From Stappia stellulata DSM 5886 (GTDB taxonomy: Bacteria > Pseudomonadota > Alphaproteobacteria > Rhizobiales > Stappiaceae): DNA of 64,000 bases. Shown here piece by piece: positions 1 through 64,000 of the stretch. A program made the translations under genes and the position numbers. Every line of letters begins with the position of its first letter. Position 1 is the stretch's first letter. A model generated the notes under the pieces. The model had not been told where the DNA came from and searched no databases. It was given only the letters and a program-made list of their open reading frames with translations. Where the stretch lies: positions 556,843 through 620,842 of the forward strand of contig NZ_KE384082.1 in assembly GCF_000423705.1 (NCBI RefSeq). The letters are read 5' to 3'.

Positions 1-871
1 CATAGGTGCCGTCCTCGCCCATCGCATCGGAAAAGAGCTCGCCCCCGATCTTCACCTCGTGACCGCGCGCTGCCGCCCCCTCGATCAGCGCGCGCACGCT
101 GCGATCGGAGACGGAGGATTCCACGAAAACCGCCTTGATGCCGCGCGACACCAGCACCTCGACAAGCTCCGACACGCGCTGCAATCCAGCCTCACTCTGC
201 GTGGAGATGCCCTGGATACCCAGCACCTCGAACCCGTAGGCCCGGCCGAAATAGTTGAACGCGTCATGCGCGGTGACCAGCACGCGCGCCTCCTGCGGGA
301 CGCTCGCCTGCACCTTGCGGGCATAGGCGGCAAGCTGCCCGACCTCTTCCAGATGGGCCGCCGCATTGGCGGCAAAGACGCCTTCCGCTTCCGGCCGCGC
401 CGCAACCAGCGCATCGCGCACGGCAAGGATCGCCGTTGTCCAGAGCTCCGGGTCCATCCACACATGGGGATCGAACTTGTCGGCATAGTCCTCATGGGCG
501 ATCAGCGTGTCGCGCGGGAGCCCCTCGGCGACGGAAACGACCGGCTTGCGCTTGCCGAGACCGGCAAAGAAATCCTCCATCTGCGCTTCGAGGTACAGGC
601 CGTGGCGCAGCACCAGGTCGGCATTGACCATGGCAACGATGTCGGTGCGGGTCTGACGGTAGGAATGCGGGTCGACCCCCGGCCCCATCAGCGCGCGGAC
701 CTCGACGGCGTCGCCGCCGATGCGCCGGGCGGCGTCGGCAATCATCCCGGTGGTCGCAACGACCTTGAGCGGCGCGTCCTGTGCAACGGCCGACGACGGC
801 GGGCCGGCCGCAAATGCCAATCCCGACGCAAACGCCGCAAACACCATCCATCTGCTCAACCGGTCCAACAT
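1..871 (-). CDS. Metal ABC transporter substrate-binding protein (Mn/Zn type), partial
   Basis: Periplasmic cluster A-I (ZnuA/MntC/TroA family) lipoprotein-like or soluble receptor that delivers Mn(II) or Zn(II) to an ABC permease. The minus-strand frame opens with ATG at 871 and a secretion signal (MLDRLSRWMVFAAFASG, then an Ala-rich stretch), and it runs off the left edge after about 290 codons. Visible family motifs are LKVVATTGMIADAARRIGGD, GPGVDPHSYR (first metal His), FDPHVWMDP (second metal His) and VTAHDAFNYFGRAYG. No His-rich loop is present, which is more typical of Mn receptors than of ZnuA, but the metal is an inference. The C-terminal end and any permease/ATPase genes lie outside the window. 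Fur-family-like boxes sit 60-110 bp upstream. Confidence 0.85.
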   Translation of the reverse strand, partial: MLDRLSRWMVFAAFASGLAFAAGPPSSAVAQDAPLKVVATTGMIADAARRIGGDAVEVRALMGPGVDPHSYRQTRTDIVAMVNADLVLRHGLYLEAQMEDFFAGLGKRKPVVSVAEGLPRDTLIAHEDYADKFDPHVWMDPELWTTAILAVRDALVAARPEAEGVFAANAAAHLEEVGQLAAYARKVQASVPQEARVLVTAHDAFNYFGRAYGFEVLGIQGISTQSEAGLQRVSELVEVLVSRGIKAVFVESSVSDRSVRALIEGAAARGHEVKIGGELFSDAMGEDGTY

Positions 872-933
872 GTTTCCTCACTGCCGTTCGCACGCACGCT
901 GCGCAATCCGAATTCACGTTCTGCAACATGAAT

Positions 934-979
934 ATGAGAACCATTTGCAAGTGTCAATGAAAATGAGAACCATTTGCAA
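934..979. promoter_or_regulatory. Tandem Fur-family (Mur/Zur-like) operator candidate
   Basis: The 17-mer ATGAGAACCATTTGCAA occurs twice in direct orientation, at 934-950 and 963-979. Read on the minus strand it is TTGCAAATGGTTCTCAT, and a TGCAA half lies 12-13 bp further out at 922-926, giving a TGCAAATG...CATGTTGCA-type dyad. The boxes lie 63-108 bp upstream of the metal-binding protein start at 871. Position and sequence fit metal-dependent repression by a Fur-family regulator (Mur or Zur); which regulator is not shown. Confidence 0.5.
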
Positions 980-1110
980 AAACACCCCCCCCCTCTCGCC
1001 GCGCGCCGGACGTGTATGCGTCTGCGAGACGCCATTCACGGCGGATCCTGCAGCGCCACGCGGACAGGAAGAAAAGCCGCCGGCAAAGAAGACGGCGACG
1101 ACACGTCACG

Positions 1111-1130
1111 CTATGTTCATATGAACGTAG
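1111..1130. promoter_or_regulatory. 20-bp palindrome, candidate DeoR-regulator operator
   Basis: CTATGTTCATATGAACGTAG contains the perfect 12-bp palindrome GTTCATATGAAC, extended by matching CTA/TAG arms with one mismatched pair. It lies 86 bp upstream of the DeoR-family start at 1216 and between divergent genes, so autoregulation is the simplest reading. There is no direct evidence of binding. Confidence 0.4.
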
Positions 1131-1215
1131 TCCAACGGTCACCTGACTGTACCAGGGCGTGGACATCCGAAGCTTCGCGCGAAGTGTACGCCCTCAAGGG
1201 AGCAGACCCGCATCC

Positions 1216-2010
1216 ATGTTCGCAACAGTGGATATCACGCCGCGCCAGCGCGACATCGCCGATCTGGTGCAATCGGACGGCTTCGCCTCGGTGGAGGGCC
1301 TGGCCCGGCGCTTCGGCGTCACCACACAGACCATCCGCCGCGATCTGACGCAGCTGTGCCGGCGCGGCATCCTGCGACGCACGCATGGTGGGGTTGAACC
1401 GCCGGCGCAATCGGGCAACCTGCATTACGCCCGACGCCAGATACTCAATCTCGCGGCGAAATGCGCGATCGCGGAGGCGGTCGCGGAAGACATATGCGAC
1501 GGCGACGCCCTCGCCTTTTCCATCGGAACAACGCCCGAGATCGTGATGCAGGCGCTGGTGCATCGCAAGAACCTGCGCATTTTCACCAATAACCTGCATG
1601 TCGCCTTCGCCGCCTCGCAATGCGACAGCTTCGAGGTCACCATCGCCGGCGGCCGCCTGCGTCATGGCGACTGCGACATCCTGGGTGCCGACACCCGCCG
1701 GTTCTTCTCCGGCTACAAGGTCGACATCGGCATATTCGGTGTGGCCGGCGTGGATGCCGACGGCACGCTTCTCGATTTTCACGAAGACGAAGTCGCCGCC
1801 CGCCAGGCGATCCTGGAGAACTGCCGCAAGGCCTATCTGGTGCTCGATGGCAGCAAGTTCGGCCGTCCCGCGCATGTGCGCGGCGGTCATATCACCGATG
1901 TTGCCGCGGTCGTCTGCGACAGACAGCCGCCCGAGACACTGGCCCGCCAGCTGTTGCACAGCGGGACACGTGTGATCGTTCGCGCGGAGACCAGCCACAG
2001 CGCGGCGTGA
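1216..2010 (+). CDS. DeoR/GlpR-family transcriptional regulator
   Basis: Cytoplasmic repressor-type regulator of about 264 aa. The N-terminal winged HTH (TPRQRDIADLVQSDGFASVE, then FGVTTQTIRRDLTQL) and the R[R/T]HGG linker (ILRRTHGGVE) are classical for DeoR proteins. The C-terminal DeoRC sensor domain shows DALAFSIGTTPEIVMQAL, FTNNLHVA, GGRLRHGDCDILG and DIGIFGVAGVDADG. It would sense a phosphorylated sugar or related ligand; the ligand is unknown. I chose the ATG at 1216 because the HTH begins a few residues after it and AAGGGAG lies just upstream. A start at 1159 would add an atypical basic extension. An SGNH hydrolase follows 74 bp downstream and may be a target. Confidence 0.85.
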   Translation: MFATVDITPRQRDIADLVQSDGFASVEGLARRFGVTTQTIRRDLTQLCRRGILRRTHGGVEPPAQSGNLHYARRQILNLAAKCAIAEAVAEDICDGDALAFSIGTTPEIVMQALVHRKNLRIFTNNLHVAFAASQCDSFEVTIAGGRLRHGDCDILGADTRRFFSGYKVDIGIFGVAGVDADGTLLDFHEDEVAARQAILENCRKAYLVLDGSKFGRPAHVRGGHITDVAAVVCDRQPPETLARQLLHSGTRVIVRAETSHSAA

Positions 2011-2084
2011 TCCACCCTGCAGCTTTTGATTGCAATCGCAGTGACAACACGCAAGACTTCCACCCGCATGGGCGGGAGGACGGA

Positions 2085-2978
2085 ATGATCGCGGCGATCC
2101 TGGATACACTCGGGCTTGCAGCCCGGACGATGGCGAAAGACCCGGAGGTCGCGCTGGTCTATCGGATTTTCGGGCCCGACGGGCGCGACGAAACCGACGA
2201 TTTGCGCAACCGGCTGCGCACTGCTTTGCGAAACCTCGAAATCGCGCCGGGCGCCGGCCAGCTGCGCGTGTGCGCGGAGGGCGATTCCTGGATCAACATC
2301 CTCTGGCCCTGGTCGAGCGCCTTCGGGTACGAAAAGACCTTCTTCGACGTGATCGAGGGCGACAGCGCCTATTACACCCGCAGCGTCGGTTATCCCGGCG
2401 ATACGCTGGCGGACATGCTGGCGGCGCGCGACTACCGCCAGCTTCTGGCATCCGGAACCTTCGACTGTTTCATCTTTTCCGGCGGCGGCAACGACGTGCT
2501 GGGCGGCGCCGCCCTGTCGCGGCTCCTGCGCGACCGCCCGGCGACGGGCGCCGCAGCGACACCGGCTGGGTGCATCGATCCCGCAGCCCTTGCCGCGGCC
2601 GTTTCGGATCTGGCGAAAGGCTATGATTTCATCGCCCGGGACGTGACGGCCGCCGACCCGGATGTGAAGATGCTCGTCCACGGATACGACTATCCGCGCC
2701 CGGTTGCCGGCGAACCCTGGCTCGGCGTTCCCTTCGCCGCGCGCGGCTACGACCTCGTCGCCGACAAGGACCTGATCGAGGCAATCCTGATGCACCTCGT
2801 CGATGCCTTTTACGACATGCTGGCCACCATCGCCGCCAGCCATGCCCATGTCGAGGTGGTCGATCTTCGAACCATCGTCGCCGGCCGCTGGAACGACGAA
2901 TTGCATCCGAAAGAGACCGCATCGCTCGACCTTGCAGCGGAATTCACCAGGCGCATGCCGACCGCGCCAGTGGCGTGA
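2085..2978 (+). CDS. SGNH/GDSL-type hydrolase family protein
   Basis: A 297-aa predicted esterase/lipase-fold hydrolase, probably cytoplasmic because no signal peptide is visible. Block I is EGDSW with the putative nucleophile Ser68. The oxyanion block is SGGGNDVLGG (Asn137). The C-terminal catalytic pair is in NDELHP (Asp271, His274). All SGNH residues are thus present, although block I is GDSW rather than GDSL. The start at 2085 follows a clear GGGAGGAC ribosome site; an open frame extends further upstream but overlaps the regulator. The substrate is unknown. The gene is convergent with bchJ, whose stop is 12 bp away. Confidence 0.75.
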   Translation: MIAAILDTLGLAARTMAKDPEVALVYRIFGPDGRDETDDLRNRLRTALRNLEIAPGAGQLRVCAEGDSWINILWPWSSAFGYEKTFFDVIEGDSAYYTRSVGYPGDTLADMLAARDYRQLLASGTFDCFIFSGGGNDVLGGAALSRLLRDRPATGAAATPAGCIDPAALAAAVSDLAKGYDFIARDVTAADPDVKMLVHGYDYPRPVAGEPWLGVPFAARGYDLVADKDLIEAILMHLVDAFYDMLATIAASHAHVEVVDLRTIVAGRWNDELHPKETASLDLAAEFTRRMPTAPVA

Positions 2979-2990
2979 CGCACGATCCCG

Positions 2991-3626
2991 TCACCACCTC
3001 ACGATCAGGACATCGCCCGGCCCGTCGGGGCCTGCATAGCGGGCGTGGGCGACGGTCGCGCGCGGACTGACCAGGACGCGAAACAGCTGCCGGAACACCG
3101 CCCGGTGCCAGGGACAGCCGGCAATCGCCAGGGCCTGCCCCTGCAAAAGGAATTTCATCGGCCGGCCCGGCAGGACCCGCAACGCCCCCTCGCCTGCAAA
3201 CGTCCAGGCATTGCGCACCACGGCGCGGGCGAGAAGCGGGGCCGAAAGGTCGACCGGGAGCATGCGCAAGAGGCTGCGGACAACGGCCGGAATGCGATTT
3301 GCGATCACATAGTCCGCCGTGCGCCGTCCGGCGTCGGCGCAGACGGCGCCGCCAATCTTTGGCCAGTCGCGGTAAAGCACCGCGTAGAGACGCTCCACAT
3401 CGCAAACCGGCACCATGTCGCCCGGCGGCGCGGACAGCCAGCAAGACAGTCCGGCGGCGTCGAACAGCCGGTCGGTGTCTGTCCCGCCCTGCAGCGCCGT
3501 CATCGCCGCTGCGAGCTGAAGCGCCGCATTGGGACCGATCACGCCGCTCGCCTTTCCGCCAGCCGACACGGCGCCCGCCGGAAACGCAGTTTCCGCATAG
3601 CGCATCCCGGGTCGGCGCTCAGACAT
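2991..3626 (-). CDS. bchJ: BchJ, bacteriochlorophyll biosynthesis protein (4/8-vinyl reductase family)
   Basis: A 211-aa protein of the BchJ family, historically annotated as divinyl (proto)chlorophyllide vinyl reductase. Its enzymatic role is doubtful because BciA/BciB catalyse that step, so an accessory or porphyrin-binding role is possible. Length and the pattern [45 protein letters not shown] and [15 protein letters not shown] fit the family (V4R-like fold). The ATG overlaps the end of bchE by 8 bp, so the two are probably translationally coupled, as expected from the usual bchE-bchJ order in purple bacteria. Confidence 0.8.
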
Positions 3627-5223
3627 CGGCCATCTGCCCTTCGCTGCCGCCGCAGGCCTTTTGCGCGGCCGCCCGGCTTCGGGCCGCCTTGACCTTTTGC
3701 GCGCGCTCGGCCGCCGCCTCCCAGTCCGAAAGCTGGGCCGGGGCGATCTTGCGCGTCTCGTCGAAGTGGAAATCGACCTTCTTTTTCGACTGCGGCCCCC
3801 AGTAGCCGACCTTGCCGAGATCGTAGAAGGTGCGCTGGAACCCGGCCTTGAGAAAAGCCTTCAGGCATCCAAGCAGATAGCGCCGGCGGAAGCCGCTGCC
3901 GCGCCAGGGATAATCGAGGAGCGCCTTCTTCATGTAGAAGCGCCGATAGTTGTTCATCACCCGGTCAAGCAGCTCGGCCCGGTCCATGGCCTCCGGCTTC
4001 ATGATCGGCGTGACGAAATTGTATTTCGAGAAGTCGAAGACCTCGACCTTGTCGCCAAGATCCTGGTAGAGCGGCGAGAACGGCCAGGGCGTGTACATCG
4101 CCCAGTTGGCGAGATCCGGATTCCAGTCCCGCGCCATCTTGTAGGTCTCTTCCAGCGTCTCCGGCGTCTCATTGTCCAGCCCGACAATGAACTGCGCCTC
4201 GACGAAGATGTCCGCATCGCGCAACAGCTCGATGGCGCGGCGGTTGTCGGCAACCTTGGTTTCCTTGTTGAACCGGTCGAGCTTGAGCTGCGCCGCAGCC
4301 TCCGTCCCAAGCGACACATGCACCAGCCCGGCCTTGCGGTAGAGCGGCAGCAGCGCCTCGTCGCGCAGGATGTCGGTGACGCGCGTGTTGATGCCCCATT
4401 TCACCTTGTCGGGCAGGCCGCGCGCGATCAGCTCCTCGCAAAAGGCGATGAATTTCTTGCGGTTGATGGTGGGTTCCTCGTCGGCAAGGATGAAGAAGCC
4501 GACCTGGTGATCTTCCACCAGCCGCTCGATCTCGTCGACGACCTTCCTCGGATCGCGCACCCGGTAATCGCGCCAGAACTTCCACTGCGAGCAGAAGGAA
4601 CAGGTGAAGGGGCAGCCGCGCGCCATGTTGGGGATCGCGACGCGAACGCCGAGCGGCACATAAATGTAGTTTTCCCACTCCAGCAGCGACCAGTCGGGAT
4701 CGATCCCGTCCAGGTCCTTCACGGTCGGAGCCGCGGGCGTGGCGATGATTTCCTCGCCGCGCCGAAAGGCCAGCCCCTTGATCCCGTCGACCGCATCGCG
4801 CCAGGCGCCGCCGGCGATGGCCGAGACCAGATTGGCGAAGATTTCCTCGCCCTCCCCGCGCACGATCACATCGACCTGCGGCGCCTCGCTCAGCACCTGC
4901 TTGTACATGAAGGTCGCATGCACCCCGCCAAGCACCCGCACCGCGTCGGGGCAGGCATCGCGCGCCACCTCGAGCACGCGCTCTGCCGTATAGATCGAGG
5001 GCGTGATCGCCGTGACGCCGACGATATCCGGCTTGAGCGCGGCGAGGCGCGCGGCCAGGGCCTCATCGTCGATGTGATGCGTCATCGCATCGATGAAATG
5101 AATGTCGTCGAAGCCCGCGCGCCGCAGGCTGCCGGCGAGATAGGCGACCCACGCCGGCGGCCAGCTGCCGGCGATTTCGGCGCCGCCGGAATGATAGTTC
5201 GGATGAACAAGCACGATGCGCAT
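3619..5223 (-). CDS. bchE: BchE, Mg-protoporphyrin IX monomethyl ester oxidative cyclase (anaerobic)
   Basis: A 534-aa B12-dependent radical SAM enzyme that forms ring E of bacteriochlorophyll under low oxygen. The N-terminal cobalamin-binding domain includes [20 protein letters not shown] and [10 protein letters not shown]. The radical SAM cluster motif CPFTCSFC is at Cys204/208/211 within [18 protein letters not shown], followed by [12 protein letters not shown] and WGINTRVTD, all highly characteristic of BchE. The start has a strong GGGAGG site. Two PpsR/CrtJ-type boxes lie 41-78 bp upstream, which predicts aerobic repression. No other photosynthesis genes are in the window, so the pair is detached from any main photosynthesis cluster here. 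Confidence 0.93.
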
Positions 5224-5263
5224 GGCAAACCCTCCCGTGATCCGGAAAGGTTACACCTTTATG

Positions 5264-5301
5264 CGTCACTCAAAATTGACACATGTCAATCCAGGGTGAC
5301 A
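5264..5301. promoter_or_regulatory. Two head-to-head PpsR/CrtJ-type boxes upstream of bchE
   Basis: On the plus strand, 5284-5301 is TGTCAATCCAGGGTGACA, a perfect match to the TGT-N12-ACA pattern with TGTCA/TGACA arms. On the minus strand, 5281-5264 reads TGTCAATTTTGAGTGACG, the same pattern with one mismatch in the last base. The boxes are separated by 2 bp, so a TGACACATGTCA palindrome forms at their junction. Paired TGT-N12-ACA sites in front of bch, crt and puc genes are the known targets of PpsR/CrtJ, the oxygen- and light-responsive repressor. Confidence 0.7.
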
Positions 5302-5358
5302 CTCACCCGGACGCAGCCCGCCTCTGCGGCGCACCGCCGGCCGTGCGAGGCACCATCG

Positions 5359-6186
5359 CTAGGCCGGCAGACCGAGGATCGCGCGCGCTTCCACAACGCT
5401 TGCCGGATGCCGGCCGTGGTCGGCGCAGATATCGGCGGTGCGTTTCACCAGCGCTGCGTTGGAGGGGGCGAGCGTGTCGCGATCCAGGCGAATGTTGTCT
5501 TCCAGACCGGTGCGGCAGTGTCCGCCGGCTTCCATCGCCCAGCGGCTGACTTCGAGCTGGTGACGCCCGATGCCCGCTGCCGTCCAGGTCGCGTCGGGCA
5601 TCAGCCGCCGGGTGGTCTCGACATAAAAGTCGAACACGCGACGGTCGACCGGCATGGCGTTCTTCACGCCCATCACGAACTGCACGTGCAGCGGCGCGGC
5701 AAGGCGTCCGTCCGCAACCATCGCCGCCGCCTGGAAGATGTGCGACAGGTCGAAGGCCTCGATCTCGGGCTTGACGTTGTAGGTGCGCATTTCGCCTGCG
5801 AGCCAGTCGACCAGCTCGGGCGGGTTCTCGTAGACGCGGGTCGGGAAGTTGTTCGATCCGACGGAAAGCGACGCCATTTCCGGGGCGAGCGGCAGCATGC
5901 CGCCGCGCGTCTTGCCCGCGCCCGAACGACCGCCGGTCGAGAGCTGCACGATCATGCCCGGGCAATGCGTCGCGATCCCCTCCATCAGCCGCGCGAAGCG
6001 ATCCGGGTCGGAGGTCGGCGTGCCGTCGTCCTCGCGCACGTGGCAATGGGCGATCGTCGCTCCGGCTTCGAAAGCCGCCTGCGTGCTTTCGATCTGTTCG
6101 CTGACGGTGATCGGAACCGCGGGGTTGTCCGACTTCCTGGGGACCGAACCCGTGATGGCGACGCAGATGATGCATGGATCGGACAT
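5359..6186 (-). CDS. Beta-keto acid cleavage enzyme (BKACE/Kce family)
   Basis: A 275-aa cytoplasmic Zn-dependent enzyme of the 3-keto-5-aminohexanoate cleavage family. It condenses acetyl-CoA with a beta-keto acid, giving acetoacetate and a new CoA ester. The metal-binding HCHVR motif is at residues 47-51. Other family hallmarks are IICVAITGSVPRKSDNPAVP, PGMIVQLSTGGRSG and HCRTGLEDNI near the end. The start is supported by GGGAG. The substrate cannot be assigned, since BKACE members act on dehydrocarnitine, 3-keto-5-aminohexanoate and others. It is upstream of and codirectional with bchE, but 135 bp and the PpsR-like boxes separate them, so I treat it as an independent unit. Confidence 0.85.
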   Translation of the reverse strand: MSDPCIICVAITGSVPRKSDNPAVPITVSEQIESTQAAFEAGATIAHCHVREDDGTPTSDPDRFARLMEGIATHCPGMIVQLSTGGRSGAGKTRGGMLPLAPEMASLSVGSNNFPTRVYENPPELVDWLAGEMRTYNVKPEIEAFDLSHIFQAAAMVADGRLAAPLHVQFVMGVKNAMPVDRRVFDFYVETTRRLMPDATWTAAGIGRHQLEVSRWAMEAGGHCRTGLEDNIRLDRDTLAPSNAALVKRTADICADHGRHPASVVEARAILGLPA

Positions 6187-6374
6187 GCGAGAAAGCTCCC
6201 GTGATAGGCGACGCCGTCGGCGGCTTCAGCGGCCCCGACGCATCTTCCTGGCAAATATCATGAACCGGCGTGACGGCGGCTGGCCGCAGGATGCGACAAC
6301 GGGCCGTTGGTTATCAGCTTCCACAGGCAACGGCAAACCGCGCGGGGAGATCTTCGCCAGGCCGCCGACGCGCC

Positions 6375-8384
6375 TCAGGCCCCCTTGCCAAGCACACCCG
6401 GTTTCTCCAGAAGCGGAACGCGGGAGAAACTGCGCAGCAACTGCGCCGGAAGCTCGCTCGCCGGCACCGCATGGCCGTAGTAGAACCCTTGCGCGATACG
6501 ACATCCGGCCCGGCGCAACAGCGCGCATTGGCTCGGCGTTTCCACCCCTTCCACCGTGACGCTGATGCTGAGACGCCGCGCCAGCTCGACGATGGAGCGG
6601 ATGATCAGCAGACTTTGCGCATCGCTTTCCAGGGTTTCGACGAAGCTGCGGTCGATCTTCAGTTCGTCCCAGGCGAAATCGCGCAGATAGGAAAGCGCGG
6701 AATATCCGGTTCCGAAGTCATCGAGCGCGATCCACACGCCCAGCGCCTTGAGGCGACGCATCGTCGACAGCGCCCGCGTGGAATCGCTCATCACCATGCT
6801 TTCGGTCACTTCGAGCTTCAACCGTTCAGCGGCGAGACCGCTTTCCGCGAGAATGTCCGCGACCCGGCCGGGCAGGTCGCTGCGCGCCAGTTGCGCCACC
6901 GACAGATTGACGGAGACGGGCACATCCTGCGGCAAAAGGCTGGCGTCGCGGCAGGCGGAGCGCAGAATATGCTCGCCGATCTCGACGATCCGCCCGGAGG
7001 CTTCCGCGATGCGCACGAATTCGCCCGGCGGAATCCAGCCGAGCTCGGCATGACGCCAACGCGCAAGCGCCTCGAAGCCGACGATCCGGCCGGTCGCCAT
7101 CTCCACCTGGGGCTGATAATGCGTCACGATTTCGCCCCTGGCCAACGCATCCGTGAACCCCGCCTCGATCACCTGTCGCCGGGTGGCGTCCTCGCGCATC
7201 GATGCGTCATAGACCTGCGCCCGCCCCTTGCCGGCGGCCTTGGCATGGCTGAGGGCGAGATCCGCATTCTGGACCACCGCGTCGCCGTCGATGGCGTCCG
7301 CATCGACAAGGGCAAAGCCGATGGTGACGTTGACGACGATGTTTCCGTCGCCCAGACCGTGAGCCGCATGCAGGCCGTCGACCATCTCCCGCGCCCGCGC
7401 CTCGGCTTGCCGCACGCCGCCGGACACGCGCGTCAGCACGGTGAACTCGTCTCCGCCGAGCCGCGACACCAGTCCCTCCGCGCCCCAGCCGGCCACAATC
7501 TCCTCCAGCCGCCTCGCGACCGATACCAGCAGACTGTCGCCCGCCGCATGGCCGAGCATGTCATTGACCGCCTTGAAGCCGTCGAGATCGATGGCATAGA
7601 CCGCAAGCTGCCGTTCGGTCTCGCGCGTGTCGAGGAGCGCCATGTCCAGCGCGGCATCGAAGGCCAGCCGGTTGGCGAGCTGGGTGAGCGGGTCGCGCTG
7701 CGCAACCTGCTCGAACTTGCGGGCATTGCGTTCTGCCAATTCGCGCGCCAGCCGCAACCGGCGGGCCTGATAGGACATCATCGCCAGCAACACCGCGCCG
7801 AACACGATCAGTACCGTCACCAGCGAATTCTGGATCTGCTGATGCTCGCGCAACGTCCGGCGAATTTCCTCCGCCTCCGCAAGGTTTGCCATCATCGCCT
7901 GGCTGCCGATCAGCGTCACGTCCTGCACCGCCCCGCGCAGCGTCCGGCGGATCTCGCTGAGCACCGCGGGATCTTCGAGGCGCTCGTAAAGCGGCGTCAG
8001 CCCGTTCACCTTCGCACGCGCGCGCTCCAGGAGCGCGATGCGCTCCGGCGACGTGGCGACGAAACTCCAGAAGGCCCCGGCGGACCAGGTGTCGATACGG
8101 CTGAGCAGGATATCGTGGAACAGGCGGGCGCCGCGCGCATCCTCCGCCGACCCGCTTGCCGCATAACGTGCGGTCCGTTCCATCGAATTGACGGCATCCA
8201 GACGGCCGTTCAGCCCGCTCATGGCGATGTCGTAGCGCATCGACCGGTTGACCGCCTCGCCGGTGGTCAGGACCGCCTCCGCCTGCACCATGATCACGAG
8301 CACCAGACCGCCGAGCACCATGATGCCGACAAGGCGGATCTTGCCGACTAGCGTTTCACCGATGCGCAACAACCCTGCCATCAT
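6375..8384 (-). CDS. Membrane GGDEF-EAL protein (cyclic-di-GMP turnover)
   Basis: A 669-aa inner-membrane protein with two membrane segments (about 17-35 and 187-204) enclosing a periplasmic sensor region rich in helices. The GGDEF domain follows, with intact RLGGDEF at 308-314. The EAL domain has EALARW at 438-443 and DDFGTGYSALSYL plus KIDRSFV further on, so both active sites look complete. I see no RxxD inhibitory site just before GGDEF. It could make or degrade c-di-GMP; the net activity cannot be told. The gene starts 7 bp after a small periplasmic molybdopterin-fold protein, and the two form an operon that suggests the partner supplies or modulates the sensory input. Confidence 0.9.
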   Translation of the reverse strand: MMAGLLRIGETLVGKIRLVGIMVLGGLVLVIMVQAEAVLTTGEAVNRSMRYDIAMSGLNGRLDAVNSMERTARYAASGSAEDARGARLFHDILLSRIDTWSAGAFWSFVATSPERIALLERARAKVNGLTPLYERLEDPAVLSEIRRTLRGAVQDVTLIGSQAMMANLAEAEEIRRTLREHQQIQNSLVTVLIVFGAVLLAMMSYQARRLRLARELAERNARKFEQVAQRDPLTQLANRLAFDAALDMALLDTRETERQLAVYAIDLDGFKAVNDMLGHAAGDSLLVSVARRLEEIVAGWGAEGLVSRLGGDEFTVLTRVSGGVRQAEARAREMVDGLHAAHGLGDGNIVVNVTIGFALVDADAIDGDAVVQNADLALSHAKAAGKGRAQVYDASMREDATRRQVIEAGFTDALARGEIVTHYQPQVEMATGRIVGFEALARWRHAELGWIPPGEFVRIAEASGRIVEIGEHILRSACRDASLLPQDVPVSVNLSVAQLARSDLPGRVADILAESGLAAERLKLEVTESMVMSDSTRALSTMRRLKALGVWIALDDFGTGYSALSYLRDFAWDELKIDRSFVETLESDAQSLLIIRSIVELARRLSISVTVEGVETPSQCALLRRAGCRIAQGFYYGHAVPASELPAQLLRSFSRVPLLEKPGVLGKGA

Positions 8385-8391
8385 TGTGGCC

Positions 8392-8877
8392 TTACTTGAC
8401 CGTCAGCCGTCGCAACTGCCAGATAGAGCGGGAAAAATACAATTCGTTGCGCAACCCCGAAAAACGGTCGAACGGATAGATGACGAAAAGCGGCCCCTTG
8501 TCGCGCACCGTGAGGTCGGCTCCATTGGCGCGATACGCAAGGATGACGCCATAGTCGACCGCGTCGGAAAGCGGGATTTCGGTGTAGAAGTCGTTGAGCG
8601 CGATAGCGGTCAGATTGTCGCCCTTTGCGCCGACATGCGTCATCAGCTTCGACAGCAAGACGCCCTCGAAGACCATCGTGCCATCGTGCCAGGGCGTGGT
8701 CGTCTCGACCCGCTCGACGCCAAGCGCCCGCAGGTCGCCAAGCGTGAAATCGACGGGCGCACCGCCGGCGATCCGGCCATCGACGGTCAGCACGACTTCT
8801 CCCTCGGCCCGCGCCGCGCCCGCAAGAACGGAACCGAGCAACAGCATCGCAGCGCAGATAAGTCGCAGATTTTTCAT
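8392..8877 (-). CDS. Small periplasmic protein with oxidoreductase molybdopterin-binding (SUOX-like) fold
   Basis: A 161-aa protein with a Sec signal peptide (MKNLRLICAAMLLLGSVLAGAARA). The mature part resembles the PF00174 sulfite-oxidase-type molybdopterin domain in minimal form: DFTLGDLRALGVERVETTTPW, FEGVLLSKLMTHVGAKGD, VTLTAIALNDFYTEIPLSD-like core and KGPLFVIYPFDRF. I see no conserved cysteine that would bind molybdenum, so it may be a cofactor-free sensor module. It is the first gene of a two-gene unit with the GGDEF-EAL protein. This pairing suggests a periplasmic ligand-binding partner for the c-di-GMP enzyme, which is an inference. Confidence 0.7.
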   Translation of the reverse strand: MKNLRLICAAMLLLGSVLAGAARAEGEVVLTVDGRIAGGAPVDFTLGDLRALGVERVETTTPWHDGTMVFEGVLLSKLMTHVGAKGDNLTAIALNDFYTEIPLSDAVDYGVILAYRANGADLTVRDKGPLFVIYPFDRFSGLRNELYFSRSIWQLRRLTVK

Positions 8878-9159
8878 GTCATCTCACTCCCGGACACCGC
8901 CAGCCCCCGCCTGACGAAGTCACCCCCCCTGACAAGCACGGCCTGACACCAGAAAGATGTAACCTTCAGCTCTAAGGAGTAATTAACATATCAATATAAA
9001 TTGCTGAAAAAACATAAAAATAACTTCAAATATGAAGGCGCAATACTGTGATTTATCCGGATGTGAAAGAAATTATATTAGTTCGAATTCGATGATAATG
9101 GCTCCGCACATCGTGAATTCTCCGATGATTCGCGGGTGTCGCACGGGTGTTTTGCCGGT
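8878..9159. other. AT-rich intergenic region
   Basis: This gap lies upstream of the signal-module operon and downstream of the FkbM gene, both on the minus strand. About 8960-9100 is strikingly AT-rich against the GC-rich background and probably contains the promoter for the 8877 gene. I see no ORF, RNA gene or clear terminator hairpin. Confidence 0.4.
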
Positions 9160-9924
9160 TCAGGCCCGGCTTGCGGAAAAAACGGTCTCGCCGATTTCCG
9201 GGCTCTGACGCGCCACCGTTTCGAAGCACACCACGGAGCCTTCCGACAGCGCCGTGTTGTAGGCAAATCCGCGGGCGCAGAGGATCTGGAAAATCTCCAG
9301 CACGCCGGCCTTGCCGATCCGCTGGGGGTGAAGCTCCAGAACGATCTTTTCCAGCCGCGCGGTGTCGATATGGCGAAGCAGCTCCAGCTCCGCGCCCTCG
9401 ATGTCGGCGATCAACACGGTGATGCCCTGCTCGTCCAGAAACCGCGACACGTCCCGGGCCGGAACGCTCACCGTCTCCGCGCTTCCCGGTTGCGTCTGGC
9501 CGATCCCGGATCGCCAGAACTCGCGGTGCAGCGTGAAATCGACGGCACCTCGGGCGAGTGCATCGGGATCGCTGGTAAAGGCGGCGTTGATCACCTCGAC
9601 CCCCGTCACGCCGTTGCGCGCATGGGTTTCGCGAATATGCGCAATGAGCCGGGCATCGGCCTCCACCGCCGCATAATAGGCCGGCCCGACATTGCGCATG
9701 ACGCCGGCGGAAATGAAGCCGACACCGGCTCCCAGCTCCAGAACCCGGTCGCTTTCGCGCACGAACCGCGAGGCGATGGCGAGTTCGCTCGCTTCGTAAC
9801 GGCCGCGCTTGATCTCGGAGACGATGCGTTCGTTCGCGACCGCGTCGTCCAGACTGAGAACCAGCCCGCTCGTTCCATGCGTTGCCAGAAAAGCCGTCAC
9901 CGTCCGAACCCTGTGATCCTGCAT
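9160..9924 (-). CDS. FkbM-family methyltransferase
   Basis: A SAM-dependent methyltransferase of about 254 aa. The SAM-binding motif is DRVLELGAGVGFISAG, followed by acidic YYAAVEADARLIAHI, and the FkbM-type C-terminal part shows ITVLIADIEGAELELLRHID and IVLELHPQRIG. FkbM members O-methylate sugars or secondary metabolites; the substrate here is unknown. I start at the ATG at 9924 because the upstream in-frame extension (to 10071) is Arg/Cys-rich and unlike the family, but no convincing ribosome site is visible at either position. It follows phnN on the same strand after about 190 bp and is probably unrelated to phosphonate use. Confidence 0.8.
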   Translation of the reverse strand: MQDHRVRTVTAFLATHGTSGLVLSLDDAVANERIVSEIKRGRYEASELAIASRFVRESDRVLELGAGVGFISAGVMRNVGPAYYAAVEADARLIAHIRETHARNGVTGVEVINAAFTSDPDALARGAVDFTLHREFWRSGIGQTQPGSAETVSVPARDVSRFLDEQGITVLIADIEGAELELLRHIDTARLEKIVLELHPQRIGKAGVLEIFQILCARGFAYNTALSEGSVVCFETVARQSPEIGETVFSASRA

Positions 9925-10114
9925 GCAAAAAAGAATGCCACGGTCCGTCACGCCCCGGCGGCGACAGGCTGCGGCAGGGCGCGACTCACGCGCATTCGAC
10001 TGCGGAAAACATATCGCAAAACTCGGGTGCAGGCCACAAATTTGCTTCCCAGCGTTGCAGCATGACGGCAACTGCGCACGAACCGGGCATTTCCCGCTTG
10101 CAGGTCAGCGGCGC

Positions 10115-10717
10115 TTAACGCTCCACGCGCCCGCTCCGCGCAAGGTCCCGCAAAGCCGCGACAAAATCGGCCGCGGCCACCTCCAGCGCGCCGGAGTTGT
10201 CGACAACCCGGATCGGAGCGACGGCCGGCACCGGCGCGGAGCGCGCCAGCCGCGCGGCCACCTGGGCGGCATCTTCGCGCCCGCGTGCGACGAGCCGGGC
10301 GGCAATCACCTGTGGATCCGCGGTGATCGAGACAATCGCAAGGCCGGGGAAGCAGGCCGCCATCTGCGGCAGCACCTTTCGCGATCCGTTGACGACCGCC
10401 GGAAGGCCGGCGGCGAGATGATCGCGCAGCGAGGCGGGCAGCCCGTAGCACAGATCATGCGCGCGCCAGCAGAAACAAAAGCCGCCGGCGGCTTCGCGCG
10501 CCGCGAATTCCGCGTCGGTTGCCGGAACATGGTCTTCCGCATCGCCGGCGGCCGGTCGGGTGATCGTCCGCTGCACGAAACAGAGTTCCGCGCCAAGCTC
10601 CCGTCGTGCCAGGGCGAGCAGGCTGTCCTTTCCGACACCGCTTGGCCCGACGACCGCGATCAGCCGCCCGGGCCGCGTTGCGCCGCTCGCCTCCTCCGGT
10701 GTGTCCGTTTGTGCCAT
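10115..10717 (-). CDS. phnN: PhnN, ribose 1,5-bisphosphate phosphokinase
   Basis: A 200-aa kinase that phosphorylates ribose 1,5-bisphosphate to PRPP, the salvage step of the C-P lyase pathway. It has a guanylate-kinase-like P-loop (GPSGVGKDSLL), a substrate-binding FVQRTITRPA and the PhnN-typical GGFCFCWRAHDLCYGLP segment. The ATG at 10717 overlaps the phnM stop (TGATG), so translation is coupled; an upstream start at 10744 is less likely. It is the last gene of the phn operon. Confidence 0.92.
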   Translation of the reverse strand: MAQTDTPEEASGATRPGRLIAVVGPSGVGKDSLLALARRELGAELCFVQRTITRPAAGDAEDHVPATDAEFAAREAAGGFCFCWRAHDLCYGLPASLRDHLAAGLPAVVNGSRKVLPQMAACFPGLAIVSITADPQVIAARLVARGREDAAQVAARLARSAPVPAVAPIRVVDNSGALEVAAADFVAALRDLARSGRVER

Positions 10718-11856
10718 CACGCGACGCGGCGCCCCTCGCGCCACACGCAGCGCACGATCGGGATGTGATCCTCGACCCGCACGCGAACCAGGTCGGCCCG
10801 CCGGTTCAGGGCAATTTCACCGCGGTCCCCAAGCCCCGCGGCGCGGGCCGGATTGCGCGACACCATCGCGACCGCCTGCGGCAGGTCAACCTCTTCCACC
10901 ACCTCGCTGAGGAAGAACGCGGCCTGGATCAGGCTGAAGGGGATGTAGTCCGACGACAGGATGTCGAGCAGACCGTGCTCGGCGAGCGTGCGCGCGGAAA
11001 TATTGCCGGAATGCGAGCCGCCGCGCACCACGTTCGGCGCCCCCATCAGCACTGCAAGTCCATTGTCCTTCGACGCCCGCGCCGCCTCCATGGTCGTCGG
11101 GAATTCCGCGATCTGGATCCCCTGGTCGACCGCCTCGTCCACATGAGCAGCCGTCGCGTCGTCGTGGCTGGCGAGCACGATGCCGCGCGGACGGGCCAAA
11201 TCGGCAACGGCGGTGCGGTTCTTGTCGGAATATTCGGCCGACTGCGCCATCCGTCGCTCGCAGAAGGCGTTGAACTCCCGGTCGCTCATCTTCATCTTGC
11301 CCTTGTAATAGATCGCATAGGCCTCGAGGCTGGCGAACTGGCGCTGGCCGGGCGAATGGTCCATCAGCGAGGCAATCCGCACCCTCGGATCGTCGTCGAA
11401 CAGACGAAAGCTCTCAAGACAATTGGGCGCGGCCACCTCGCAGCGCAGGTGGATGAAATGGTCGGCCCGCAGGCGGTCTTTCGCCACGCCGGCCTCGATG
11501 GCATCGGCGAGCCGGCGCATGTCGTCCCCCGTCACGCCGGCGTCCTCGTCCAGCCCCACGCGCAACGCATCGAACACCGTCGTGATCCCGCTCGCGGCGA
11601 TCTGGGCGTCATGGGCGCAGACCGCCGCGATCGGATTCCAGCGCACCTTGGGGCGCGGCATGTAATGGTTTTCCAGATGATCCGTGTGCAGCTCGACAAG
11701 GCCCGGGATGATGTAGTCGCCGTTCATGTCCTGCGCATCCGCGACCGCGCTGGGGGTCGTGTCCACGCCGGCAATCGCGCCGTTTTTCAGGTGCAGCGTG
11801 CCGTCAATCACCTCGTCGCCCAGCACGATGCGGGCATTCGTCAAAATCATTTCCAT
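10717..11856 (-). CDS. phnM: PhnM, alpha-D-ribose 1-methylphosphonate 5-triphosphate diphosphatase
   Basis: A 379-aa amidohydrolase-family enzyme that releases pyrophosphate from ribose-phosphonate triphosphate to make the PhnJ substrate. Metal-site motifs include GLVELHTDHLENHYMPRP, DHFIHLRCEVAAPN, LMDHSPGQRQF, LASHDDATAAHV and SSDYIPFSL. Length is normal for PhnM. It starts 12 bp after the DUF1045 gene and overlaps phnN, as in other alphaproteobacterial phn operons. The frame has a second possible ATG two codons in. Confidence 0.95.
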   Translation of the reverse strand: MEMILTNARIVLGDEVIDGTLHLKNGAIAGVDTTPSAVADAQDMNGDYIIPGLVELHTDHLENHYMPRPKVRWNPIAAVCAHDAQIAASGITTVFDALRVGLDEDAGVTGDDMRRLADAIEAGVAKDRLRADHFIHLRCEVAAPNCLESFRLFDDDPRVRIASLMDHSPGQRQFASLEAYAIYYKGKMKMSDREFNAFCERRMAQSAEYSDKNRTAVADLARPRGIVLASHDDATAAHVDEAVDQGIQIAEFPTTMEAARASKDNGLAVLMGAPNVVRGGSHSGNISARTLAEHGLLDILSSDYIPFSLIQAAFFLSEVVEEVDLPQAVAMVSRNPARAAGLGDRGEIALNRRADLVRVRVEDHIPIVRCVWREGRRVA

Positions 11857-11868
11857 GCGTTTCGTCTT

Positions 11869-12579
11869 TCAGGCGGTTTGGGACAATGCACCGCCGAGCG
11901 GTGCCTCGTGAATGCAGGTGAAGGGCGCACCGGGGGCCGGCTCGCGGCACAGCGCGATCCGGTCGACGGCAACCGGCTTTGCCGGAAGATCCGCGAAATG
12001 AATTCGCAGAGCGTGTTCAGCGCGCGTCGCGTCTGGCGCGTCGAGCCGCTCCGTCAGGGTCATGTGGAAGCGAAAGGCGTCGAACACGTGAGGATAGCCC
12101 CAGCTGTCCAGGTTGCGGCGCGACGTTTCGTCAAGACGCTCCGGCTGACGCCGCGCCCGCTCCTCGGCGGTCATCGGCGCGCGGAAGCCGTCGAAATGCC
12201 GCACGATTTCGCCGGCGAGCGCATCGAGCTCCGGCGTCGGGTCGGCAAAGGTCAGCGCCAGGAAGCCACGCAGGTTCTCCAGGTCGAGACACGCCGCCGG
12301 CGCGGGTCGGGCCGTTGCGGCGAACGCATCGAGGCCGGCGATCAAGCCGGCTTCGTCGCGCCCCCCGGCCAGGCGAAAGGGCGCCTTCAGGGTCGCGTGA
12401 AAGCCGTAGCGACGCGGCGATGCGATCCAGGGCGCGCGCGCGTCCGGCGCCAGACCGTCGACCGTTTCCGGCGCGATCTCGCGGTCGAACAGGCTGCGGC
12501 CGAGCCAGCCTTCGGCTTTTGCGACGAGAGGATGATCCTGCGGCGGCGTGTAGTAGAGGGCGTAGCGCATCTGATCCAT
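11869..12579 (-). CDS. DUF1045 phosphonate-operon protein, 2H phosphoesterase type
   Basis: A 236-aa protein of the DUF1045 family, found in C-P lyase operons. Two HxT motifs, YGFHATLKAPF (His61) and FRFHMTLTERL (His172), are the signature of 2H phosphoesterases. No metallo-beta-lactamase-type PhnP is present in the locus. The likely role is therefore opening the ribose 1,2-cyclic phosphate made by PhnJ, an inference from fold and context. A 133-bp gap separates it from phnE above, and phnM follows 12 bp later. The ATG at 12579 has an alternative three codons in. Confidence 0.8.
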   Translation of the reverse strand: MDQMRYALYYTPPQDHPLVAKAEGWLGRSLFDREIAPETVDGLAPDARAPWIASPRRYGFHATLKAPFRLAGGRDEAGLIAGLDAFAATARPAPAACLDLENLRGFLALTFADPTPELDALAGEIVRHFDGFRAPMTAEERARRQPERLDETSRRNLDSWGYPHVFDAFRFHMTLTERLDAPDATRAEHALRIHFADLPAKPVAVDRIALCREPAPGAPFTCIHEAPLGGALSQTA

Positions 12580-12712
12580 CGGTCTTGCAGTGAATGTGGC
12601 CTTGCAAACGGGCGGTCGCGCGGCATTCGTGGGCTGGTTTGCCGCGCCTGGAAGCAGTGAAGCGGCCGCGACCGGCTTCCTGGCCCGCGACCGGCAGGGA
12701 AGAAGACGTCGT

Positions 12713-14311
12713 CTAGCGTTTTTGACCGCCCATCAGCCGCGAGCGCAAGGCGTTGGAGATGCCGTCAAACAGGAAGACGACGGCGAGAATCAGGAACACC
12801 ATATAGGCAACATTCTCCCAATCCTGGTTCGTGCGCATCGCTTCCCACAGTTTCAGACCGATGCCGCCGGCGCCGACGGCACCGATGATCGTCGCCGAGC
12901 GGGTGTTCGATTCCCAGAAATAGAGCGCCTGGCTGGCAAAGACAGGCAGAACCTGCGGCAGGACGCCGAACCGCTGCACCGAGGCGGGAGAAGCGCCGAC
13001 GGAGCGTACGCCCTCGCGCTGCTTGTCGTCGATGTTTTCCAGCGCCTCGGCATAGAGCTTTCCAAGCGTGCCGGTGTCGGTGAAGAAGATCGCCGACATG
13101 CCCGCCAGGGGGCCGGGTCCGAAGGCGCGGGTGAAGAACAGCGCCCAGATCAGCATGTCGACGGAGCGCAGGAAATCGAAGAAGCGCTTGTTGATCTGGT
13201 TGACGATGCGGCTGCGCGTGATGTTGCGGGCCGCGAGGAATGCGAGCGGAAACGCAACGATCCCGGCAAACAGCGTACCGACGAAGGCCATGACGATGGT
13301 CTGCAGCAGTTTCGTCCAGACATCGAGATGCTGCCAGTCGGCGTTGTAGAGGATGTTGTTCCATGCAAGCGAGAGGTTGGAGCGGTCGGGATCGATCCGC
13401 TCGCCGGAGACGATCAGCCCGAAGACCTCGCCCGCGCTCTTGCCCCAGAAGGGGGAATTCGCGTCGAAGACGAAATTCTCCCAGCCGATGAAGCGGTGGC
13501 GCACCTTGACGCCGTCGTAGTCGATCTCCGCGCGGCCGTTGAAGCCGAAATAGGCAAGCACCTTGCGGCCCGCGCGTTTCTGCTGCGCCCACTCCGGCAG
13601 GTCGCCCTCGACCGTGACCAGTTCACCGGGCCCGAGCCGCACCGCGACGCTCTCCGTCCCGCGCGTCACAACCACACGCGTCGGCGCGATCTCGATCAGG
13701 TTCCCCGCCCCCAGGGTCACCGAGGCTTGTGTGATGACCTCCTCCACGACCGTTTGCGGTTCGCCTGGCACGGCGGCATCCGCATCGGCGCCCCCGCCGG
13801 TCGCCGCATCGGGTGCCATGAAGGAGAAGCTGCTGGTGCCGCCGGACGGGGCCGCCGCCTGCGGCGTCGTGCCCATGGCATCGGGCACCATGAAGCTGTT
13901 GGCGGTCTTGTCGGCAGCCGTCCCGGACGCCGTCACGCCCTCTTCCACGCGCCGACGCTCCATCGTCGCGGTGGAGGTGACGATCCAGTCGGGATCGGGA
14001 TTTGCGCCAAGCGGCGAGAACCTCGGCCATTCAAGCAGGATCGCCCCGTCCGGCTCGATCTCGAAGTCGGGCCGGACCTCGTAGGAGATCCAGTCCGCGA
14101 GATAGTTTCCGGCGATGTCCCAGTTGCCGTCCTGAAGCACCTTGCCGATGCCGAAGAACGACCAGCAATAAACGCTGTAGAGCGCGACCGCGAGGATCGC
14201 CAAGGGCGCCCGGTAGCGCTTCCAGGGACGGTTGCGGAAGACCTCGGGGTGACGCGCGACGATGTCCTCGACATCGCCAGCGCTCAGCTGTGCGGAAGAA
14301 TTGGCAGCCAT
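12713..14311 (-). CDS. phnE: PhnE-type phosphonate ABC transporter permease (long form)
   Basis: A 532-aa inner-membrane permease for phosphonate uptake. A first membrane helix (about 35-52) is followed by a large periplasmic region. The canonical permease core then begins at about residue 320 with TIVMAFVGTLFAGIVAFPLAFLA, SVDMLIWALFF, and the EAA-like loop ENIDDKQREGVRSVGASPASV and ATIIGAVGAGGIGLKL. It is long even for the extended alphaproteobacterial PhnE. An Ala/Gly/Ser/Pro-rich stretch at roughly 125-190 carries two SFM[VA]PDA repeats. It pairs with the shorter PhnE encoded just upstream. Confidence 0.92.
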   Translation of the reverse strand: MAANSSAQLSAGDVEDIVARHPEVFRNRPWKRYRAPLAILAVALYSVYCWSFFGIGKVLQDGNWDIAGNYLADWISYEVRPDFEIEPDGAILLEWPRFSPLGANPDPDWIVTSTATMERRRVEEGVTASGTAADKTANSFMVPDAMGTTPQAAAPSGGTSSFSFMAPDAATGGGADADAAVPGEPQTVVEEVITQASVTLGAGNLIEIAPTRVVVTRGTESVAVRLGPGELVTVEGDLPEWAQQKRAGRKVLAYFGFNGRAEIDYDGVKVRHRFIGWENFVFDANSPFWGKSAGEVFGLIVSGERIDPDRSNLSLAWNNILYNADWQHLDVWTKLLQTIVMAFVGTLFAGIVAFPLAFLAARNITRSRIVNQINKRFFDFLRSVDMLIWALFFTRAFGPGPLAGMSAIFFTDTGTLGKLYAEALENIDDKQREGVRSVGASPASVQRFGVLPQVLPVFASQALYFWESNTRSATIIGAVGAGGIGLKLWEAMRTNQDWENVAYMVFLILAVVFLFDGISNALRSRLMGGQKR

Positions 14312-14326
14312 GAACGAAGACCTTGG

Positions 14327-15313
14327 TTAGCGTCCGAACTCGAAGGCCTGATTTCCGACGAGGCGCTTGCGCAGCCAGGCCGAAAACTGGTCGACGGCGA
14401 CGATCGTCAGGAACAGCAGGAGGATGATGGCAAGCGTCTTGGCCTCATGGCCGCGGCTGATCGACAACCGGAGCACCTCGCCGATGCCGCCGCCGCCGAC
14501 CGCGCCGATGATTGTCGAGGCCCGCACGTTGATCTCCAGCCGAAGCAGCGCATAGCTCATGAAGTTGGGCGCAACCTGCGGCACGATTGCGAACCACACC
14601 CGCTCGAACCAGTTGGCGCCGACCGCCCGCAAGCCTTCGTCGGGGCGCATGTCGGCATTTTCCACCACCTCGAAGAACATCTTGCCGAGCGAGCCGACCG
14701 TGTGGATCGACACCGCGATGATCGCCGGGATCGGCCCAAGCGTCAGAACCGCGACGAAAAAGCCGGCGATGACGATCTCGGGAAAGGCACGCAGGAGCTC
14801 CATCAAGCGCCGCACGCTTCCGCGCAGCCAGGGATTGCGCACGAGGTTCTTCGCCGCGACGAAGCACAGCAGGAAGCCGAAGGTGAAACCGATCAGCGTC
14901 GACAGGATCGCGATGTTGAGCGTTTCCAGCATCTTGTAGAAATATTCCGGAACGTAGAGGCTCTCGGTCAGATAGACCCGGCCTTCCGGATAATTGTACT
15001 TGAAGCTGCCGTCGTCATAGGGCGACGGCAGGTCGAACAACGCGCGCCAGATCTCCATCGGATCGCGCGGCGCAAGGTCGATGAAGAAATCGAAGAAGTA
15101 GGGCAGCCGGTCGAAGAACTTGCCGGCGTTGGTCTCATTGGCGAACCAGAGCGATCCCGACAGCGCAAGGAAGAGCACGGCAAGCCCGCCGACGGTGTAG
15201 ATCCGCCGGCGCATCGACTGTTCGCGCCAGTGGCGCTCGACAAGCGCGCCTTGCGCGGACAAGGGCGTCGCAGCGCCGGGCGTGGCGGCGGGAGGAAACG
15301 TCGCAAGCGACAT
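14327..15313 (-). CDS. phnE: PhnE-type phosphonate ABC transporter permease
   Basis: A 328-aa inner-membrane permease that forms the transport channel with the second PhnE. Family motifs include LNIAILSTLIGFTFGFLLCFVAAKNL, REFPEIVIAGFF-like RAFPEIVIAGFFVAVLTLGPIPAII, the coupling loop NADMRPDEGLRAVGANWFERV and ASTIIGAVGGGGIGEVL. I start at the ATG at 15313; the ribosome site is weak, and a start a few codons upstream is possible. The gene lies behind a hairpin with a T-tract after phnD, so it is likely expressed less than phnD. Confidence 0.93.
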   Translation of the reverse strand: MSLATFPPAATPGAATPLSAQGALVERHWREQSMRRRIYTVGGLAVLFLALSGSLWFANETNAGKFFDRLPYFFDFFIDLAPRDPMEIWRALFDLPSPYDDGSFKYNYPEGRVYLTESLYVPEYFYKMLETLNIAILSTLIGFTFGFLLCFVAAKNLVRNPWLRGSVRRLMELLRAFPEIVIAGFFVAVLTLGPIPAIIAVSIHTVGSLGKMFFEVVENADMRPDEGLRAVGANWFERVWFAIVPQVAPNFMSYALLRLEINVRASTIIGAVGGGGIGEVLRLSISRGHEAKTLAIILLLFLTIVAVDQFSAWLRKRLVGNQAFEFGR

Positions 15314-15340
15314 GGGCGGGGCTCGCAATGAAGGCGGGAG

Positions 15341-15381
15341 GACAAAGAAAAACGGACGCCGGCGACAGGGGCCGGCGTCCG
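15341..15381 (-). terminator. Hairpin plus T-tract between phnD and phnE (partial terminator)
   Basis: An 11-bp perfect stem (CGGACGCCGGC, 15353-15363, with 15371-15381) and a 7-nt loop are followed on the minus strand by TTTTTCTTTG. This has the form of a Rho-independent terminator, but it sits inside the phn operon. It probably reduces transcription into the permease genes or stabilises the 3' end of phnCD mRNA. Confidence 0.65.
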
Positions 15382-15395
15382 CGCTGGAAAAGCTC

Positions 15396-16319
15396 TTACG
15401 AGCCGATCTTGGCTTTGCGTGCGGCGATGATCGCCTTGTAGAAGTCGACGTTGACTTCCGTGAAGCTCTTGTAGTCGCCGCCCTGGATCGCCATGAAGCA
15501 GTCGCGGTCGGTTTCCGGCATCGAGAGCATGAAATTCTTGAACTTGCTCTTCATGTCCTCGTTCAGCGAGGAGCGCACGACGACCGGTCCGTTCGGGATC
15601 AGCGGCGACTGCCAGATCTGGACGAGGTCGTCCATGTCGAGAATGCCCTTGTCGACCATCTTGCGCAGGTTGCCGGACGTGTAACCGTCCTTGAACTCGC
15701 CCACGCCCGACGACCAGGTGGTGCCGGCGTCGAAGGTGCCCTTGATCACTTCCAGAACCAGGTTCTCGTAACCGCCACCGAAGCCGGTCTCCCCGAAATA
15801 GCCGTCGATCGGCCCGCCGATCGCATCGGGCAGCGTCACGGAGGGCACGAGGAACCCGGAGGTGCTGTCGGGGTCGGCGAAGCCGAGCTTCTTGCCCTTC
15901 ATGTCCTCAAGCGAGGTGATGCCGCTGTCGGAATGGGCGACCATGACCGAATAATAGCCGGTCGAGCCGTCCGTCTGCACGGTCGTCAGGATCGGTTCGA
16001 CCACTTCCGGGTCGCTCAGATAGACCTTGGCATACCCCGAGGCGCCAAGCTCGGCATAGTCGAGCGTGCCGCCGAGCAGGCCCTGGATCACGCCGTCGTA
16101 GTCGGCGGCCGGGAACAGCGAGACCTTCTCCACGCCGAGCACGTCGGGAAGCTTTTCGGTCATGCACTGGAAGTTGCGCAGACGGTCGGCCTCGTTCTCG
16201 CCGCCGATGATCCCGATGCGGAATTCCTTGAGGTCCTCGGCCTGAACCGGGGCAATCGCGCCACCGGTGACCAGAAGGGTGGCGGCAGCAACTGCGCCAA
16301 GAAGGGTGCTCTTGAGCAT
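15396..16319 (-). CDS. phnD: PhnD, phosphonate ABC transporter substrate-binding protein
   Basis: A 307-aa periplasmic phosphonate receptor. The ATG at 16319 follows a GGAG site and starts a clear signal peptide ([20 protein letters not shown] ending in VQAED). PhnD-family motifs are [61 protein letters not shown] and [17 protein letters not shown]. The frame is continuous with phnC upstream, with no stop codon between them, which is discussed as a finding. A terminator-like hairpin follows the stop. Confidence 0.95.
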
Positions 16320-17228
16320 TGACGTCTCCATGGGTGGTCCGGCTGATCCGGCCGTTAAAGGTCGAGTTGGTCCCGTTTCGTGGGAAGCCGATCCGTGGTC
16401 CTCAGCCGGCGAGCGCCGGCTGCTTGCGGATAAGCGGGCAACCCGTGCGGGCGCCGTGATGCTTGTGGAGGTGATCGCTTCCGACAACGCATCGCCCTCG
16501 GCGCCGTAGATGCGCCGCGCGGCGTCGGTCGTCAGCTCCTCCGGTGGGCCGTCGAAAACGACCGCCCCCTGCGACATGCCGATGATGCGTTCGCAATAGC
16601 TGCGCGCCGTATCGAGCGTGTGCAGATTGGTGACGACGGTGATGCCGTCGCGCTCGTTGATGTCCTTCAGCGCGTCCATCACCTTTTGCGCGTTCAGCGG
16701 ATCCAGCGAGGCGATGGGCTCGTCGGCGAGCACCATCTTCGGTCGCTGCATCAAGGCCCTGGCAATCGCCACACGCTGCTGCTGGCCGCCGGACAGCGTG
16801 CCCGCCGCCTGGAGTGCCGTCTGCGCGATGCCGAGCCGTTCAAGCGCGGCGATCGCCATGGCACGTTCGGCCTGCGAGAACATGCCGAGCAGGTTCTTCG
16901 CCGAATTGCGATGGTTGAGCCGGCCGAGCAGGACGTTGGTCAGCACGTCGAGACGCGGCACCAGGTTGAACTGCTGGAAGATCATCGCGCAGTCGCGTTG
17001 CCAGTTACGCAGCGCCTTGCCGCGCAGGGCCGACACTTCGGTATCGTCAAAGACGATGCGGCCGCCATTGGGGTCGATCAGCCTGTTGATCATCCGAAGC
17101 AGGGTGGATTTCCCTGCTCCGGAGCGGCCGATGATCCCGACCATCTGTCCGTCCGGAATGTCGAGGGTCACCGACTTGACCGCCGTGTTGGACCCAAACT
17201 TCCGTGTCACGCTTTCGAGCTTGAACAT
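16320..17228 (-). CDS. phnC: PhnC, phosphonate ABC transporter ATP-binding protein (no own stop codon)
   Basis: Cytoplasmic ATPase of the phosphonate importer. Walker A is GRSGAGKST, the signature is [15 protein letters not shown] and Walker B is [13 protein letters not shown], all intact. The conserved PhnC end ([19 protein letters not shown]) is reached after about 260 residues. The frame then continues through about 40 Ser/Arg/Pro-rich residues, without a stop, into the phnD signal peptide; the coordinates given end just before the phnD ATG. As sequenced, phnC would read through into phnD (610 codons in all). The ATG at 17228 is chosen from family alignment. The 117 bp in front of it contain a CTGTCAT PhoB half-site (17272-17278). 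Confidence 0.85.
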
Positions 17229-17345
17229 ACGCGCCTCAATTCCTGTGGTGCGTGTTGCATAGCGCCGCTTCATGACAGGCGATCTGCGGTTTTGTGACGA
17301 TTTGCTTACACATCCGGCTCAGTTCCCGGCCAAGCAAACCGGCGG

Positions 17346-17960
17346 CTAGCCGCCGTGCCTGGCAAGGAACGCCTCGGCGTCGAGCTTGCGGAAATCGTCG
17401 AGCGCGGACCGCAGCCGGTCGTGGTCCCAGTCCCACCAGCCGAGCCGTTGCATGCGCTGTGCGACAGCCTCCGGAAACCGCTCGCGAATGAGCTTTGCCG
17501 GCACACCGCCGACAATCGTGTAGGGCGCGACATCGCGCGCCACCACGGCACCGGCGCCGATCACCGCGCCATCCCCCACCGTGACGCCGGGAAGCACCGT
17601 CGCCCCGTGGCCGATCCACACGTCGTGACCGATGATCACGCGTCCCTCGCGCCGCCAGTCGAAAAAGGCGGCGTCGGGCTCGGCATCCGGCCAGTAGTCG
17701 TTGGCGCGATAGGTGAAATGGTGCAGCGTCGCACGCCAGGTCGGGTGATTGGTGGCATTGATGCGCACGGCGGCCGCGATATTGGCGAATTTGCCGATCT
17801 GAGCGCACCAGACGATGCCGTCCTGCATGATGTAGGAGTAATCGCCCAGGGTCGTCTCGCTCATGCGCACCCGCTCGGCCACTTCCGTGAAGCGGCCGAG
17901 TTCGGACTGCGCGACATGTGCCGTCTCATGCACGAGCGGCGTCTCGCGAAGTTTGGTCAT
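17346..17960 (-). CDS. Hexapeptide-repeat acetyltransferase of the phn operon
   Basis: A 204-aa left-handed beta-helix transferase of the type found in C-P lyase operons (phosphonate metabolism, transferase hexapeptide repeat family). Repeats are visible in [51 protein letters not shown], which also carries the catalytic-type His of XAT enzymes. It may N-acetylate aminophosphonates, a role played by PhnO in enterobacteria; this is an inference from context. It lies 7 bp after phnL and is followed by 117 bp before phnC. Confidence 0.85.
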
Positions 17961-17967
17961 CTGCGCC

Positions 17968-18696
17968 TCACGCCGCCTGTTTCGGCGCGAAGGCGCGCAC
18001 GTCGATGATCCGGTCGGCGACCGCTTCGCGCACTTCCTCGTCGTGGAAGATGCCGATCTGGGCGACGCCTGCGGATTTCTTTTCGGCGATCATCTCGATG
18101 ACAATGCGCCGGTTGGTGGCATCGAGCGAGGCCGTCGGCTCGTCGAGCAGCAGCACCGGATGATCGGTGATGAAGCCGCGCGCGATGTTCACGCGCTGCT
18201 GTTCGCCGCCGGAAAAGGTCGCCGGCGGCAGCGCCCAGAGGCGCTCGGGAACATTGAGCCTTGCCAGCATCTCGCCGGCGCGCACACGGGCGGCTTCAAG
18301 CTTCTGCCCGCGCGCCGTCAGCGGCTCGGCGACGAGATCGAGCGCGCTCACGCGCGGCACCGTGCGCAGGAACTGGCTGACGTAGCCGATGGTCTCGCGC
18401 CGCATGGCGATCACCGCGCGCGGGTCTGCCGTCGCGAGATCGACCATGTCGCCCCGGTGACGCACCAGGATATGTCCGCCCTCGACGGCGTAATTGCCAT
18501 AGAGCATCTTCATGATCGAGCTCTTGCCGGCGCCCGACGGTCCGCCGAGCACGACGCATTCGCCGGCCGCGACATCGAAGCACGCGCCCTCCACGACGGG
18601 AAGCACGATGCCGTCCTGCAAATGCATGGTGAAGGCCTTGGAGAGGTCTGCGACGCTGACGGCGAGCGCGGACCCGGATGTGTTGGAATTTGCCAT
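17968..18696 (-). CDS. phnL: PhnL, C-P lyase complex ATP-binding protein
   Basis: A 242-aa ABC-type ATPase associated with the C-P lyase core, needed for ribose-phosphonate triphosphate formation rather than for transport. Walker [13 protein letters not shown], the signature [15 protein letters not shown] and Walker [13 protein letters not shown] are intact. The ATG at 18696 follows the phnK stop by 2 bp; a GTG two codons earlier overlaps that stop and cannot be excluded. Confidence 0.95.
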
Positions 18697-18698
18697 CG

Positions 18699-19490
18699 TC
18701 ACACCTGAAGGATGGAGGAAACAAGAAGCTGGGTGTAGGGCGCCTGCGGGTCGTCGAGCACGCGGTCGGTCAGGCCGGCCTCGACCACGTCGCCGCCCTT
18801 CATCACGATCATGCGGTGCGACAGGAGACGCGCGACCGCGAGATCATGGGTCACGACGATGGCCGCAAGCCCGAGATCGGCGACAAGCCCGCGCAACAGG
18901 TCGAGCAGACGGGCCTGCACCGAAACGTCGAGCCCGCCGGTCGGCTCGTCCATGAAGACGAGGCGCGGGCCGGTGACCAGATTGCGCGCGATCTGGAGGC
19001 GCTGTCGCATGCCGCCGGAAAAGGCACGCGGCTGGTCGTCGATGCGATCCTCGGCAATCTCGACGCGCTCGAGCCAGCCGGTTGCCGTTTCGCGGATGCG
19101 GCCATAGTGCCGCTCGCCGACCGCCATCAGTCGTTCGCCGACATTGGCGCCGGCGGAGACGGTCATGCGCAGCCCGTCGGCCGGGTTCTGGTGCACGAAG
19201 CCCCAGTCGGTGCGCATCAACAAACGCCGCTCCGCCTCGCTCATCCGGTAGAGATCGCGGGTTTTTCCGTCCCGCATCCGGTAGCCGACCGTGCCGGAGG
19301 ACGGTTCCAGCCGCGTCGAGATGCAGTTGAGCAGCGTCGTCTTGCCGGAACCGGATTCCCCGACGATGGCGACCACCTCGCCCGGATAGACGTCGAAGGA
19401 GACATCGCGGCAGCCGATGCGCGGCCCGTAGAATTTTGTCAGGCCGTCGACCGAAAGCAGCGGCGCGGCATCCTCGAAAAGCGAACTCAT
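18699..19490 (-). CDS. phnK: PhnK, C-P lyase complex ATP-binding protein
   Basis: A 263-aa ABC-type ATPase that binds the PhnGHIJ core. It shows Walker A GESGSGKTTLLN, the signature FSGGMRQRLQIARNL and Walker B RLVFMDEPTGGLDVSVQ. The segment RTDWGFVHQNPADGLRM is typical of PhnK. The start overlaps the end of phnJ by 4 bp. Confidence 0.95.
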   Translation of the reverse strand: MSSLFEDAAPLLSVDGLTKFYGPRIGCRDVSFDVYPGEVVAIVGESGSGKTTLLNCISTRLEPSSGTVGYRMRDGKTRDLYRMSEAERRLLMRTDWGFVHQNPADGLRMTVSAGANVGERLMAVGERHYGRIRETATGWLERVEIAEDRIDDQPRAFSGGMRQRLQIARNLVTGPRLVFMDEPTGGLDVSVQARLLDLLRGLVADLGLAAIVVTHDLAVARLLSHRMIVMKGGDVVEAGLTDRVLDDPQAPYTQLLVSSILQV

Positions 19491-20392
19491 TGCGCCGGCT
19501 CCTTTGCGGCATAGGCATCTTCGGCGGCGAGGCGACCCTTGTGGCCCTGGGCCAGCCGCTCCTCGCAGTGGTCGGTATCGGAACAGACGAACATCCGTCC
19601 GCCGTGGTCATCCAGAATGACCTCGTCGAGATAGACGCCCTCCGCCGCGCAGAGCGCGCAGGGCTCCTCGAAGCTCTGGATCTCGAAGGGGTGATCCTCG
19701 AAGTCGAGGCTGACGACGCGGGTATAGGGCGGGATCGCATAGATCCGCTTCTCGCGCCCGGCGCCGAACAGTTGCAGCGCCGGCGACATGTCCATCTTCG
19801 GATTGTCGAATTTCGGCGTCGGCGAGGGGTCCATCACGTAGCGATCCGCGACCAGCACCGGATAGGCGTAGGTCGTGGCGATATGGCCGTGGCGGGCGAT
19901 GTCCTCGTAGAGCTTCACATGCATGAGGCCGTATTCCTCAAGCGCATGCATCTTGCGGGTTTCCGTCTCGCGCGGCTCGAGAAACCGCAGCGGCTCGGGG
20001 ATCGGCACCTGATAGACGAGCACCTGCCCCTCGGTGAGCGGCTCCTCGGGAATGCGGTGCCGTGTCTGGATGATCGTGGCGTCGCGCGTGTGCGTCGTCA
20101 CCGCGACATTGGCGACCTTCTGGAAGAAGGCGCGGATCGAAACCGCGTTGGTCGTGTCGTCGGCACCCTGGTCGATCACCTTGAGCGTGTCGTCGGGGCC
20201 GATGATGGAGGCCGTCACCTGCACGCCGCCCGTGCCCCAGCCGTAGGGCATCGGCATCTCGCGGCTGGCGAAGGGCACCTGATAGCCCGGAATGGCGATG
20301 GCCTTGAGGATCGCCCGGCGGATCATCCGCTTGGTCTGTTCATCCAGATAGGCGAAATTATAGGTGGCGATGTCGCCGGTCATGACCGTCAT
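19487..20392 (-). CDS. phnJ: PhnJ, alpha-D-ribose 1-methylphosphonate 5-phosphate C-P lyase
   Basis: A 301-aa radical SAM enzyme that breaks the carbon-phosphorus bond. The Fe-S ligands occur as Cys245-X2-Cys248-X21-Cys270, and the thiyl-radical cysteine is Cys276 (SDTDHC). This is the spacing known for E. coli PhnJ. Other family segments are YNFAYLDEQTKRMIRRA, PMPYGWGTGGVQ and DQGADDTTNAVSIR. The ATG at 20392 overlaps the phnI stop (ATGA), which indicates coupled translation. Confidence 0.97.
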   Translation of the reverse strand: MTVMTGDIATYNFAYLDEQTKRMIRRAILKAIAIPGYQVPFASREMPMPYGWGTGGVQVTASIIGPDDTLKVIDQGADDTTNAVSIRAFFQKVANVAVTTHTRDATIIQTRHRIPEEPLTEGQVLVYQVPIPEPLRFLEPRETETRKMHALEEYGLMHVKLYEDIARHGHIATTYAYPVLVADRYVMDPSPTPKFDNPKMDMSPALQLFGAGREKRIYAIPPYTRVVSLDFEDHPFEIQSFEEPCALCAAEGVYLDEVILDDHGGRMFVCSDTDHCEERLAQGHKGRLAAEDAYAAKEPAQ

Positions 20393-21513
20393 TCCGCGGC
20401 CTCCTGTTTGGCGGTGTCGGACCCTTTCGCCTTTTCCTCGAATTCGCCACGCATGCGGCGCACGAGGTCGAGCTCGGCCTGGAAGTCGACGTAATGCGGC
20501 AGTTTCAGGTGCTCCACGAAGCCCGTCGCCTGCACGTTGTCGGAATGGGAGATCACGAATTCCTCGTCCTGTGCGGGGGCGACGCGGTCCTCGCCAAGCT
20601 CGCCCGCCCTCAGCGAGCGGTCGACCAGCGCCATCGACATGGCCTTGCGCTCCGACTGGCCGAACACCAGCCCGTAGCCACGGGTGAACTGCGGGGGAAC
20701 CTTGGCCGAACCGGCGAACTGGTTGACCATCTGGCATTCCGTCACCTTGACGGCGCCGAGCGCCACGGAGAAACCGAGCTCGGGCACGTCCATTTCCACC
20801 TCGACCTCGCCCATGCGGATCTCGCCGGCGAAGGGATGCGTGCGGCCGTAGCCGCGCTGGGTGGAATAGCCGAGCGCCAGCAGGAAACCCTCGTCGCCGC
20901 GCGCCAGCGCCTGCAGGCGCAGGTCGCGGGCCATGGGAAATTCCAGCGGCTCGCGCGTCAGGTCGCCGGAGGGTTCCTCGGGAAACGGCTCGTCCTGCGG
21001 ACCGGCTGCGGAGCGCTCGATCAGGTCCTCATGCGCCAGAATGTCGGCCACCCGTGTCAGCGGCTCGCCTTCGCTCTCGCGGGCCGGCGCCGGCGGCACC
21101 TCGCCATCGCCAGCAAGCTCGGGATCGAGCAGACGGTGGGTGTAATCGAAGGTCGGCCCGAGCACCTGCCCGCCGGGCAGATCCTTGTATGTGGCCGAAA
21201 TCCGCCGCTCGGCGATCATCTCGCCGGTCTCGACAGGACGCGAGGCCCCGAAGCGCGGCAGGGTCGTGCGATAGGCGCGCAGCAGGAAAATCGCCTCGAT
21301 CATGTCGCCGCGCGCCTGCTTGACGGCAAGCGCTGCAAGCTCCGGCGCATAGAGCGAGGCTTCCGCCATCACCCGGTCGACGCCGAGCGCGAGCTGCTCG
21401 ACGAGCTGTTCCACGGTGATCGCCGGCACCGACCGGTCGCCGCGCCGGCGGTCGGCGAGCATCTTGTGGGCGTTGGCGATGGCTGCCTCGCCGCCCTTGA
21501 CTGCAACATACAT
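20389..21513 (-). CDS. phnI: PhnI, C-P lyase core subunit (purine-ribosyl phosphonate transferase)
   Basis: A 374-aa subunit of the PhnGHIJ core. PhnI catalyses displacement of adenine from ATP by phosphonate. The start MYVAVKGGEAAIANAHKMLA is characteristic of the family. Other recognisable parts are LLRAYRTTLPRFG, LGFTFDYTHRLLDPEL-like LGPTFDYTHRLLDPELA and FVEHLKLPHYVDFQAELDL near the end. The ATG at 21513 follows the phnH stop by one base; the open frame upstream of it belongs to another frame of phnH. Confidence 0.96.
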   Translation of the reverse strand: MYVAVKGGEAAIANAHKMLADRRRGDRSVPAITVEQLVEQLALGVDRVMAEASLYAPELAALAVKQARGDMIEAIFLLRAYRTTLPRFGASRPVETGEMIAERRISATYKDLPGGQVLGPTFDYTHRLLDPELAGDGEVPPAPARESEGEPLTRVADILAHEDLIERSAAGPQDEPFPEEPSGDLTREPLEFPMARDLRLQALARGDEGFLLALGYSTQRGYGRTHPFAGEIRMGEVEVEMDVPELGFSVALGAVKVTECQMVNQFAGSAKVPPQFTRGYGLVFGQSERKAMSMALVDRSLRAGELGEDRVAPAQDEEFVISHSDNVQATGFVEHLKLPHYVDFQAELDLVRRMRGEFEEKAKGSDTAKQEAAE

Positions 21514-21514
21514 G

Positions 21515-22171
21515 TCAGTTGGCCTCCGCATTGGAAGAAGAGCCGTCCGCCGTCGCGACGACGGTCGTGCGCGGCAGGGCGACAAGATCGCGGCCCGAAA
21601 CGAGCACGACATCGACGCCGCGCGGGAAGAGCGCTCGGTTGTCGGCGCGCGCGGCAACGAAACCGTCGGGCAGACCGACGGGCGAAATCGCGGCGCTTTG
21701 TTCGATGCCGGGACCGGTGAGCGTCAGCGCAGCACCGCCGTCGAGCGCCGGCAGCGCCAGCACCAGCGTGGCGGCACGGTCGGGATATTCCTGGGTGCCG
21801 GCATGAAGCGTGTCCTGCGCCGGCGGCGTGTCGTCTTGCGCGCAAAGGACGAATGCGGCAGCGCCTGCGTCGTCCGTCAGCGGGCAGCCGGCGTGAAAGG
21901 CGAGCCAGGCCCGCACCGCGTCGGTGCGCAAGGCGGGCGACAGCCACACCGGCGTATCGGGATCGCACAGCGTCAGCGCCACGGCGGCAAGACCCGCCTC
22001 AAGCGGCGCCGGCGGCTCAAGGCGGTCGGCGAGCGTCTCGCGAACGCCCGGCCGGGCGTTCGCCTGCATCAGCGCATGAAACACCGCCTGCGCGTCGTAA
22101 ACGGGATCGGCGAAACCGCCATCGACGGCTTTCGCCGTGAACTGGCCGGCATCGAACTGGAGGGTCTGCAT
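21515..22171 (-). CDS. phnH: PhnH, C-P lyase core subunit
   Basis: A 218-aa subunit of the C-P lyase core complex. The family pattern is visible in FADPVYDAQAVFHALMQA, LCDPDTPVWLSPAL, FHAGCPLTDDAGAAAFVL and ALTLTGPGI. The ATG at 22171 overlaps the phnG stop (TGATG). The longer open frame upstream is a shadow of phnG. Confidence 0.95.
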   Translation of the reverse strand: MQTLQFDAGQFTAKAVDGGFADPVYDAQAVFHALMQANARPGVRETLADRLEPPAPLEAGLAAVALTLCDPDTPVWLSPALRTDAVRAWLAFHAGCPLTDDAGAAAFVLCAQDDTPPAQDTLHAGTQEYPDRAATLVLALPALDGGAALTLTGPGIEQSAAISPVGLPDGFVAARADNRALFPRGVDVVLVSGRDLVALPRTTVVATADGSSSNAEAN

Positions 22172-22662
22172 CAGTCGTCTCCCCGTACCATGGTGAAGAA
22201 GTCGACCTTGGTCGCGGCCGCCTCGCGTTTCGTCTGTGTCTCCTCGCCCGCCCGGGCCGCCAGCAGGGGCGCGGTGACCGCGGCATCGATCTCCGCCCGG
22301 CGGTCGCCTTGCGTCCAGAGAGCGGCAAGCGTTGCCGAAAGGCTTGCCTTCGCGCGGTCCTGGCCGAGCGCATAGGCATGGCCGATGGCTCCCTCGGCAA
22401 GCCGCACCGTTGCGCGGGTCACCGTCGCCTCGCCCAGATTGAACGGCGCGCCATCTCCGCCGATGCGCCCGCGTACCATGACGAGACCCGTCTCCGGGCC
22501 GCGCACGGGCGCGGCTTGCGGAAGCCCTCCGAGCGCCTCCGCACAGGCCGCGATTTCGCTGGCCGGCGAGGCGGCCAGCACATCCATCAGCGTCTTCAGT
22601 CCGCGCGCGCCATCCCCTTGCGGATCGGCGCCGGTTGCATGCCCCTTGGCTTGCGATGTCAT
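22171..22662 (-). CDS. phnG: PhnG, C-P lyase core subunit
   Basis: A 163-aa subunit of the C-P lyase core and the first gene of the minus-strand phn operon. Family features are LMDVLAASPASEIAACAEAL, VRGPETGLVMVRGRIGGDGAPFNLGEATVTRATVRL and GHAYALGQDRAKA. The 290-bp gap to the divergent phnF holds the likely promoter and a PhnF-type dyad. Confidence 0.95.
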   Translation of the reverse strand: MTSQAKGHATGADPQGDGARGLKTLMDVLAASPASEIAACAEALGGLPQAAPVRGPETGLVMVRGRIGGDGAPFNLGEATVTRATVRLAEGAIGHAYALGQDRAKASLSATLAALWTQGDRRAEIDAAVTAPLLAARAGEETQTKREAAATKVDFFTMVRGDD

Positions 22663-22752
22663 TCACTCGCTCCGTTTCAGTCAGCGGGCCGGATTTCCGA
22701 CCCTGTCAATCAGGTCGCGTCTTCCGGTCCCGTATACCGGCCATTCCGTAAT

Positions 22753-22772
22753 TTGTATAGTTTTATAGACAA
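22753..22772. promoter_or_regulatory. Candidate PhnF operator over the phnG promoter
   Basis: The 20-mer TTGTATAGTTTTATAGACAA is an imperfect dyad of the form TTGTNTA-N6-TANACAA. On the minus strand it overlaps a TATACA that could be the -10 element of phnG (start at 22662). GntR/HutC-type regulators such as PhnF bind TA-rich dyads with TATA cores, and phnF is divergent from here. Repression of the phn operon by PhnF is the natural inference. Confidence 0.45.
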
Positions 22773-22953
22773 CCAACATCGAACACTCTATATCCGCTGC
22801 ATGACGCCTTGATGACCCTCCCGCGACTGCGACGGCCATTGCGCAAAATCCTTGCGTCGACGGCAGGGTCGGGCGAAACGGACCCGGGTGGGGGACCCGC
22901 GAGGGCGCGAATTGGATGCGCCGATGACGGGACACGAAGGTGGACGGAGAGGG

Positions 22954-23724
22954 ATGGTGAGCGAAATCGAGCGACGCAGTGGCGTTGCGCTATGGCGCCA
23001 GATCGCCGACGACATTCGCGCCGCCGTCGGCAACGGTGTTTATGACTCGGCCCAAAGGCTTCCGACGGAAGCAGCGCTTGCCGCGCAATTCGACGTCAAC
23101 CGCCACACCGTGCGCCAGGCGCTTGCCGCGCTGGCGCGCGACGGCGTGGTGCGGACCGTGCAGGGACGCGGGACGGAAATCCTGCCGCGCACCCGCGTCA
23201 GCTATCCGATCGGCGCGCGCACCCGCTTTTCCGCCGGCCTCGGCGGACAGGTGGCCAAGGCGGCGACCCGGTTCCTGGAAACGGCGACGGAACCGGCAAG
23301 CGAAGAGGTCGCAAGGGCGCTTGCGCTCGCCCCTGCAACGCCTGTGCTGCGCCTGGAAACCATCGGGGCCGCGGACGGAACCGCCCTGTCGCGGGCAACC
23401 CACTGGTTCGACGCCGGGCGGTTTGCCGATCTGCCGGCGCATTGCGCGCAAAGCGGCTCGATCACCGAGGGGCTGAAGGCCTGCGGCATCACCGACTACA
23501 AGCGCCTGGCCACGGAAATCTCCGCCGCCCCCGCAAGCCGCGCGGACCGCAAGGACCTGGGCCTGCAAGCCGGGGCGGTGGTGCTTCTCACCACCTCCGT
23601 CAATGCCGACCGGGACGGCGTGCCGATCCAGATGAGCCGCAGCCGCTTCGCCGCCGACCGGATCACGCTGTCGGTGCGCAATGCGCCTGAGATCGGAGAC
23701 GGAGATGAGGCCGGAGACGGGTAG
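22954..23724 (+). CDS. phnF: PhnF, GntR/HutC-family regulator of phosphonate metabolism
   Basis: A 256-aa transcription factor divergent from the C-P lyase operon. The N-terminal winged HTH reads LWRQIADDIRAAVGNGVYDSAQRLPTEAALAAQFDVNRHTVRQALAAL. The C-terminal UTRA ligand-binding domain includes VLRLETIGAADGTALSRATHWFDA and TTSVNADRDGVPIQMSRSRFAADRITL. I start at the ATG at 22954 because of its GGAGAGGG site and the family length; ATGs at 22924 and 22852 are in frame. Confidence 0.9.
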   Translation: MVSEIERRSGVALWRQIADDIRAAVGNGVYDSAQRLPTEAALAAQFDVNRHTVRQALAALARDGVVRTVQGRGTEILPRTRVSYPIGARTRFSAGLGGQVAKAATRFLETATEPASEEVARALALAPATPVLRLETIGAADGTALSRATHWFDAGRFADLPAHCAQSGSITEGLKACGITDYKRLATEISAAPASRADRKDLGLQAGAVVLLTTSVNADRDGVPIQMSRSRFAADRITLSVRNAPEIGDGDEAGDG

Positions 23725-23789
23725 AGCCTGTACACGCATGTCGCACGTGCATTAGGCTCGGGCTTTGCGCGGGACGGGGGAAGAGCGCC

Positions 23790-24446
23790 ATGAAACGGAT
23801 CGTCGCAAGCCTGATTGCCGCAGTGTCGCTCGCCCTGACCGGAGCGAGCCGGGCGGATCAATTCCACTCCGGAAGCTTCATGCTGTCCCCGAGCGCGAAG
23901 ACGCTGGTCCTGATGGACCCGCCGCCGGATGCGCCCATGCTCATTGCACTGCAATGCAACGACATCACCATCGACACCGAATACCCGCGCTACCGCGTAA
24001 CCGTCGACGGTTTCCAGGTCATCTCGACGTTCAACGAGAAAAGCGGCGCCTTCGTGAAGGGACGCGAGATCACGGTCCAGTTGAACCAGGACCGCCCGAA
24101 CAAACCCTGCCACTGGAAGGCTCTGGGCGGCACGACCGGAAGCTTCTCGACCCCGTGGAGCTACGATCCGAGCCGCGATCACACGATGATGCTGGCCGCC
24201 TTCCACACGCCGACCCGCGTCAAGGTCGCCTTCGACGCCAGCAACATCTCCTGCGATCCGGGCAAGGTGACGCTCTATCGGGACGGCAAGGAACTGCGGG
24301 ATCCGGGCGGCGACCCGATGCCGCTTCTGGCGGGCAGCAGTTTCATCGGAACCGCACGCATCGTGCATGTGACGATTGCCGGCAGCTGCCAGGGCGACGG
24401 TCGCTACACCGGTACGATATCGGTGCCGGCGACCGCCGCGAATTAG
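23790..24446 (+). CDS. Secreted hypothetical protein
   Basis: A 218-aa exported protein that I do not recognise. The signal peptide is MKRIVASLIAAVSLALTGASRA. The mature protein is rich in beta-strand-like segments with four cysteines (in LQCNDITID, NKPCHWKAL, NISCDPGK and AGSCQGDG), so two disulfides are plausible. The segment FVKGREITVQLNQDRPNKPCHWK has no motif I can name. It stands alone between phnF and a convergent small secreted protein, with a perfect palindrome in the 33-bp gap. Confidence 0.6.
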   Translation: MKRIVASLIAAVSLALTGASRADQFHSGSFMLSPSAKTLVLMDPPPDAPMLIALQCNDITIDTEYPRYRVTVDGFQVISTFNEKSGAFVKGREITVQLNQDRPNKPCHWKALGGTTGSFSTPWSYDPSRDHTMMLAAFHTPTRVKVAFDASNISCDPGKVTLYRDGKELRDPGGDPMPLLAGSSFIGTARIVHVTIAGSCQGDGRYTGTISVPATAAN

Positions 24447-24449
24447 GAT

Positions 24450-24467
24450 GAGGCCCGGCCGGGCCTC
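24450..24467. terminator. Bidirectional hairpin between convergent genes
   Basis: GAGGCCCGGCCGGGCCTC is a perfect 18-bp palindrome that can fold into a 7-bp stem with a GGCC loop. It lies between the stops of the genes ending at 24446 (+) and 24480 (-). No T-tract follows, so it may act with Rho. Confidence 0.45.
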
Positions 24468-24479
24468 GGGCCTGCCCCG

Positions 24480-24815
24480 TCAGGGCAGATAAGTCAGGCT
24501 CTCCAGCATCGGCCCCGCCCAGAACTGGAAGCGCGCCACGACGGATTTCTCGAAGGGATCGTCCTCGCCCTCGACCGTTTCCACGCAGCCGGCAAACAGC
24601 ATGTCCTGACTCACCTTCCCGGCCGCCTCGTCATAGGCATAGTCCCAGTTGATCGCCCCGTCGCAATTGCCGAGCCCGGCCACCATCGCCGCGACACCGG
24701 CCGCACCCGCCGGCGTTGCCAGGAACCGCTTGAAGTCGACCTCATCGGCCATCGCCCCGGAGGCCAAAGCCGCACTCAAGACGCATGTCGCGGCAATTGT
24801 TTTCAAACCCGTCAT
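24480..24815 (-). CDS. Small secreted hypothetical protein
   Basis: A 111-aa exported protein of unknown function. The signal peptide is MTGLKTIAATCVLSAALASGAMA. The mature part (DEVDFKRFLATPAGAAGVA, then NCDGAINWDYAYDEAAGKVSQDMLFAGC) contains two cysteines that may form one disulfide. The ATG at 24815 is chosen because it starts the signal peptide. An in-frame extension to 24884 is Arg-rich and unlikely. Confidence 0.55.
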   Translation of the reverse strand: MTGLKTIAATCVLSAALASGAMADEVDFKRFLATPAGAAGVAAMVAGLGNCDGAINWDYAYDEAAGKVSQDMLFAGCVETVEGEDDPFEKSVVARFQFWAGPMLESLTYLP

Positions 24816-25007
24816 TTCATCCCCACTCTGCCCGGTGTATCTGCGGCGGGACGCCGGCGACCGGGAACGACCGCGCGCGCCCAAGACCTGTCACCGAACC
24901 TGCAAAGATTGCGTAAACGCAAAGGCTTGCGCATCGCGCAAGGCTCCCGGACAGCGTCGCGACCTGCCATCCCGACCCGCCCTTTCGTGCCACTGAGGAC
25001 AGACGGT

Positions 25008-25202
25008 TCAAAACACCGCACTCCAAGGGTGCACCGCCGGGCAGGCCTCCGGATGCTTGCGCAGGTGGCGGTGCGGCACATTCAGCAGCTCAAGCAAATG
25101 CCCGGCGATGGCGCGCACCTCCTCCTCGCCGAGACCGCTCAGCGCAACACAGTCCAGAAGACTGATCCTGTTTCCGTCCTGACACACCTGACGTAACGTC
25201 AA
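25008..25202 (-). CDS. Small hypothetical protein
   Basis: A possible 64-aa product starting at TTG 25202 (or GTG 25187), with no clear ribosome site. The N-terminal half, RISLLDCVALSGLGEEEVRAIAGH, looks like a genuine helical protein and resembles small Rhizobiales proteins of unknown function. The C-terminal tail ends ACPAVHPWSAVF and carries the only Trp. It is divergent from the halogenase 132 bp away, so a link to that locus cannot be excluded. Confidence 0.35.
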   Translation of the reverse strand: MTLRQVCQDGNRISLLDCVALSGLGEEEVRAIAGHLLELLNVPHRHLRKHPEACPAVHPWSAVF

Positions 25203-25334
25203 GCGGTCATCGAACGCTCATGAAGCCAGATTCGCGAAATTGCGGGCACCAAACCGCGTGGCACTGGCGCTTGACCCATCAGAGGTTGCGGAGCATCCTG
25301 ACGGCGAACCGACCGAAACAGCAAATGCGCCCGC

Positions 25335-26741
25335 ATGAGCCTTTCCAGTCAAACCGACATCGCCGTGATCGGAGGCGGCGCCACCGGATGGATGGCAGCC
25401 GCCTACCTGAAACGCATGTTGCCGTCAGCGGATGTTGCGCTGATGGATTCGCCCTCCGTGGCGCCGCTCGGCGTCGGGGAATCGCTGAACGACATCTCCC
25501 GCCGGTTCAACACCGCCCTCGGTCTCGACGAACGCGCATTCCTGCGCGCCGGCGACGGCACATACAAGATCGGCATCCGCTTCGAGAACTTCGACCGCGC
25601 GGGCGGCGACTTCTTCCATCCCTTCGGCCGCCCCCGAACCCCGGTTCGGGCCGTTCCAGGCGCCCAGGAGGCCTATGCCGCAACCGGACTGTGCCGCCAG
25701 GACCGCTTCGATCCACGCGAGGACGCGCGCGGCTACCACGTCTGCGCGACACGCTATGCCACCTGCTTGCGAGACCTGGCACTTTCGCTCGGCGTTCGAC
25801 ATATCGAACGCCATGCCCGCGAGGTCTTGCGCAAGGGCGATACCATCGCAACGGTCGAGGGGCTTTCGGCGGATCTCTTCATCGACTGCACGGGCTTTCG
25901 CGCGTTGCTGATCGGCGATGCGCTCGCCACGCCCTTCGAACCCTTGTCCGGCCTGCTTCCCAACGACGCCGCCGTTGCCCTGCGCGTGCCCTACGACGCG
26001 GTGGCAGAACGCCCCTTCCCCTACACCAGATGCACGGCGATGGAGGCCGGCTGGATCTGGCGCATCCCGCTCTGGTCGAGGCTCGGCGCCGGCTATTGCT
26101 ACAGCTCCCGCCACATCTCCGCCGCCCAGGCCGAAAAAAGCTTGCGCGCGCAGCTTGGCCTGGACACAGACAGACCCGAAGGCACGAACGACGGCCTCGA
26201 GCCGATGCATATCGCCTTTCGCCACGGGCGTCATACACACGCCCGACGCGGAAACTGCGTGGCCCTCGGCGGCGCCTTCGGTTTTATCGAGCCGCTGGAA
26301 TCGACCGGCCTGTCGATGACCCAGGCCGCCATCATGGCACTGGTGCCGGGACTTGCCGACCTTGACCAGTGGGACCGGCTTTGCCGACGGCGGTTCGACA
26401 CGACGGCCGACTTCGTCTTCGCCCACTACTGGCTCAGCGACCGCACGGACACGCCCTACTGGCGCGACGTCAAGCAGCTCACCCCGAGCCCGCTTCTGTC
26501 GCGGGTGCTGGGATGTGCCGCGGCGGGCGACTACACGCAGATCGATCGCGACCCGGGCTTTTTCTACCGGCCGCACAACTGGGATGTCGTCCTGTCCGGA
26601 ATGGGGGCCTTCGACGGTCGCCGCGCGCTCGAGCCCTTTCTTCCCGAGGACCGTGACAGTCCGGATCTCGTCTCCTATCTCGCCACCCATGTACACGGAT
26701 CGCCCGAATGGCCCCGGATCCCCGCGCACAACGCAACATGA
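25335..26741 (+). CDS. Flavin-dependent tryptophan-halogenase-family protein
   Basis: A 468-aa FAD-dependent halogenase. The FAD-binding GxGxxG is IGGGATGW (12-19) and the halogenase signature WxWxIP is WIWRIP (240-245). The HOCl-activating lysine is at Lys78 in GTYKIGIRF, matching Lys79 of PrnA/RebH. GFIEPLESTGLSMTQ near residue 320 carries the acidic residue expected near the substrate. It therefore looks catalytically competent. The substrate could be free Trp, a small aromatic or a peptide Trp. Its stop overlaps the next gene (ATGA), and the two-gene unit is convergent with the precursor-peptide operon, which suggests one biosynthetic locus. Confidence 0.88.
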   Translation: MSLSSQTDIAVIGGGATGWMAAAYLKRMLPSADVALMDSPSVAPLGVGESLNDISRRFNTALGLDERAFLRAGDGTYKIGIRFENFDRAGGDFFHPFGRPRTPVRAVPGAQEAYAATGLCRQDRFDPREDARGYHVCATRYATCLRDLALSLGVRHIERHAREVLRKGDTIATVEGLSADLFIDCTGFRALLIGDALATPFEPLSGLLPNDAAVALRVPYDAVAERPFPYTRCTAMEAGWIWRIPLWSRLGAGYCYSSRHISAAQAEKSLRAQLGLDTDRPEGTNDGLEPMHIAFRHGRHTHARRGNCVALGGAFGFIEPLESTGLSMTQAAIMALVPGLADLDQWDRLCRRRFDTTADFVFAHYWLSDRTDTPYWRDVKQLTPSPLLSRVLGCAAAGDYTQIDRDPGFFYRPHNWDVVLSGMGAFDGRRALEPFLPEDRDSPDLVSYLATHVHGSPEWPRIPAHNAT

Positions 26742-27358
26742 GACTTGAGCCCGTCCGCACGCTCACGGTGGAGGGCATCCCGTTGCACCTTTACCGCTGG
26801 ACAGACGAAGAGGCGCTTGCCGAGATCCGCGCGGCGATCCTGGCCCGGGAAGCCGAGATCCTGCGCCTGCCGCGCAGCGTGGAATGGAGCGTGCGGCACG
26901 ACCGCGTCGCCTCGTCGCGCTATGCCAGCTACAATCTGCTGGCACTGCCGGACCCGCCTTTTCAGGCCCTCGGACGCGCAATCCGCGCCAGCATCGATGC
27001 CCTGCGCGCGGCGCGCGGCCTGCCCGAAAAACAGATGTACATCCAGTGCTGGTCGAACATCCTGCGCGCCGGTGAGGGCCTGCCGCGTCATGCCCACCCC
27101 TACCCGCTCCACGGCCATCTCAATGTCTCCACCTCGGGAAGCGTGACCCGCTACGGCGCCGGCGACCCGGTCGAGATCGACAACCGGCCGGGCGACATCA
27201 CAGTGTTCGCCAAACCCGGCCTTGCCCATGACGTGCCCGCCTATACCGGCCCGGACGCCCGCATTTCCATCGCCTTCGACCTGTTGCCGGTTGCCTTCGT
27301 CGACGCGGACCCGCGCTGGCGAAAGCGGCATGCGGAGCGCAGTTTCATTCCGTTTTGA
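26738..27358 (+). CDS. Putative 2OG-Fe(II) oxygenase-like protein
   Basis: A 206-aa double-stranded beta-helix protein resembling putative 2OG-Fe(II) oxygenases that contain W-x-N...H-x-H near the metal site. The relevant segment is QCWSNILRAGEGLPRHAHPYPLHGHLNVSTSG (residues 103-134), with candidate iron ligands His118/His120. GDITVFAKPGLAHDVPAYTG follows (His164), and RISIAFDLL holds an Arg175 that could bind 2-oxoglutarate. Assignment of individual ligands is tentative. It overlaps the halogenase stop by 4 bp (ATGA), so the two products probably act on the same substrate. A longer start at 26708 is possible but not needed. Confidence 0.6.
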   Translation: MRLEPVRTLTVEGIPLHLYRWTDEEALAEIRAAILAREAEILRLPRSVEWSVRHDRVASSRYASYNLLALPDPPFQALGRAIRASIDALRAARGLPEKQMYIQCWSNILRAGEGLPRHAHPYPLHGHLNVSTSGSVTRYGAGDPVEIDNRPGDITVFAKPGLAHDVPAYTGPDARISIAFDLLPVAFVDADPRWRKRHAERSFIPF

Positions 27359-27375
27359 AAAGACCGGCCGTCCGA

Positions 27376-28890
27376 TCACGCATCCGGGCAAAGCGCCGTT
27401 TCGATTTCGCCCGCCAGCGCATCGAGATCCGCTTCGCGCAGCGCCGCAAGCCGCGCCGATGCGACCCGGTGACCGCAGACAAGCGGCGACAAGGACATGC
27501 CGCCCTCAACGATCACCGGCCCGTCTGCGGTGTCGACAAAGGGAAATTTCGGCACGGAAAGCCGCATCAGCTCGGCGGATTCGCGGCGGCGCACCGCCGC
27601 TTCGACCTCCGGTGCAAGCGCGACCGACACCGGCAGCTCCGCGATCGTGCGCTCAAGCCAGCCGGGCGCGCGCGCACCGGCGAGATAGCCGGCCATCAGT
27701 TCGCCGTAGAGCACCGTGGCGCGTGCGACGAAACGGCCCTCGCCGCCCGGTCCGGCAAACGGCGCGCCGCGCGCCAGAAGCACCTCGCGCAAGCGCAAGG
27801 CGTCGTCGCCCGCCTCGCGAAACCCGCGCACGACCTCGCCGCCACGCCCCCGCGCCGGCACGCACCGCCCATGGAGACAGGGAAGGTTGCACAGATCCTC
27901 ATCGACGATCTCGTGCCGGGAAAGCGCAACGCGCCCAACGGGGTCTAGATGAAAATGGCGAACGCTGTGCCGGCGCGCCGCCGTCATCGACAGGCCCGCG
28001 CGCGACATCGCCGGATCGGCCCCCGCCGGCGGCAGAAAGCCGGTGCGCGACAGCGGCGGAGTCGATAAATCGGCCCCCGGATAGACGCAGGTCTCGCAAT
28101 CGACGAGCCAGGGCGTTCCGCGGCGGGCGACGAGATTGGAGGCAACCGCATCGCGCGAATTGGTCACCCAAAGCCAGAAGAGGAGATGGCCCGCGTGCCG
28201 GTAAAAGGCGGACACCTCACCGCTCGCCGTCGCCGGCGCCGTGTCGATCCAGGCGCACCAGCCGTATCCCGACCGCTCCAGCGTCTGCGGGGCAAACAGG
28301 GCCGAACCCGCCCCCTGTCCGGCAAGGAACCCGGCGAACCCGTGCCACAGGCGTTCGCGCGCAACCGAACGCGGCTTGTATGCCAGCCGGCCGCCCCCCT
28401 CGAAGTCGATCCGTCTGACGCAGGCGCCGCGATGATACTCGCCGCAAGCACCGGCGATCCGCTCGACGGCCCCCGTTTCCGGGATGGCGAAATCGGCCTC
28501 AAGGCGCGCCGCGTCCAGGCACCGCCGCGACAGCATTGCCGCAACGCCGGCCGTCCAGTCCTCCAGAAAGACCGCGAGATGCCGGCCGAGACTGCGCGCG
28601 CCGCCTTGGCACGCGGCCTCCTGAAAGGCAGGAAAATCCGCGTGTCCCGCAAGAGCCGCGAGCGGAAGGCCGGCGCCGGCGGCCTGTGCCATCACAATGT
28701 CGGGAACCGCGATCCCGGCAAGCGCACGCGCGCCTTCGCGCACCAGATCCGCGCGCGCCTCGCCGGCGAGGCGGATCGCCGGCCCCGGCCCTCCGCCGGC
28801 GCGTGCCACAGCCTCTGTCACCGCCTGCCCGGCCAGCGCGTGGCACACGTCGAACCCGGGCAGGGCCTCCGCGCAACCGCGGTAGATCAC
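27376..28890 (-). CDS. Stand-alone LanM-type (DUF4135) lanthipeptide dehydratase-like protein
   Basis: A 504-aa protein that matches only the N-terminal dehydratase domain of type II lanthipeptide synthetases (LanM), which are normally about 1000 aa. Visible LanM elements are RLAYKPRS (169-175), RSGYGW (206-211), AFYRHAGHLL (228-237), TNSRDAVASNLV (243-254) and PWLVDCETCVYPG (260-272). The last two correspond to the kinase-like active-site region. The C-terminal LanC cyclase domain is absent, and the frame stops instead. The GTG start at 28890 overlaps the stop of the JmjC gene (GTGA). In LanM this domain phosphorylates and then eliminates Ser/Thr. Here the target is unknown. Confidence 0.75.
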   Translation of the reverse strand: MIYRGCAEALPGFDVCHALAGQAVTEAVARAGGGPGPAIRLAGEARADLVREGARALAGIAVPDIVMAQAAGAGLPLAALAGHADFPAFQEAACQGGARSLGRHLAVFLEDWTAGVAAMLSRRCLDAARLEADFAIPETGAVERIAGACGEYHRGACVRRIDFEGGGRLAYKPRSVARERLWHGFAGFLAGQGAGSALFAPQTLERSGYGWCAWIDTAPATASGEVSAFYRHAGHLLFWLWVTNSRDAVASNLVARRGTPWLVDCETCVYPGADLSTPPLSRTGFLPPAGADPAMSRAGLSMTAARRHSVRHFHLDPVGRVALSRHEIVDEDLCNLPCLHGRCVPARGRGGEVVRGFREAGDDALRLREVLLARGAPFAGPGGEGRFVARATVLYGELMAGYLAGARAPGWLERTIAELPVSVALAPEVEAAVRRRESAELMRLSVPKFPFVDTADGPVIVEGGMSLSPLVCGHRVASARLAALREADLDALAGEIETALCPDA

Positions 28891-30128
28891 GCCGGCGGAC
28901 AGAGTGTGAGAAGCCCGTTGCGGGCAAGCAGGCGCACCAGTTCGACGCGCGCGTCGATGTCGAGGGGCTCCGGCAGGTCGCTTGCGCGAAACGGCGCCTG
29001 CGAACGCGCGATCCAGCGCAACGCGCCGCCGGCGACCAGCGGCGCCTCGATACACCCGGGCTGGAGATCCTCGTCGGTGGCAAGCCCGATGCCGGGGAAC
29101 TGGATGCGCACCGCAGCGCCCTTTTCGTAGACGTGACAGGGGCATTCGGGACGGCGCAGAACCAGCGTGTCGGCGTCGATGTCTTCCGCCCGCGTCGCGA
29201 CCCGGATGTGTTCGCCCGGCAGGGGACGCAACTGCGCACCGAGATTTTCCATCAACCGCTCCATCGCGAGCTTGCGCGGCCGTCGCTTGCCGGCGATTTC
29301 GCCAAGATGCGCCAGTTTTTCCGCGCACAAGGCGTCGAAGGCCTCTCCGTCGAGCTGGAGGATCGAGCTGCGGAAGGCCGGATCCTGTTCCGCCGCGACC
29401 TGAACCAGCGCCGACAGATAGTCGACCCAGCGCAGCGGCCTGAACCCCATCGTCAGATGAAAGGAATGGCCCTCGAGCGTGTGCGGCCCATGCACGAGCC
29501 CGCGCGGCACATACAAAAGATCGCCCGGCTCCAGATCGAAGACGGCGGAAGGGTCTCCCACGCTGTCCTGGTCGATCAAGTGGATCTGGCGGTCGATGGG
29601 GAGCTCTACGCGCTGGTCGAAGAGCGGCCAGCGCTTGGTGCCTTCAAGCTGCAGGATGAAGACGTCGTGCGTGTCGAAATGGGCGAGGAACCCTTGCTGC
29701 TCGGTCGGGGTCAAAAACCCGTTGGCCGCGACCTTGCCGCCGAATTCCGCCTCGATGGCGCGCGCCACCCGCGCCACCGGAACCGACATCGTGTCCATGC
29801 CGTTGAGGATCAGCGTGCAGCCGTCCGCCAGCCGGTCCACCGACCAGCGAAACAGGCTCTTGCCCTGCGAGGGATGCGGCATCGCGAAATAGCTGCCGCG
29901 CCGGTTGACCCTCAGCACGCGGCGCAGCTTTTCCTCCTGGCTCCAGAGCAAATGCTCGAAGCCCTCGATATCCGGGAATCCCGGATAGCGCTCGCCAACA
30001 CCGCGCCCGGTGAGATGCAACGGTTTCTTCTCGTAGTAGTCGGCGAAGAACGCCTCCACCGAGAGCGGCGCGAGCAGCGAGGCGAGGCTCGCCGACGCTT
30101 CCGCCGGCGTGCTTGCCTGCAGTGTCAT
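28887..30128 (-). CDS. JmjC/cupin-domain hydroxylase (ribosomal-oxygenase-like)
   Basis: A 413-aa Fe(II)/2-oxoglutarate oxygenase of the cupin_4/JmjC group, related to the protein hydroxylases that modify ribosomal proteins. The metal triad is HFD (His150, Asp152) in FLAHFDTHDVFILQLEG, plus His213 in DLLYVPRGLVHGPHT. YYEKKPLHL near residue 31 is the usual N-terminal anchor. Given that the NHLP precursor is 16 bp upstream and the LanM-like gene overlaps downstream, it probably hydroxylates the peptide; this is an inference. The ATG at 30128 is preferred over 30158. Confidence 0.8.
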   Translation of the reverse strand: MTLQASTPAEASASLASLLAPLSVEAFFADYYEKKPLHLTGRGVGERYPGFPDIEGFEHLLWSQEEKLRRVLRVNRRGSYFAMPHPSQGKSLFRWSVDRLADGCTLILNGMDTMSVPVARVARAIEAEFGGKVAANGFLTPTEQQGFLAHFDTHDVFILQLEGTKRWPLFDQRVELPIDRQIHLIDQDSVGDPSAVFDLEPGDLLYVPRGLVHGPHTLEGHSFHLTMGFRPLRWVDYLSALVQVAAEQDPAFRSSILQLDGEAFDALCAEKLAHLGEIAGKRRPRKLAMERLMENLGAQLRPLPGEHIRVATRAEDIDADTLVLRRPECPCHVYEKGAAVRIQFPGIGLATDEDLQPGCIEAPLVAGGALRWIARSQAPFRASDLPEPLDIDARVELVRLLARNGLLTLCPPA

Positions 30129-30144
30129 GGTGCTCTCCCGTGCG

Positions 30145-30441
30145 TCAGAAAAGCTCAAGTTGAATGGCGATCACCTGGGCGGCGATCGTCATCAGGTCGT
30201 CCCTGTCGAGCTTCAGCAGATCGGGGGGAGAGGGAATGACGATATTCTTGTGGGTCTTGGTGTCGAAGTGAAACTGGACCTTGACGTCGCCGTCCTTTTC
30301 GAACTCGAAGCCCTCTTCCTCAAGCATCCGGTGCGGTTGCTCCGACAGCATCTTGGCGTAATCCGGATCGGTCCAGGCCTTGACCACGATCCGCGCCATG
30401 ATGTCCCGATTTTCCCTGGAATCCTTGGGTGAACTTACCAT
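30145..30441 (-). CDS. NHLP-type (nitrile hydratase leader peptide) RiPP precursor candidate
   Basis: A 98-aa acidic peptide that resembles nitrile-hydratase-alpha-like leader peptides. DIMARIVVKAWTDPDYAKML (residues 13-32) matches the conserved R/K-AW-DP-[FY] helix. It is followed by MLEEEGFEFEKDGDVKVQFHFD and NIVIPSPPDLLKLDRDDL, the usual proline turn and final helix. The family's GG/GA cleavage site is missing: the peptide simply ends IAAQVIAIQLELF. It lacks the CxxCSC metal motif of real nitrile hydratase. The ATG at 30441 fits the family length and has AGGGAG upstream; an ATG at 30399 would cut into the conserved start. It is the first gene of an operon with the JmjC and LanM-like genes. 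Confidence 0.7.
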   Translation of the reverse strand: MVSSPKDSRENRDIMARIVVKAWTDPDYAKMLSEQPHRMLEEEGFEFEKDGDVKVQFHFDTKTHKNIVIPSPPDLLKLDRDDLMTIAAQVIAIQLELF

Positions 30442-30558
30442 ATCCCGACATCTCCCTGAATTTTCGCGCAAAAATCATGAAACCTCCCCAGAGGAAGGCA
30501 AAAACAATTGAATCGCCCGGCCAAAGACGCGAGAACAAGACGCCGAACGCCCGCAAAA

Positions 30559-30588
30559 AGTGTAACAAAAAACAAGAAACAGTTTCAA
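30559..30588 (-). promoter_or_regulatory. Promoter candidate for the RiPP precursor operon
   Basis: On the minus strand, TTGAAA (30588-30583) and TACACT (30564-30559) are separated by 18 bp within an AT-rich patch, about 120 bp before the precursor start. This resembles a sigma-70 promoter. A strong GGGGAGG site and an out-of-frame ATG (30478) occur in the leader between this promoter and the precursor. Confidence 0.4.
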
Positions 30589-30679
30589 TCACTCAAATAT
30601 CGCGCAATGGTTGAATTCTTCGGCGCACCAGTGCCGTGTCCGGGATGGTCCGAACCGACCGGCAGGGCGACGGGCCGGC

Positions 30680-31840
30680 TCAGGCGGTCAGCTTGCGCTC
30701 CAGGCCGCACAGCATGTCGAGGCAGGACTGAAGCTGGTCGCGGCTGACGAATTCGTCCGGCTTGTGCGCCTGCGCGATCGATCCCGGACCGCAGACGACC
30801 GCCGACATGCCGAAGGCCTGAAACAGCCCGGCCTCGGTCCCGAAGGCGACAACGTCCGCGCCGTTGGCGCCGGTGAGTTCGGCGACAATGCGCCGTGCCT
30901 CGTTGTCGTCGGCCGGTTCCAGTCCCGCGACCTCGCCGATCACCTCGGTGACGACTTCCGCGTCCTGCGACACCGCGCGCATCGCCGGCAGGAGTTCGTC
31001 CGCGACATAGGCCTCGATGCGCGCACGCACGAACAGCCGGTCGGCTTCGGTCACGGGCCGCATTTCCCAGTCGAGGCTGCAGTGCCCCGGGATCACGTTG
31101 TGCGCGACCCCGCCGACGAGACGGCCGACCTGCAGTGTCGTCCAGGGCGGATCGAAGCGGCTGTCGGCGGGCGCGCGCGCCTTGAGCATCTCGCGCAGCT
31201 CCATCAGCCGGGCAACGTAACGCACGGCGTATTCGACCGCATTGACGCCGGCGTCGGGTGCCGAGGCATGCCCTTCCAGACCGGTGAAACGGGTGGTGTA
31301 TTCGCAGCAGCCCTTGTGGCCCTCGATGATGCGCATCTCGGTCGGCTCGCCGATGATCGCGACCGACGGGCGCAGCTCCATCCGCGCCAGGTCGTCGACC
31401 AGCTGGCGCGCGCCCAGGCACCCCACCTCCTCGTCATAGGTGAAGGAGAAATGCAGCGGCCGGGTGAGTTTTTGCGCGGCATAGCGCGGGGCGACCGCCA
31501 TCGCCGCGGCAATGAACCCCTTCATGTCGCAGCTGCCGCGCCCGTAAAGAAGGCCGTCCGCCTCACGCAAGGTGAAGGGGTCAGACGACCAGTCCTGGTC
31601 CTCCACCGGCACCACGTCGCTGTGCCCCGACAGCACGATCCCGCCGTCGGTCTCCGGTCCGAGCGTTGCGAAGAGATTGGCCTTGTGGCCGGTCTCGTCG
31701 ATCATCACCTGGGTGCGCGCGCCCAGTTCTCCGAGATAGTCGGCGGCATGGGCGATCAGTTCGAGATTGCTGTCGGAGGACACCGTCGGGAAGGCGATCA
31801 GCTCGGCGAGGATGTCGCGCGTGTCATCGATCAGGGCCAT
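30680..31840 (-). CDS. ArgE-family M20 deacetylase, probably N-acetyl-2,4-diaminobutyrate deacetylase
   Basis: A 386-aa cytoplasmic Zn-dependent M20 peptidase of the acetylornithine deacetylase (ArgE) group. Metal motifs are VLSGHSDVVPVED (His), YGRGSCDMKGF (Asp), FTYDEEVGCLGA (catalytic/metal Glu pair) and a late SIAQAHKPDEF (His). It sits directly after doeA on the same strand (37-bp gap), where clusters usually carry DoeB/EutE, the AstE-type deacetylase of N-acetyl-diaminobutyrate. I infer that it performs that reaction. A housekeeping ArgE role in arginine synthesis is the alternative. The start has a GGAGAG site. Confidence 0.8.
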   Translation of the reverse strand: MALIDDTRDILAELIAFPTVSSDSNLELIAHAADYLGELGARTQVMIDETGHKANLFATLGPETDGGIVLSGHSDVVPVEDQDWSSDPFTLREADGLLYGRGSCDMKGFIAAAMAVAPRYAAQKLTRPLHFSFTYDEEVGCLGARQLVDDLARMELRPSVAIIGEPTEMRIIEGHKGCCEYTTRFTGLEGHASAPDAGVNAVEYAVRYVARLMELREMLKARAPADSRFDPPWTTLQVGRLVGGVAHNVIPGHCSLDWEMRPVTEADRLFVRARIEAYVADELLPAMRAVSQDAEVVTEVIGEVAGLEPADDNEARRIVAELTGANGADVVAFGTEAGLFQAFGMSAVVCGPGSIAQAHKPDEFVSRDQLQSCLDMLCGLERKLTA

Positions 31841-31877
31841 CTGGCACTCTCCTGTTTCGGCGTCGCAGTCGCGTCTG

Positions 31878-33062
31878 TCAGACCTTGACGATCAGCTCGC
31901 GCGGCCGCTTGCACAGACACTCGGCCGGCCCCTCGGGCTTGATCAGGATGCTCTCGGTGATTTCCATTCCCCAGGAATCCATCCAAAGACCCGGCATGAA
32001 GTGAAACGTCATCCCGGCTTCCAGCACCGTGTCGTCGTCGGCGCGCAGCGAGATCGTGCGCTCGCCCCAGTCCGGCGGATAGGAAACGCCGATCGGATAG
32101 CCGCAGCGCGCCGCCCGGTCGATGCCCGCGCGAGCCAGCGGCGCGCCCAGCGCCTCGGCAATGTCGGCGGCGGTGTTGCCGGCGCGCGCCGCGTCGAGGC
32201 CGGCCTCGAGCCCCTCCACCAGCGCCATTTCGGCATCCAGCAGATATTGCGGCGGCTTGCCGAGGTAGACGGTCCGGCAAAACGGCGCGTGATAACGGCG
32301 GTAGCAGCCGGCGATCTCGAAGAAGGTCGCACTTTCCGCATCGATCAGCCGTCCGTCCCAGGTCAGATGCGGCGCGGCCGCGTCCGATCCGCTCGGCAGC
32401 AGCGGCACGATGGCGGGATAGTCGCCCCAGGCATCCTCGGTGCCGCGGATCGCATCGGCATAGATATCGGCGACCAGATCGGTCTTGCGCATGCCCGGAC
32501 GGATGCGCTCGACGATGCCGTCGATGATCTTTTCCGAGATCCGCGCGGCCCGGCGCATGAAGACGATCTCCTCGTCGGATTTCACCGCCCGCTGCCAGTT
32601 GACCAGCGCGGTCGCATCGATGAAATCCGCTTCGGGAAGCTCGCTTTGCAGGGTCAGGAAGGCCTTTGCGGAGAAGTAGTAGTTCTCCAGCTCCACGCCG
32701 ATGCGCTTGTCGTCGTAGCCGTAGCTGCGAATGATCGCCGCCAGCGTTTCCATCGGGTGGCGCACCGTCGACTGGACATAGAAGTCGGGATAACCGGAGA
32801 CCCGCTCGTCATCCATCCACACGGTGCGGATCGCGCCGTTGGCGTCCTGCAGCCGGCCCCACCAGATCGGTTCCGCGTCGTGAAACACCAGAACGCCCTG
32901 ATGGACGTAGAACGACCAACCATCGTAACCGGTCAGCCAGGCCATGTTGGAGGGATCCTCGACGAAGAGAATGTCGATGTCCTCTTTCCGCATGGCGGCA
33001 CGAACTTTTTCCAGGCGACGCGCAAACTCGGCCACGGAAAACGGTAATTCTGACGCCGGCAT
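31878..33062 (-). CDS. doeA: DoeA/EutD, ectoine hydrolase
   Basis: A 394-aa M24 (creatinase/prolidase-fold) enzyme that opens the ectoine ring to N-acetyl-L-2,4-diaminobutyrate. Recognisable segments are FVEDPSNMAWLTGYDGWSFYVHQGV, WMDDERVSGYPDFYVQSTVRHPME, KSDEEIVFMRRAARISE and HLTWDGRLIDAESATFFEIAGCYRRYHAPFCRTVYLG, which are characteristic of DoeA. The ATG at 33062 has AGGGGGG upstream. It is divergent from eutB, and the 192-bp gap between them is the likely control region for the AsnC-type regulator encoded downstream. Confidence 0.92.
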   Translation of the reverse strand: MPASELPFSVAEFARRLEKVRAAMRKEDIDILFVEDPSNMAWLTGYDGWSFYVHQGVLVFHDAEPIWWGRLQDANGAIRTVWMDDERVSGYPDFYVQSTVRHPMETLAAIIRSYGYDDKRIGVELENYYFSAKAFLTLQSELPEADFIDATALVNWQRAVKSDEEIVFMRRAARISEKIIDGIVERIRPGMRKTDLVADIYADAIRGTEDAWGDYPAIVPLLPSGSDAAAPHLTWDGRLIDAESATFFEIAGCYRRYHAPFCRTVYLGKPPQYLLDAEMALVEGLEAGLDAARAGNTAADIAEALGAPLARAGIDRAARCGYPIGVSYPPDWGERTISLRADDDTVLEAGMTFHFMPGLWMDSWGMEITESILIKPEGPAECLCKRPRELIVKV

Positions 33063-33254
33063 GAGCCCCCCTGTGTGAAGTTCGTTGAAAAGAACAGCCT
33101 CTGGCGTTGTACACACGCTGTGCCTGATTTGGACAGAGGGATTTTCGCTTGCCTCGCCATTGCCGTTGCCCCGCTGCAAGGCAGGATTGACGCCGGCCGC
33201 CGCGCGTGGTCGCCTGACGCAGGCGACGGGTGACCAACTTGCGGGGCGCAATAC

Positions 33255-34256
33255 GTGCATTTGAACGACATCCTTGCCGCGGCCCGCGCGATCGCGGGAA
33301 CCGCGACCCGCACGCCGCTGGTGCCCGCGCCCGCCTTTACGGCGCGCGCCGGCCAGCCGTTCCTGCTCAAGCTGGAAACCACGCAGCCCATCGGCGCCTT
33401 CAAACTGCGCGGCGCGCTGAACGCGCTCGCCCATCTGCCGCCGGGAACGACCGGCGTCACCTGCTGCTCCACCGGAAATCACGGACGCGGCGTCGCCTAT
33501 GCGGCACGGGCGCGCGGCCTGAAGGCGGTCGTCTGCATGTCCGCGCTGGTGCCGGCAACCAAGGTCGAGGGCATTCGCGCGCTCGGAGCCGACGTGCGCA
33601 TCACCGGACGCAGCCAGGACGAGGCGCATGCCGAAAGCCGCCGGCTTGCCGCAGAGGACGGGCTTTTCGAGATCTCGCCCTTCGACGATCCGCATGTGAT
33701 CGCCGGCCAGGGCACCATCGGCCTGGAGCTTTTGGAGGACGCGCCCGACCTCGACACCCTCCTCGTACCGCTGTCCGGCGGGGGCCTTGCCGCCGGTGTC
33801 GCGCTCGCCGCCAAGGCGATCAACCCGGCGATCCGGGTGATCGGCCTCTCGATGGACCGGGGCGCGGCCATGCATGCCTCGATCCGCGCCGGCCACCCGG
33901 TCGAGGTCGAAGAGGTGGAAAGCCTCGCGGATTCGCTCGGCGGCGGCATCGGGCTGGACAACCGCCTTTCCTTTTCGCTGTGCCGCGACCTTCTCGACGA
34001 CATCGTCCTGGTCAGCGAGGAGGAGATCTACCGGGCGATGCAGGCGCTCTATTTCGAGGAACGCCTGGTCGCCGAGGGCGCCTGCGTGGTCGGCATCGCA
34101 GCACTCATCGCCGGCAAGCTGCCGACGCCGAAAGGCCCGCTCGCCACCGTCATCACCGGCCGCAATGTCGACATGGAGATCTTCACCCGCGTCGTCACGG
34201 GCAAGGTCGTTCGGCTTGGCGACCGCCGGATCGAGGGCCGCGCCTATGCCGCATGA
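33255..34256 (+). CDS. eutB: EutB, hydroxyectoine utilization dehydratase
   Basis: A 333-aa fold-type II PLP enzyme, threonine-dehydratase-like. In the known scheme it dehydrates the hydroxylated diaminobutyrate derivative from hydroxyectoine. The PLP lysine is Lys50 in PIGAFKLRGAL, with CSTGNHGRGVA and the glycine loop PLSGGGLAAG. The assignment rests on the family plus the doeA-eutB-eutC neighbourhood. The start is GTG at 33255 with only a GGGG-like site. Its end overlaps eutC by 11 bp. Confidence 0.88.
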   Translation: MHLNDILAAARAIAGTATRTPLVPAPAFTARAGQPFLLKLETTQPIGAFKLRGALNALAHLPPGTTGVTCCSTGNHGRGVAYAARARGLKAVVCMSALVPATKVEGIRALGADVRITGRSQDEAHAESRRLAAEDGLFEISPFDDPHVIAGQGTIGLELLEDAPDLDTLLVPLSGGGLAAGVALAAKAINPAIRVIGLSMDRGAAMHASIRAGHPVEVEEVESLADSLGGGIGLDNRLSFSLCRDLLDDIVLVSEEEIYRAMQALYFEERLVAEGACVVGIAALIAGKLPTPKGPLATVITGRNVDMEIFTRVVTGKVVRLGDRRIEGRAYAA

Positions 34257-35250
34257 CATTGTGATCGCAACCGAAGCGGAATTGCGCGCCGCCGTACCGC
34301 TTGATCTCGCCGCCGTCGACGTGGTGGAGCGCGCTTTTGCAGCGCTTGCCAAAGGCGATGTGGTGATGCCTCCGATCCTCTCGATGGACCTGCCGATGGT
34401 CAATGGCGAGGTCGACGTGAAAACCGCCTATATTCCGGGCTTTGAGGGTTTCGCCATCAAGGTCAGCCCCGGCTTCTTCGACAATCCCGCCCTCGGGCTT
34501 TCAAGCCTCAACGGGTTGATGATCCTGTTTTCGGCCCAGACCGGACTGGTCGAGGCGCTCTTCCTCGACAATGGCTATCTGACCGACATCCGCACGGCGG
34601 CCGCAGGCGCCGTTGCCGCCCGCCACATGGCCCCCGACACCGTCGATACCGTCACGGTCTTCGGCACCGGCGTGCAGGCAAGGCTCCAGGCCGCCGCCGC
34701 GCGTCTGGTGCGCCCGTTCTCGCGCGTCTTCGTGTGGGGCCGCGATCCGGCAAAGGCCGAGGCCTGCGCGCGCGATATCGCAGCAACGCTCGGCGTCGCG
34801 GCATTCGCGACCGACGATCCGGCGGGCGCGGTCGCGCAAAGCCAGTTGGTCGTCACCACGACGCCGGCTCGCGATCCGGTGTTCCTGGCCGACTGGCTGC
34901 ACCCCGGTCTCCACATCACCGCCATGGGATCGGACCAGGAGGCGAAGAACGAGATCGACCCGCAGGCGCTTGCGCGCGCCGACGCCTATGTCTGCGACCG
35001 GGTGAGCCAGTGCGAGAGGCTCGGCGAATTGCGCAGCGCGCGAGCCGCCGGTCTGCTTTTGCCGGAGACGCCTGCGGAACTGGGCGAGGTGATCGCCGGC
35101 ACGCGGGCGGGGCGGCGTGCGCCTTCCGACGTGACCATCTGCGACCTCACCGGAACGGGCGCGCAAGATACGGCGATCGCGGCCCACGTCTTCGCAGTGT
35201 GCCGCAAGGCCGGGCAAGACGAGCGCATCGGCTCCGTCATCCAGGCCTGA
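34246..35250 (+). CDS. eutC: EutC, ectoine utilization protein (ornithine cyclodeaminase family)
   Basis: A 334-aa NAD-dependent mu-crystallin/ornithine cyclodeaminase-fold enzyme acting with EutB on hydroxyectoine-derived intermediates. Family motifs are FAIKVSPGFFDNPALGLSSLNGLMILF, TDIRTAAAGAVAARHMAP, the Rossmann TVFGTGVQARLQ and ITAMGSDQEAKNEIDP. The start at 34246 lies inside the end of eutB, implying coupled translation. Confidence 0.9.
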   Translation: MPHDIVIATEAELRAAVPLDLAAVDVVERAFAALAKGDVVMPPILSMDLPMVNGEVDVKTAYIPGFEGFAIKVSPGFFDNPALGLSSLNGLMILFSAQTGLVEALFLDNGYLTDIRTAAAGAVAARHMAPDTVDTVTVFGTGVQARLQAAAARLVRPFSRVFVWGRDPAKAEACARDIAATLGVAAFATDDPAGAVAQSQLVVTTTPARDPVFLADWLHPGLHITAMGSDQEAKNEIDPQALARADAYVCDRVSQCERLGELRSARAAGLLLPETPAELGEVIAGTRAGRRAPSDVTICDLTGTGAQDTAIAAHVFAVCRKAGQDERIGSVIQA

Positions 35251-35315
35251 CGCCGGCAGGCCGCCGCTTCGCGCCACGATGGACAGGCAGGGCCGGCTGG
35301 CGCTATGACCGTGAG

Positions 35316-35804
35316 ATGATCCGCCTCGACGACCGCGACATTGCCATTTTGAAAGTGCTTGCCCGCGAGGGCCGGCTGTCGAAGGCCGATCTCGCGCGCC
35401 GCATCAACCTCAGCCCGACCCCGTGCTGGGAACGGCTGAAGCGGCTGGAGAAGGCCGGCATCATCGAGGGCTACAACGCGCGCATCGCGCTGAAGAAGAC
35501 GGCACCGCATGTCACGGTCTTCGTCACGCTTGAGCTCGACAACCACAGCGCCGGCGCCTTCCAGCTCTTCGAACAATTGGTCGAGACGCAGGACGAGATC
35601 GTCCACTGCTGGGCACTCGGTGGCGGCTTCGACTATCTGATGCAGATCGTCACCCGCGACGTCGACACCTATCAGCGGCTGATCGACCGTCTGCTCGACC
35701 GCGGTCTGGGGCTGGCGCGCTACTACACCTACATCGTCACCAAGGACGTGAAATCGTCTGGCACGCCACCGCTCGATTTGCTTGTCGCCGGCCCGTCAGA
35801 CTGA
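35316..35804 (+). CDS. AsnC/Lrp-family regulator of the ectoine catabolic cluster (DoeX/AsnC type)
   Basis: A 162-aa feast/famine-type regulator. The N-terminal HTH is LDDRDIAILKVLAREGRLSKADLARRINLSPTPCWERLKRLEKAGII. The C-terminal RAM sensor domain contains VHCWALGGGFDYLMQIVTRDVDTY. DoeX/AsnC homologues sit at this position in ectoine clusters and control the doe/eut operons in response to pathway intermediates, so I infer the same role here. Confidence 0.9.
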   Translation: MIRLDDRDIAILKVLAREGRLSKADLARRINLSPTPCWERLKRLEKAGIIEGYNARIALKKTAPHVTVFVTLELDNHSAGAFQLFEQLVETQDEIVHCWALGGGFDYLMQIVTRDVDTYQRLIDRLLDRGLGLARYYTYIVTKDVKSSGTPPLDLLVAGPSD

Positions 35805-35930
35805 CCGGACTGCAAACCCGCCCGAAAAAAGACGGATCGTCTGGCGCGCGGCGCCAGTTCAGATACATCGTCTGCACATCCGCGCCCATCCTGTTGTCAA
35901 CGACGCGACCGCAAGAGGGAGTTCGGCGCC

Positions 35931-37415
35931 ATGATCAAGACGGGAACGGAAACCGGCCACACGCGGCCCTCGCTTCACGACGCACGGCTGATGCGCCAGT
36001 TCGCCTATGTCGGCGGGCGCTGGATCGCCGGCGAGACGGGCGAGACCATTGCCGTGCGCAATCCGGGCGACGGCGAGCGCCTTGGCGAGGTCGCAAGCCT
36101 CACCGCCGACCAGAGCGCCGAAGCCGTGGGCGTTGCCCATTCAGCCTTCGCCGACTGGTCCCTGACACTTCCCCAGGAGCGCTCGGCAATCCTGCGGCGC
36201 TGGTTCGACCTGATCGTGGAACACAAGGAAGACCTCGCCCGGCTGATGACGCTGGAGCAGGGCAAGCCGATTTCCGAGGCGCGCGGCGAGATCGACTATG
36301 CCGCCTCCTTCGCGGAGTTCTATGCCGAGGAAGCCAAGCGCCCGAACATCGAAAGCGTGACCTCGCACCTGCCCGACGCCGAGATGGAAGTCTGGCTGGA
36401 GCCGGTCGGCGTCGCGGCGCTTGTCACGCCCTGGAACTTCCCTTGTGCGATGATCACCCGCAAGGCGGCCGCGGCCCTTGCCGCCGGTTGCACGGTGCTG
36501 ATCCATCCCTCGCACGAGACCCCGTTCTCCGGCCTGGCGCTGGCCGAGCTTGCCGAGCGCGCGGGCTTTCCCGCCGGCGTCTTCAACGTCGTCACCGGCG
36601 ATGCGGCGACCGTCGTCGGCGCCTGGACGGCGGACGCCCGGGTCCGCGCCGTCTCCTTCACCGGTTCGACCGAGATCGGCCGGCTGATCTACGGCCAATG
36701 CGCGGCGACCGTGAAGCGCATGGTGCTGGAACTTGGTGGCCACGCCCCCTTCATCGTCTTTGCCGATGCGGATCTCGACCGCGCGGTCGACGAGGGCATC
36801 AAGGCGAAATTCGCCACCTCCGGCCAGGATTGCCTCGGCGCCAACCGCTTCTATGTCGCCCGTCCGCTCTACAAGCGATTCTGCGAGCTGTTTGCCGAAC
36901 GCACGAAGGCGCTGACCGTCGGCATCGGCCTCGACGACCCCGACATCGGCCCGCTGATGAACGAGCGCGCCGTCGCCAAGCAGGTGTCGCATGTCGAGGA
37001 CGCACGAAAGCATGGCGCCAGGCTTCTCGCCGGGGGCGAGCGCCATTCCGCCGGACCGCTGTTCTACCAGCCGACGGTTCTCGCCGACGTGCCGGACGAG
37101 GCGCTGATCATGCGCGAGGAGACCTTCGGACCGGTGGCGGCGATCACGCCCTTCGACACCGAGGACGAGGCAATCGCCCGCGCCAACGACAGCGAATACG
37201 GGCTCGTCGCCTATGTCCATACCCAGGACGCCCGGCGGACCTACCGGCTGACGCGGGCGCTCACCTACGGCATGGTCGCGGTCAACAGGACCAAGGTGAC
37301 CGGCGCGCCAATCCCCTTCGGCGGCATGAAACAGTCCGGCGTCGGCCGCGAGGGCGCGGCGCTCGGCATGCAGGCCTTCATGGAACTCAAATACGTCTGC
37401 CGCGACTGGGCCTGA
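35931..37415 (+). CDS. doeC: DoeC/EutG, aspartate-semialdehyde (SSADH-type) dehydrogenase of ectoine breakdown
   Basis: A 494-aa aldehyde dehydrogenase that oxidises aspartate semialdehyde to aspartate at the end of the ectoine pathway. It has the succinate-semialdehyde dehydrogenase layout: VTPWNFPCAMITRK, SFTGSTEIG, catalytic Glu267 in LELGGHAPF and Cys301 in SGQDCLGANR. The usual KPSxxTP cofactor lysine is replaced by His192 (IHPSHETPFS), which may alter NAD(P) preference. It is followed by doeD after 87 bp. Confidence 0.9.
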   Translation: MIKTGTETGHTRPSLHDARLMRQFAYVGGRWIAGETGETIAVRNPGDGERLGEVASLTADQSAEAVGVAHSAFADWSLTLPQERSAILRRWFDLIVEHKEDLARLMTLEQGKPISEARGEIDYAASFAEFYAEEAKRPNIESVTSHLPDAEMEVWLEPVGVAALVTPWNFPCAMITRKAAAALAAGCTVLIHPSHETPFSGLALAELAERAGFPAGVFNVVTGDAATVVGAWTADARVRAVSFTGSTEIGRLIYGQCAATVKRMVLELGGHAPFIVFADADLDRAVDEGIKAKFATSGQDCLGANRFYVARPLYKRFCELFAERTKALTVGIGLDDPDIGPLMNERAVAKQVSHVEDARKHGARLLAGGERHSAGPLFYQPTVLADVPDEALIMREETFGPVAAITPFDTEDEAIARANDSEYGLVAYVHTQDARRTYRLTRALTYGMVAVNRTKVTGAPIPFGGMKQSGVGREGAALGMQAFMELKYVCRDWA

Positions 37416-37502
37416 GGAAAAGCCCGGCGACCCGAATACCAAGCACATGATTTCTTTACAGGATCCGGGTAGCGATCCTGGGACACGATAGGGAGACACA
37501 AA

Positions 37503-38873
37503 ATGCTGACCAACGATCAACTGGGCAAGTGGGACCGCGAGAGCTTCTTCCACCCCTCCACCCACCTGGCGCAGCATGCGCGCGGCGAGAGCCCGGCGCG
37601 CATCATCACCGGCGGCGACGGCGTCCACATCGAGGACCGCGACGGCAACAAGCTGCTCGACGCCTTCGCCGGCCTTTATTGCGTCAACGTCGGCTACGGC
37701 CGCAAGGAGATCGCCGACGCCATTTCCGCGCAGGCGCATGAGCTTGCCTATTATCACGCCTATGTCGGCCACGGCACGGAAGCCTCGATCACGCTCGCCC
37801 ACATGGTGCTTGAGCGCGCGCCGAAGAACATGTCGAAGGTCTATTTCGGCCTGAGCGGATCGGATGCCAACGAGACCAACATCAAGCTTGTCTGGTACTA
37901 CAACAACATCCGTGGCCTGCCGCAGAAGAAGAAGATCATCTCGCGTTGGCGCGGCTACCACGGCTCCGGCCTGATGACCGGCTCGCTGACCGGGCTTGAG
38001 CTCTTCCACAAGAAGTTCGACCTGCCGCTTTCGCAGGTGCTGCACACCGAGGCGCCCTATTACTTCCGCCGTCCGGACCTCGACATGAGCGAGGCCGATT
38101 TCGTCGCCCATTGCGTCGCGGAGCTGGAAGCGCTGATCGACCGCGAAGGCGCCGACACCATCGCCGCCTTCATCGGCGAGCCGGCGCTCGGCACCGGCGG
38201 CATCGTGCCCCCGCCCGCCGGCTACTGGGCCGCGATCCAGGAGGTCCTGAAGCGCCACGACATCCTGCTGATCGCCGACGAGGTCGTCACCGGCTTCGGC
38301 CGCCTCGGCTCCATGTTCGGCTCCGACCACTACGGCATCGAGGCCGACCTCATCACCATCGCCAAGGGCCTGACCTCGGCCTATGCGCCGCTGTCCGGCT
38401 CGATCGTTTCCGACAAGGTCTGGAAGGTTCTGGAACAGGGCACCGACGAGAACGGCCCGATCGGCCACGGCTGGACCTATTCCGCCCATCCGATCGGCGC
38501 GGCGGCCGGCGTCGCCAATCTCAAGCTGATCGACGACCAGAACCTCGTCGCCAATGCGGGCGAGACCGGCGCCTATTTCAACAACGCGATGCGCGAGGCG
38601 CTGGCCGACCACAAGCATGTCGGCGACGTGCGCGGCGAGGGCCTGCTGTGCGCGGTCGAATTCGTCGACGACAAGGCGAACCGGACCTTCTTCGACCCGT
38701 CCAAGAAGATCGGCGCGCTGGTCTCGGGCGCCCTGCTCAAGCACGGCGTCATCGGCCGCGCGATGCCGCAGGGCGACATCCTCGGCTTCGCCCCGCCGTT
38801 CTGCCTGACGCGCGCCGAAGCGCTTCACGTCGTCGCCAAGACCCGCGAGGCGGTGACCGAGGTCCTCGGCTGA
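37503..38873 (+). CDS. doeD: DoeD, class III aminotransferase (diaminobutyrate transaminase) of ectoine breakdown
   Basis: A 456-aa PLP-dependent class III aminotransferase that converts 2,4-diaminobutyrate to aspartate semialdehyde. The PLP lysine is Lys288 in [16 protein letters not shown]. The Asp/Glu pair is in [19 protein letters not shown] (259-260), with [20 protein letters not shown] around 115-134. The start has AGGGAGA. A strong terminator follows 25 bp after the stop. Confidence 0.92.
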
Positions 38874-38898
38874 ACCGGCTGAGCCTGCAAGAACGGAT

Positions 38899-38933
38899 GA
38901 AGCGCGTGAGGCACCCCCTCACGCGCTTCTTTC
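38899..38933 (+). terminator. Rho-independent terminator after doeD
   Basis: A 13-bp perfect stem (GAAGCGCGTGAGG with CCTCACGCGCTTC) with a 5-nt loop is followed by TTTCG. It ends the plus-strand ectoine operon 25 bp past the doeD stop. Confidence 0.85.
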
Positions 38934-39106
38934 GTGCAATTTCGGCAAATTGAAGCGCGAAACTTGTAAAATTTGCGCTCGGACTTGCCGTTATTGGCGA
39001 AATTGCACCGCGCGGCCCGCTCACAGGATCAGCGTGCGGCGCGGGGACAACCCTAAGCGCAGGACACCGGGCGGACGCGGGATATCCTCCCCCGCCCGCC
39101 TCCTTG

Positions 39107-40060
39107 TCAAAGCCGCAGGCCGCAGCTCTCGAACGCCTCCCGCGTCGCCGCCTTTTCCGCGTCCGTCAGCTGCAGCAGCGGCGGGCGCACCGGCCCGCCG
39201 ACCTGCCCAAGCAGTTCCTGCCAGTATTTCTGATGCGCCTGCGGCTTGCCGCCCGGACGCGTGCCCTTCAGCGCCTTGCGCACCGGATCGAGGCTCTTGC
39301 TGATCTCGCGCGCCCGCGCCACATCGCCGGCGAAGGCCGCCTGCGTGTAGTCATGCATGCGACGGTCGTTCGCGGTCTGCAGCAAGTAGGGGGGCGAGGA
39401 ACACAGGTAGAGCTGCCAGCCGAGCTCCAGGATGTTGTCGAGCCACTCGTCTTCCGAGGCCGTCGACACCAGGATTGTGTCGCCGACCATCTCGGTCAGC
39501 TTCGTGTACATCGGCCGGGGCACGGAATATTTGATCGCGACGATATTGGGCAGCTCGGCGACGCGCGCGCAAAGCTCCGGGCTCATCAGGTAGCCGGAAT
39601 CCGGATGGCTCCACATGGCGATGCCGATGTTCACCTTCTCGCAGATCGCCTTGTAGTATTCGTAGACCGTGTCGTCGGGATCGGTGACGAAATGCAGCAT
39701 CGGCGCATGCACGACGATATAGTCCGCGCCCACGGCTTCCGCGTGTTTCGCCAGTTCGATCACCGTGTCGAAGTTCTGGTCGGAACACGACATGATGGTG
39801 CCGGCGCGGTCTCCGGTTTCCTCCACCGCGATCTCGAAGTTGCGCTTGCGCTCGTCGAGCGACATGGAAAAGAACTCGCCCTGTTTGCCGGCGATGAAAA
39901 GCCCGGCAATGCCGAGATCGTCGACCCAGTGGCGGATGTTGGCGCGCAGGCCCTCCTCGTTCAGGCTGAAGTCGGGACGAAAAGGATTGAGCGCGGCCGC
40001 CCAGATGCCCTTCATGTTGGCGCGGGCGTAGGCCTTGGCATCCAGTCTGCTGTAATTCAT
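39107..40060 (-). CDS. Dihydrodipicolinate synthase (DapA/NAL) family aldolase-like protein
   Basis: A 317-aa TIM-barrel class I aldolase-type enzyme. The Schiff-base lysine is Lys177 in NIVAIKYSV. The usual YNxP motif (Tyr relay) is replaced by MWSHP at about 149-153, so it is not lysine-pathway DHDPS. It could be a hydratase-aldolase or lyase acting on a pyruvate-derived aldol. I chose ATG 40060 (MNYSRLDAKAY); the longer frame to 40099 overlaps the xdh gene. It is in an operon behind the orphan molybdopterin subunit (14-bp gap). The substrate is unknown. Confidence 0.8.
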   Translation of the reverse strand: MNYSRLDAKAYARANMKGIWAAALNPFRPDFSLNEEGLRANIRHWVDDLGIAGLFIAGKQGEFFSMSLDERKRNFEIAVEETGDRAGTIMSCSDQNFDTVIELAKHAEAVGADYIVVHAPMLHFVTDPDDTVYEYYKAICEKVNIGIAMWSHPDSGYLMSPELCARVAELPNIVAIKYSVPRPMYTKLTEMVGDTILVSTASEDEWLDNILELGWQLYLCSSPPYLLQTANDRRMHDYTQAAFAGDVARAREISKSLDPVRKALKGTRPGGKPQAHQKYWQELLGQVGGPVRPPLLQLTDAEKAATREAFESCGLRL

Positions 40061-40074
40061 GGGTCTGTCCTGTC

Positions 40075-42219
40075 TCACGTTCGGTGAAGCGCGCGCCACA
40101 GCGTTTCGCTGGTGAGCGGCATCGGAAGATCGGTCACGCCATGGGGACGCAGCGCGTCGATGGCGGCATTGAGAATGGCGGCCGGCGCGCCGATGGTGCC
40201 GGCCTCGCCGACCCCCTTGGCGCCCAGCGGATTGTTCGGCGACGCGGTCTCCATCTTGGAGATCGAAAACGCGGGAATGTCGCTGGCGCGCGGCAGCGCA
40301 TAGTCCATCAGAGAGCCGGTCACGAGCTGGCCGTCGCCGTCATAGACCAGCCGCTCCATCAGCGCCTCGCCGAGCCCTTGCGCGAAGCCGCCACGGATCT
40401 GGCCCTCGACCAGCATCGGATTGATCACCGTGCCGGCGTCGTCGACGCAGGCGACATGTTCAAGCGTCGGGTCCCCGGTCTCCGGGTCGATGGCGATCTG
40501 CACCAGATAGGCGCCATAGCCCCAGGCCTCGCCGGCGGCCTCATAGACGACCTCTTCGCTGACGGGCACGCTGGTGTCCGCGCCGCTATCGATGCGGGCG
40601 AGCAGCGCCTCGCAGGCCTTGAGCACCGCGCTGCCGCCAATCGCCGTGCTGCGGCTGGCAAGCGCACCGATCCCCGTCGGACAGGTGTCCGTCGAGCCGC
40701 AGACCACGCTGACGGCGTCCGGCGCAAGGGACAGCGCATCCGCCGCGATCTGGGCCAGCGCCGTCTCGCGCCCGTGCCCTTGCGTGCTGCCGCCGAAGGC
40801 AACCAGCGCCGTGCCGTCCGGGTTCAGCGTCACGCGCGCGCTCTCCCAGCCCGTGCCGCAGGGTTCGATGTAAAAGGCCATGCCGAGGCCGACCACCTCG
40901 CCCCGGGCCCGCCGCTCCGCGACCTCTGCGCGACGTGCGTCGTAGCCGGTCTCCTGCGCCAGCCGGTCCAGCAGCTCGGCATAGCGACCGGAATCGAGCA
41001 CCACGCCACTCGGCCCGGTGTGGGGAAAGGCCGTCGGCGGGATCAGGTTGCGCCTGCGGATCTCCAGCGGATCGATGCCGGTCGCAGCGGCGGCTGCCTC
41101 CACCAGCCGCTCCATCAGGCAATTGGCTTCCGGGCGCCCCGCGCCGCGATAAATCCCGACCGCCGCCGTGTTGGACGTCTCGGCGCTTGAGCGAATGTCG
41201 ACGGCCTCGACCCTGTAGCCGCTCGGCAGGATGCGCCCGGCGTTCCAGGCCGGGATCGCGGCGCTGCTCGGCAGCCAATGCCCGAGCGGCGAGGAGACAG
41301 ATGCCTTTAACGCCACGAACCGGCCCTGCGCATCGACACCGAGCGTGCCTTCGCTCGTCGCGCCACGGCCATGGCTTGCAGCGAGAAAATCCTCGCCCCG
41401 CGAAGAAATCCAGCGGGTCGCGCGCTTGAACCGCAGCGCCGCCCAGACGCACAGCACTTCTTCGGGGTAGAGCGAGGCCTTCATGCCGAAGGCGCCGCCG
41501 ACATCGGGGGCGGCGACCTGGATGCGCTCGGGCGCGACGGAGAGAATGCGCGACAACTCGAGCCTGGCGCGATGCGGCGTCTGCGTCGACAGAAAGACCG
41601 TCACACTGTCGCTCTCGTCATGATAGGCAACCGCGATACCGCGCGGCTCCAGCGAGGCGGGCGCCAGGCGCGGATGATCGACCGTCACCGACACCCGGTG
41701 CGCGGCCGCCGCCATCGCCTGATCGCAATCGCCCGACGACCAGGCCCCGCGAAAGCCGGCCGGCTCCACGGCGGCGACGTCATCCTCGATCTCGACCAGA
41801 ACCGCGTCGCAGGCGTCGAGCGCCTGCGCGGGCGTTGCCGCCAGGACGGCTGCGACCGGCTGTCCGACCGCCGCCAGCCGCTCGCCCGCAAGCACGGGAA
41901 ACGGCGCCACCCCGAAAGGCTCCAGAACCGGATTGATGCTGAGGGACCCGAGCGCGCCAAGACCCGCAGCATCGACAACCTGCACGACCCCCGGCATGTC
42001 GTGGGCGTCCTGCGTCTCGCAAGCGGCAATCCGCCCCTCCGGCACGGGGCTGCGGACGAAGGCCACATGCAAAGGGTCCTGCAACGGCACATCCGCGACA
42101 TAGCGCCCCGCTCCGGTGACGAGGTGAAGGTCCTCGCGCCGACGCATCGGACGGCCGATCTGCGGCTCTTGTGATCCCGCGCGCTCAAGGCCACGGGCCG
42201 AAAAAACTGTCACGGCCAA
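40075..42219 (-). CDS. Xanthine-dehydrogenase-family molybdopterin-binding subunit (orphan)
   Basis: A 714-aa protein matching the large Mo-subunit of the xanthine dehydrogenase/CO dehydrogenase family. The N-terminus IGRPMRRREDLHLVTGAGRYVAD, PDVGGAFGMKASLYPEEVL, IYRGAGRPEAN (form II type, not CoxL form I AYRGAGF-CSFR) and the late GAKGVGEAGTIGAP with the catalytic-type Glu are all present. The FAD and 2Fe-2S subunits that normally accompany it are not encoded nearby, so electron partners must come from elsewhere. It is divergent from nadX, with an inverted repeat in the shared promoter region. The substrate is unknown. Confidence 0.85.
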   Translation of the reverse strand: MAVTVFSARGLERAGSQEPQIGRPMRRREDLHLVTGAGRYVADVPLQDPLHVAFVRSPVPEGRIAACETQDAHDMPGVVQVVDAAGLGALGSLSINPVLEPFGVAPFPVLAGERLAAVGQPVAAVLAATPAQALDACDAVLVEIEDDVAAVEPAGFRGAWSSGDCDQAMAAAAHRVSVTVDHPRLAPASLEPRGIAVAYHDESDSVTVFLSTQTPHRARLELSRILSVAPERIQVAAPDVGGAFGMKASLYPEEVLCVWAALRFKRATRWISSRGEDFLAASHGRGATSEGTLGVDAQGRFVALKASVSSPLGHWLPSSAAIPAWNAGRILPSGYRVEAVDIRSSAETSNTAAVGIYRGAGRPEANCLMERLVEAAAAATGIDPLEIRRRNLIPPTAFPHTGPSGVVLDSGRYAELLDRLAQETGYDARRAEVAERRARGEVVGLGMAFYIEPCGTGWESARVTLNPDGTALVAFGGSTQGHGRETALAQIAADALSLAPDAVSVVCGSTDTCPTGIGALASRSTAIGGSAVLKACEALLARIDSGADTSVPVSEEVVYEAAGEAWGYGAYLVQIAIDPETGDPTLEHVACVDDAGTVINPMLVEGQIRGGFAQGLGEALMERLVYDGDGQLVTGSLMDYALPRASDIPAFSISKMETASPNNPLGAKGVGEAGTIGAPAAILNAAIDALRPHGVTDLPMPLTSETLWRALHRT

Positions 42220-42314
42220 AACTCGTCTTTTGCTGGCGGGCGGCGTGCCCCTTGAGAATTCGAGCCGACAGTGGCGCCAATCAGATATCGCAGCAAATAT
42301 TGTGTTTCAAACCT

Positions 42315-42335
42315 GCTATCCGGAAATTGGATAGC
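42315..42335. promoter_or_regulatory. Inverted repeat GCTATCC-N7-GGATAGC, candidate LysR-type operator
   Basis: A perfect 7-bp inverted repeat (42315-42321 with 42329-42335) lies between the divergent xdh-type gene (start 42219) and nadX (start 42391). A related GCTAT...ATAGC dyad occurs before the 3-hydroxyanthranilate dioxygenase gene at 47880-47898. The LysR-family gene of this block, 43260-44213, is the obvious candidate regulator. Confidence 0.5.
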
Positions 42336-42390
42336 TGGAGCGCACGGATTGGCGCAAGATCGCATCTGTTGAGACAAGCTGGAGCTGCCC

Positions 42391-43191
42391 ATGAAACATG
42401 TCGCCATCATCGGCTATGGCGCCATCGCCCGGTATGTGATGACGGCGATCGCCGAGCGGGACGATCTGAGCCTTTGCGGCATCATCGGACGTGCCGGGCG
42501 GCTGGAGGATGCCCGCGCCTGCGCGCCCGACACGGTCGCGATCGCCGACGCTGTCGGCGGCCTCCCGCAACGCCCCGACCTCGTGCTGGACTGCGCCGGC
42601 CACGCCGGCCTGCGTGACCACGGACCCGACATTCTCGCTGCCGGCATCGATCTCTACAGCGTCTCCGCGGGCGCCCTCGCCGACGCGGCGCTCCATGATG
42701 CGCTGAGCGCTGCCGCGCGGCGCGGCCGGGCCGCGCTCAGGATCGTGTCCGGGGCAATCGGCGGCCTCGACATCCTCGGCGCGGCGCGCCAGGGCGGGCT
42801 GACCCGTGTGGTCTATCGCGGCCGCAAGCCGCCTGCGAGCTGGCGCGGCACGCCGGCGGAAGACAGGATCGACCTCGACGCCCAGGGCGAAGCGCAAGTG
42901 CATTTTCGCGGCAATGCCCGTCAGGCGGCGGCGCTCTATCCCAAGAACGCCAATGTCACGGCCAGCATCGCGCTCGCCGGGATCGGCTTCGACGCCACAG
43001 AGGTCGAGCTGATTTCCGACCCCGCCTGTGTGGAAAACCGGCACGAACTCGTCGCCGAGGGCGCCTTCGGCTCCTTCGCCTTCCAGGTTTCCGGGCGTGC
43101 CATGCCGGACAATCCGAAGTCCTCCGCCTTGACCGCGATGAGCATGGTCGACACGCTGCTGCGCCTTGAAGACCCCATTCGCATTGCCTGA
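42391..43191 (+). CDS. nadX: NadX-type L-aspartate dehydrogenase
   Basis: A 266-aa NAD(P)-dependent enzyme converting L-aspartate to iminoaspartate (then oxaloacetate and ammonia, or NAD synthesis via quinolinate). The Rossmann start MKHVAIIGYGAIARYV, LVLDCAGHAGLRDHGPDIL, VSAGALAD, the active-site LYPKNANVTASIALAGIGFD and NRHELVAEGAFGSF are all family hallmarks. It is 68 bp upstream of the LysR gene. No nadA or nadC is nearby, so a catabolic role is at least as likely as NAD synthesis. It could also drain aspartate from the adjacent ectoine pathway. Confidence 0.88.
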   Translation: MKHVAIIGYGAIARYVMTAIAERDDLSLCGIIGRAGRLEDARACAPDTVAIADAVGGLPQRPDLVLDCAGHAGLRDHGPDILAAGIDLYSVSAGALADAALHDALSAAARRGRAALRIVSGAIGGLDILGAARQGGLTRVVYRGRKPPASWRGTPAEDRIDLDAQGEAQVHFRGNARQAAALYPKNANVTASIALAGIGFDATEVELISDPACVENRHELVAEGAFGSFAFQVSGRAMPDNPKSSALTAMSMVDTLLRLEDPIRIA

Positions 43192-43259
43192 TCCGTTGGG
43201 GTATGGCTGTGGCGCCGCTCCGGCCCACCTGCACCCGCCGCAAGGATGAACACGCTGCA

Positions 43260-44213
43260 ATGAGCGAACCGAACCAGAAACACGTTCGCATCGTCGAGCG
43301 GATCTTGACGCGCCTGAAGCTCAAGCAACTGCGCCTGCTGGTCGCGGTCGAGCGCCACAACAGCATTCTCCATGCCGCGCGCGAGCTGAACCTGTCGCAG
43401 CCCGCCGCCACCAAGCTGATCAAGGACCTGGAAGCCGATTTCGGCGTGCTCTTGTTCGAGCGCACCAACCGGGGCGTGGTGCCGACGATCTACGGCGAGG
43501 CGCTGGCGCGCCACGGCAAGCTGATCTTCGCGCAGATTTCCCACGCCGCGCAGGAACTCGACGATCTCGCGGAAGGCTCGAGCGGACGCATCGTCATCGG
43601 CTCGCTTCTGGCGGCCTCCGCGCTGCTCTTGCCGAAAACCATTGCCCGGGTGCTGGCGCAAAAACCGAGCCTGTCGATCAAGATCCAGGACGGCACCAAC
43701 GAGGTGCTGATGCCGGCGCTGCGCTCCGGCGAGGTCGATCTCGTCGTCGGACGCTTGCCGACCCACCGCCATCGCGACGAACTGCTTCAGGAACGCCTCT
43801 ACGAGGAAAAGGTGATCGCCGTCACCGGCATGAGCCATCCGCTGCAGGGGCGGAAGCGCGTCACCTTCCAGGACATGATGGATTACGGCTGGATCCTGCC
43901 GCCGCCGGAGACGACGCTCAGGCGCCAGATCGACCTGGTGTTCCTCGATCACGGCCTTGGTTCGCCGATCAACGCGGTGGAATCGGTATCCTTCCTCGCC
44001 AACCGCAGCCTGCTCGCCAACTCCACGATGATCGGAATCCTGCCCAATCACGTGGTGGAACAGGACATCGCAGCCGGGATTCTGGCACGGGTCCCCTGGG
44101 ACGTGCCGATCCCCATCGGCCCCGTCGGCGTCTCCTATCGCAAGAGCAAGGGGCTGACACCGGCCGCCGCCTTTTTCCTCGACGAGTTGCGAGCGGTCGC
44201 GCAGACGCTCTGA
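43260..44213 (+). CDS. LysR-family transcriptional regulator (GbpR-like)
   Basis: A 317-aa LTTR. The HTH is LRLLVAVERHNSILHAARELNLSQPAATKLIKDLEADFGVLLFERTNRGVVPT, followed by a periplasmic-binding-protein-like effector domain (GRIVIGSLLAASALLLPKTIARVL onward). It resembles the GbpR (galactose-binding protein regulator) subgroup. The ATG at 43260 has AAGGA upstream. It is convergent with the TRAP operon and codirectional with nadX. Inverted repeats near nadX/xdh and before the dioxygenase-TRAP operon suggest its regulon. Confidence 0.85.
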   Translation: MSEPNQKHVRIVERILTRLKLKQLRLLVAVERHNSILHAARELNLSQPAATKLIKDLEADFGVLLFERTNRGVVPTIYGEALARHGKLIFAQISHAAQELDDLAEGSSGRIVIGSLLAASALLLPKTIARVLAQKPSLSIKIQDGTNEVLMPALRSGEVDLVVGRLPTHRHRDELLQERLYEEKVIAVTGMSHPLQGRKRVTFQDMMDYGWILPPPETTLRRQIDLVFLDHGLGSPINAVESVSFLANRSLLANSTMIGILPNHVVEQDIAAGILARVPWDVPIPIGPVGVSYRKSKGLTPAAAFFLDELRAVAQTL

Positions 44214-44232
44214 ACGCGGCGTGCGACGCCGG

Positions 44233-45492
44233 TCAGATCAGCGCGGTCGTCAGGATCGGCGCCCAGCTCAACAGCACCAAAATTAGCGCCACTGCGATCA
44301 GGAACGGATAGAGCGCGCGCACGATCTGCATCGGCGGCGTGCCGCTCATCGCCGAGGCGATGTAAAGCCCCGCGCCAACCGGCGGCGTCAGAAGACCCAG
44401 CACCAGGTTGAGGCAGACGATCACCCCGAACTGGAAGGGGTCGATGTCGTAATGCATCTGCGCGATCGGCAGCAGGATCGGCACCACCAGAATGAGTGCG
44501 GCGATGCCGTCGATCACCATGCCGATGACGAAGAGCGACAGGTTGACGATCAGCAGAAAAACGAAGGGATCGGAGGTGATCGCCGTGAGCTGGCCTGCAA
44601 GCTTTTGCGGCAGCGCCTCGTAGATGATCACCCAGCCGAACACATTGGCGGTGGCGATCAGGAAGATCACCAGGCTGGAACTGGTGGCGGTGCGCACGAA
44701 GAGCGAGCCGAGCCGCGAGATCTTCAGGTCGCGGTAGACGAAACGCCCGATCAGAAACGCGATCAGCGAGGCAACGGCGGCCGATTCCGTCGGCGTTGCA
44801 ACGCCGAGCAGAATGCCGCCGACGATGGCCACGGGAATAAGCGCGGCGGGAAGGCAGTCGCGCAATGCGGCCAGCGCCTCGCGTTTGTTCATCCACTTGC
44901 CCCTGGGAAACGACTGCGTCAGCCCGACAAGCGCAATGATGACGAAGAAGGACGCCGACAACATCAGGCCGGGAATGATGCCGGCCATGAACATGTCGCC
45001 GATGGGGATCTGCGCCAGAACGCCGTAGATCACGAAGAGCATCGACGGCGGGATAATCGGCGACAGCAGCCCGCCGGCGGCCGTCGTCGCGGCGGCGAAA
45101 TCGCGGCGGTAGCCTTCCGCCTCCATCGCCGGCACCATGGCCCGCGCCATCACCGCGATCTGCGAGGCGGCCGAGCCGATGATCGCCGCCATGAACATGT
45201 TGGCGAGCAGGTTGATATAGGCAAGCCCGCCGCGAAACCCGCCGACGAAGACGCGCGCCGCCTGGATCAGCCGCCTGGTCAGCCCGCCCTCGTTCATCAG
45301 TTCGCCGGTCAGCATGAACAGCGGGATCGCGAGCAGCCCGTAGCTTTCGATGCCGGAGTAGAGCTGCTGGGCAAAGCTTGCGTAGAGCACCTCGTTGCCG
45401 CTCGCCTGGATGTACCAGATTGCCGACAGCGCCAGCACCAGCGCGATGGGCACCGCGCCAAACAGCAGAAACAGAAAGACGATCGCCGTCAT
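44233..45492 (-). CDS. TRAP transporter large permease (DctM type)
   Basis: A 419-aa inner-membrane protein with about 11-12 hydrophobic segments that carries Na+-coupled import in a TRAP system. The typical DctM sequence includes PLFMLTGELMNEGGLTRRLI, ANMFMAAIIGSAASQIAVM, GLLSPIIPPSMLFVIYGVLA, GVATPTESAAVASLIA and LGLLTPPVGAGLYIASAMSG. Its start overlaps the end of the small-subunit gene by 4 bp. Confidence 0.95.
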   Translation of the reverse strand: MTAIVFLFLLFGAVPIALVLALSAIWYIQASGNEVLYASFAQQLYSGIESYGLLAIPLFMLTGELMNEGGLTRRLIQAARVFVGGFRGGLAYINLLANMFMAAIIGSAASQIAVMARAMVPAMEAEGYRRDFAAATTAAGGLLSPIIPPSMLFVIYGVLAQIPIGDMFMAGIIPGLMLSASFFVIIALVGLTQSFPRGKWMNKREALAALRDCLPAALIPVAIVGGILLGVATPTESAAVASLIAFLIGRFVYRDLKISRLGSLFVRTATSSSLVIFLIATANVFGWVIIYEALPQKLAGQLTAITSDPFVFLLIVNLSLFVIGMVIDGIAALILVVPILLPIAQMHYDIDPFQFGVIVCLNLVLGLLTPPVGAGLYIASAMSGTPPMQIVRALYPFLIAVALILVLLSWAPILTTALI

Positions 45493-46061
45493 ACCCGTGT
45501 CCCCGCGTCGGCACCTGCCTGCGGATCGTTGCCGCCGGCAAGCATGCAAACTGTCGCGACCAGATTGGACAGCGCATGCAATGTCAGTCCGAACGTAAAG
45601 ACGATCATGACGGACCAGACCCAGGCCTTTGGAATGCCCAGCGTCACGGTGGGCTCGGCATAGATGAAATTGAAGGTCTCCCCCTGGAAGGCCTGCGTGT
45701 CGAAGCCGGCCGCGTAAAGCGCGAGCGGATCGAACCACAGCAGGCAGAACCAGACCATCGCCGCCGCAAACCCGCCGGCGACCAGGTCGAGGCCAAGCCG
45801 CCACCAGCGTGCGACCGACGGCGAGAGCATATCGAACAAAAGCGTGACGGCGACGCCGGAGCGCCGATGGACGGCGGCGGATCCGGCCAGAAATGTCATC
45901 CACACCATGGCGGTGATCGCCGCCTCGTCGATCCAGTAGATCGCCATATGGGCGGAACGAGTGACCACATTGAGAAGGATCAGCCCGGTGATCGTGGCGG
46001 CAAGGGCGGCCGCCAGCGCGATTTCGCACCGCGCCCAGAAGGCGGAGATCCTGTAGAGCAT
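45489..46061 (-). CDS. TRAP transporter small permease (DctQ type)
   Basis: A 190-aa inner-membrane protein with four hydrophobic helices, the size and layout of DctQ subunits. IYWIDEAAITAMVWMTFLAGSAAVHRRSGVAVTLL matches the family's helix 2-3 region. An Asp/Glu-poor periplasmic loop (QAFQGETFNFIYAEPTVTLGIPKAW) precedes the last helix. It is placed between the DctP and DctM genes. Confidence 0.9.
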   Translation of the reverse strand: MLYRISAFWARCEIALAAALAATITGLILLNVVTRSAHMAIYWIDEAAITAMVWMTFLAGSAAVHRRSGVAVTLLFDMLSPSVARWWRLGLDLVAGGFAAAMVWFCLLWFDPLALYAAGFDTQAFQGETFNFIYAEPTVTLGIPKAWVWSVMIVFTFGLTLHALSNLVATVCMLAGGNDPQAGADAGTRV

Positions 46062-46151
46062 CGCGCGTTATCCATCCACGCCGCGCACCCGGAACGCAAG
46101 GCTCCTGGACCCTGACCGTCCGGATGCGGGATTGCAGGTGCCGGGCCGGGC

Positions 46152-47189
<1,038 letters not shown>

Positions 47190-47234
47190 TCACATTGATG
47201 ATGAAAGGGATGCGATGAGGAAGCCAGCGCGCCG

Positions 47235-47898
<664 letters not shown>

Positions 47899-47955
47899 AT
47901 TCAGTAAAGCGGATATCACGAAAACAGATAGCGGGCGCACCCGTCGGCCCTCTCG

Positions 47956-48834
47956 TCAATCGCCGATCGGCTTGGGTCCGACGTCGCTCGACAGCGGCAC
48001 CAACGAGGTGCGAATGCGGCGCAGGTATTCCTTGACCCGCTCCGGCCGGCGGCGCGCGGCCCCCGCCGCCAGAACGTCGACGATCGCAATATAGGCAAGC
48101 CGCGAGGCGCTCGGCTTGTAGATGTCGTGATCCTCCGGCAGGTCGACCCCGATGGCGATGTCGCAAGCCCGGGCCAGGTCCGACCCGGCCTTGGTCAGGC
48201 TGATCGTCGCCGCGCCGTACTGGCGGGCGATGGCGACGCTGTCGAGCAATTCCGCCGGCGTGCCGCTGGCGGAGACCGCGAAGACCACATCGCCGCGCTC
48301 CAGCGTCGAGGCGATCATCCGCTGCAGGTAGCCGTCGGCATGCGCCTCCGCCGGAATGCCGAGACGGAAGAACCGGTTGGCCCCCTCGCGTGCGACATTG
48401 GCGGACCCGCCGCCCACCCCGAAGAACACGATCCGCCGCGCGTCGGCCAGCGTGTCGATGGCCGATTGAAGCGCGGCCCCGTCAAGCTGCGAGCGGGCGG
48501 TGTTGAGCGTGTCGACGAGCGCGCCGAAAACCTGCGCGACGAGCTGGTCGGCGGGCGAACGGTCGTTCGCCTGCCCGCCCAGATACTGGAGACTGACCGC
48601 CACGCTTTGCGCCAGCCGGATCTTGAACTCCTTGAACCCGTCGCAGCCGAGCGACTGGCAGAAGCGGTTGACGGTGGCATCCGACACGCCCGCGCCCTTG
48701 GCGATCTCGCTCTGGCGCTGATAGGCGATGGTCTCCAGGTTGGCGAGCACATAGTCGGCGACATGCTGCTCGCGTTTGGGCAGCGCCCCGTTCAAGCCCC
48801 GCAACTGGGCGATGATATCGATCACCTTGCTCAC
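47956..48834 (-). CDS. RpiR-family transcriptional regulator
   Basis: A 292-aa regulator with an N-terminal HTH_6 domain (LPKREQHVADYVLANLETIAYQRQSEIAKGAGVSDATVNRFCQSLGCDGFKEFKI). A SIS domain follows (RRIVFFGVGGGSANVAREGANRFFRLG, VFAVSASGTPAELLDSVAIARQYGA) that normally senses a phosphosugar. The start is GTG at 48834 with GGGGA upstream. It precedes ridA in the coding direction of the minus strand only by position: ridA ends at 48896, 61 bp upstream of this gene, so the two may be cotranscribed. Three dyads in the ridA/ABC intergenic region are its likely targets. Confidence 0.9.
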   Translation of the reverse strand: MSKVIDIIAQLRGLNGALPKREQHVADYVLANLETIAYQRQSEIAKGAGVSDATVNRFCQSLGCDGFKEFKIRLAQSVAVSLQYLGGQANDRSPADQLVAQVFGALVDTLNTARSQLDGAALQSAIDTLADARRIVFFGVGGGSANVAREGANRFFRLGIPAEAHADGYLQRMIASTLERGDVVFAVSASGTPAELLDSVAIARQYGAATISLTKAGSDLARACDIAIGVDLPEDHDIYKPSASRLAYIAIVDVLAAGAARRRPERVKEYLRRIRTSLVPLSSDVGPKPIGD

Positions 48835-48895
48835 GTTCCCCGATCCCCTCTGCCGTCTCCCGAACGCGCAGGATAGACACCCGCGCGGCCCGCGC

Positions 48896-49285
48896 CTATT
48901 CCGGCTTGTAGGCGATCACGTCCATCTCGACCTTGGCATCCACCATCAGCGGCGACTGGACCGTGGAACGCGCCGGCGGGTGATCGAGAAAAAAGCGCTC
49001 GAACACACCGTTGAAGCTGGAAAAGTCGCGCGCGTCGTCGAGCCAGACATTCACCTTCACGACATGCTCCAGCGTGCAGTCGGCCAGCGCCAGAACCGCG
49101 ATCAGGTTTTCCATCACCTTTTCGGTCTGCGCGACGATCCCGCCGGTGACGATCTCGCCCTTTTCCGCCGGCACCTGACCGGAGACATAGACGAAATCCC
49201 CGGCGCGCACGGCCTTGGCGAAGGGGCGGCGTGTGCCGCCGGCCGCGAGGTCGGCGGTGTCGTATCGGGTGATTCCAGTGGTCAT
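48896..49285 (-). CDS. RidA (YjgF/YER057c/UK114) family protein
   Basis: A 129-aa member of the RidA family, which hydrolyses reactive enamines/imines produced by PLP enzymes. FVYVSGQVPAEKGEIVTGGI, TLEHVVKVNVWLDDARDF and the active-site Arg106 in PPARSTVQSPLMVDAKVEMDVIAY are recognisable. It is divergent from the peptide-type ABC operon, which carries a PLP-dependent D-amino-acid enzyme, a fitting partner. Some family members are 2-aminomuconate deaminases, so a link to the nearby hydroxyanthranilate dioxygenase is a second possibility. Confidence 0.9.
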   Translation of the reverse strand: MTTGITRYDTADLAAGGTRRPFAKAVRAGDFVYVSGQVPAEKGEIVTGGIVAQTEKVMENLIAVLALADCTLEHVVKVNVWLDDARDFSSFNGVFERFFLDHPPARSTVQSPLMVDAKVEMDVIAYKPE

Positions 49286-49300
49286 GCGTCGGCTCCGTTT

Positions 49301-49387
49301 TGTAAATTTCTTTCATAAATTAGCGGAATTTCTGCCATATGCAAATCCGCAATTGACAATTCCTGTCATTTCTGAAAATTTCTTTCA
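49301..49387. promoter_or_regulatory. Three 15-bp dyads, candidate RpiR operators
   Basis: In the AT-rich 155-bp gap between ridA (-) and the ABC operon (+) lie three 15-bp dyads. TGTAAATTTCTTTCA is at 49301-49315 (one mismatch), TGACAATTCCTGTCA at 49354-49368 and TGAAAATTTCTTTCA at 49373-49387. All have the form TGNMA-N5-TKNCA, with 5-bp arms and a 5-bp spacer. The adjacent RpiR-family regulator is the simplest binding partner. Confidence 0.55.
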
Positions 49388-49440
49388 TATTGACCGGCCG
49401 ATATCCGGCATGCATGCGAACGATCTGGGAGGAGACTGGC

Positions 49441-50982
49441 ATGAAGCTGAACAGACCCCTTAAGACCATTCTGGCGGCGGCCTTTGCCGCATCGATGGCC
49501 AGCACCGCCTATGCCGGCGGGACGCTGCGCTATGCAACCGTCGGCGAGCCGCCGAGCCTTGACCAGCACGTGGTCACTTCGGACCTGGCGACGACCATCG
49601 CACATCACATGTTCGAAGGGCTTTACACCTTCGACGCCAGCAACGCTCCCCAGCCGCTGCTTGCCGAAAGCGACCGCCTCGAGGACGACGGCAAGACGAT
49701 CGTCATCACCCTGCGCAAGGACGTGACCTTTCACGACGGCACCGACATGACCTCGGCCGACGTCGTCGCCTCGCTGAAGCGCTGGGGCGCGCACGGCTCG
49801 CGCGGCTCGCTGCTTTTCTCCAACGTGGAAAGCGTCGAGGCGACCGGCGACCATGAAGTCACCATCCGCCTGTCGAAGCCCTTCGGCCCCTGGAAGAACC
49901 TGATGGCCTTCATCAACGGCGGTCCGGCGATCTATCCGGCCTCCGTCGTCGCCGACGCCGGCAAGGCGCCGATTTCCCCGGAAAACTACATCGGCACCGG
50001 CCCCTACAAGTTCGGCGAATGGCAGGCCAACCGCCATGTCGAGCTGGTCCGCTTCGACGACTATGATTCGCCTTCCGGGGCTGCCGACGGCTATGCCGGC
50101 GAGCGCAAGGCCAACTTCGACGCGCTGCGCTTCATCCCCGTGCCCGACGTCGGCACCCGCGTCAGCGGGCTTCAGGCGGGCGACTACGATTATGCCGAGA
50201 GCATCCCCGGCGACCTCTTCGCCGATCTGGACGCCAATCCGCAGGTCACCACCATCGTCAACGGCGGCCCGCTGTTCGGTCTCGTCTTCATGAACTCCAA
50301 GGACGGCCCGCTGAAGGAGAACTTCGCGCTGCGCCGTGCCATCCAGACCGCCATCGACAAGGTGCCGGCGCTTCAGGTCGCCATCGGCCCCGACAAGCTG
50401 TGGCGCGCCAACGGCTCGTTCCTGCCCAAGGGCAACGTCTGGTACACGGAAGCGGGTGCGGAGAATTTCTCCAGGGGCGATGCCGACACGGCCCGCTCGC
50501 TCGCCAAGGAAGCCGGATACGACGGCGAGCCCATCAAGTTCATGGTCTCCACCAACTATCCGTTCCACTACGACACGGCCATCGTCTACACCAAGCAGCT
50601 GGCCCAGGCCGGCTTCAACATCGACCTTCAGGTCTATGACTGGGCAACGCTGATCAAGAAGCGCGCCGAGCCGGACCAGTGGGACCTCTTCTTCACCCAC
50701 CACGGCTTCGTTCCCGATCCGATCCTGATCTCGGTGATGAACGACAACTATCCCGGCTGGTGGACGACCCCGGAGAAGGCCGCGCTGAAGGCGAAGTTTA
50801 CCGAAAGCGCCGATCCGGCCGAGCGTCAGAAGCTGTGGGGCGAGATCCAGTCCCTGATCTACCAGCAGGTCCCGACGATGAAGACGGGCGATGTCTACAC
50901 CTACAACATCGCCTCCACGAAGCTGAGCGGACTGGGTGAAGCCACCCTGATCTGGCCGCACTTCTGGAACGTCGACAAGTAG
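49441..50982 (+). CDS. Peptide/opine-type ABC transporter substrate-binding protein (SBP family 5)
   Basis: A 513-aa periplasmic receptor with a signal peptide (MKLNRPLKTILAAAFAASMASTAYAGG). SBP_bac_5 features are LRYATVGEPPSLDQHVVTSDLATTIAHHMFEGLYTFD, ITLRKDVTFHDGTDMTSADVVASLKRW and GTGPYKFGEWQANRHVELVRFDDY. It starts at the ATG with GGGAGGAG upstream. It is the first gene of a plus-strand operon with permeases, ATPases, an M81 peptidase and a D-amino-acid PLP enzyme, so a peptide, opine or amino-acid derivative is the likely ligand. Confidence 0.93.
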   Translation: MKLNRPLKTILAAAFAASMASTAYAGGTLRYATVGEPPSLDQHVVTSDLATTIAHHMFEGLYTFDASNAPQPLLAESDRLEDDGKTIVITLRKDVTFHDGTDMTSADVVASLKRWGAHGSRGSLLFSNVESVEATGDHEVTIRLSKPFGPWKNLMAFINGGPAIYPASVVADAGKAPISPENYIGTGPYKFGEWQANRHVELVRFDDYDSPSGAADGYAGERKANFDALRFIPVPDVGTRVSGLQAGDYDYAESIPGDLFADLDANPQVTTIVNGGPLFGLVFMNSKDGPLKENFALRRAIQTAIDKVPALQVAIGPDKLWRANGSFLPKGNVWYTEAGAENFSRGDADTARSLAKEAGYDGEPIKFMVSTNYPFHYDTAIVYTKQLAQAGFNIDLQVYDWATLIKKRAEPDQWDLFFTHHGFVPDPILISVMNDNYPGWWTTPEKAALKAKFTESADPAERQKLWGEIQSLIYQQVPTMKTGDVYTYNIASTKLSGLGEATLIWPHFWNVDK

Positions 50983-51000
50983 GAAGGCGTCCTCCCGGCT

Positions 51001-51052
51001 GCCCCTCCCGCGCCGCCTGCCCGGTCCTCACGGACCGAGGCGCGGGAGGGGC
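51001..51052 (+). terminator. Nested stable hairpin after the binding-protein gene
   Basis: A 14-bp perfect stem (GCCCCTCCCGCGCC, 51001-51014, with 51039-51052) encloses a second hairpin (GGTCC/GGACC with a TCAC loop, 51023-51036). No T-tract follows. It sits 19 bp after the binding-protein stop and 80 bp before the permease, and probably protects the upstream mRNA or limits read-through. Confidence 0.6.
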
Positions 51053-51131
51053 CCTTGCGCGCCGCGACACGCCCTGAAACTCGCGGCACACTGCCTGACC
51101 CGCCCCTCCTGAACGCGGAAAGACCGTCGAC

Positions 51132-52079
51132 ATGCTCGGATATGCGACGCGGAGACTGCTGGCGCTCATCCCGACGCTGCTTGCCGCATCCCTGCTCGTC
51201 TTCCTCTTCGTCCATCTTATTCCAGGCGACCCCGCCGCCGTCCTGCTGGGCGACACGGCAACCCCGGAAGAGGTCGAGGCGCTGACGCGTGAAATGGGCC
51301 TCGATGCGCCCGTCTACCTCCAGTATCTCTACTGGCTCGGCAACGTCCTGCAGGGCGATCTCGGCACGTCGATCTTCTTCGGCGCACCGGTCCTCTCCGT
51401 GATCGCCGACGGTGCGGAAACCTCGATCCTGCTCGCCGTGATGACGATGGTCTGGATCGTGATCCTCGGCGTTCCGATCGGCGTCGTCTCGGCCACACGC
51501 CACGGCACCTGGGTCGACCAGCTCGCCTCCGGCGGCGCGATGCTGTTTGCCTCCGTGCCGACCTTCTGGCTCGGCCTCTACCTGATCCTGATCTTCTCGG
51601 TGAGCCTCGGCTGGCTGCCCTCGTCCGGCTATCCCTCGATTTCCGACGACGGGGGCCTTGCGAACCTGCGCTACCTGCTGCTGCCGAGCTTCACGCTGGC
51701 CGCACCCAACGCGGCGCTGATCATCCGCCTGGTGCGCGCCTCCATGCTGGACGTGCAGCGCGAAGACCATGTGCGCACGGCCCGGGCCAAGGGCCTTGCC
51801 CCCTGGAAGGTCGCCACCAAGCACGTCTTCCGCAATGCGCTGATCGCGGTCGCCGCCGCCTTCGGCTTCACCTTCGCGGCGCTGATCTCGGAGGCGGTGG
51901 TGACGGAAACGGTGTTCTCGCTGCCCGGCATCGGCCGGCTGGTGGTGCAGTCGATCCTGCGCCGCGACTATCCCGTCATCCAGGGCGTCATTCTGATCAT
52001 CGTGGTCCTCTACATGGTCATCAATCTTCTCGTCGACCTGGCCTATGCATGGCTCGACCCAAGGGTATCGCTCAAATGA
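51132..52079 (+). CDS. Peptide/opine ABC transporter permease (DppB type)
   Basis: A 315-aa inner-membrane permease with an N-terminal helix and about six membrane segments. Family sequences are RRLLALIPTLLAASLLVFLFVHLIPGDPA, the EAA loop DHVRTARAKGLAPWKVATKHVFRNALI and ETVFSLPGIGRLVVQSILRRDYPVIQG. Its stop overlaps the next permease start (ATGA at 52076). Confidence 0.95.
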   Translation: MLGYATRRLLALIPTLLAASLLVFLFVHLIPGDPAAVLLGDTATPEEVEALTREMGLDAPVYLQYLYWLGNVLQGDLGTSIFFGAPVLSVIADGAETSILLAVMTMVWIVILGVPIGVVSATRHGTWVDQLASGGAMLFASVPTFWLGLYLILIFSVSLGWLPSSGYPSISDDGGLANLRYLLLPSFTLAAPNAALIIRLVRASMLDVQREDHVRTARAKGLAPWKVATKHVFRNALIAVAAAFGFTFAALISEAVVTETVFSLPGIGRLVVQSILRRDYPVIQGVILIIVVLYMVINLLVDLAYAWLDPRVSLK

Positions 52080-52945
52080 CCCCCAACGCGACAGTGCAGT
52101 GGTTCGCCACCGGCCGGCGGATCTTCCGTGGCCGCTGGCTCGCAACGCTCGGTCTCGCCTGGCTGGTGCTGGTGGTGCTCGCCGCCGTCTTCGCGCCGCT
52201 GATCGTGCCCTACGACCCGCTCGAGATCGATCCGGTGGCCCGGCTGACCGAACCCGGTGCCGCGCATTTCTTCGGCACCGATCACTTCGGCCGCGACACC
52301 TTCTCGCGCAGCATCTACGGCGCGCGGATGGCCATCGTCATCGGCCTCGGCTCCGTCGTCGTCGCGCTGCTGGTCGGCGGGCTCACCGGCATGATCTCCG
52401 CCTATTTCACCAGACTTGGCGCTTTCCTGATGCGCGTCGTCGACGTGCTGATGGCCTTTCCCGCGCTGCTCCTGGCGCTGGTGCTGATGACGATCCTCGA
52501 GCGCAGCGTGATGAACACCGTGCTGGTCATCGGCATCGTCTATGCGACCACGACGGCGCGCATCCTCTTCGGCATGACGCTGAAGCTGAAGAACGAGGTC
52601 TTCATCGATGCCGCCGTTTGTTCCGGCGCCGGTCATGCCAGCGTGCTCTTCCGCCACATCCTGCCGAACCTGATCTCACCGCTGCTGGTGCAGGCAAGCT
52701 TCATCTTCGCCTTCGCACAGTTGCAGGCCGCAGCCCTGGACTTCCTCGGCCTCGGCCTGCCGCCGGAGGTTCCGAGCTGGGGCAACATGCTGTCGGAATC
52801 GCGCATCTACGTCACCCGCGCGCCCTGGCTTCTGCTCTTTCCCGGCGCGCTGATCATCCTGTCCGTCTTTTCCATGAACCTCGTCGGCGACGCGCTTCGC
52901 GACAGCATCGACCCCAGGTTCAAGAACGACATCAAGGGGGTGTGA
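52076..52945 (+). CDS. Peptide/opine ABC transporter permease (DppC type)
   Basis: A 289-aa inner-membrane permease, second half of the translocation channel. It shows PYDPLEIDPVARLTEPGAAHFFGTDHFGRDTFSRSIYGAR, the DppC hallmark, and an EAA-like loop (LKNEVFIDAAVCSGAGHASVLFRHILPNLISPLLV). I prefer the ATG at 52076, which overlaps the dppB-like stop, over 52049. Confidence 0.95.
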   Translation: MTPNATVQWFATGRRIFRGRWLATLGLAWLVLVVLAAVFAPLIVPYDPLEIDPVARLTEPGAAHFFGTDHFGRDTFSRSIYGARMAIVIGLGSVVVALLVGGLTGMISAYFTRLGAFLMRVVDVLMAFPALLLALVLMTILERSVMNTVLVIGIVYATTTARILFGMTLKLKNEVFIDAAVCSGAGHASVLFRHILPNLISPLLVQASFIFAFAQLQAAALDFLGLGLPPEVPSWGNMLSESRIYVTRAPWLLLFPGALIILSVFSMNLVGDALRDSIDPRFKNDIKGV

Positions 52946-52947
52946 CG

Positions 52948-53933
<986 letters not shown>

Positions 53934-53937
<4 letters not shown>

Positions 53938-54935
53938 CCACCGACGCTGAACGCCCCCTCCTCAGGGTCCGCGACCTGAAGACCCACTTCACGCTGAAGG
54001 CCGGCGGTCTTTTCAGCGGCACCAGGAAAGTGCTCAAGGCCGTCGACGGCGTCTCCTTCGATCTCGCGCCGGGCGAGGTTCTGGGCATTGTCGGCGAGAG
54101 CGGCTGCGGCAAGTCCACCGTCGGGCGCACGCTGACCCGTCTGGAAGACGCGACCGGCGGCACGGCCGAATTCGACGGCCAGGAGATGCTCTCGCTTTCG
54201 AAGGCAGATTTCCGCCCGCTGCGCCGCGAGATCCAGATGATCTTCCAGGATCCCTTCGCCTCGCTCAATCCGCGCCTGACCATCGAGCAGACGCTGAGCG
54301 AACCCGTGCGCATCCACGGCCTGGAGACAACGCGCGAGGCCATCCGCGAACGCATCGCCCGCACGCTGACCCAGGTTGGCCTGGACCCGAAGGTGATGAG
54401 CCGCCATCCGCACGAGTTCTCCGGCGGTCAGCGCCAGCGCATCGGCATCGCCCGGGTAATGATCGTCGAGCCGAAGCTCGTCATCGCCGACGAGGCGGTC
54501 TCCGCGCTCGACGTTTCGATCCAGGCGCAGGTGCTGAACCTGATCAAGGACCTGCAGACCGAGAGCGGCATCTCGATGCTGTTCATCTCCCACGACCTCG
54601 GCGTCGTGCGGCATATCTGCGACCGCGTGGCGGTGATGTATCTCGGCCGGATCGTGGAAACCGCCCCCAGGGCGACACTGTTCTCCGCGCCCTCGCACCC
54701 CTACACGAAGCTTCTGCTCGCCTCGATCCCGCGCATCCGCCCGGGACGCGTCGCCGCCGAAGACCGGGGCGAGCCTGCCAGCGCCGCGGCCCCGCCGCCC
54801 GGCTGCCCGTTTCATCCGCGCTGCGGACTCGCCACCGACATCTGCCGCAGCGAGCGGCCCCTGCCGGTCGATCTCGGCAACGGACAATTCAGCGCCTGTC
54901 ACCACGCCGGCAACCAACAAGGGGAGGCCGCGTGA
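53934..54935 (+). CDS. Peptide/opine ABC transporter ATP-binding protein (DppF type)
   Basis: A 333-aa cytoplasmic ATPase, partner of the DppD-type protein. It has GESGCGKSTVGRTL, FSGGQRQRIGIARVM and KLVIADEAVSALDVS. The last is the DppF-typical DEAVSALD form of Walker B. The C-terminal GCPFHPRCGLATDIC carries the conserved cysteines. Its stop overlaps the next gene start by one base. Confidence 0.95.
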
Positions 54936-56419
54936 TGGCCGAGAACAAACGCGTCTACGTCGGATCCGTGGCAACGGAAACCAACACGTTTTCCCCGCTG
55001 CGCACCGACATGCAGGACTTTCGGGACAGTTTCTATGCCCCACCCGGCGAGCATCCCGTGACGCCGACACTGTGCAGCGCGGTGTTCCCGGTCGCGCGCG
55101 AGCGGTCCCGTCAATACGGCTGGACCCTGGTGGAAGGCACCGCCGCATGGGCGGAACCCGGCGGCGTGGTCAACCGCGCCACCTGGGAAACCTTGCGCGA
55201 TGCGATCCTTGGCGAGATCGAGGCAGCCCTTCCGCTCGACATCGTCCTGCTCGGCCTGCATGGCGCGATGATCGCGGAGAGCTGCGACGACTGCGAGGGC
55301 GAACTGCTGGAAAAGGTCCGCCAGCTCGTCGGCCCAAACACCGTGATCGGCGCGACCTTCGACCCGCACAGCCACCTGTCGGCGCGCCGGACCGAAAACG
55401 CCGACCTCGTCGTCGTCTTCAAGGAGTTCCCGCACACCGACTTCGTGATCGCGGCGGAAAGCCTGGTGGATCTCGCCCACCGTACCTCGACCGGCGCCGT
55501 CTCCCCGGAAATCTCCGTCTTCGACTGCCGGATGATCGAGATCTTCCCCACGAGCCGCGAACCGATGCGCGGCTTCGTCGACCGGATGAAGGCGATGGAA
55601 GGGCATGACGGCGTGCTCTGCGTCTCCGCGATCCACGGCTTCATGGCAGCCGATGTCGCCGACCTCGGCAGCAAGATCGTCGTGGTCACCGACGGCAAGA
55701 AGGCAAAGGGCGACGCGCTGGCGCAGAAGCTCGGCATGGAGCTCTTCTCCTATCGCGGTCGCACGCGTCCGGATTTCCTGACGCCGCAGCGCGCGCTGGA
55801 GCTGGCGGACAGCTGCGCCGGCGCTCCCATCGTCGTGGCCGATGTCTGGGACAATCCCGGCGGCGGGGTCGCGGGCGATTCCACCATCATCCTGCGCGAG
55901 ATGCTGGCGCGAAAGATGGAGAATGCCGCGCTTGCCTCGATCTGGGATCCGGTCGCGGTGCGCACCTGCATTTCCGCCGGCGAGGGTGCTGTGCTGCCGC
56001 TGCGTTTCGGCGGCAAGATGTCGGCCACCGCCGGCGACCCGGTCGACGCGACCGTGCGGGTGCGCAAGGTGGTGCGCAACGCGGTGCAGAGCTTCGGCGA
56101 GAGCATCGTGCCGCTCGGCGACAGCGTCTGGATCAGCATCGAGGGCGTCGACGTCATCCTCAACACGGTGCGCTCGCAGATCTTCAGCCCCGACGCCTTT
56201 TCCAACCTCGGCATCGATCCGGCATCCCGCAAGGTGCTGGTGGTGAAATCGACCAATCACTTCCACGATGCCTTCTTGCCGGTGGCGTCGGACATTCTCT
56301 ACGCTGCGGTCGACGGCCCCTACCCCAACGACCCGGCCACCAACGCCTACACCAAGCTGACGCGCGCCATCTGGCCGCGCGTGAAAGACCCCCACGCCCT
56401 CAAGGCAACGGGAAGCTGA
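54935..56419 (+). CDS. M81-family metallopeptidase (microcystinase C/MlrC-like)
   Basis: A 494-aa protein of the MlrC family. YVGSVATETNTFSPL at the start, LLGLHGAMIAESCDDCEGELL, TFDPHSHLSARRTENAD and VVADVWDNPGGGVAGDSTIIL are family-defining, with the Asp/His residues expected to bind zinc. The MlrC of microcystin degraders cleaves linear peptides. In ABC operons such as this, the protein is thought to process the imported compound, and the exact bond is unknown. I use ATG 54935 with AGGGGAGG upstream; a GTG one codon earlier is possible. Confidence 0.88.
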   Translation: MAENKRVYVGSVATETNTFSPLRTDMQDFRDSFYAPPGEHPVTPTLCSAVFPVARERSRQYGWTLVEGTAAWAEPGGVVNRATWETLRDAILGEIEAALPLDIVLLGLHGAMIAESCDDCEGELLEKVRQLVGPNTVIGATFDPHSHLSARRTENADLVVVFKEFPHTDFVIAAESLVDLAHRTSTGAVSPEISVFDCRMIEIFPTSREPMRGFVDRMKAMEGHDGVLCVSAIHGFMAADVADLGSKIVVVTDGKKAKGDALAQKLGMELFSYRGRTRPDFLTPQRALELADSCAGAPIVVADVWDNPGGGVAGDSTIILREMLARKMENAALASIWDPVAVRTCISAGEGAVLPLRFGGKMSATAGDPVDATVRVRKVVRNAVQSFGESIVPLGDSVWISIEGVDVILNTVRSQIFSPDAFSNLGIDPASRKVLVVKSTNHFHDAFLPVASDILYAAVDGPYPNDPATNAYTKLTRAIWPRVKDPHALKATGS

Positions 56420-56442
56420 CCCGCCCGAAGGATTTCCTCTCA

Positions 56443-57501
56443 ATGACCGTTCACGCCCCCGAGACCCCGGCCCTCGTCATCGACGAGCGCGTCGCAAGGG
56501 CCAACATCGCCCGCTTCCAGGCCCATTGCGAGGCGGCCGGGCTGGCGCTGCGCCCGCATATCAAGACGCACAAGCTGCCGCTCTTCGCCCGCGACCAGAT
56601 CGCGGCCGGCGCCTGCGGCATCACCGTGCAGAAGGTCGGCGAGGCGGAGGTGATGGCCGATGCGGGCATCGACGACATCCTGCTGACCTACAATATTCTC
56701 GGCGTCGACAAGCTCGCCCGGCTCGCCGCCGTCGCCCGCCGGGTGGAGCGCCTCGCCGTCGTCGCCGACAGCGCGGTGACGGTCGCGGGCCTCGGCGCGG
56801 CGTTTTCGCGCGAGGAACGTCCGCTCACCGTGCTGGTGGAATGCGACACGGGTGCGGGGCGCTGCGGCGTGCCGTCGCCGCAGGCGGCAGCCGGTCTCTC
56901 CGCCACGATCCACGAAACCGGCGGCCTCGTCTTCGGCGGGTTGATGACCTACCCCGCGCCCGGCGGCCAGAGCGCCGTCGAGACCTTCATGCGCACGGCG
57001 AAAGCCCTGATCGAGGCGCAGGGCATCGCCTGTGCGACGATCACCAGCGGCGGCTCGCCGGACATGTGGAAGGCGGGCGGCGAGACGGTCGTCACGGAGT
57101 ATCGCGCCGGCACCTATATCTACAATGACCGCTCGCTGGTCGCGGGCGGCGCGTGTTCGCTCGACGATTGCGCGCTCACCGTTGAGGCGACCGTGGTCAG
57201 CACGCCGACGCCGACGCGCGCCATTCTCGATGCCGGTTCCAAGGCGCTGTCGTCGGATCTTCTCGGACTTACCGGACATGGCACGATCCTCGGGCATCCG
57301 GAGGCGGCCATCGTCGGGCTCAGCGAAGAACACGGCATTGTCCACACCACCCGCGAAAACGAATTCGAAATCGGCCAACGCGTCGCCATCGTGCCGAACC
57401 ACGCCTGCGTGGTGACCAACCTTTTCGATTTCGCCTGGCTGAAAGGCAACGACGGCGTGCTTCGCCGAACCGCCATCGCCGCGCGCGGGCGAATGACCTG
57501 A
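56443..57501 (+). CDS. D-threonine aldolase/D-serine dehydratase-type PLP enzyme
   Basis: A 352-aa fold-type III PLP enzyme with an alanine-racemase N-terminal barrel and a DSD1-type C-terminal domain. The PLP lysine is Lys41 in LRPHIKTHKLP. The late PNHACVVTNLFD carries the His-x-Cys metal site of D-threonine aldolase and D-serine dehydratase, and the TYPAPGG and SGGSPDMWKA segments fit the phosphate-binding loops. Placed last in the ABC-M81 operon, it probably acts on a D-beta-hydroxy amino acid released from the imported compound (inferred). Confidence 0.87.
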   Translation: MTVHAPETPALVIDERVARANIARFQAHCEAAGLALRPHIKTHKLPLFARDQIAAGACGITVQKVGEAEVMADAGIDDILLTYNILGVDKLARLAAVARRVERLAVVADSAVTVAGLGAAFSREERPLTVLVECDTGAGRCGVPSPQAAAGLSATIHETGGLVFGGLMTYPAPGGQSAVETFMRTAKALIEAQGIACATITSGGSPDMWKAGGETVVTEYRAGTYIYNDRSLVAGGACSLDDCALTVEATVVSTPTPTRAILDAGSKALSSDLLGLTGHGTILGHPEAAIVGLSEEHGIVHTTRENEFEIGQRVAIVPNHACVVTNLFDFAWLKGNDGVLRRTAIAARGRMT

Positions 57502-57569
57502 CGCGGACCCTGCCGGTCGACTTTGCACCCGGCCGGCATGACCCGTCGACCGGAGCCGCGCGTCCCCCG

Positions 57570-57587
57570 CGCCCGCCATTGCGGGCG
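57570..57587. terminator. Hairpin between convergent operons
   Basis: A 7-bp stem CGCCCGC/GCGGGCG with a CATT loop lies in the 125-bp gap between the D-amino-acid enzyme (+) and livF (-). It lacks a T-tract, so it is a weak terminator candidate. Confidence 0.35.
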
Positions 57588-57626
57588 GACGCGTGATGCC
57601 AAGAGTGCAGAACGATACGCCGGCGA

Positions 57627-58451
57627 TTAAAGCGCCAGATAGTCCTGGCGCAGGTCCTCGTTGTCGAGCACCTCCTGCGCGGTGCCGTCGAAGACGATCT
57701 CGCCCATGTCGAGGATCAGCGCGCGGTCGGCCAGATGCAGGGCGGCGATCGCGTTCTGCTCGACGATGATCGTGGTCATGCCCAGCGCCTTGATCTCCTC
57801 AAGCGTGCGTTCGATCTCCTGCACGATCACCGGCGCGAGCCCCTCGTAGGGCTCGTCCAGCAGCAGCAGCTTCACGTCGCGGGCCAGAATGCGGGCCAGC
57901 GCCAGCATCTGCTGTTCGCCGCCCGACAGCGTGGTGCCCTCCTGGTTCCTGCGCTCGGCGAGCCTGGGAAACAGCTCGTAGATCCGCTCCAGCGACCAGC
58001 CCCGTGGCGGAGCGATCTGGGCAAGCTTGAGGTTTTCCTCCACCGTCAGCCCCTGAATGATGCGCCGGTCCTCCGGCACCAGGCCGATGCCGTTCTGCGC
58101 GGCCTGATAGGCCTTCATCTCGTGCAGCGGCTTGTGGTCGAGCCAGACCTCGCCATGCTTGACCTGCGGGTCGTCCACCCGGGCAATCGCGCGCAATGTC
58201 GAGGTCTTGCCGGCGCCGTTGCGGCCGAGCAGCGCAACGATCTCGCCCTCGCGCACGTTGAAGCTGACGCCCTGCACCACATAGCTTTCGCCGTAATAGG
58301 CGTGAAGGTCCCAGACGGAGAAATAGGCCCGCTGCCCGCCCTGCGCCTTTTGCGCGGGAACGCCCGGCGCCTGTCCCTTCCAGGGATCGTCAGGGATCAG
58401 GCCGTCGCCCGTCTTTGCGGAAGTCGGCTCGGCCGGCGTTGTGTCGTTCAT
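57627..58451 (-). CDS. Branched-chain-type ABC transporter ATP-binding protein (LivF type)
   Basis: A 274-aa cytoplasmic ATPase. Walker A GRNGAGKTSTLRA, the signature LSGGEQQMLALARIL and Walker B LLLLDEPYEGLAP are as in LivF. An extra N-terminal tail of about 45 residues, rich in Pro/Gly/Lys, precedes the ATPase fold (SVWDLHAYYGESYVVQG). The start overlaps the livG stop (ATGA). It is the last gene of the operon. Confidence 0.93.
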   Translation of the reverse strand: MNDTTPAEPTSAKTGDGLIPDDPWKGQAPGVPAQKAQGGQRAYFSVWDLHAYYGESYVVQGVSFNVREGEIVALLGRNGAGKTSTLRAIARVDDPQVKHGEVWLDHKPLHEMKAYQAAQNGIGLVPEDRRIIQGLTVEENLKLAQIAPPRGWSLERIYELFPRLAERRNQEGTTLSGGEQQMLALARILARDVKLLLLDEPYEGLAPVIVQEIERTLEEIKALGMTTIIVEQNAIAALHLADRALILDMGEIVFDGTAQEVLDNEDLRQDYLAL

Positions 58452-59203
58452 AGGTGCGCCCCTCCCAGATAGGCTTCCTGAACCTTCGGATTGCCTTTGA
58501 TATTGCCCGGCACGTCCTCGACGATCACCGTGCCCTGTGCCAGCACCGAGATCCGGTCGGCAAGCGAGAACACGACATGCATGTCATGCTCGATCACCAC
58601 CATGGTGATGCCGCGCTTGGCGATCTGCTTCAACAGGTCGATGGTGTTGTTGGTGTCGGCCCGTGCCATGCCGGCGGTCGGCTCGTCGAGCAGCAGGAGT
58701 TTCGGCTTTTGCACCAGGCACATCGCCAGTTCCAGCCGCCGCTTGTCGCCACGCGAGAGCTGGCCCGCGACATGGTCCGCCTTGGCCTCCATGCCGAGTT
58801 CCGCAAGCATGGTCATCGCTTCGTCCCGGATCTCGCGCTCTTCGCCGACACTCTTCCAGCCATTGACCTTGAACGAGCCGTCGCGCCGCGCGAAGGCGGG
58901 GATCATCACGTTTTCCAGCAGTTTGAGATCGGCGAAGATCTCCGGCGTCTGGAACACGCGACTGACCCCGATCTGGTTGATCCGGTAGGGCTGGATGCCG
59001 AGCAGCGACTGGCCGTCGAACATGACCGACCCGGTGTCCGGCTCCAGCCGCCCGACGAAACAGTTGAGGAGCGTCGACTTCCCCGCGCCGTTCGGTCCGA
59101 TGATCGCGTGGACGCTGCCTTCCTGGATGTCCAGATTGACATCGTTCAATGCCTTGAGCCCGCCGAAGCGCTTGTTGACGCCCTTTACTTCAAGAATGCC
59201 CAT
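58448..59203 (-). CDS. Branched-chain-type ABC transporter ATP-binding protein (LivG type)
   Basis: A 251-aa cytoplasmic ATPase with [32 protein letters not shown] (signature with Arg in place of the first Gly) and [40 protein letters not shown] is typical of LivG. It begins 7 bp after livM and overlaps livF. Confidence 0.93.
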   Translation of the reverse strand: MGILEVKGVNKRFGGLKALNDVNLDIQEGSVHAIIGPNGAGKSTLLNCFVGRLEPDTGSVMFDGQSLLGIQPYRINQIGVSRVFQTPEIFADLKLLENVMIPAFARRDGSFKVNGWKSVGEEREIRDEAMTMLAELGMEAKADHVAGQLSRGDKRRLELAMCLVQKPKLLLLDEPTAGMARADTNNTIDLLKQIAKRGITMVVIEHDMHVVFSLADRISVLAQGTVIVEDVPGNIKGNPKVQEAYLGGAHL

Positions 59204-59210
59204 GACGCCT

Positions 59211-60422
59211 TCACTCCGCCGCCGACGGCGCGGCGGCCGTCGTTGTGTTGTTCCTGTCTTCCGGCGGTTTGCGCCGGAACAGCCGGCCGATGCGCTGGCC
59301 GCCCTCCACGATGCCGCCCGGCAGGAAGATCACCACGAGCATGAAGACGATGCCCAGCGTCAGGTGCCAGCCCTTGCCGATGAACGGATAGACAATGGCC
59401 ACGACGAAATCCTCCAGCCCGTCGGGCAGGAAGGAGAACCACTGGTGCAGGATGTTGTCGTTGATCTTGGAAAAGATGTTTTCCAGATACTTGATCAGGC
59501 CCGACCCCAGAACCGGTCCGATCAGCGTTCCCGTGCCGCCGAGGATGGTCATCAGCACCACTTCGCCAGACGCCGTCCACTGCATGCGCTCAGCCCCCGC
59601 CAGCGGATCCATCGCCACCATCAGCCCGCCGGCAAGCCCGGCGTACATGCCCGAGATCACGAAGGCCGCCAACGTGTAGGGCCGGGAATTGAGGCCGGTG
59701 TAAAGCATGCGCTGCTGGTTGGACTTCACCGCCTTCAGCATCACGCCGAAGGGCGAGCGGAAAATCCGGATCGACACGTAAAAGGCGATCAGCATCACGG
59801 CGGCACAAAGGTAGTAGCCGGCGTTGAAGGTGAACAGCCAGCCGCCCATCGACAGTTCGAAGCCGTCGCGCATCGCGATGCCGAAGAAGTTCGTCATCGG
59901 GATCGACCCGTCGGCCGTCTGGCTGACCCCGAGGATCCGCGGATCGTTGAGCGAAAGCTGCAGGCCCGTCTCGCCGTTCGTGATCGGCGTCAGCACCGAA
60001 TAGGCGAGCGAGAACGACATCTGCGCGAAGGCCAGCGTCAGGATCGAGAAGTAGATGCCCGACCGGCGCAGCGAGATGAAGCCGACAAGCAGCGAAAACA
60101 GACCCGCGAAGATCACCGAGACGATGATCGCCGGCACGACGTTCATGGTCAGAAGCTTCATCATCCACACGCCGGCATAGGAGCCGACGCCCAGAAAGGC
60201 GGCATGTCCGAAGGACAGGTAGCCGGTCAGCCCGAACAGGATGTTGAAGCCGATGGCGAAGATCCCGAAGATCACGAACCGTTGCATCAGGTCCGGATAG
60301 CCGGCGTTGAACTGCGCGAGATCCGACTCCACGGGGAAGGGATTGAGGATGACCGGCGCCAGAAGCGTGATCGCGATGACGATCGCAAACAGCATCAGGT
60401 CCTTGTTGTTCAGTCCGAGCAT
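59211..60422 (-). CDS. Branched-chain-type ABC transporter permease (LivM type)
   Basis: A 403-aa inner-membrane permease with about ten hydrophobic segments. [18 protein letters not shown] is the LivM/LivH hallmark, and [44 protein letters not shown] is the coupling-loop region. The short Pro/Thr/Ala-rich C-terminal tail is not conserved. Livh ends 4 bp upstream. Confidence 0.93.
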
Positions 60423-60426
60423 GACG

Positions 60427-61458
60427 TTATCCCTCCATCACACCCTTGCGGCCGAGCAGGCCGCGGGGACGGGTCAACAAGATGATGATCGCCACCAGGT
60501 AGATGATGATCTGGTTGATGCCGGGCAGCAGATTCACGACCTGCGACATGGAGGCGAAGGATTCCAGGATGCCGAGCAGGAAACCGGCCGCCACCGCTCC
60601 GGGCAGCGAGCCCATGCCGCCGACAACGACAACGACGAAGGACAGCACCAGGAAGTCCATGCCCATGTGATAGTTGGGCGAGTTGATCGGTGCATACATC
60701 ACGCCCGCCAGCCCCGCGACACAGGCCGCGATGGCGAACATGATGGTGAAGCGCTTGTCGATGTTGATCCCGAGAAGACCGACGGTTTCGCGGTCCGCCA
60801 TCCCGGCCCGCACCACCATGCCGAAGGTGGTGTATTGCAGGAAGGCAAAGACCGCGCCGATGACGATCGCCGCGAAGGCGAAATAGACGAGCCGCCAGTA
60901 GGGATAGATGATCGTGCCGGCCTCCATGCCGACCAGTGCGCCGAAATCGAAGCTGCCGATGAAGGCATCGGGTGCCGGCGTCGGGATCGGGTTCGCACCG
61001 AAGAAGTACTTGATGATTTCCTGCAGGACGATGGCAAGGCCGAAGGTGACCAGGATCTGGTCCGCGTGCGGACGCTTGTAGAAATACTTGATCAGGCCGC
61101 GCTCCGTCGCGATGCCGACGGCGACCATGACCGGTATGGCGAAGACGATCGCGAGCGGCACCGACCATTCGATCATTGCGCCGCCGATCTCCGGACCGAA
61201 CCAGTTTTCCACGTAAGGCGTCTTCACCTTGAGGGGGTTGCCGAGAAAGTCGGTGCGGGAGGGATCGATGGTCTCGGTGGAGAGCCGCAGGATCGCATTC
61301 AGCGTGACCGCGCAGAAAGCGCCCAGCATGAACAGCGCGCCATGCGCGAAATTGACGACCCCGAGCGTGCCGAAGATCAGTGTCAGACCAAGGGCGATCA
61401 GCGCATAGGCGCTTCCCTTGTCCAGTCCGTTCAGGACCTGCAGGATGATGGCGTCCAT
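60427..61458 (-). CDS. Branched-chain-type ABC transporter permease (LivH type)
   Basis: A 343-aa inner-membrane permease. The N-terminal [43 protein letters not shown] is diagnostic of LivH, and [21 protein letters not shown] is the coupling loop. It is slightly longer than E. coli LivH because of an insert with [27 protein letters not shown] between the first helices. It is preceded by a hairpin after the binding-protein gene. Confidence 0.93.
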
Positions 61459-61501
61459 TTTATTGTCCGTTTTGGCGAAGCGACCTGAAAAGACGAGGGA
61501 A

Positions 61502-61526
61502 CCGGCTGCGCGTGACGCGCAGCCGG
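61502..61526 (-). terminator. Hairpin between binding-protein gene and livH
   Basis: CCGGCTGCGCG-TGA-CGCGCAGCCGG forms an 11-bp perfect stem with a 3-nt loop, 26 bp after the binding-protein stop. On the minus strand it is followed by a pyrimidine-rich TCCCTCGTCTTTT. It probably protects the upstream message or attenuates transcription into the permease genes. Confidence 0.6.
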
Positions 61527-61552
61527 AACGTCGTTTGCCCTGCGGCCGGCGA

Positions 61553-62896
61553 TCAGGCGCCGGAGTTGCAGGTGCCCAGATCGCCGCCGGCGAACATCGG
61601 ATGGTCGGGCGGATAGGTGACCTGCGCGGCCGGCGTGACTTCGACGATCTCCAGAAGGTCGAACTCCGAGGTCGGGTTTTCCTTGCCCTTCACGACGAGC
61701 ACGTCCTTGAAGCACTGGTGGTCGTCGGCCCGGTAGAGCGTCGGGCCATTGCCCAGCCCGTCGAACTCGTAACCTTCCAGCGCCTCGACGACCGAGCACG
61801 GATTGAACGAACCGCCCCGCTCCACGGCGTCCGCATAGAGCAGCGTCTGCACGTAGCAGGTATGCGCCGCCTGCGAGGGCGGGAAACCGTACTTCTTGCC
61901 GAAGGACTGCACGAAGGCGATCGAGCCCTCGTCTTCCAGCGACCAGTGCCAGTTCGTGGACCCGAAGATGCCCTTCACGTTCTCGCCGGCGCCCTTGGCC
62001 ATCAGCCGCGAATAGAGCGGCACGATGATCTCGAAGTTCTTGCCGTTGACCTGGCGGTCGCGCAGGCCGAACTGGACCGCGTTGGTGAGCGAGTTCACCA
62101 TGTTGCCGCCGTAGTGGTTGAGCACCAGCACGTCGGCGTCGGACTGCAGGATCGGCGTGATATAGGCCGAGAAGTCGGTTGCCGCGAGCGGGGTGAGAAC
62201 GTTGTTGACCGTCTCCCAGCCCATGGCCTCGGTCGCCGAGGCGATCGATTCCTGCTGCGTCCAGCCCCAGGTGTAGTCGGCGGTCAGGTGATAGGCCTTG
62301 CGATCCGTGCCGTAGGCATTCTTCAGCACCGGCGCGAGAGCCGCCGCGGACATATAGCCGTTGAAGAAGTGGCGGAAGCCGTTGGCCTTCTTGTCCTTGC
62401 CGGTCGTGTCGTTGGAGTGGGTCAGGCCGGCCATGAAGATCACGCCGGCCTCCTGGCAAAGGCTCTGAACCGCAACCGCGACTCCCGACGACGACCCGCC
62501 GGTGATCATGATCGCGCCGTCCTTCTCGATCATCGACTTGGCGGACGCGCGCGCTGCATCCGACTTGGTCTGCGTGTCGCCGGTGACGAACTCGACCTTC
62601 TTGCCGAGGATGCCGTTGCCCTTCAGCGCCTTCGACGAGAAGGTGTTGAGCATGCCGCCGTCGCCCTCGCCGTTGAGATGCTCGACGGCAAGCTCGTAGG
62701 CGCGAAGCTCGTCAGCCCCCTCGTCGGCATAGGGACCGGTCTGCGGAACGTTGAAGCCGAGCGTGACGGTACCGCCCGTCGGCTCGTTGTTGAAGGCATT
62801 TGCGTTGCGAATGAAAACATGCGGTGCCGCGAGCCCGACGCCGACGACACCGGCTGTCTTGATGAGCCCGCGACGGCTGATTGGTCGCTTTATCAT
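61553..62896 (-). CDS. Branched-chain-type (HAAT) ABC transporter substrate-binding protein, Tat signal
   Basis: A 447-aa periplasmic receptor with type I fold. The N-terminus MIKRPISRRGLIKTAGVVGVGLAAPHVF has the twin-arginine motif SRRGLIK, so export by Tat is likely. Receptor features are VTLGFNVPQTGPYADEGADEL, MITGGSSSGVAVAVQSLCQEAGVIFMAG, YTWGWTQQESIASATEAMGWE and VLVLNHYGGNMVNSL. The ATG at 62896 has GGAGG upstream; the frame to 62974 is longer but starts with non-signal sequence. The ligand is not known: this branch includes receptors for amides, urea and amino acids. Confidence 0.9.
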   Translation of the reverse strand: MIKRPISRRGLIKTAGVVGVGLAAPHVFIRNANAFNNEPTGGTVTLGFNVPQTGPYADEGADELRAYELAVEHLNGEGDGGMLNTFSSKALKGNGILGKKVEFVTGDTQTKSDAARASAKSMIEKDGAIMITGGSSSGVAVAVQSLCQEAGVIFMAGLTHSNDTTGKDKKANGFRHFFNGYMSAAALAPVLKNAYGTDRKAYHLTADYTWGWTQQESIASATEAMGWETVNNVLTPLAATDFSAYITPILQSDADVLVLNHYGGNMVNSLTNAVQFGLRDRQVNGKNFEIIVPLYSRLMAKGAGENVKGIFGSTNWHWSLEDEGSIAFVQSFGKKYGFPPSQAAHTCYVQTLLYADAVERGGSFNPCSVVEALEGYEFDGLGNGPTLYRADDHQCFKDVLVVKGKENPTSEFDLLEIVEVTPAAQVTYPPDHPMFAGGDLGTCNSGA

Positions 62897-63336
62897 GAAA
62901 TATCTCCTCCAGCATTTCCCTGCGCCCGCCGTTTCACGGGCCTTTTCTTGGGATGAAAGCGTACGCAAGGTCACTCTCGATCCGAAGGGTCAGCGTTCCG
63001 GAAACACCAGAAGTCCGCAACTCTCATTTAGTATAATATGGCGATTAAACGGCACGGCGTTTTCTCCCAAAATCAACATTCAGGATAAACCGCAAAAAAT
63101 CATGTATAAATAATTGTGCAATGCAGCATAATACTTAGTTTCATCGTATAAATTGCATAAAATTTGCGCAATCAATATATTCATACAGAAAATTCAAAAA
63201 ACATAATTCAATTATCACGTTAAATACATATTATACTACAAACAAATTACAATCCGGGTTTTCACAACTTTCAAACTCACAGAAATCGCGGCGCACAGGC
63301 TGATCTCTAGGCATGACCTCAGCGCCACGCGGGGCC
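62897..63336. promoter_or_regulatory. AT-rich intergenic region upstream of the Liv operon
   Basis: This 440-bp gap holds no convincing gene. From about 62990 to 63290 it is very AT-rich against a GC-rich background, and it contains near-palindromic TTGTGCAAT and TTGCGCAA elements spaced in ATTGCATAAAATTTGCGCAAT. It probably carries the liv promoter and binding sites for nucleoid or regulatory proteins. Confidence 0.5.
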
Positions 63337-64000
63337 TCAGGGTGTGGCCAGCGACGCCGAGGACTGCCCCCGTGCCTTTCGCTCTGCCTCCAGCTCCGCA
63401 ATCTTCAGGTCGATATGGGACCGATCGAGCAGGCCGGACACATCCTGCGCTGTCGGCAGGGTTTCCGCCACATGCAGGAAGCGCTCTCCGGCAACCGCCA
63501 ACAGACGGCGCAGTTCGGCAAGCGGGTCGCCGTGATCGTCGGCGCGGATGTCGAGCCAGGGATAGGCCTCGCCGCGGGTGATCCGAAGGGCCGCGGACTG
63601 CTTGCCGCGCCTGTCTCCGCCCGCGGCCTCGCCCGCCTCCATCGCACGGAGCAAGCGCTCCGCAAATTCCAGATCGCCGCCGTCCCGATAGGCGGCAAGG
63701 GTTGCCTCCAGCACCTGCGGCCCCGCCAGCATGTTGCCCGCGACCGACACGTTGTCCGCCACCAGATGCCCTGCCCAGTCGACGCAGTTCTCGCCGGTGA
63801 AAGCCGCATTTCGCCCTTGCGCGTCGATCACATGCATCTGCCGCGAATGACGGCCGGCGTCGCGCCCGGTGACGGTCTCCATCACCGTTTGCGCCTGCTC
63901 GCCGCGCTTCAGCATGTCGAGCCCGTCGGTGCCGTAGAGCGGACTGACGAAGGCCTGGGTGGCGATCGCGCCGGCCTGCCCGTGCATATGCGGCACCAGC
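63337..64000 (-). CDS. DUF1028 family protein, partial
   Basis: The C-terminal 221 codons of a DUF1028 protein (Ntn-hydrolase-like fold); the 5' end lies beyond the right edge. AGAIATQAFVSPLYGTDGLDML, GRHSRQMHVIDAQGRNAAFTGENCVDWAGHLVADNVSVAGNML and QSAALRITRGEAYPWLDIRADDHGDPLAELRRL are characteristic. The function is not established; DUF1028 proteins often sit beside ABC transporters and peptidases, as here. It lies upstream of the liv operon in the same direction. Confidence 0.8.
   Translation of the reverse strand, partial: LVPHMHGQAGAIATQAFVSPLYGTDGLDMLKRGEQAQTVMETVTGRDAGRHSRQMHVIDAQGRNAAFTGENCVDWAGHLVADNVSVAGNMLAGPQVLEATLAAYRDGGDLEFAERLLRAMEAGEAAGGDRRGKQSAALRITRGEAYPWLDIRADDHGDPLAELRRLLAVAGERFLHVAETLPTAQDVSGLLDRSHIDLKIAELEAERKARGQSSASLATP

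Follow-up and report, generated by a model that had tools for sequence, protein, structure and literature searches.

A six-gene cassette of Stappia that may place a proteusin-like leader and its core on separate proteins

A single site in the marine bacterium Stappia stellulata DSM 5886, flanked by phnF and doeB, contains six co-located genes, which encode four enzymes, an NHLP-family protein and a small protein (sm). The window, which is the whole stretch of DNA analyzed, comprises 64,000 nucleotides (contig NZ_KE384082.1, positions 556,843 to 620,842). The six genes probably form a RiPP-type modification cassette, and the RiPP-like character that a sequence-only reading had proposed for this locus is supported. 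More tentatively, the sequences suggest a clade-restricted, proteusin-like cassette in which leader and core may lie on separate proteins, which would be an uncommon arrangement if borne out by experiment. It is possible, at a slightly lower level of confidence, that the tail of sm is the halogenated acceptor. No report of this gene set was found in literature searches.

Five of the genes are intact open reading frames, all present where they had been placed. On the + strand, the halogenase (25335-26741; 468 aa; PF04820, E 3e-98) overlaps by 4 bp a putative 2OG-Fe(II) oxygenase, here called the 2OG-like protein (26738-27358; 206 aa). On the - strand lie the genes for the NHLP-family protein (30145-30441; 98 aa; TIGR03793, PF02979), a MINA/NO66-like JmjC oxygenase with a C-terminal extension (28887-30128; 413 aa; PF08007, 89 bits) and a stand-alone LanM-type dehydration domain, the DUF4135 protein (27376-28890; 504 aa; PF13575, 155.5 bits). 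The gaps in this operon are 16 and -4 bp, and the GTG start of the DUF4135 gene overlaps the JmjC stop by 4 bp. The 17 bp reported between the two operons is correct for the window and is not conserved; three relatives have values of 27, -14 and -11 bp. The locus had been drawn at 25335..30441, which is too narrow since it leaves out the small gene at 25008-25202 (- strand). This is a decayed copy of sm, the sixth cassette gene, as seen by tblastn, translation and alignment. Sequence and layout place a divergent intergenic region of 132 bp (25203-25334) between sm and the halogenase; it is 166-227 bp long in three relatives.

The five-gene block is syntenic in 4 of the 14 Stappia genomes. The NHLP and DUF4135 proteins were each found in 4/14, in identical sets of genomes, and a further genome (G077) lacks the whole set of five at this site. 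S. stellulata SN27-3 carries the cassette, with an intact sm (L058, 14995-15285). Co-conservation, which the sequence-only reading had named as its own test, was therefore borne out within the genus. In relatives, the cassette site is empty or otherwise filled, and in two of them phnF adjoins doeB there. Pairwise dN/dS of the five genes was 0.09-0.47; in the same comparison, the L011 row for phnG was out of frame, with one stop, and was set aside. Judging by these ratios, the five genes are under purifying selection. Because of the synteny in 4/14 genomes and these dN/dS values, we regard the five genes as a real cassette, beyond chance.

Wider searches were also conducted. The NHLP search gave 1 match in an order sample of 397, drawn evenly and with few genus members in it. 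A scan of genome contigs with DUF4135 gave no match, and one with the JmjC alignment, using two short patterns only, gave 2 loci, one being the S. stellulata cassette; these scans say little on distribution. In the class, DUF4135 matches outside the genus (7 genomes) lay in open frames of 791-1100 aa, and the halogenase was searched at a cut-off of 1e-90, which was too strict. The class searches with the sm domain, DUF4135 and the halogenase scored few candidates per genome (at most 13, 3 and 4, respectively, among the matches listed). The NHLP and 2OG-like proteins had no plasmid homologues at the limits used.

The NHLP protein scored 30.6 bits with PF02979, over the cut-off of 27.2, and 37.3 bits with TIGR03793, under the NCBI cut-off of 50.9. 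Its residues 11-87 match PDB 8tb1 (E 7e-4; range only). Since the PF02979 score is over the cut-off and the 8tb1 match covers residues 11-87, the protein appears to have a proteusin-type leader domain of about 80 residues. The ranges of the 8tb1 and TIGR03793 matches were used to place the leader/core boundary; the GG that would mark it is absent, with AA instead in 4/4. An LXXXXL motif (KLDRDDL, residues 77-83) has both Leu invariant in the four-way alignment, and T85 is also invariant. The tail, QVIAIQLELF, differs at three of its ten positions between the four genomes, and its last six residues are invariant. Trp, Ser, Thr and Cys are absent from these ten residues in 4/4, and because of this the ten cannot, on sequence, be a halogenated or dehydrated core. 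The only Trp of the protein, W23, is in the leader domain. The proposed role of the NHLP peptide as the substrate of halogenation is thus not supported, and its tail was rejected as a halogenase target for lack of Trp.

A candidate acceptor was found in sm, which consists of a widespread domain of about 90 aa followed by the tail HPWS(A/G)(V/R)F, or in full ARPxVHPWS[A/G][V/R]F. The gene was found in 5/14 genus genomes, at this locus only, and is intact (97 aa) in L009, L010, L011 and L047. W93 is the sole Trp of sm and lies in the tail in 4/4 intact copies. The window copy has lost the ATG start of its relatives and lacks 44 of about 96 codons, internally and in frame, but keeps the tail HPWSAVF; the four other copies show no such decay. 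In G077, a genome that is 85% complete, sm is intact without any of the five genes. Of 385 class genomes sampled, 30 have the sm domain. Among 29 class homologues, 1 has Trp in the tail and none has WSxxF, and at none of their 29 loci do the other five genes lie within about 1.5 kb. These loci indicate that the domain has some other job.

Flavin-dependent Trp halogenases are defined by GxGxxG, a catalytic Lys, WxWxIP and a catalytic Glu. The product of the halogenase gene has the motifs of this family by sequence: K78, WIWxIP (x = Arg or Glu) and EPLEST occur in 4/4, and the K78 and WIWRIP previously called intact are both present, the latter at 240-245. The catalytic Lys and Glu agree with the pair described for RebH, K79/E357 (PMC5945002). 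The nearest solved structures are Trp 5-halogenases. In a profile alignment, Arg412, the same in 4/4, lies opposite PyrH Glu452, which we take to be the equivalent of the amino-group-binding Glu461 of Thal. In free-Trp halogenases this Glu is E461 (Thal) or E450 (PrnA), and Thal E461 is described as contacting the amino group of free Trp (PMC12247023). Plasmid halogenases were 31-39% identical (best 25 of 91 records). Two of them, both from Sphingomonas, are beside TonB-receptor genes, one with SapC and the other with a DUF6445 gene; neither has an annotated NHLP or LanM gene within 6 kb, in a gene table that is incomplete. The 2OG-like protein barely passed the PF13759 cut-off (28.5 bits against 27), and its H118, H120, H164 and R175 are invariant in four.

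The JmjC protein matched MINA and NO66 PDB chains at E 9e-25 to 2e-23. JmjC protein hydroxylases are defined by an HxD...H triad, and H150, D152 and H213, invariant in four, would supply the iron triad of a PF08007 hydroxylase (ROX family). The C-terminal 117 residues had no Pfam family match at E up to 10. Surroundings were read for two plasmid homologues, 32% and 31% identical over nearly full length; each has a gene for a small peptide close by, and one of these peptides is of GG-leader type. RRE-like domains on PF08007 proteins are described in PMC12710340, as are bacterial homologues that occur in RiPP-like contexts.

PF13575 is the only Pfam match of the 504-aa DUF4135 protein, which is also the single DUF4135 match in the genome. 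No LanC domain was found in it, as had been claimed, and it scored 125 bits with TIGR03897 against a cut-off of 304. By sequence it lacks the pairing of dehydration domain and LanC cyclase that makes a full LanM lanthipeptide synthetase. The LanM-type dehydration domain would, nonetheless, supply a maturase characteristic of proteusins. In alignments with LicM2 and CylM and among the four, the counterparts of CylM K274, D347, N352, D364, H254, R506 and T512 are kept (K172, D247, N252, D264, H153, R386 and T392), while CylM D252 is replaced by Glu151 and H349 by Val249 in all four. In the CylM work, K274, D347, N352 and D364 are assigned to the kinase reaction and D252, H254, R506 and T512 to elimination (PMC4550811).

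Proteusin themes of this kind (NHLP with a LanM dehydratase and a 2OG enzyme, or NHLP with a halogenase) are already known, and the statement that no named RiPP class has this set, read as foreign to all classes, is not supported. The polytheonamide (poy) cluster is described as combining an NHLP precursor, the stand-alone LanM-type dehydratase PoyF and the Fe/2OG oxygenase PoyI (PMC9505594). In contrast to poy, the Stappia cassette lacks a radical SAM epimerase, methylases, an N-methyltransferase and a protease gene, and has a halogenase and a JmjC protein instead. The srp proteusin pathway (SrpE precursor, SrpI brominase, SrpC YcaO) is similar in its NHLP leader with LXXXXL, flavin-dependent Trp halogenase and short Trp-bearing target. 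SrpI is reported to brominate Trp, to require the LXXXXL motif of its leader and to act on a C-terminal Trp (PMC10858898), and to brominate Trp of penta- to heptapeptides (PMC12615548). Unlike srp, the Stappia cassette has no YcaO, its NHLP protein has no Trp core or GG site, and JmjC and LanM-type enzymes are extra; the Trp-bearing tail belongs to a different protein, outside the NHLP family, and four residues follow its Trp, which in SrpE is C-terminal. Phospeptin (EmbA/EmbM) likewise has a LanM-type dehydration domain that stands alone, with no LanC. In EmbM the elimination residues are said to be missing and phosphate to stay on Thr (PMC9505594), whereas the Stappia protein keeps the counterparts of CylM R506, T512 and H254; EmbA is described with a Nif11 leader and GG site, whereas Stappia has NHLP without GG. 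Dehydrazoles (carnazolamide, CcaM) share an NHLP precursor and a DUF4135 dehydration domain, described there as fused to a class III-type cyclase and working with YcaO (PMC10676384), neither of which is in the Stappia cassette. BipG, likened to the Stappia JmjC protein by description, is a JmjC oxygenase on a ribosomal peptide, reported to hydroxylate ornithine in the biphenomycin precursor (PMC12707348).

Other explanations of the cassette were considered. The NHLP protein could be the precursor itself, with its C-terminal TIAAQVIAIQLELF as core, Thr85 phosphorylated or dehydrated by the DUF4135 protein, hydroxylation by the JmjC protein, and the halogenase and 2OG-like protein acting on another, unlinked substrate. 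The tight operon of NHLP, JmjC and DUF4135 genes (16 and -4 bp), the invariance of T85 and of the last six residues, and the small peptide genes near two JmjC homologues are consistent with this. We consider it unlikely, as a clear cleavage site, GG or other, is absent, the 8tb1 leader-structure match extends to residue 87, beyond Thr85 (range only), and a tail without Trp would leave the co-inherited halogenase without a target.

Co-inheritance also bears on a more improbable explanation, in which a small molecule, free Trp or some other indole, is the substrate of the halogenase and 2OG-like protein, and NHLP-JmjC-DUF4135 is a separate unit sharing the site. The convergent operons, the variable gap between them and the nearest solved relatives, free-Trp 5-halogenases, would fit. 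Against this, the five genes are together in 4/4 and jointly absent in G077, the NHLP and DUF4135 searches found no relative with one operon only among the 14 genus genomes, and Arg occupies the aligned amino-group-binding Glu position. There is a similarly small chance that the pathway of the window strain is a remnant, with a decayed precursor gene (sm) and with enzymes recently left behind that make no product. The missing start and 44 internal codons of the window sm, unlike the four other copies, point this way, but the remaining five genes are intact, and dN/dS is not clearly raised in pairwise comparisons that include the window strain (slightly for DUF4135).

The reading that we prefer, a split between leader and core, is doubtful in its full form. 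A core-less NHLP protein would dock in trans, and a common alphaproteobacterial domain would be turned into a substrate through its seven-residue HPWSAVF tail, to be halogenated, dehydrated or phosphorylated, and oxidized. The NHLP protein would serve for docking, as a leader that carries no modifiable core itself; its LXXXXL helix would hold the halogenase and perhaps other enzymes, and the C-terminal extension of the JmjC protein is a candidate for binding it. The acceptor would most likely be the C-terminal tail of sm, with Trp93 the target of the halogenase and Ser94 phosphorylated, and probably eliminated, by the DUF4135 enzyme. The two oxygenases may hydroxylate nearby residues (His/Pro/Phe, or NHLP residues). 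As no C39 peptidase was found in the genome and a GG site is absent, the product may remain inside the cell as a modified protein, or a housekeeping protease may trim it. If this reading is true, a proteusin leader can work in trans on a second folded protein, and peptide halogenation would serve as a tag for proteins and not only on the way to a secreted peptide. A genus with a named strain, S. stellulata SN27-3, would then offer a leader/halogenase pair, as well as a JmjC-LanM-halogenase combination with a reaction order testable in E. coli.

For a separate leader and core we counted the five-gene synteny, dN/dS < 0.5, sm at this locus only and the single Trp in its tail. Also counted were the invariant LXXXXL Leu, the W/S/T/C-free NHLP tail, the SrpI precedent, halogenase Arg412, the kept CylM counterparts, the empty or otherwise filled sites, WSxxF in 0/29 homologues, the JmjC plasmid homologues by peptide genes and the lack of Peptidase_C39. 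Counted against it were the decay of the window sm while enzymes and NHLP are intact, sm without the five genes in G077 and the sm domain elsewhere without the cassette, as well as the non-C-terminal sm Trp, the DUF4135 Val/Glu replacements and the lack of a Pfam match in the C-terminal part of the JmjC protein.

Dedicated export was rejected, as Peptidase_C39 had no match in the genome and its control was positive in 8/14. A PEARL/pearlin reading, in which a scaffold peptide is extended at its C-terminus, was also rejected; the Lant_dehydr_N search of the genome gave nothing, though its control was positive in 0/14 and the result is, hence, no proof. The cassette genes include no radical SAM and no YcaO, and the gene at 3622-5223, of the B12 radical SAM type, is BchE.

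The five genes predicted by the sequence-only reading were borne out when the open reading frames were translated and matched to protein families. The plus strand encodes a halogenase (25335-26741; PF04820, 3e-98) and a 2OG-like protein (26738-27358; PF13759, 28.5 bits, cut-off 27). The minus strand encodes a DUF4135 protein, which is a LanM-type dehydration domain (27376-28890; PF13575, 155.5 bits), a JmjC protein (28887-30128; PF08007, 89 bits) and an NHLP protein (30145-30441), which scored 37.3 bits with TIGR03793, below the cut-off of 50.9, and 30.6 bits with PF02979, above the cut-off of 27.2. A decayed copy of a sixth, small gene, sm, lies at 25008-25202 on the minus strand. The two operons are compact in the window, as proposed, with 4 bp overlaps (halogenase/2OG and DUF4135/JmjC) and 17 bp between them. 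Tight packing is general, but the exact distances are not conserved, since the intergene gaps differ among relatives.

The DUF4135 protein was matched in 4 of 87 family genomes, every one in the genus. All four (the window and three relatives, out of 14 genus genomes) carry the five genes in constant order between phnF and doeB, and a search for the NHLP protein found it in the same four of the 14; the co-conservation that had been named as a check was thus found. Stappia stellulata SN27-3 has the same cassette between the same flanks. We take the left flank to be C-P lyase genes (phnJ-G, phnF) and the right flank to be an ectoine-degradation-like set. DUF4135, NHLP and sm were each searched for and were all absent from 9 of the 14 genus genomes. 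Outside the genus, 7 of the 385 class-sample genomes gave DUF4135 matches; the open frames that hold them span 791-1100 aa, a length typical of full LanM proteins. Pairwise dN/dS, calculated by the Nei-Gojobori method with Jukes-Cantor correction over the six pairs that four sequences give for each gene, was as follows: NHLP 0.10-0.24, JmjC 0.09-0.21, halogenase 0.21-0.41, 2OG protein 0.22-0.39, DUF4135 0.31-0.47 and sm 0.09-0.18, with doeB at 0.06-0.24 for comparison.

The NHLP protein looks like a leader without the usual core. Residues 11-87 match 8tb1, an NMR structure of a proteusin leader, and residues 77-83 (KLDRDDL) form an LXXXXL motif in which both Leu are invariant in four genomes. 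A similar motif, NLTEEQL, in the srp precursor SrpE is reported to be required for bromination by SrpI (PMC10858898). The core appears to be missing because AA replaces the expected GG site and the last ten residues (QVIAIQLELF in the window) contain no Trp, Ser, Thr or Cys; three of these ten positions vary among the four genomes. That this peptide is the halogenated substrate was not supported: its only Trp, W23, lies in the leader domain. The genome contains no NHLP paralogue (other matches E > 0.2). The absence of a peptidase-exporter noted earlier agrees with our failure to find a C39 peptidase in the genome, using a search whose control was positive in 8 of 14. A B12 radical SAM partner is also missing from the cassette, as noted: the window's B12 radical SAM gene is BchE, the bacteriochlorophyll cyclase (TIGR02026, 831 bits), beside BchJ (TIGR02019, 122.6 bits) at 2994-5223 on the minus strand, far from the cassette.

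Alignments with CylM and LicM2 placed CylM K274, D347, N352, D364, H254, R506 and T512 at DUF4135 K172, D247, N252, D264, H153, R386 and T392, all invariant in the four; R386 and T392 were placed by the LicM2 alignment and their six-residue spacing. The departures from CylM are Glu151 for D252 and Val249 for H349. Dehydration by this protein is plausible, since it keeps the counterpart of T512, described as critical for elimination, and CylM H349A still modifies its substrate, slowly (PMC4550811). In contrast, the phospeptin enzyme EmbM is said to be without elimination residues and only to phosphorylate (PMC9505594), whereas the counterparts of H254, R506 and T512 are kept here. The nearest solved relatives of the halogenase are Trp 5-halogenases. 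However, a profile alignment sets Arg412, the same in all four, opposite PyrH E452; Thal E461 is reported to contact free Trp at its amino group (PMC12247023), and BrvH, without the RebH residues of that loop, reportedly does not accept Trp (PMC5945002). Together, these point, without proof, to a substrate other than free Trp.

The sm gene is divergent from the halogenase gene, and this position is conserved across relatives. Four intact copies (L009, L010, L011 and L047) encode 97 aa; their C-terminal tail reads HPWSAVF in three and HPWSGRF in one, and the single Trp of each copy, W93, lies inside it. sm was found in 5 of 14 genus genomes, nowhere else within them (E 0.001), and matched no Pfam or NCBIfam family above cut-off. 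In the class sample, 30 of the 385 genomes gave a match, its own included. Among 29 homologue loci read, a tail Trp was present in one, a distant homologue, the WSxxF tail in none, and none had another cassette gene within ~1.5 kb of sm, suggesting that a widespread domain gained a short conserved Trp/Ser tail at the cassette site. This alphaproteobacterial domain of ~90 aa (L018-L046; MLTxEDCxALCxLTEEEVxAIAEHEHxPE...) has no Pfam or NCBIfam name.

We consider a RiPP-type modification cassette of some kind probable. The best reading, which we adopt tentatively, is that the system resembles a proteusin whose leader and core are split between two proteins: the NHLP leader domain, which carries no modifiable core, could dock the halogenase, and sm, co-located next to the halogenase gene, would supply a tail with one Trp and a Ser. 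All catalytic steps of this pathway are predictions from sequence. Counting against the split arrangement, SrpI takes a C-terminal Trp (PMC10858898), whereas the sm Trp is followed by four residues. In the window's sm, the start codon is gone and 44 codons are deleted in frame, with the other five genes intact. In genome G077, sm is intact, but the unbroken stretch between doeB and sm (L047 10739-10859) contains none of the five others, with the sequence upstream of sm partly kept; either the five genes were lost by a natural deletion or the genome, which is 85% complete, is wrongly assembled here. The decayed window copy and the solitary G077 copy speak against a simple precursor role for sm. 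The claim that no named RiPP class has this gene set stands in part. A literature search, with subscription literature mostly outside its scope, found no report joining NHLP, JmjC, DUF4135 and halogenase, and one Stappia paper lists a RiPP-like cluster of unspecified type (PMC12997852). The parts, however, are known already from proteusins (PoyF, PoyI, SrpI) and other RiPPs (BipG, EmbM).

The site was read in five of the nine genus genomes that lack DUF4135, NHLP and sm (L070-L074). phnF adjoins doeB in L071 and L074, with <50 bp between aligned ends; other genes lie between them in L070 and L072, and L073 had no phn match within the stretch read. The site seems to be a variable insertion hotspot, since L009 (13652-15925), L011 (3547-5711) and L072 (7354-9024) hold a separate insert with an FAD-dependent frame, presumably sulfide-quinone-reductase-like, and one or two smaller proteins.

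Among solved structures, MINA and NO66, both named as histidyl hydroxylases, are closest to the JmjC protein. A 2025 paper (PMC12710340) describes RRE-like domains in PF08007 proteins and reports bacterial homologues from RiPP-like contexts; in the cassette JmjC, Pfam matching of the C-terminal 117 residues at E up to 10 revealed no such domain. A JmjC homologue was present in 132 plasmid records, and the neighbouring genes were examined for two of them, with 32% and 31% identity. On the Dolichospermum plasmid pUHCC0315a (L064 6637-9122), a GG-leader precursor-like peptide gene, two genes upstream of the JmjC oxygenase, is followed by a 251-aa protein with a weak, under-cut-off ribonucleotide-reductase small-chain match and then the oxygenase; this looks like a RiPP locus. 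On a Streptomyces clavuligerus plasmid (L065 7757-9152), a gene for a 48-aa acidic, Asp-Pro-rich peptide immediately precedes the JmjC oxygenase, and S9 peptidase and ABC transporter genes lie nearby.
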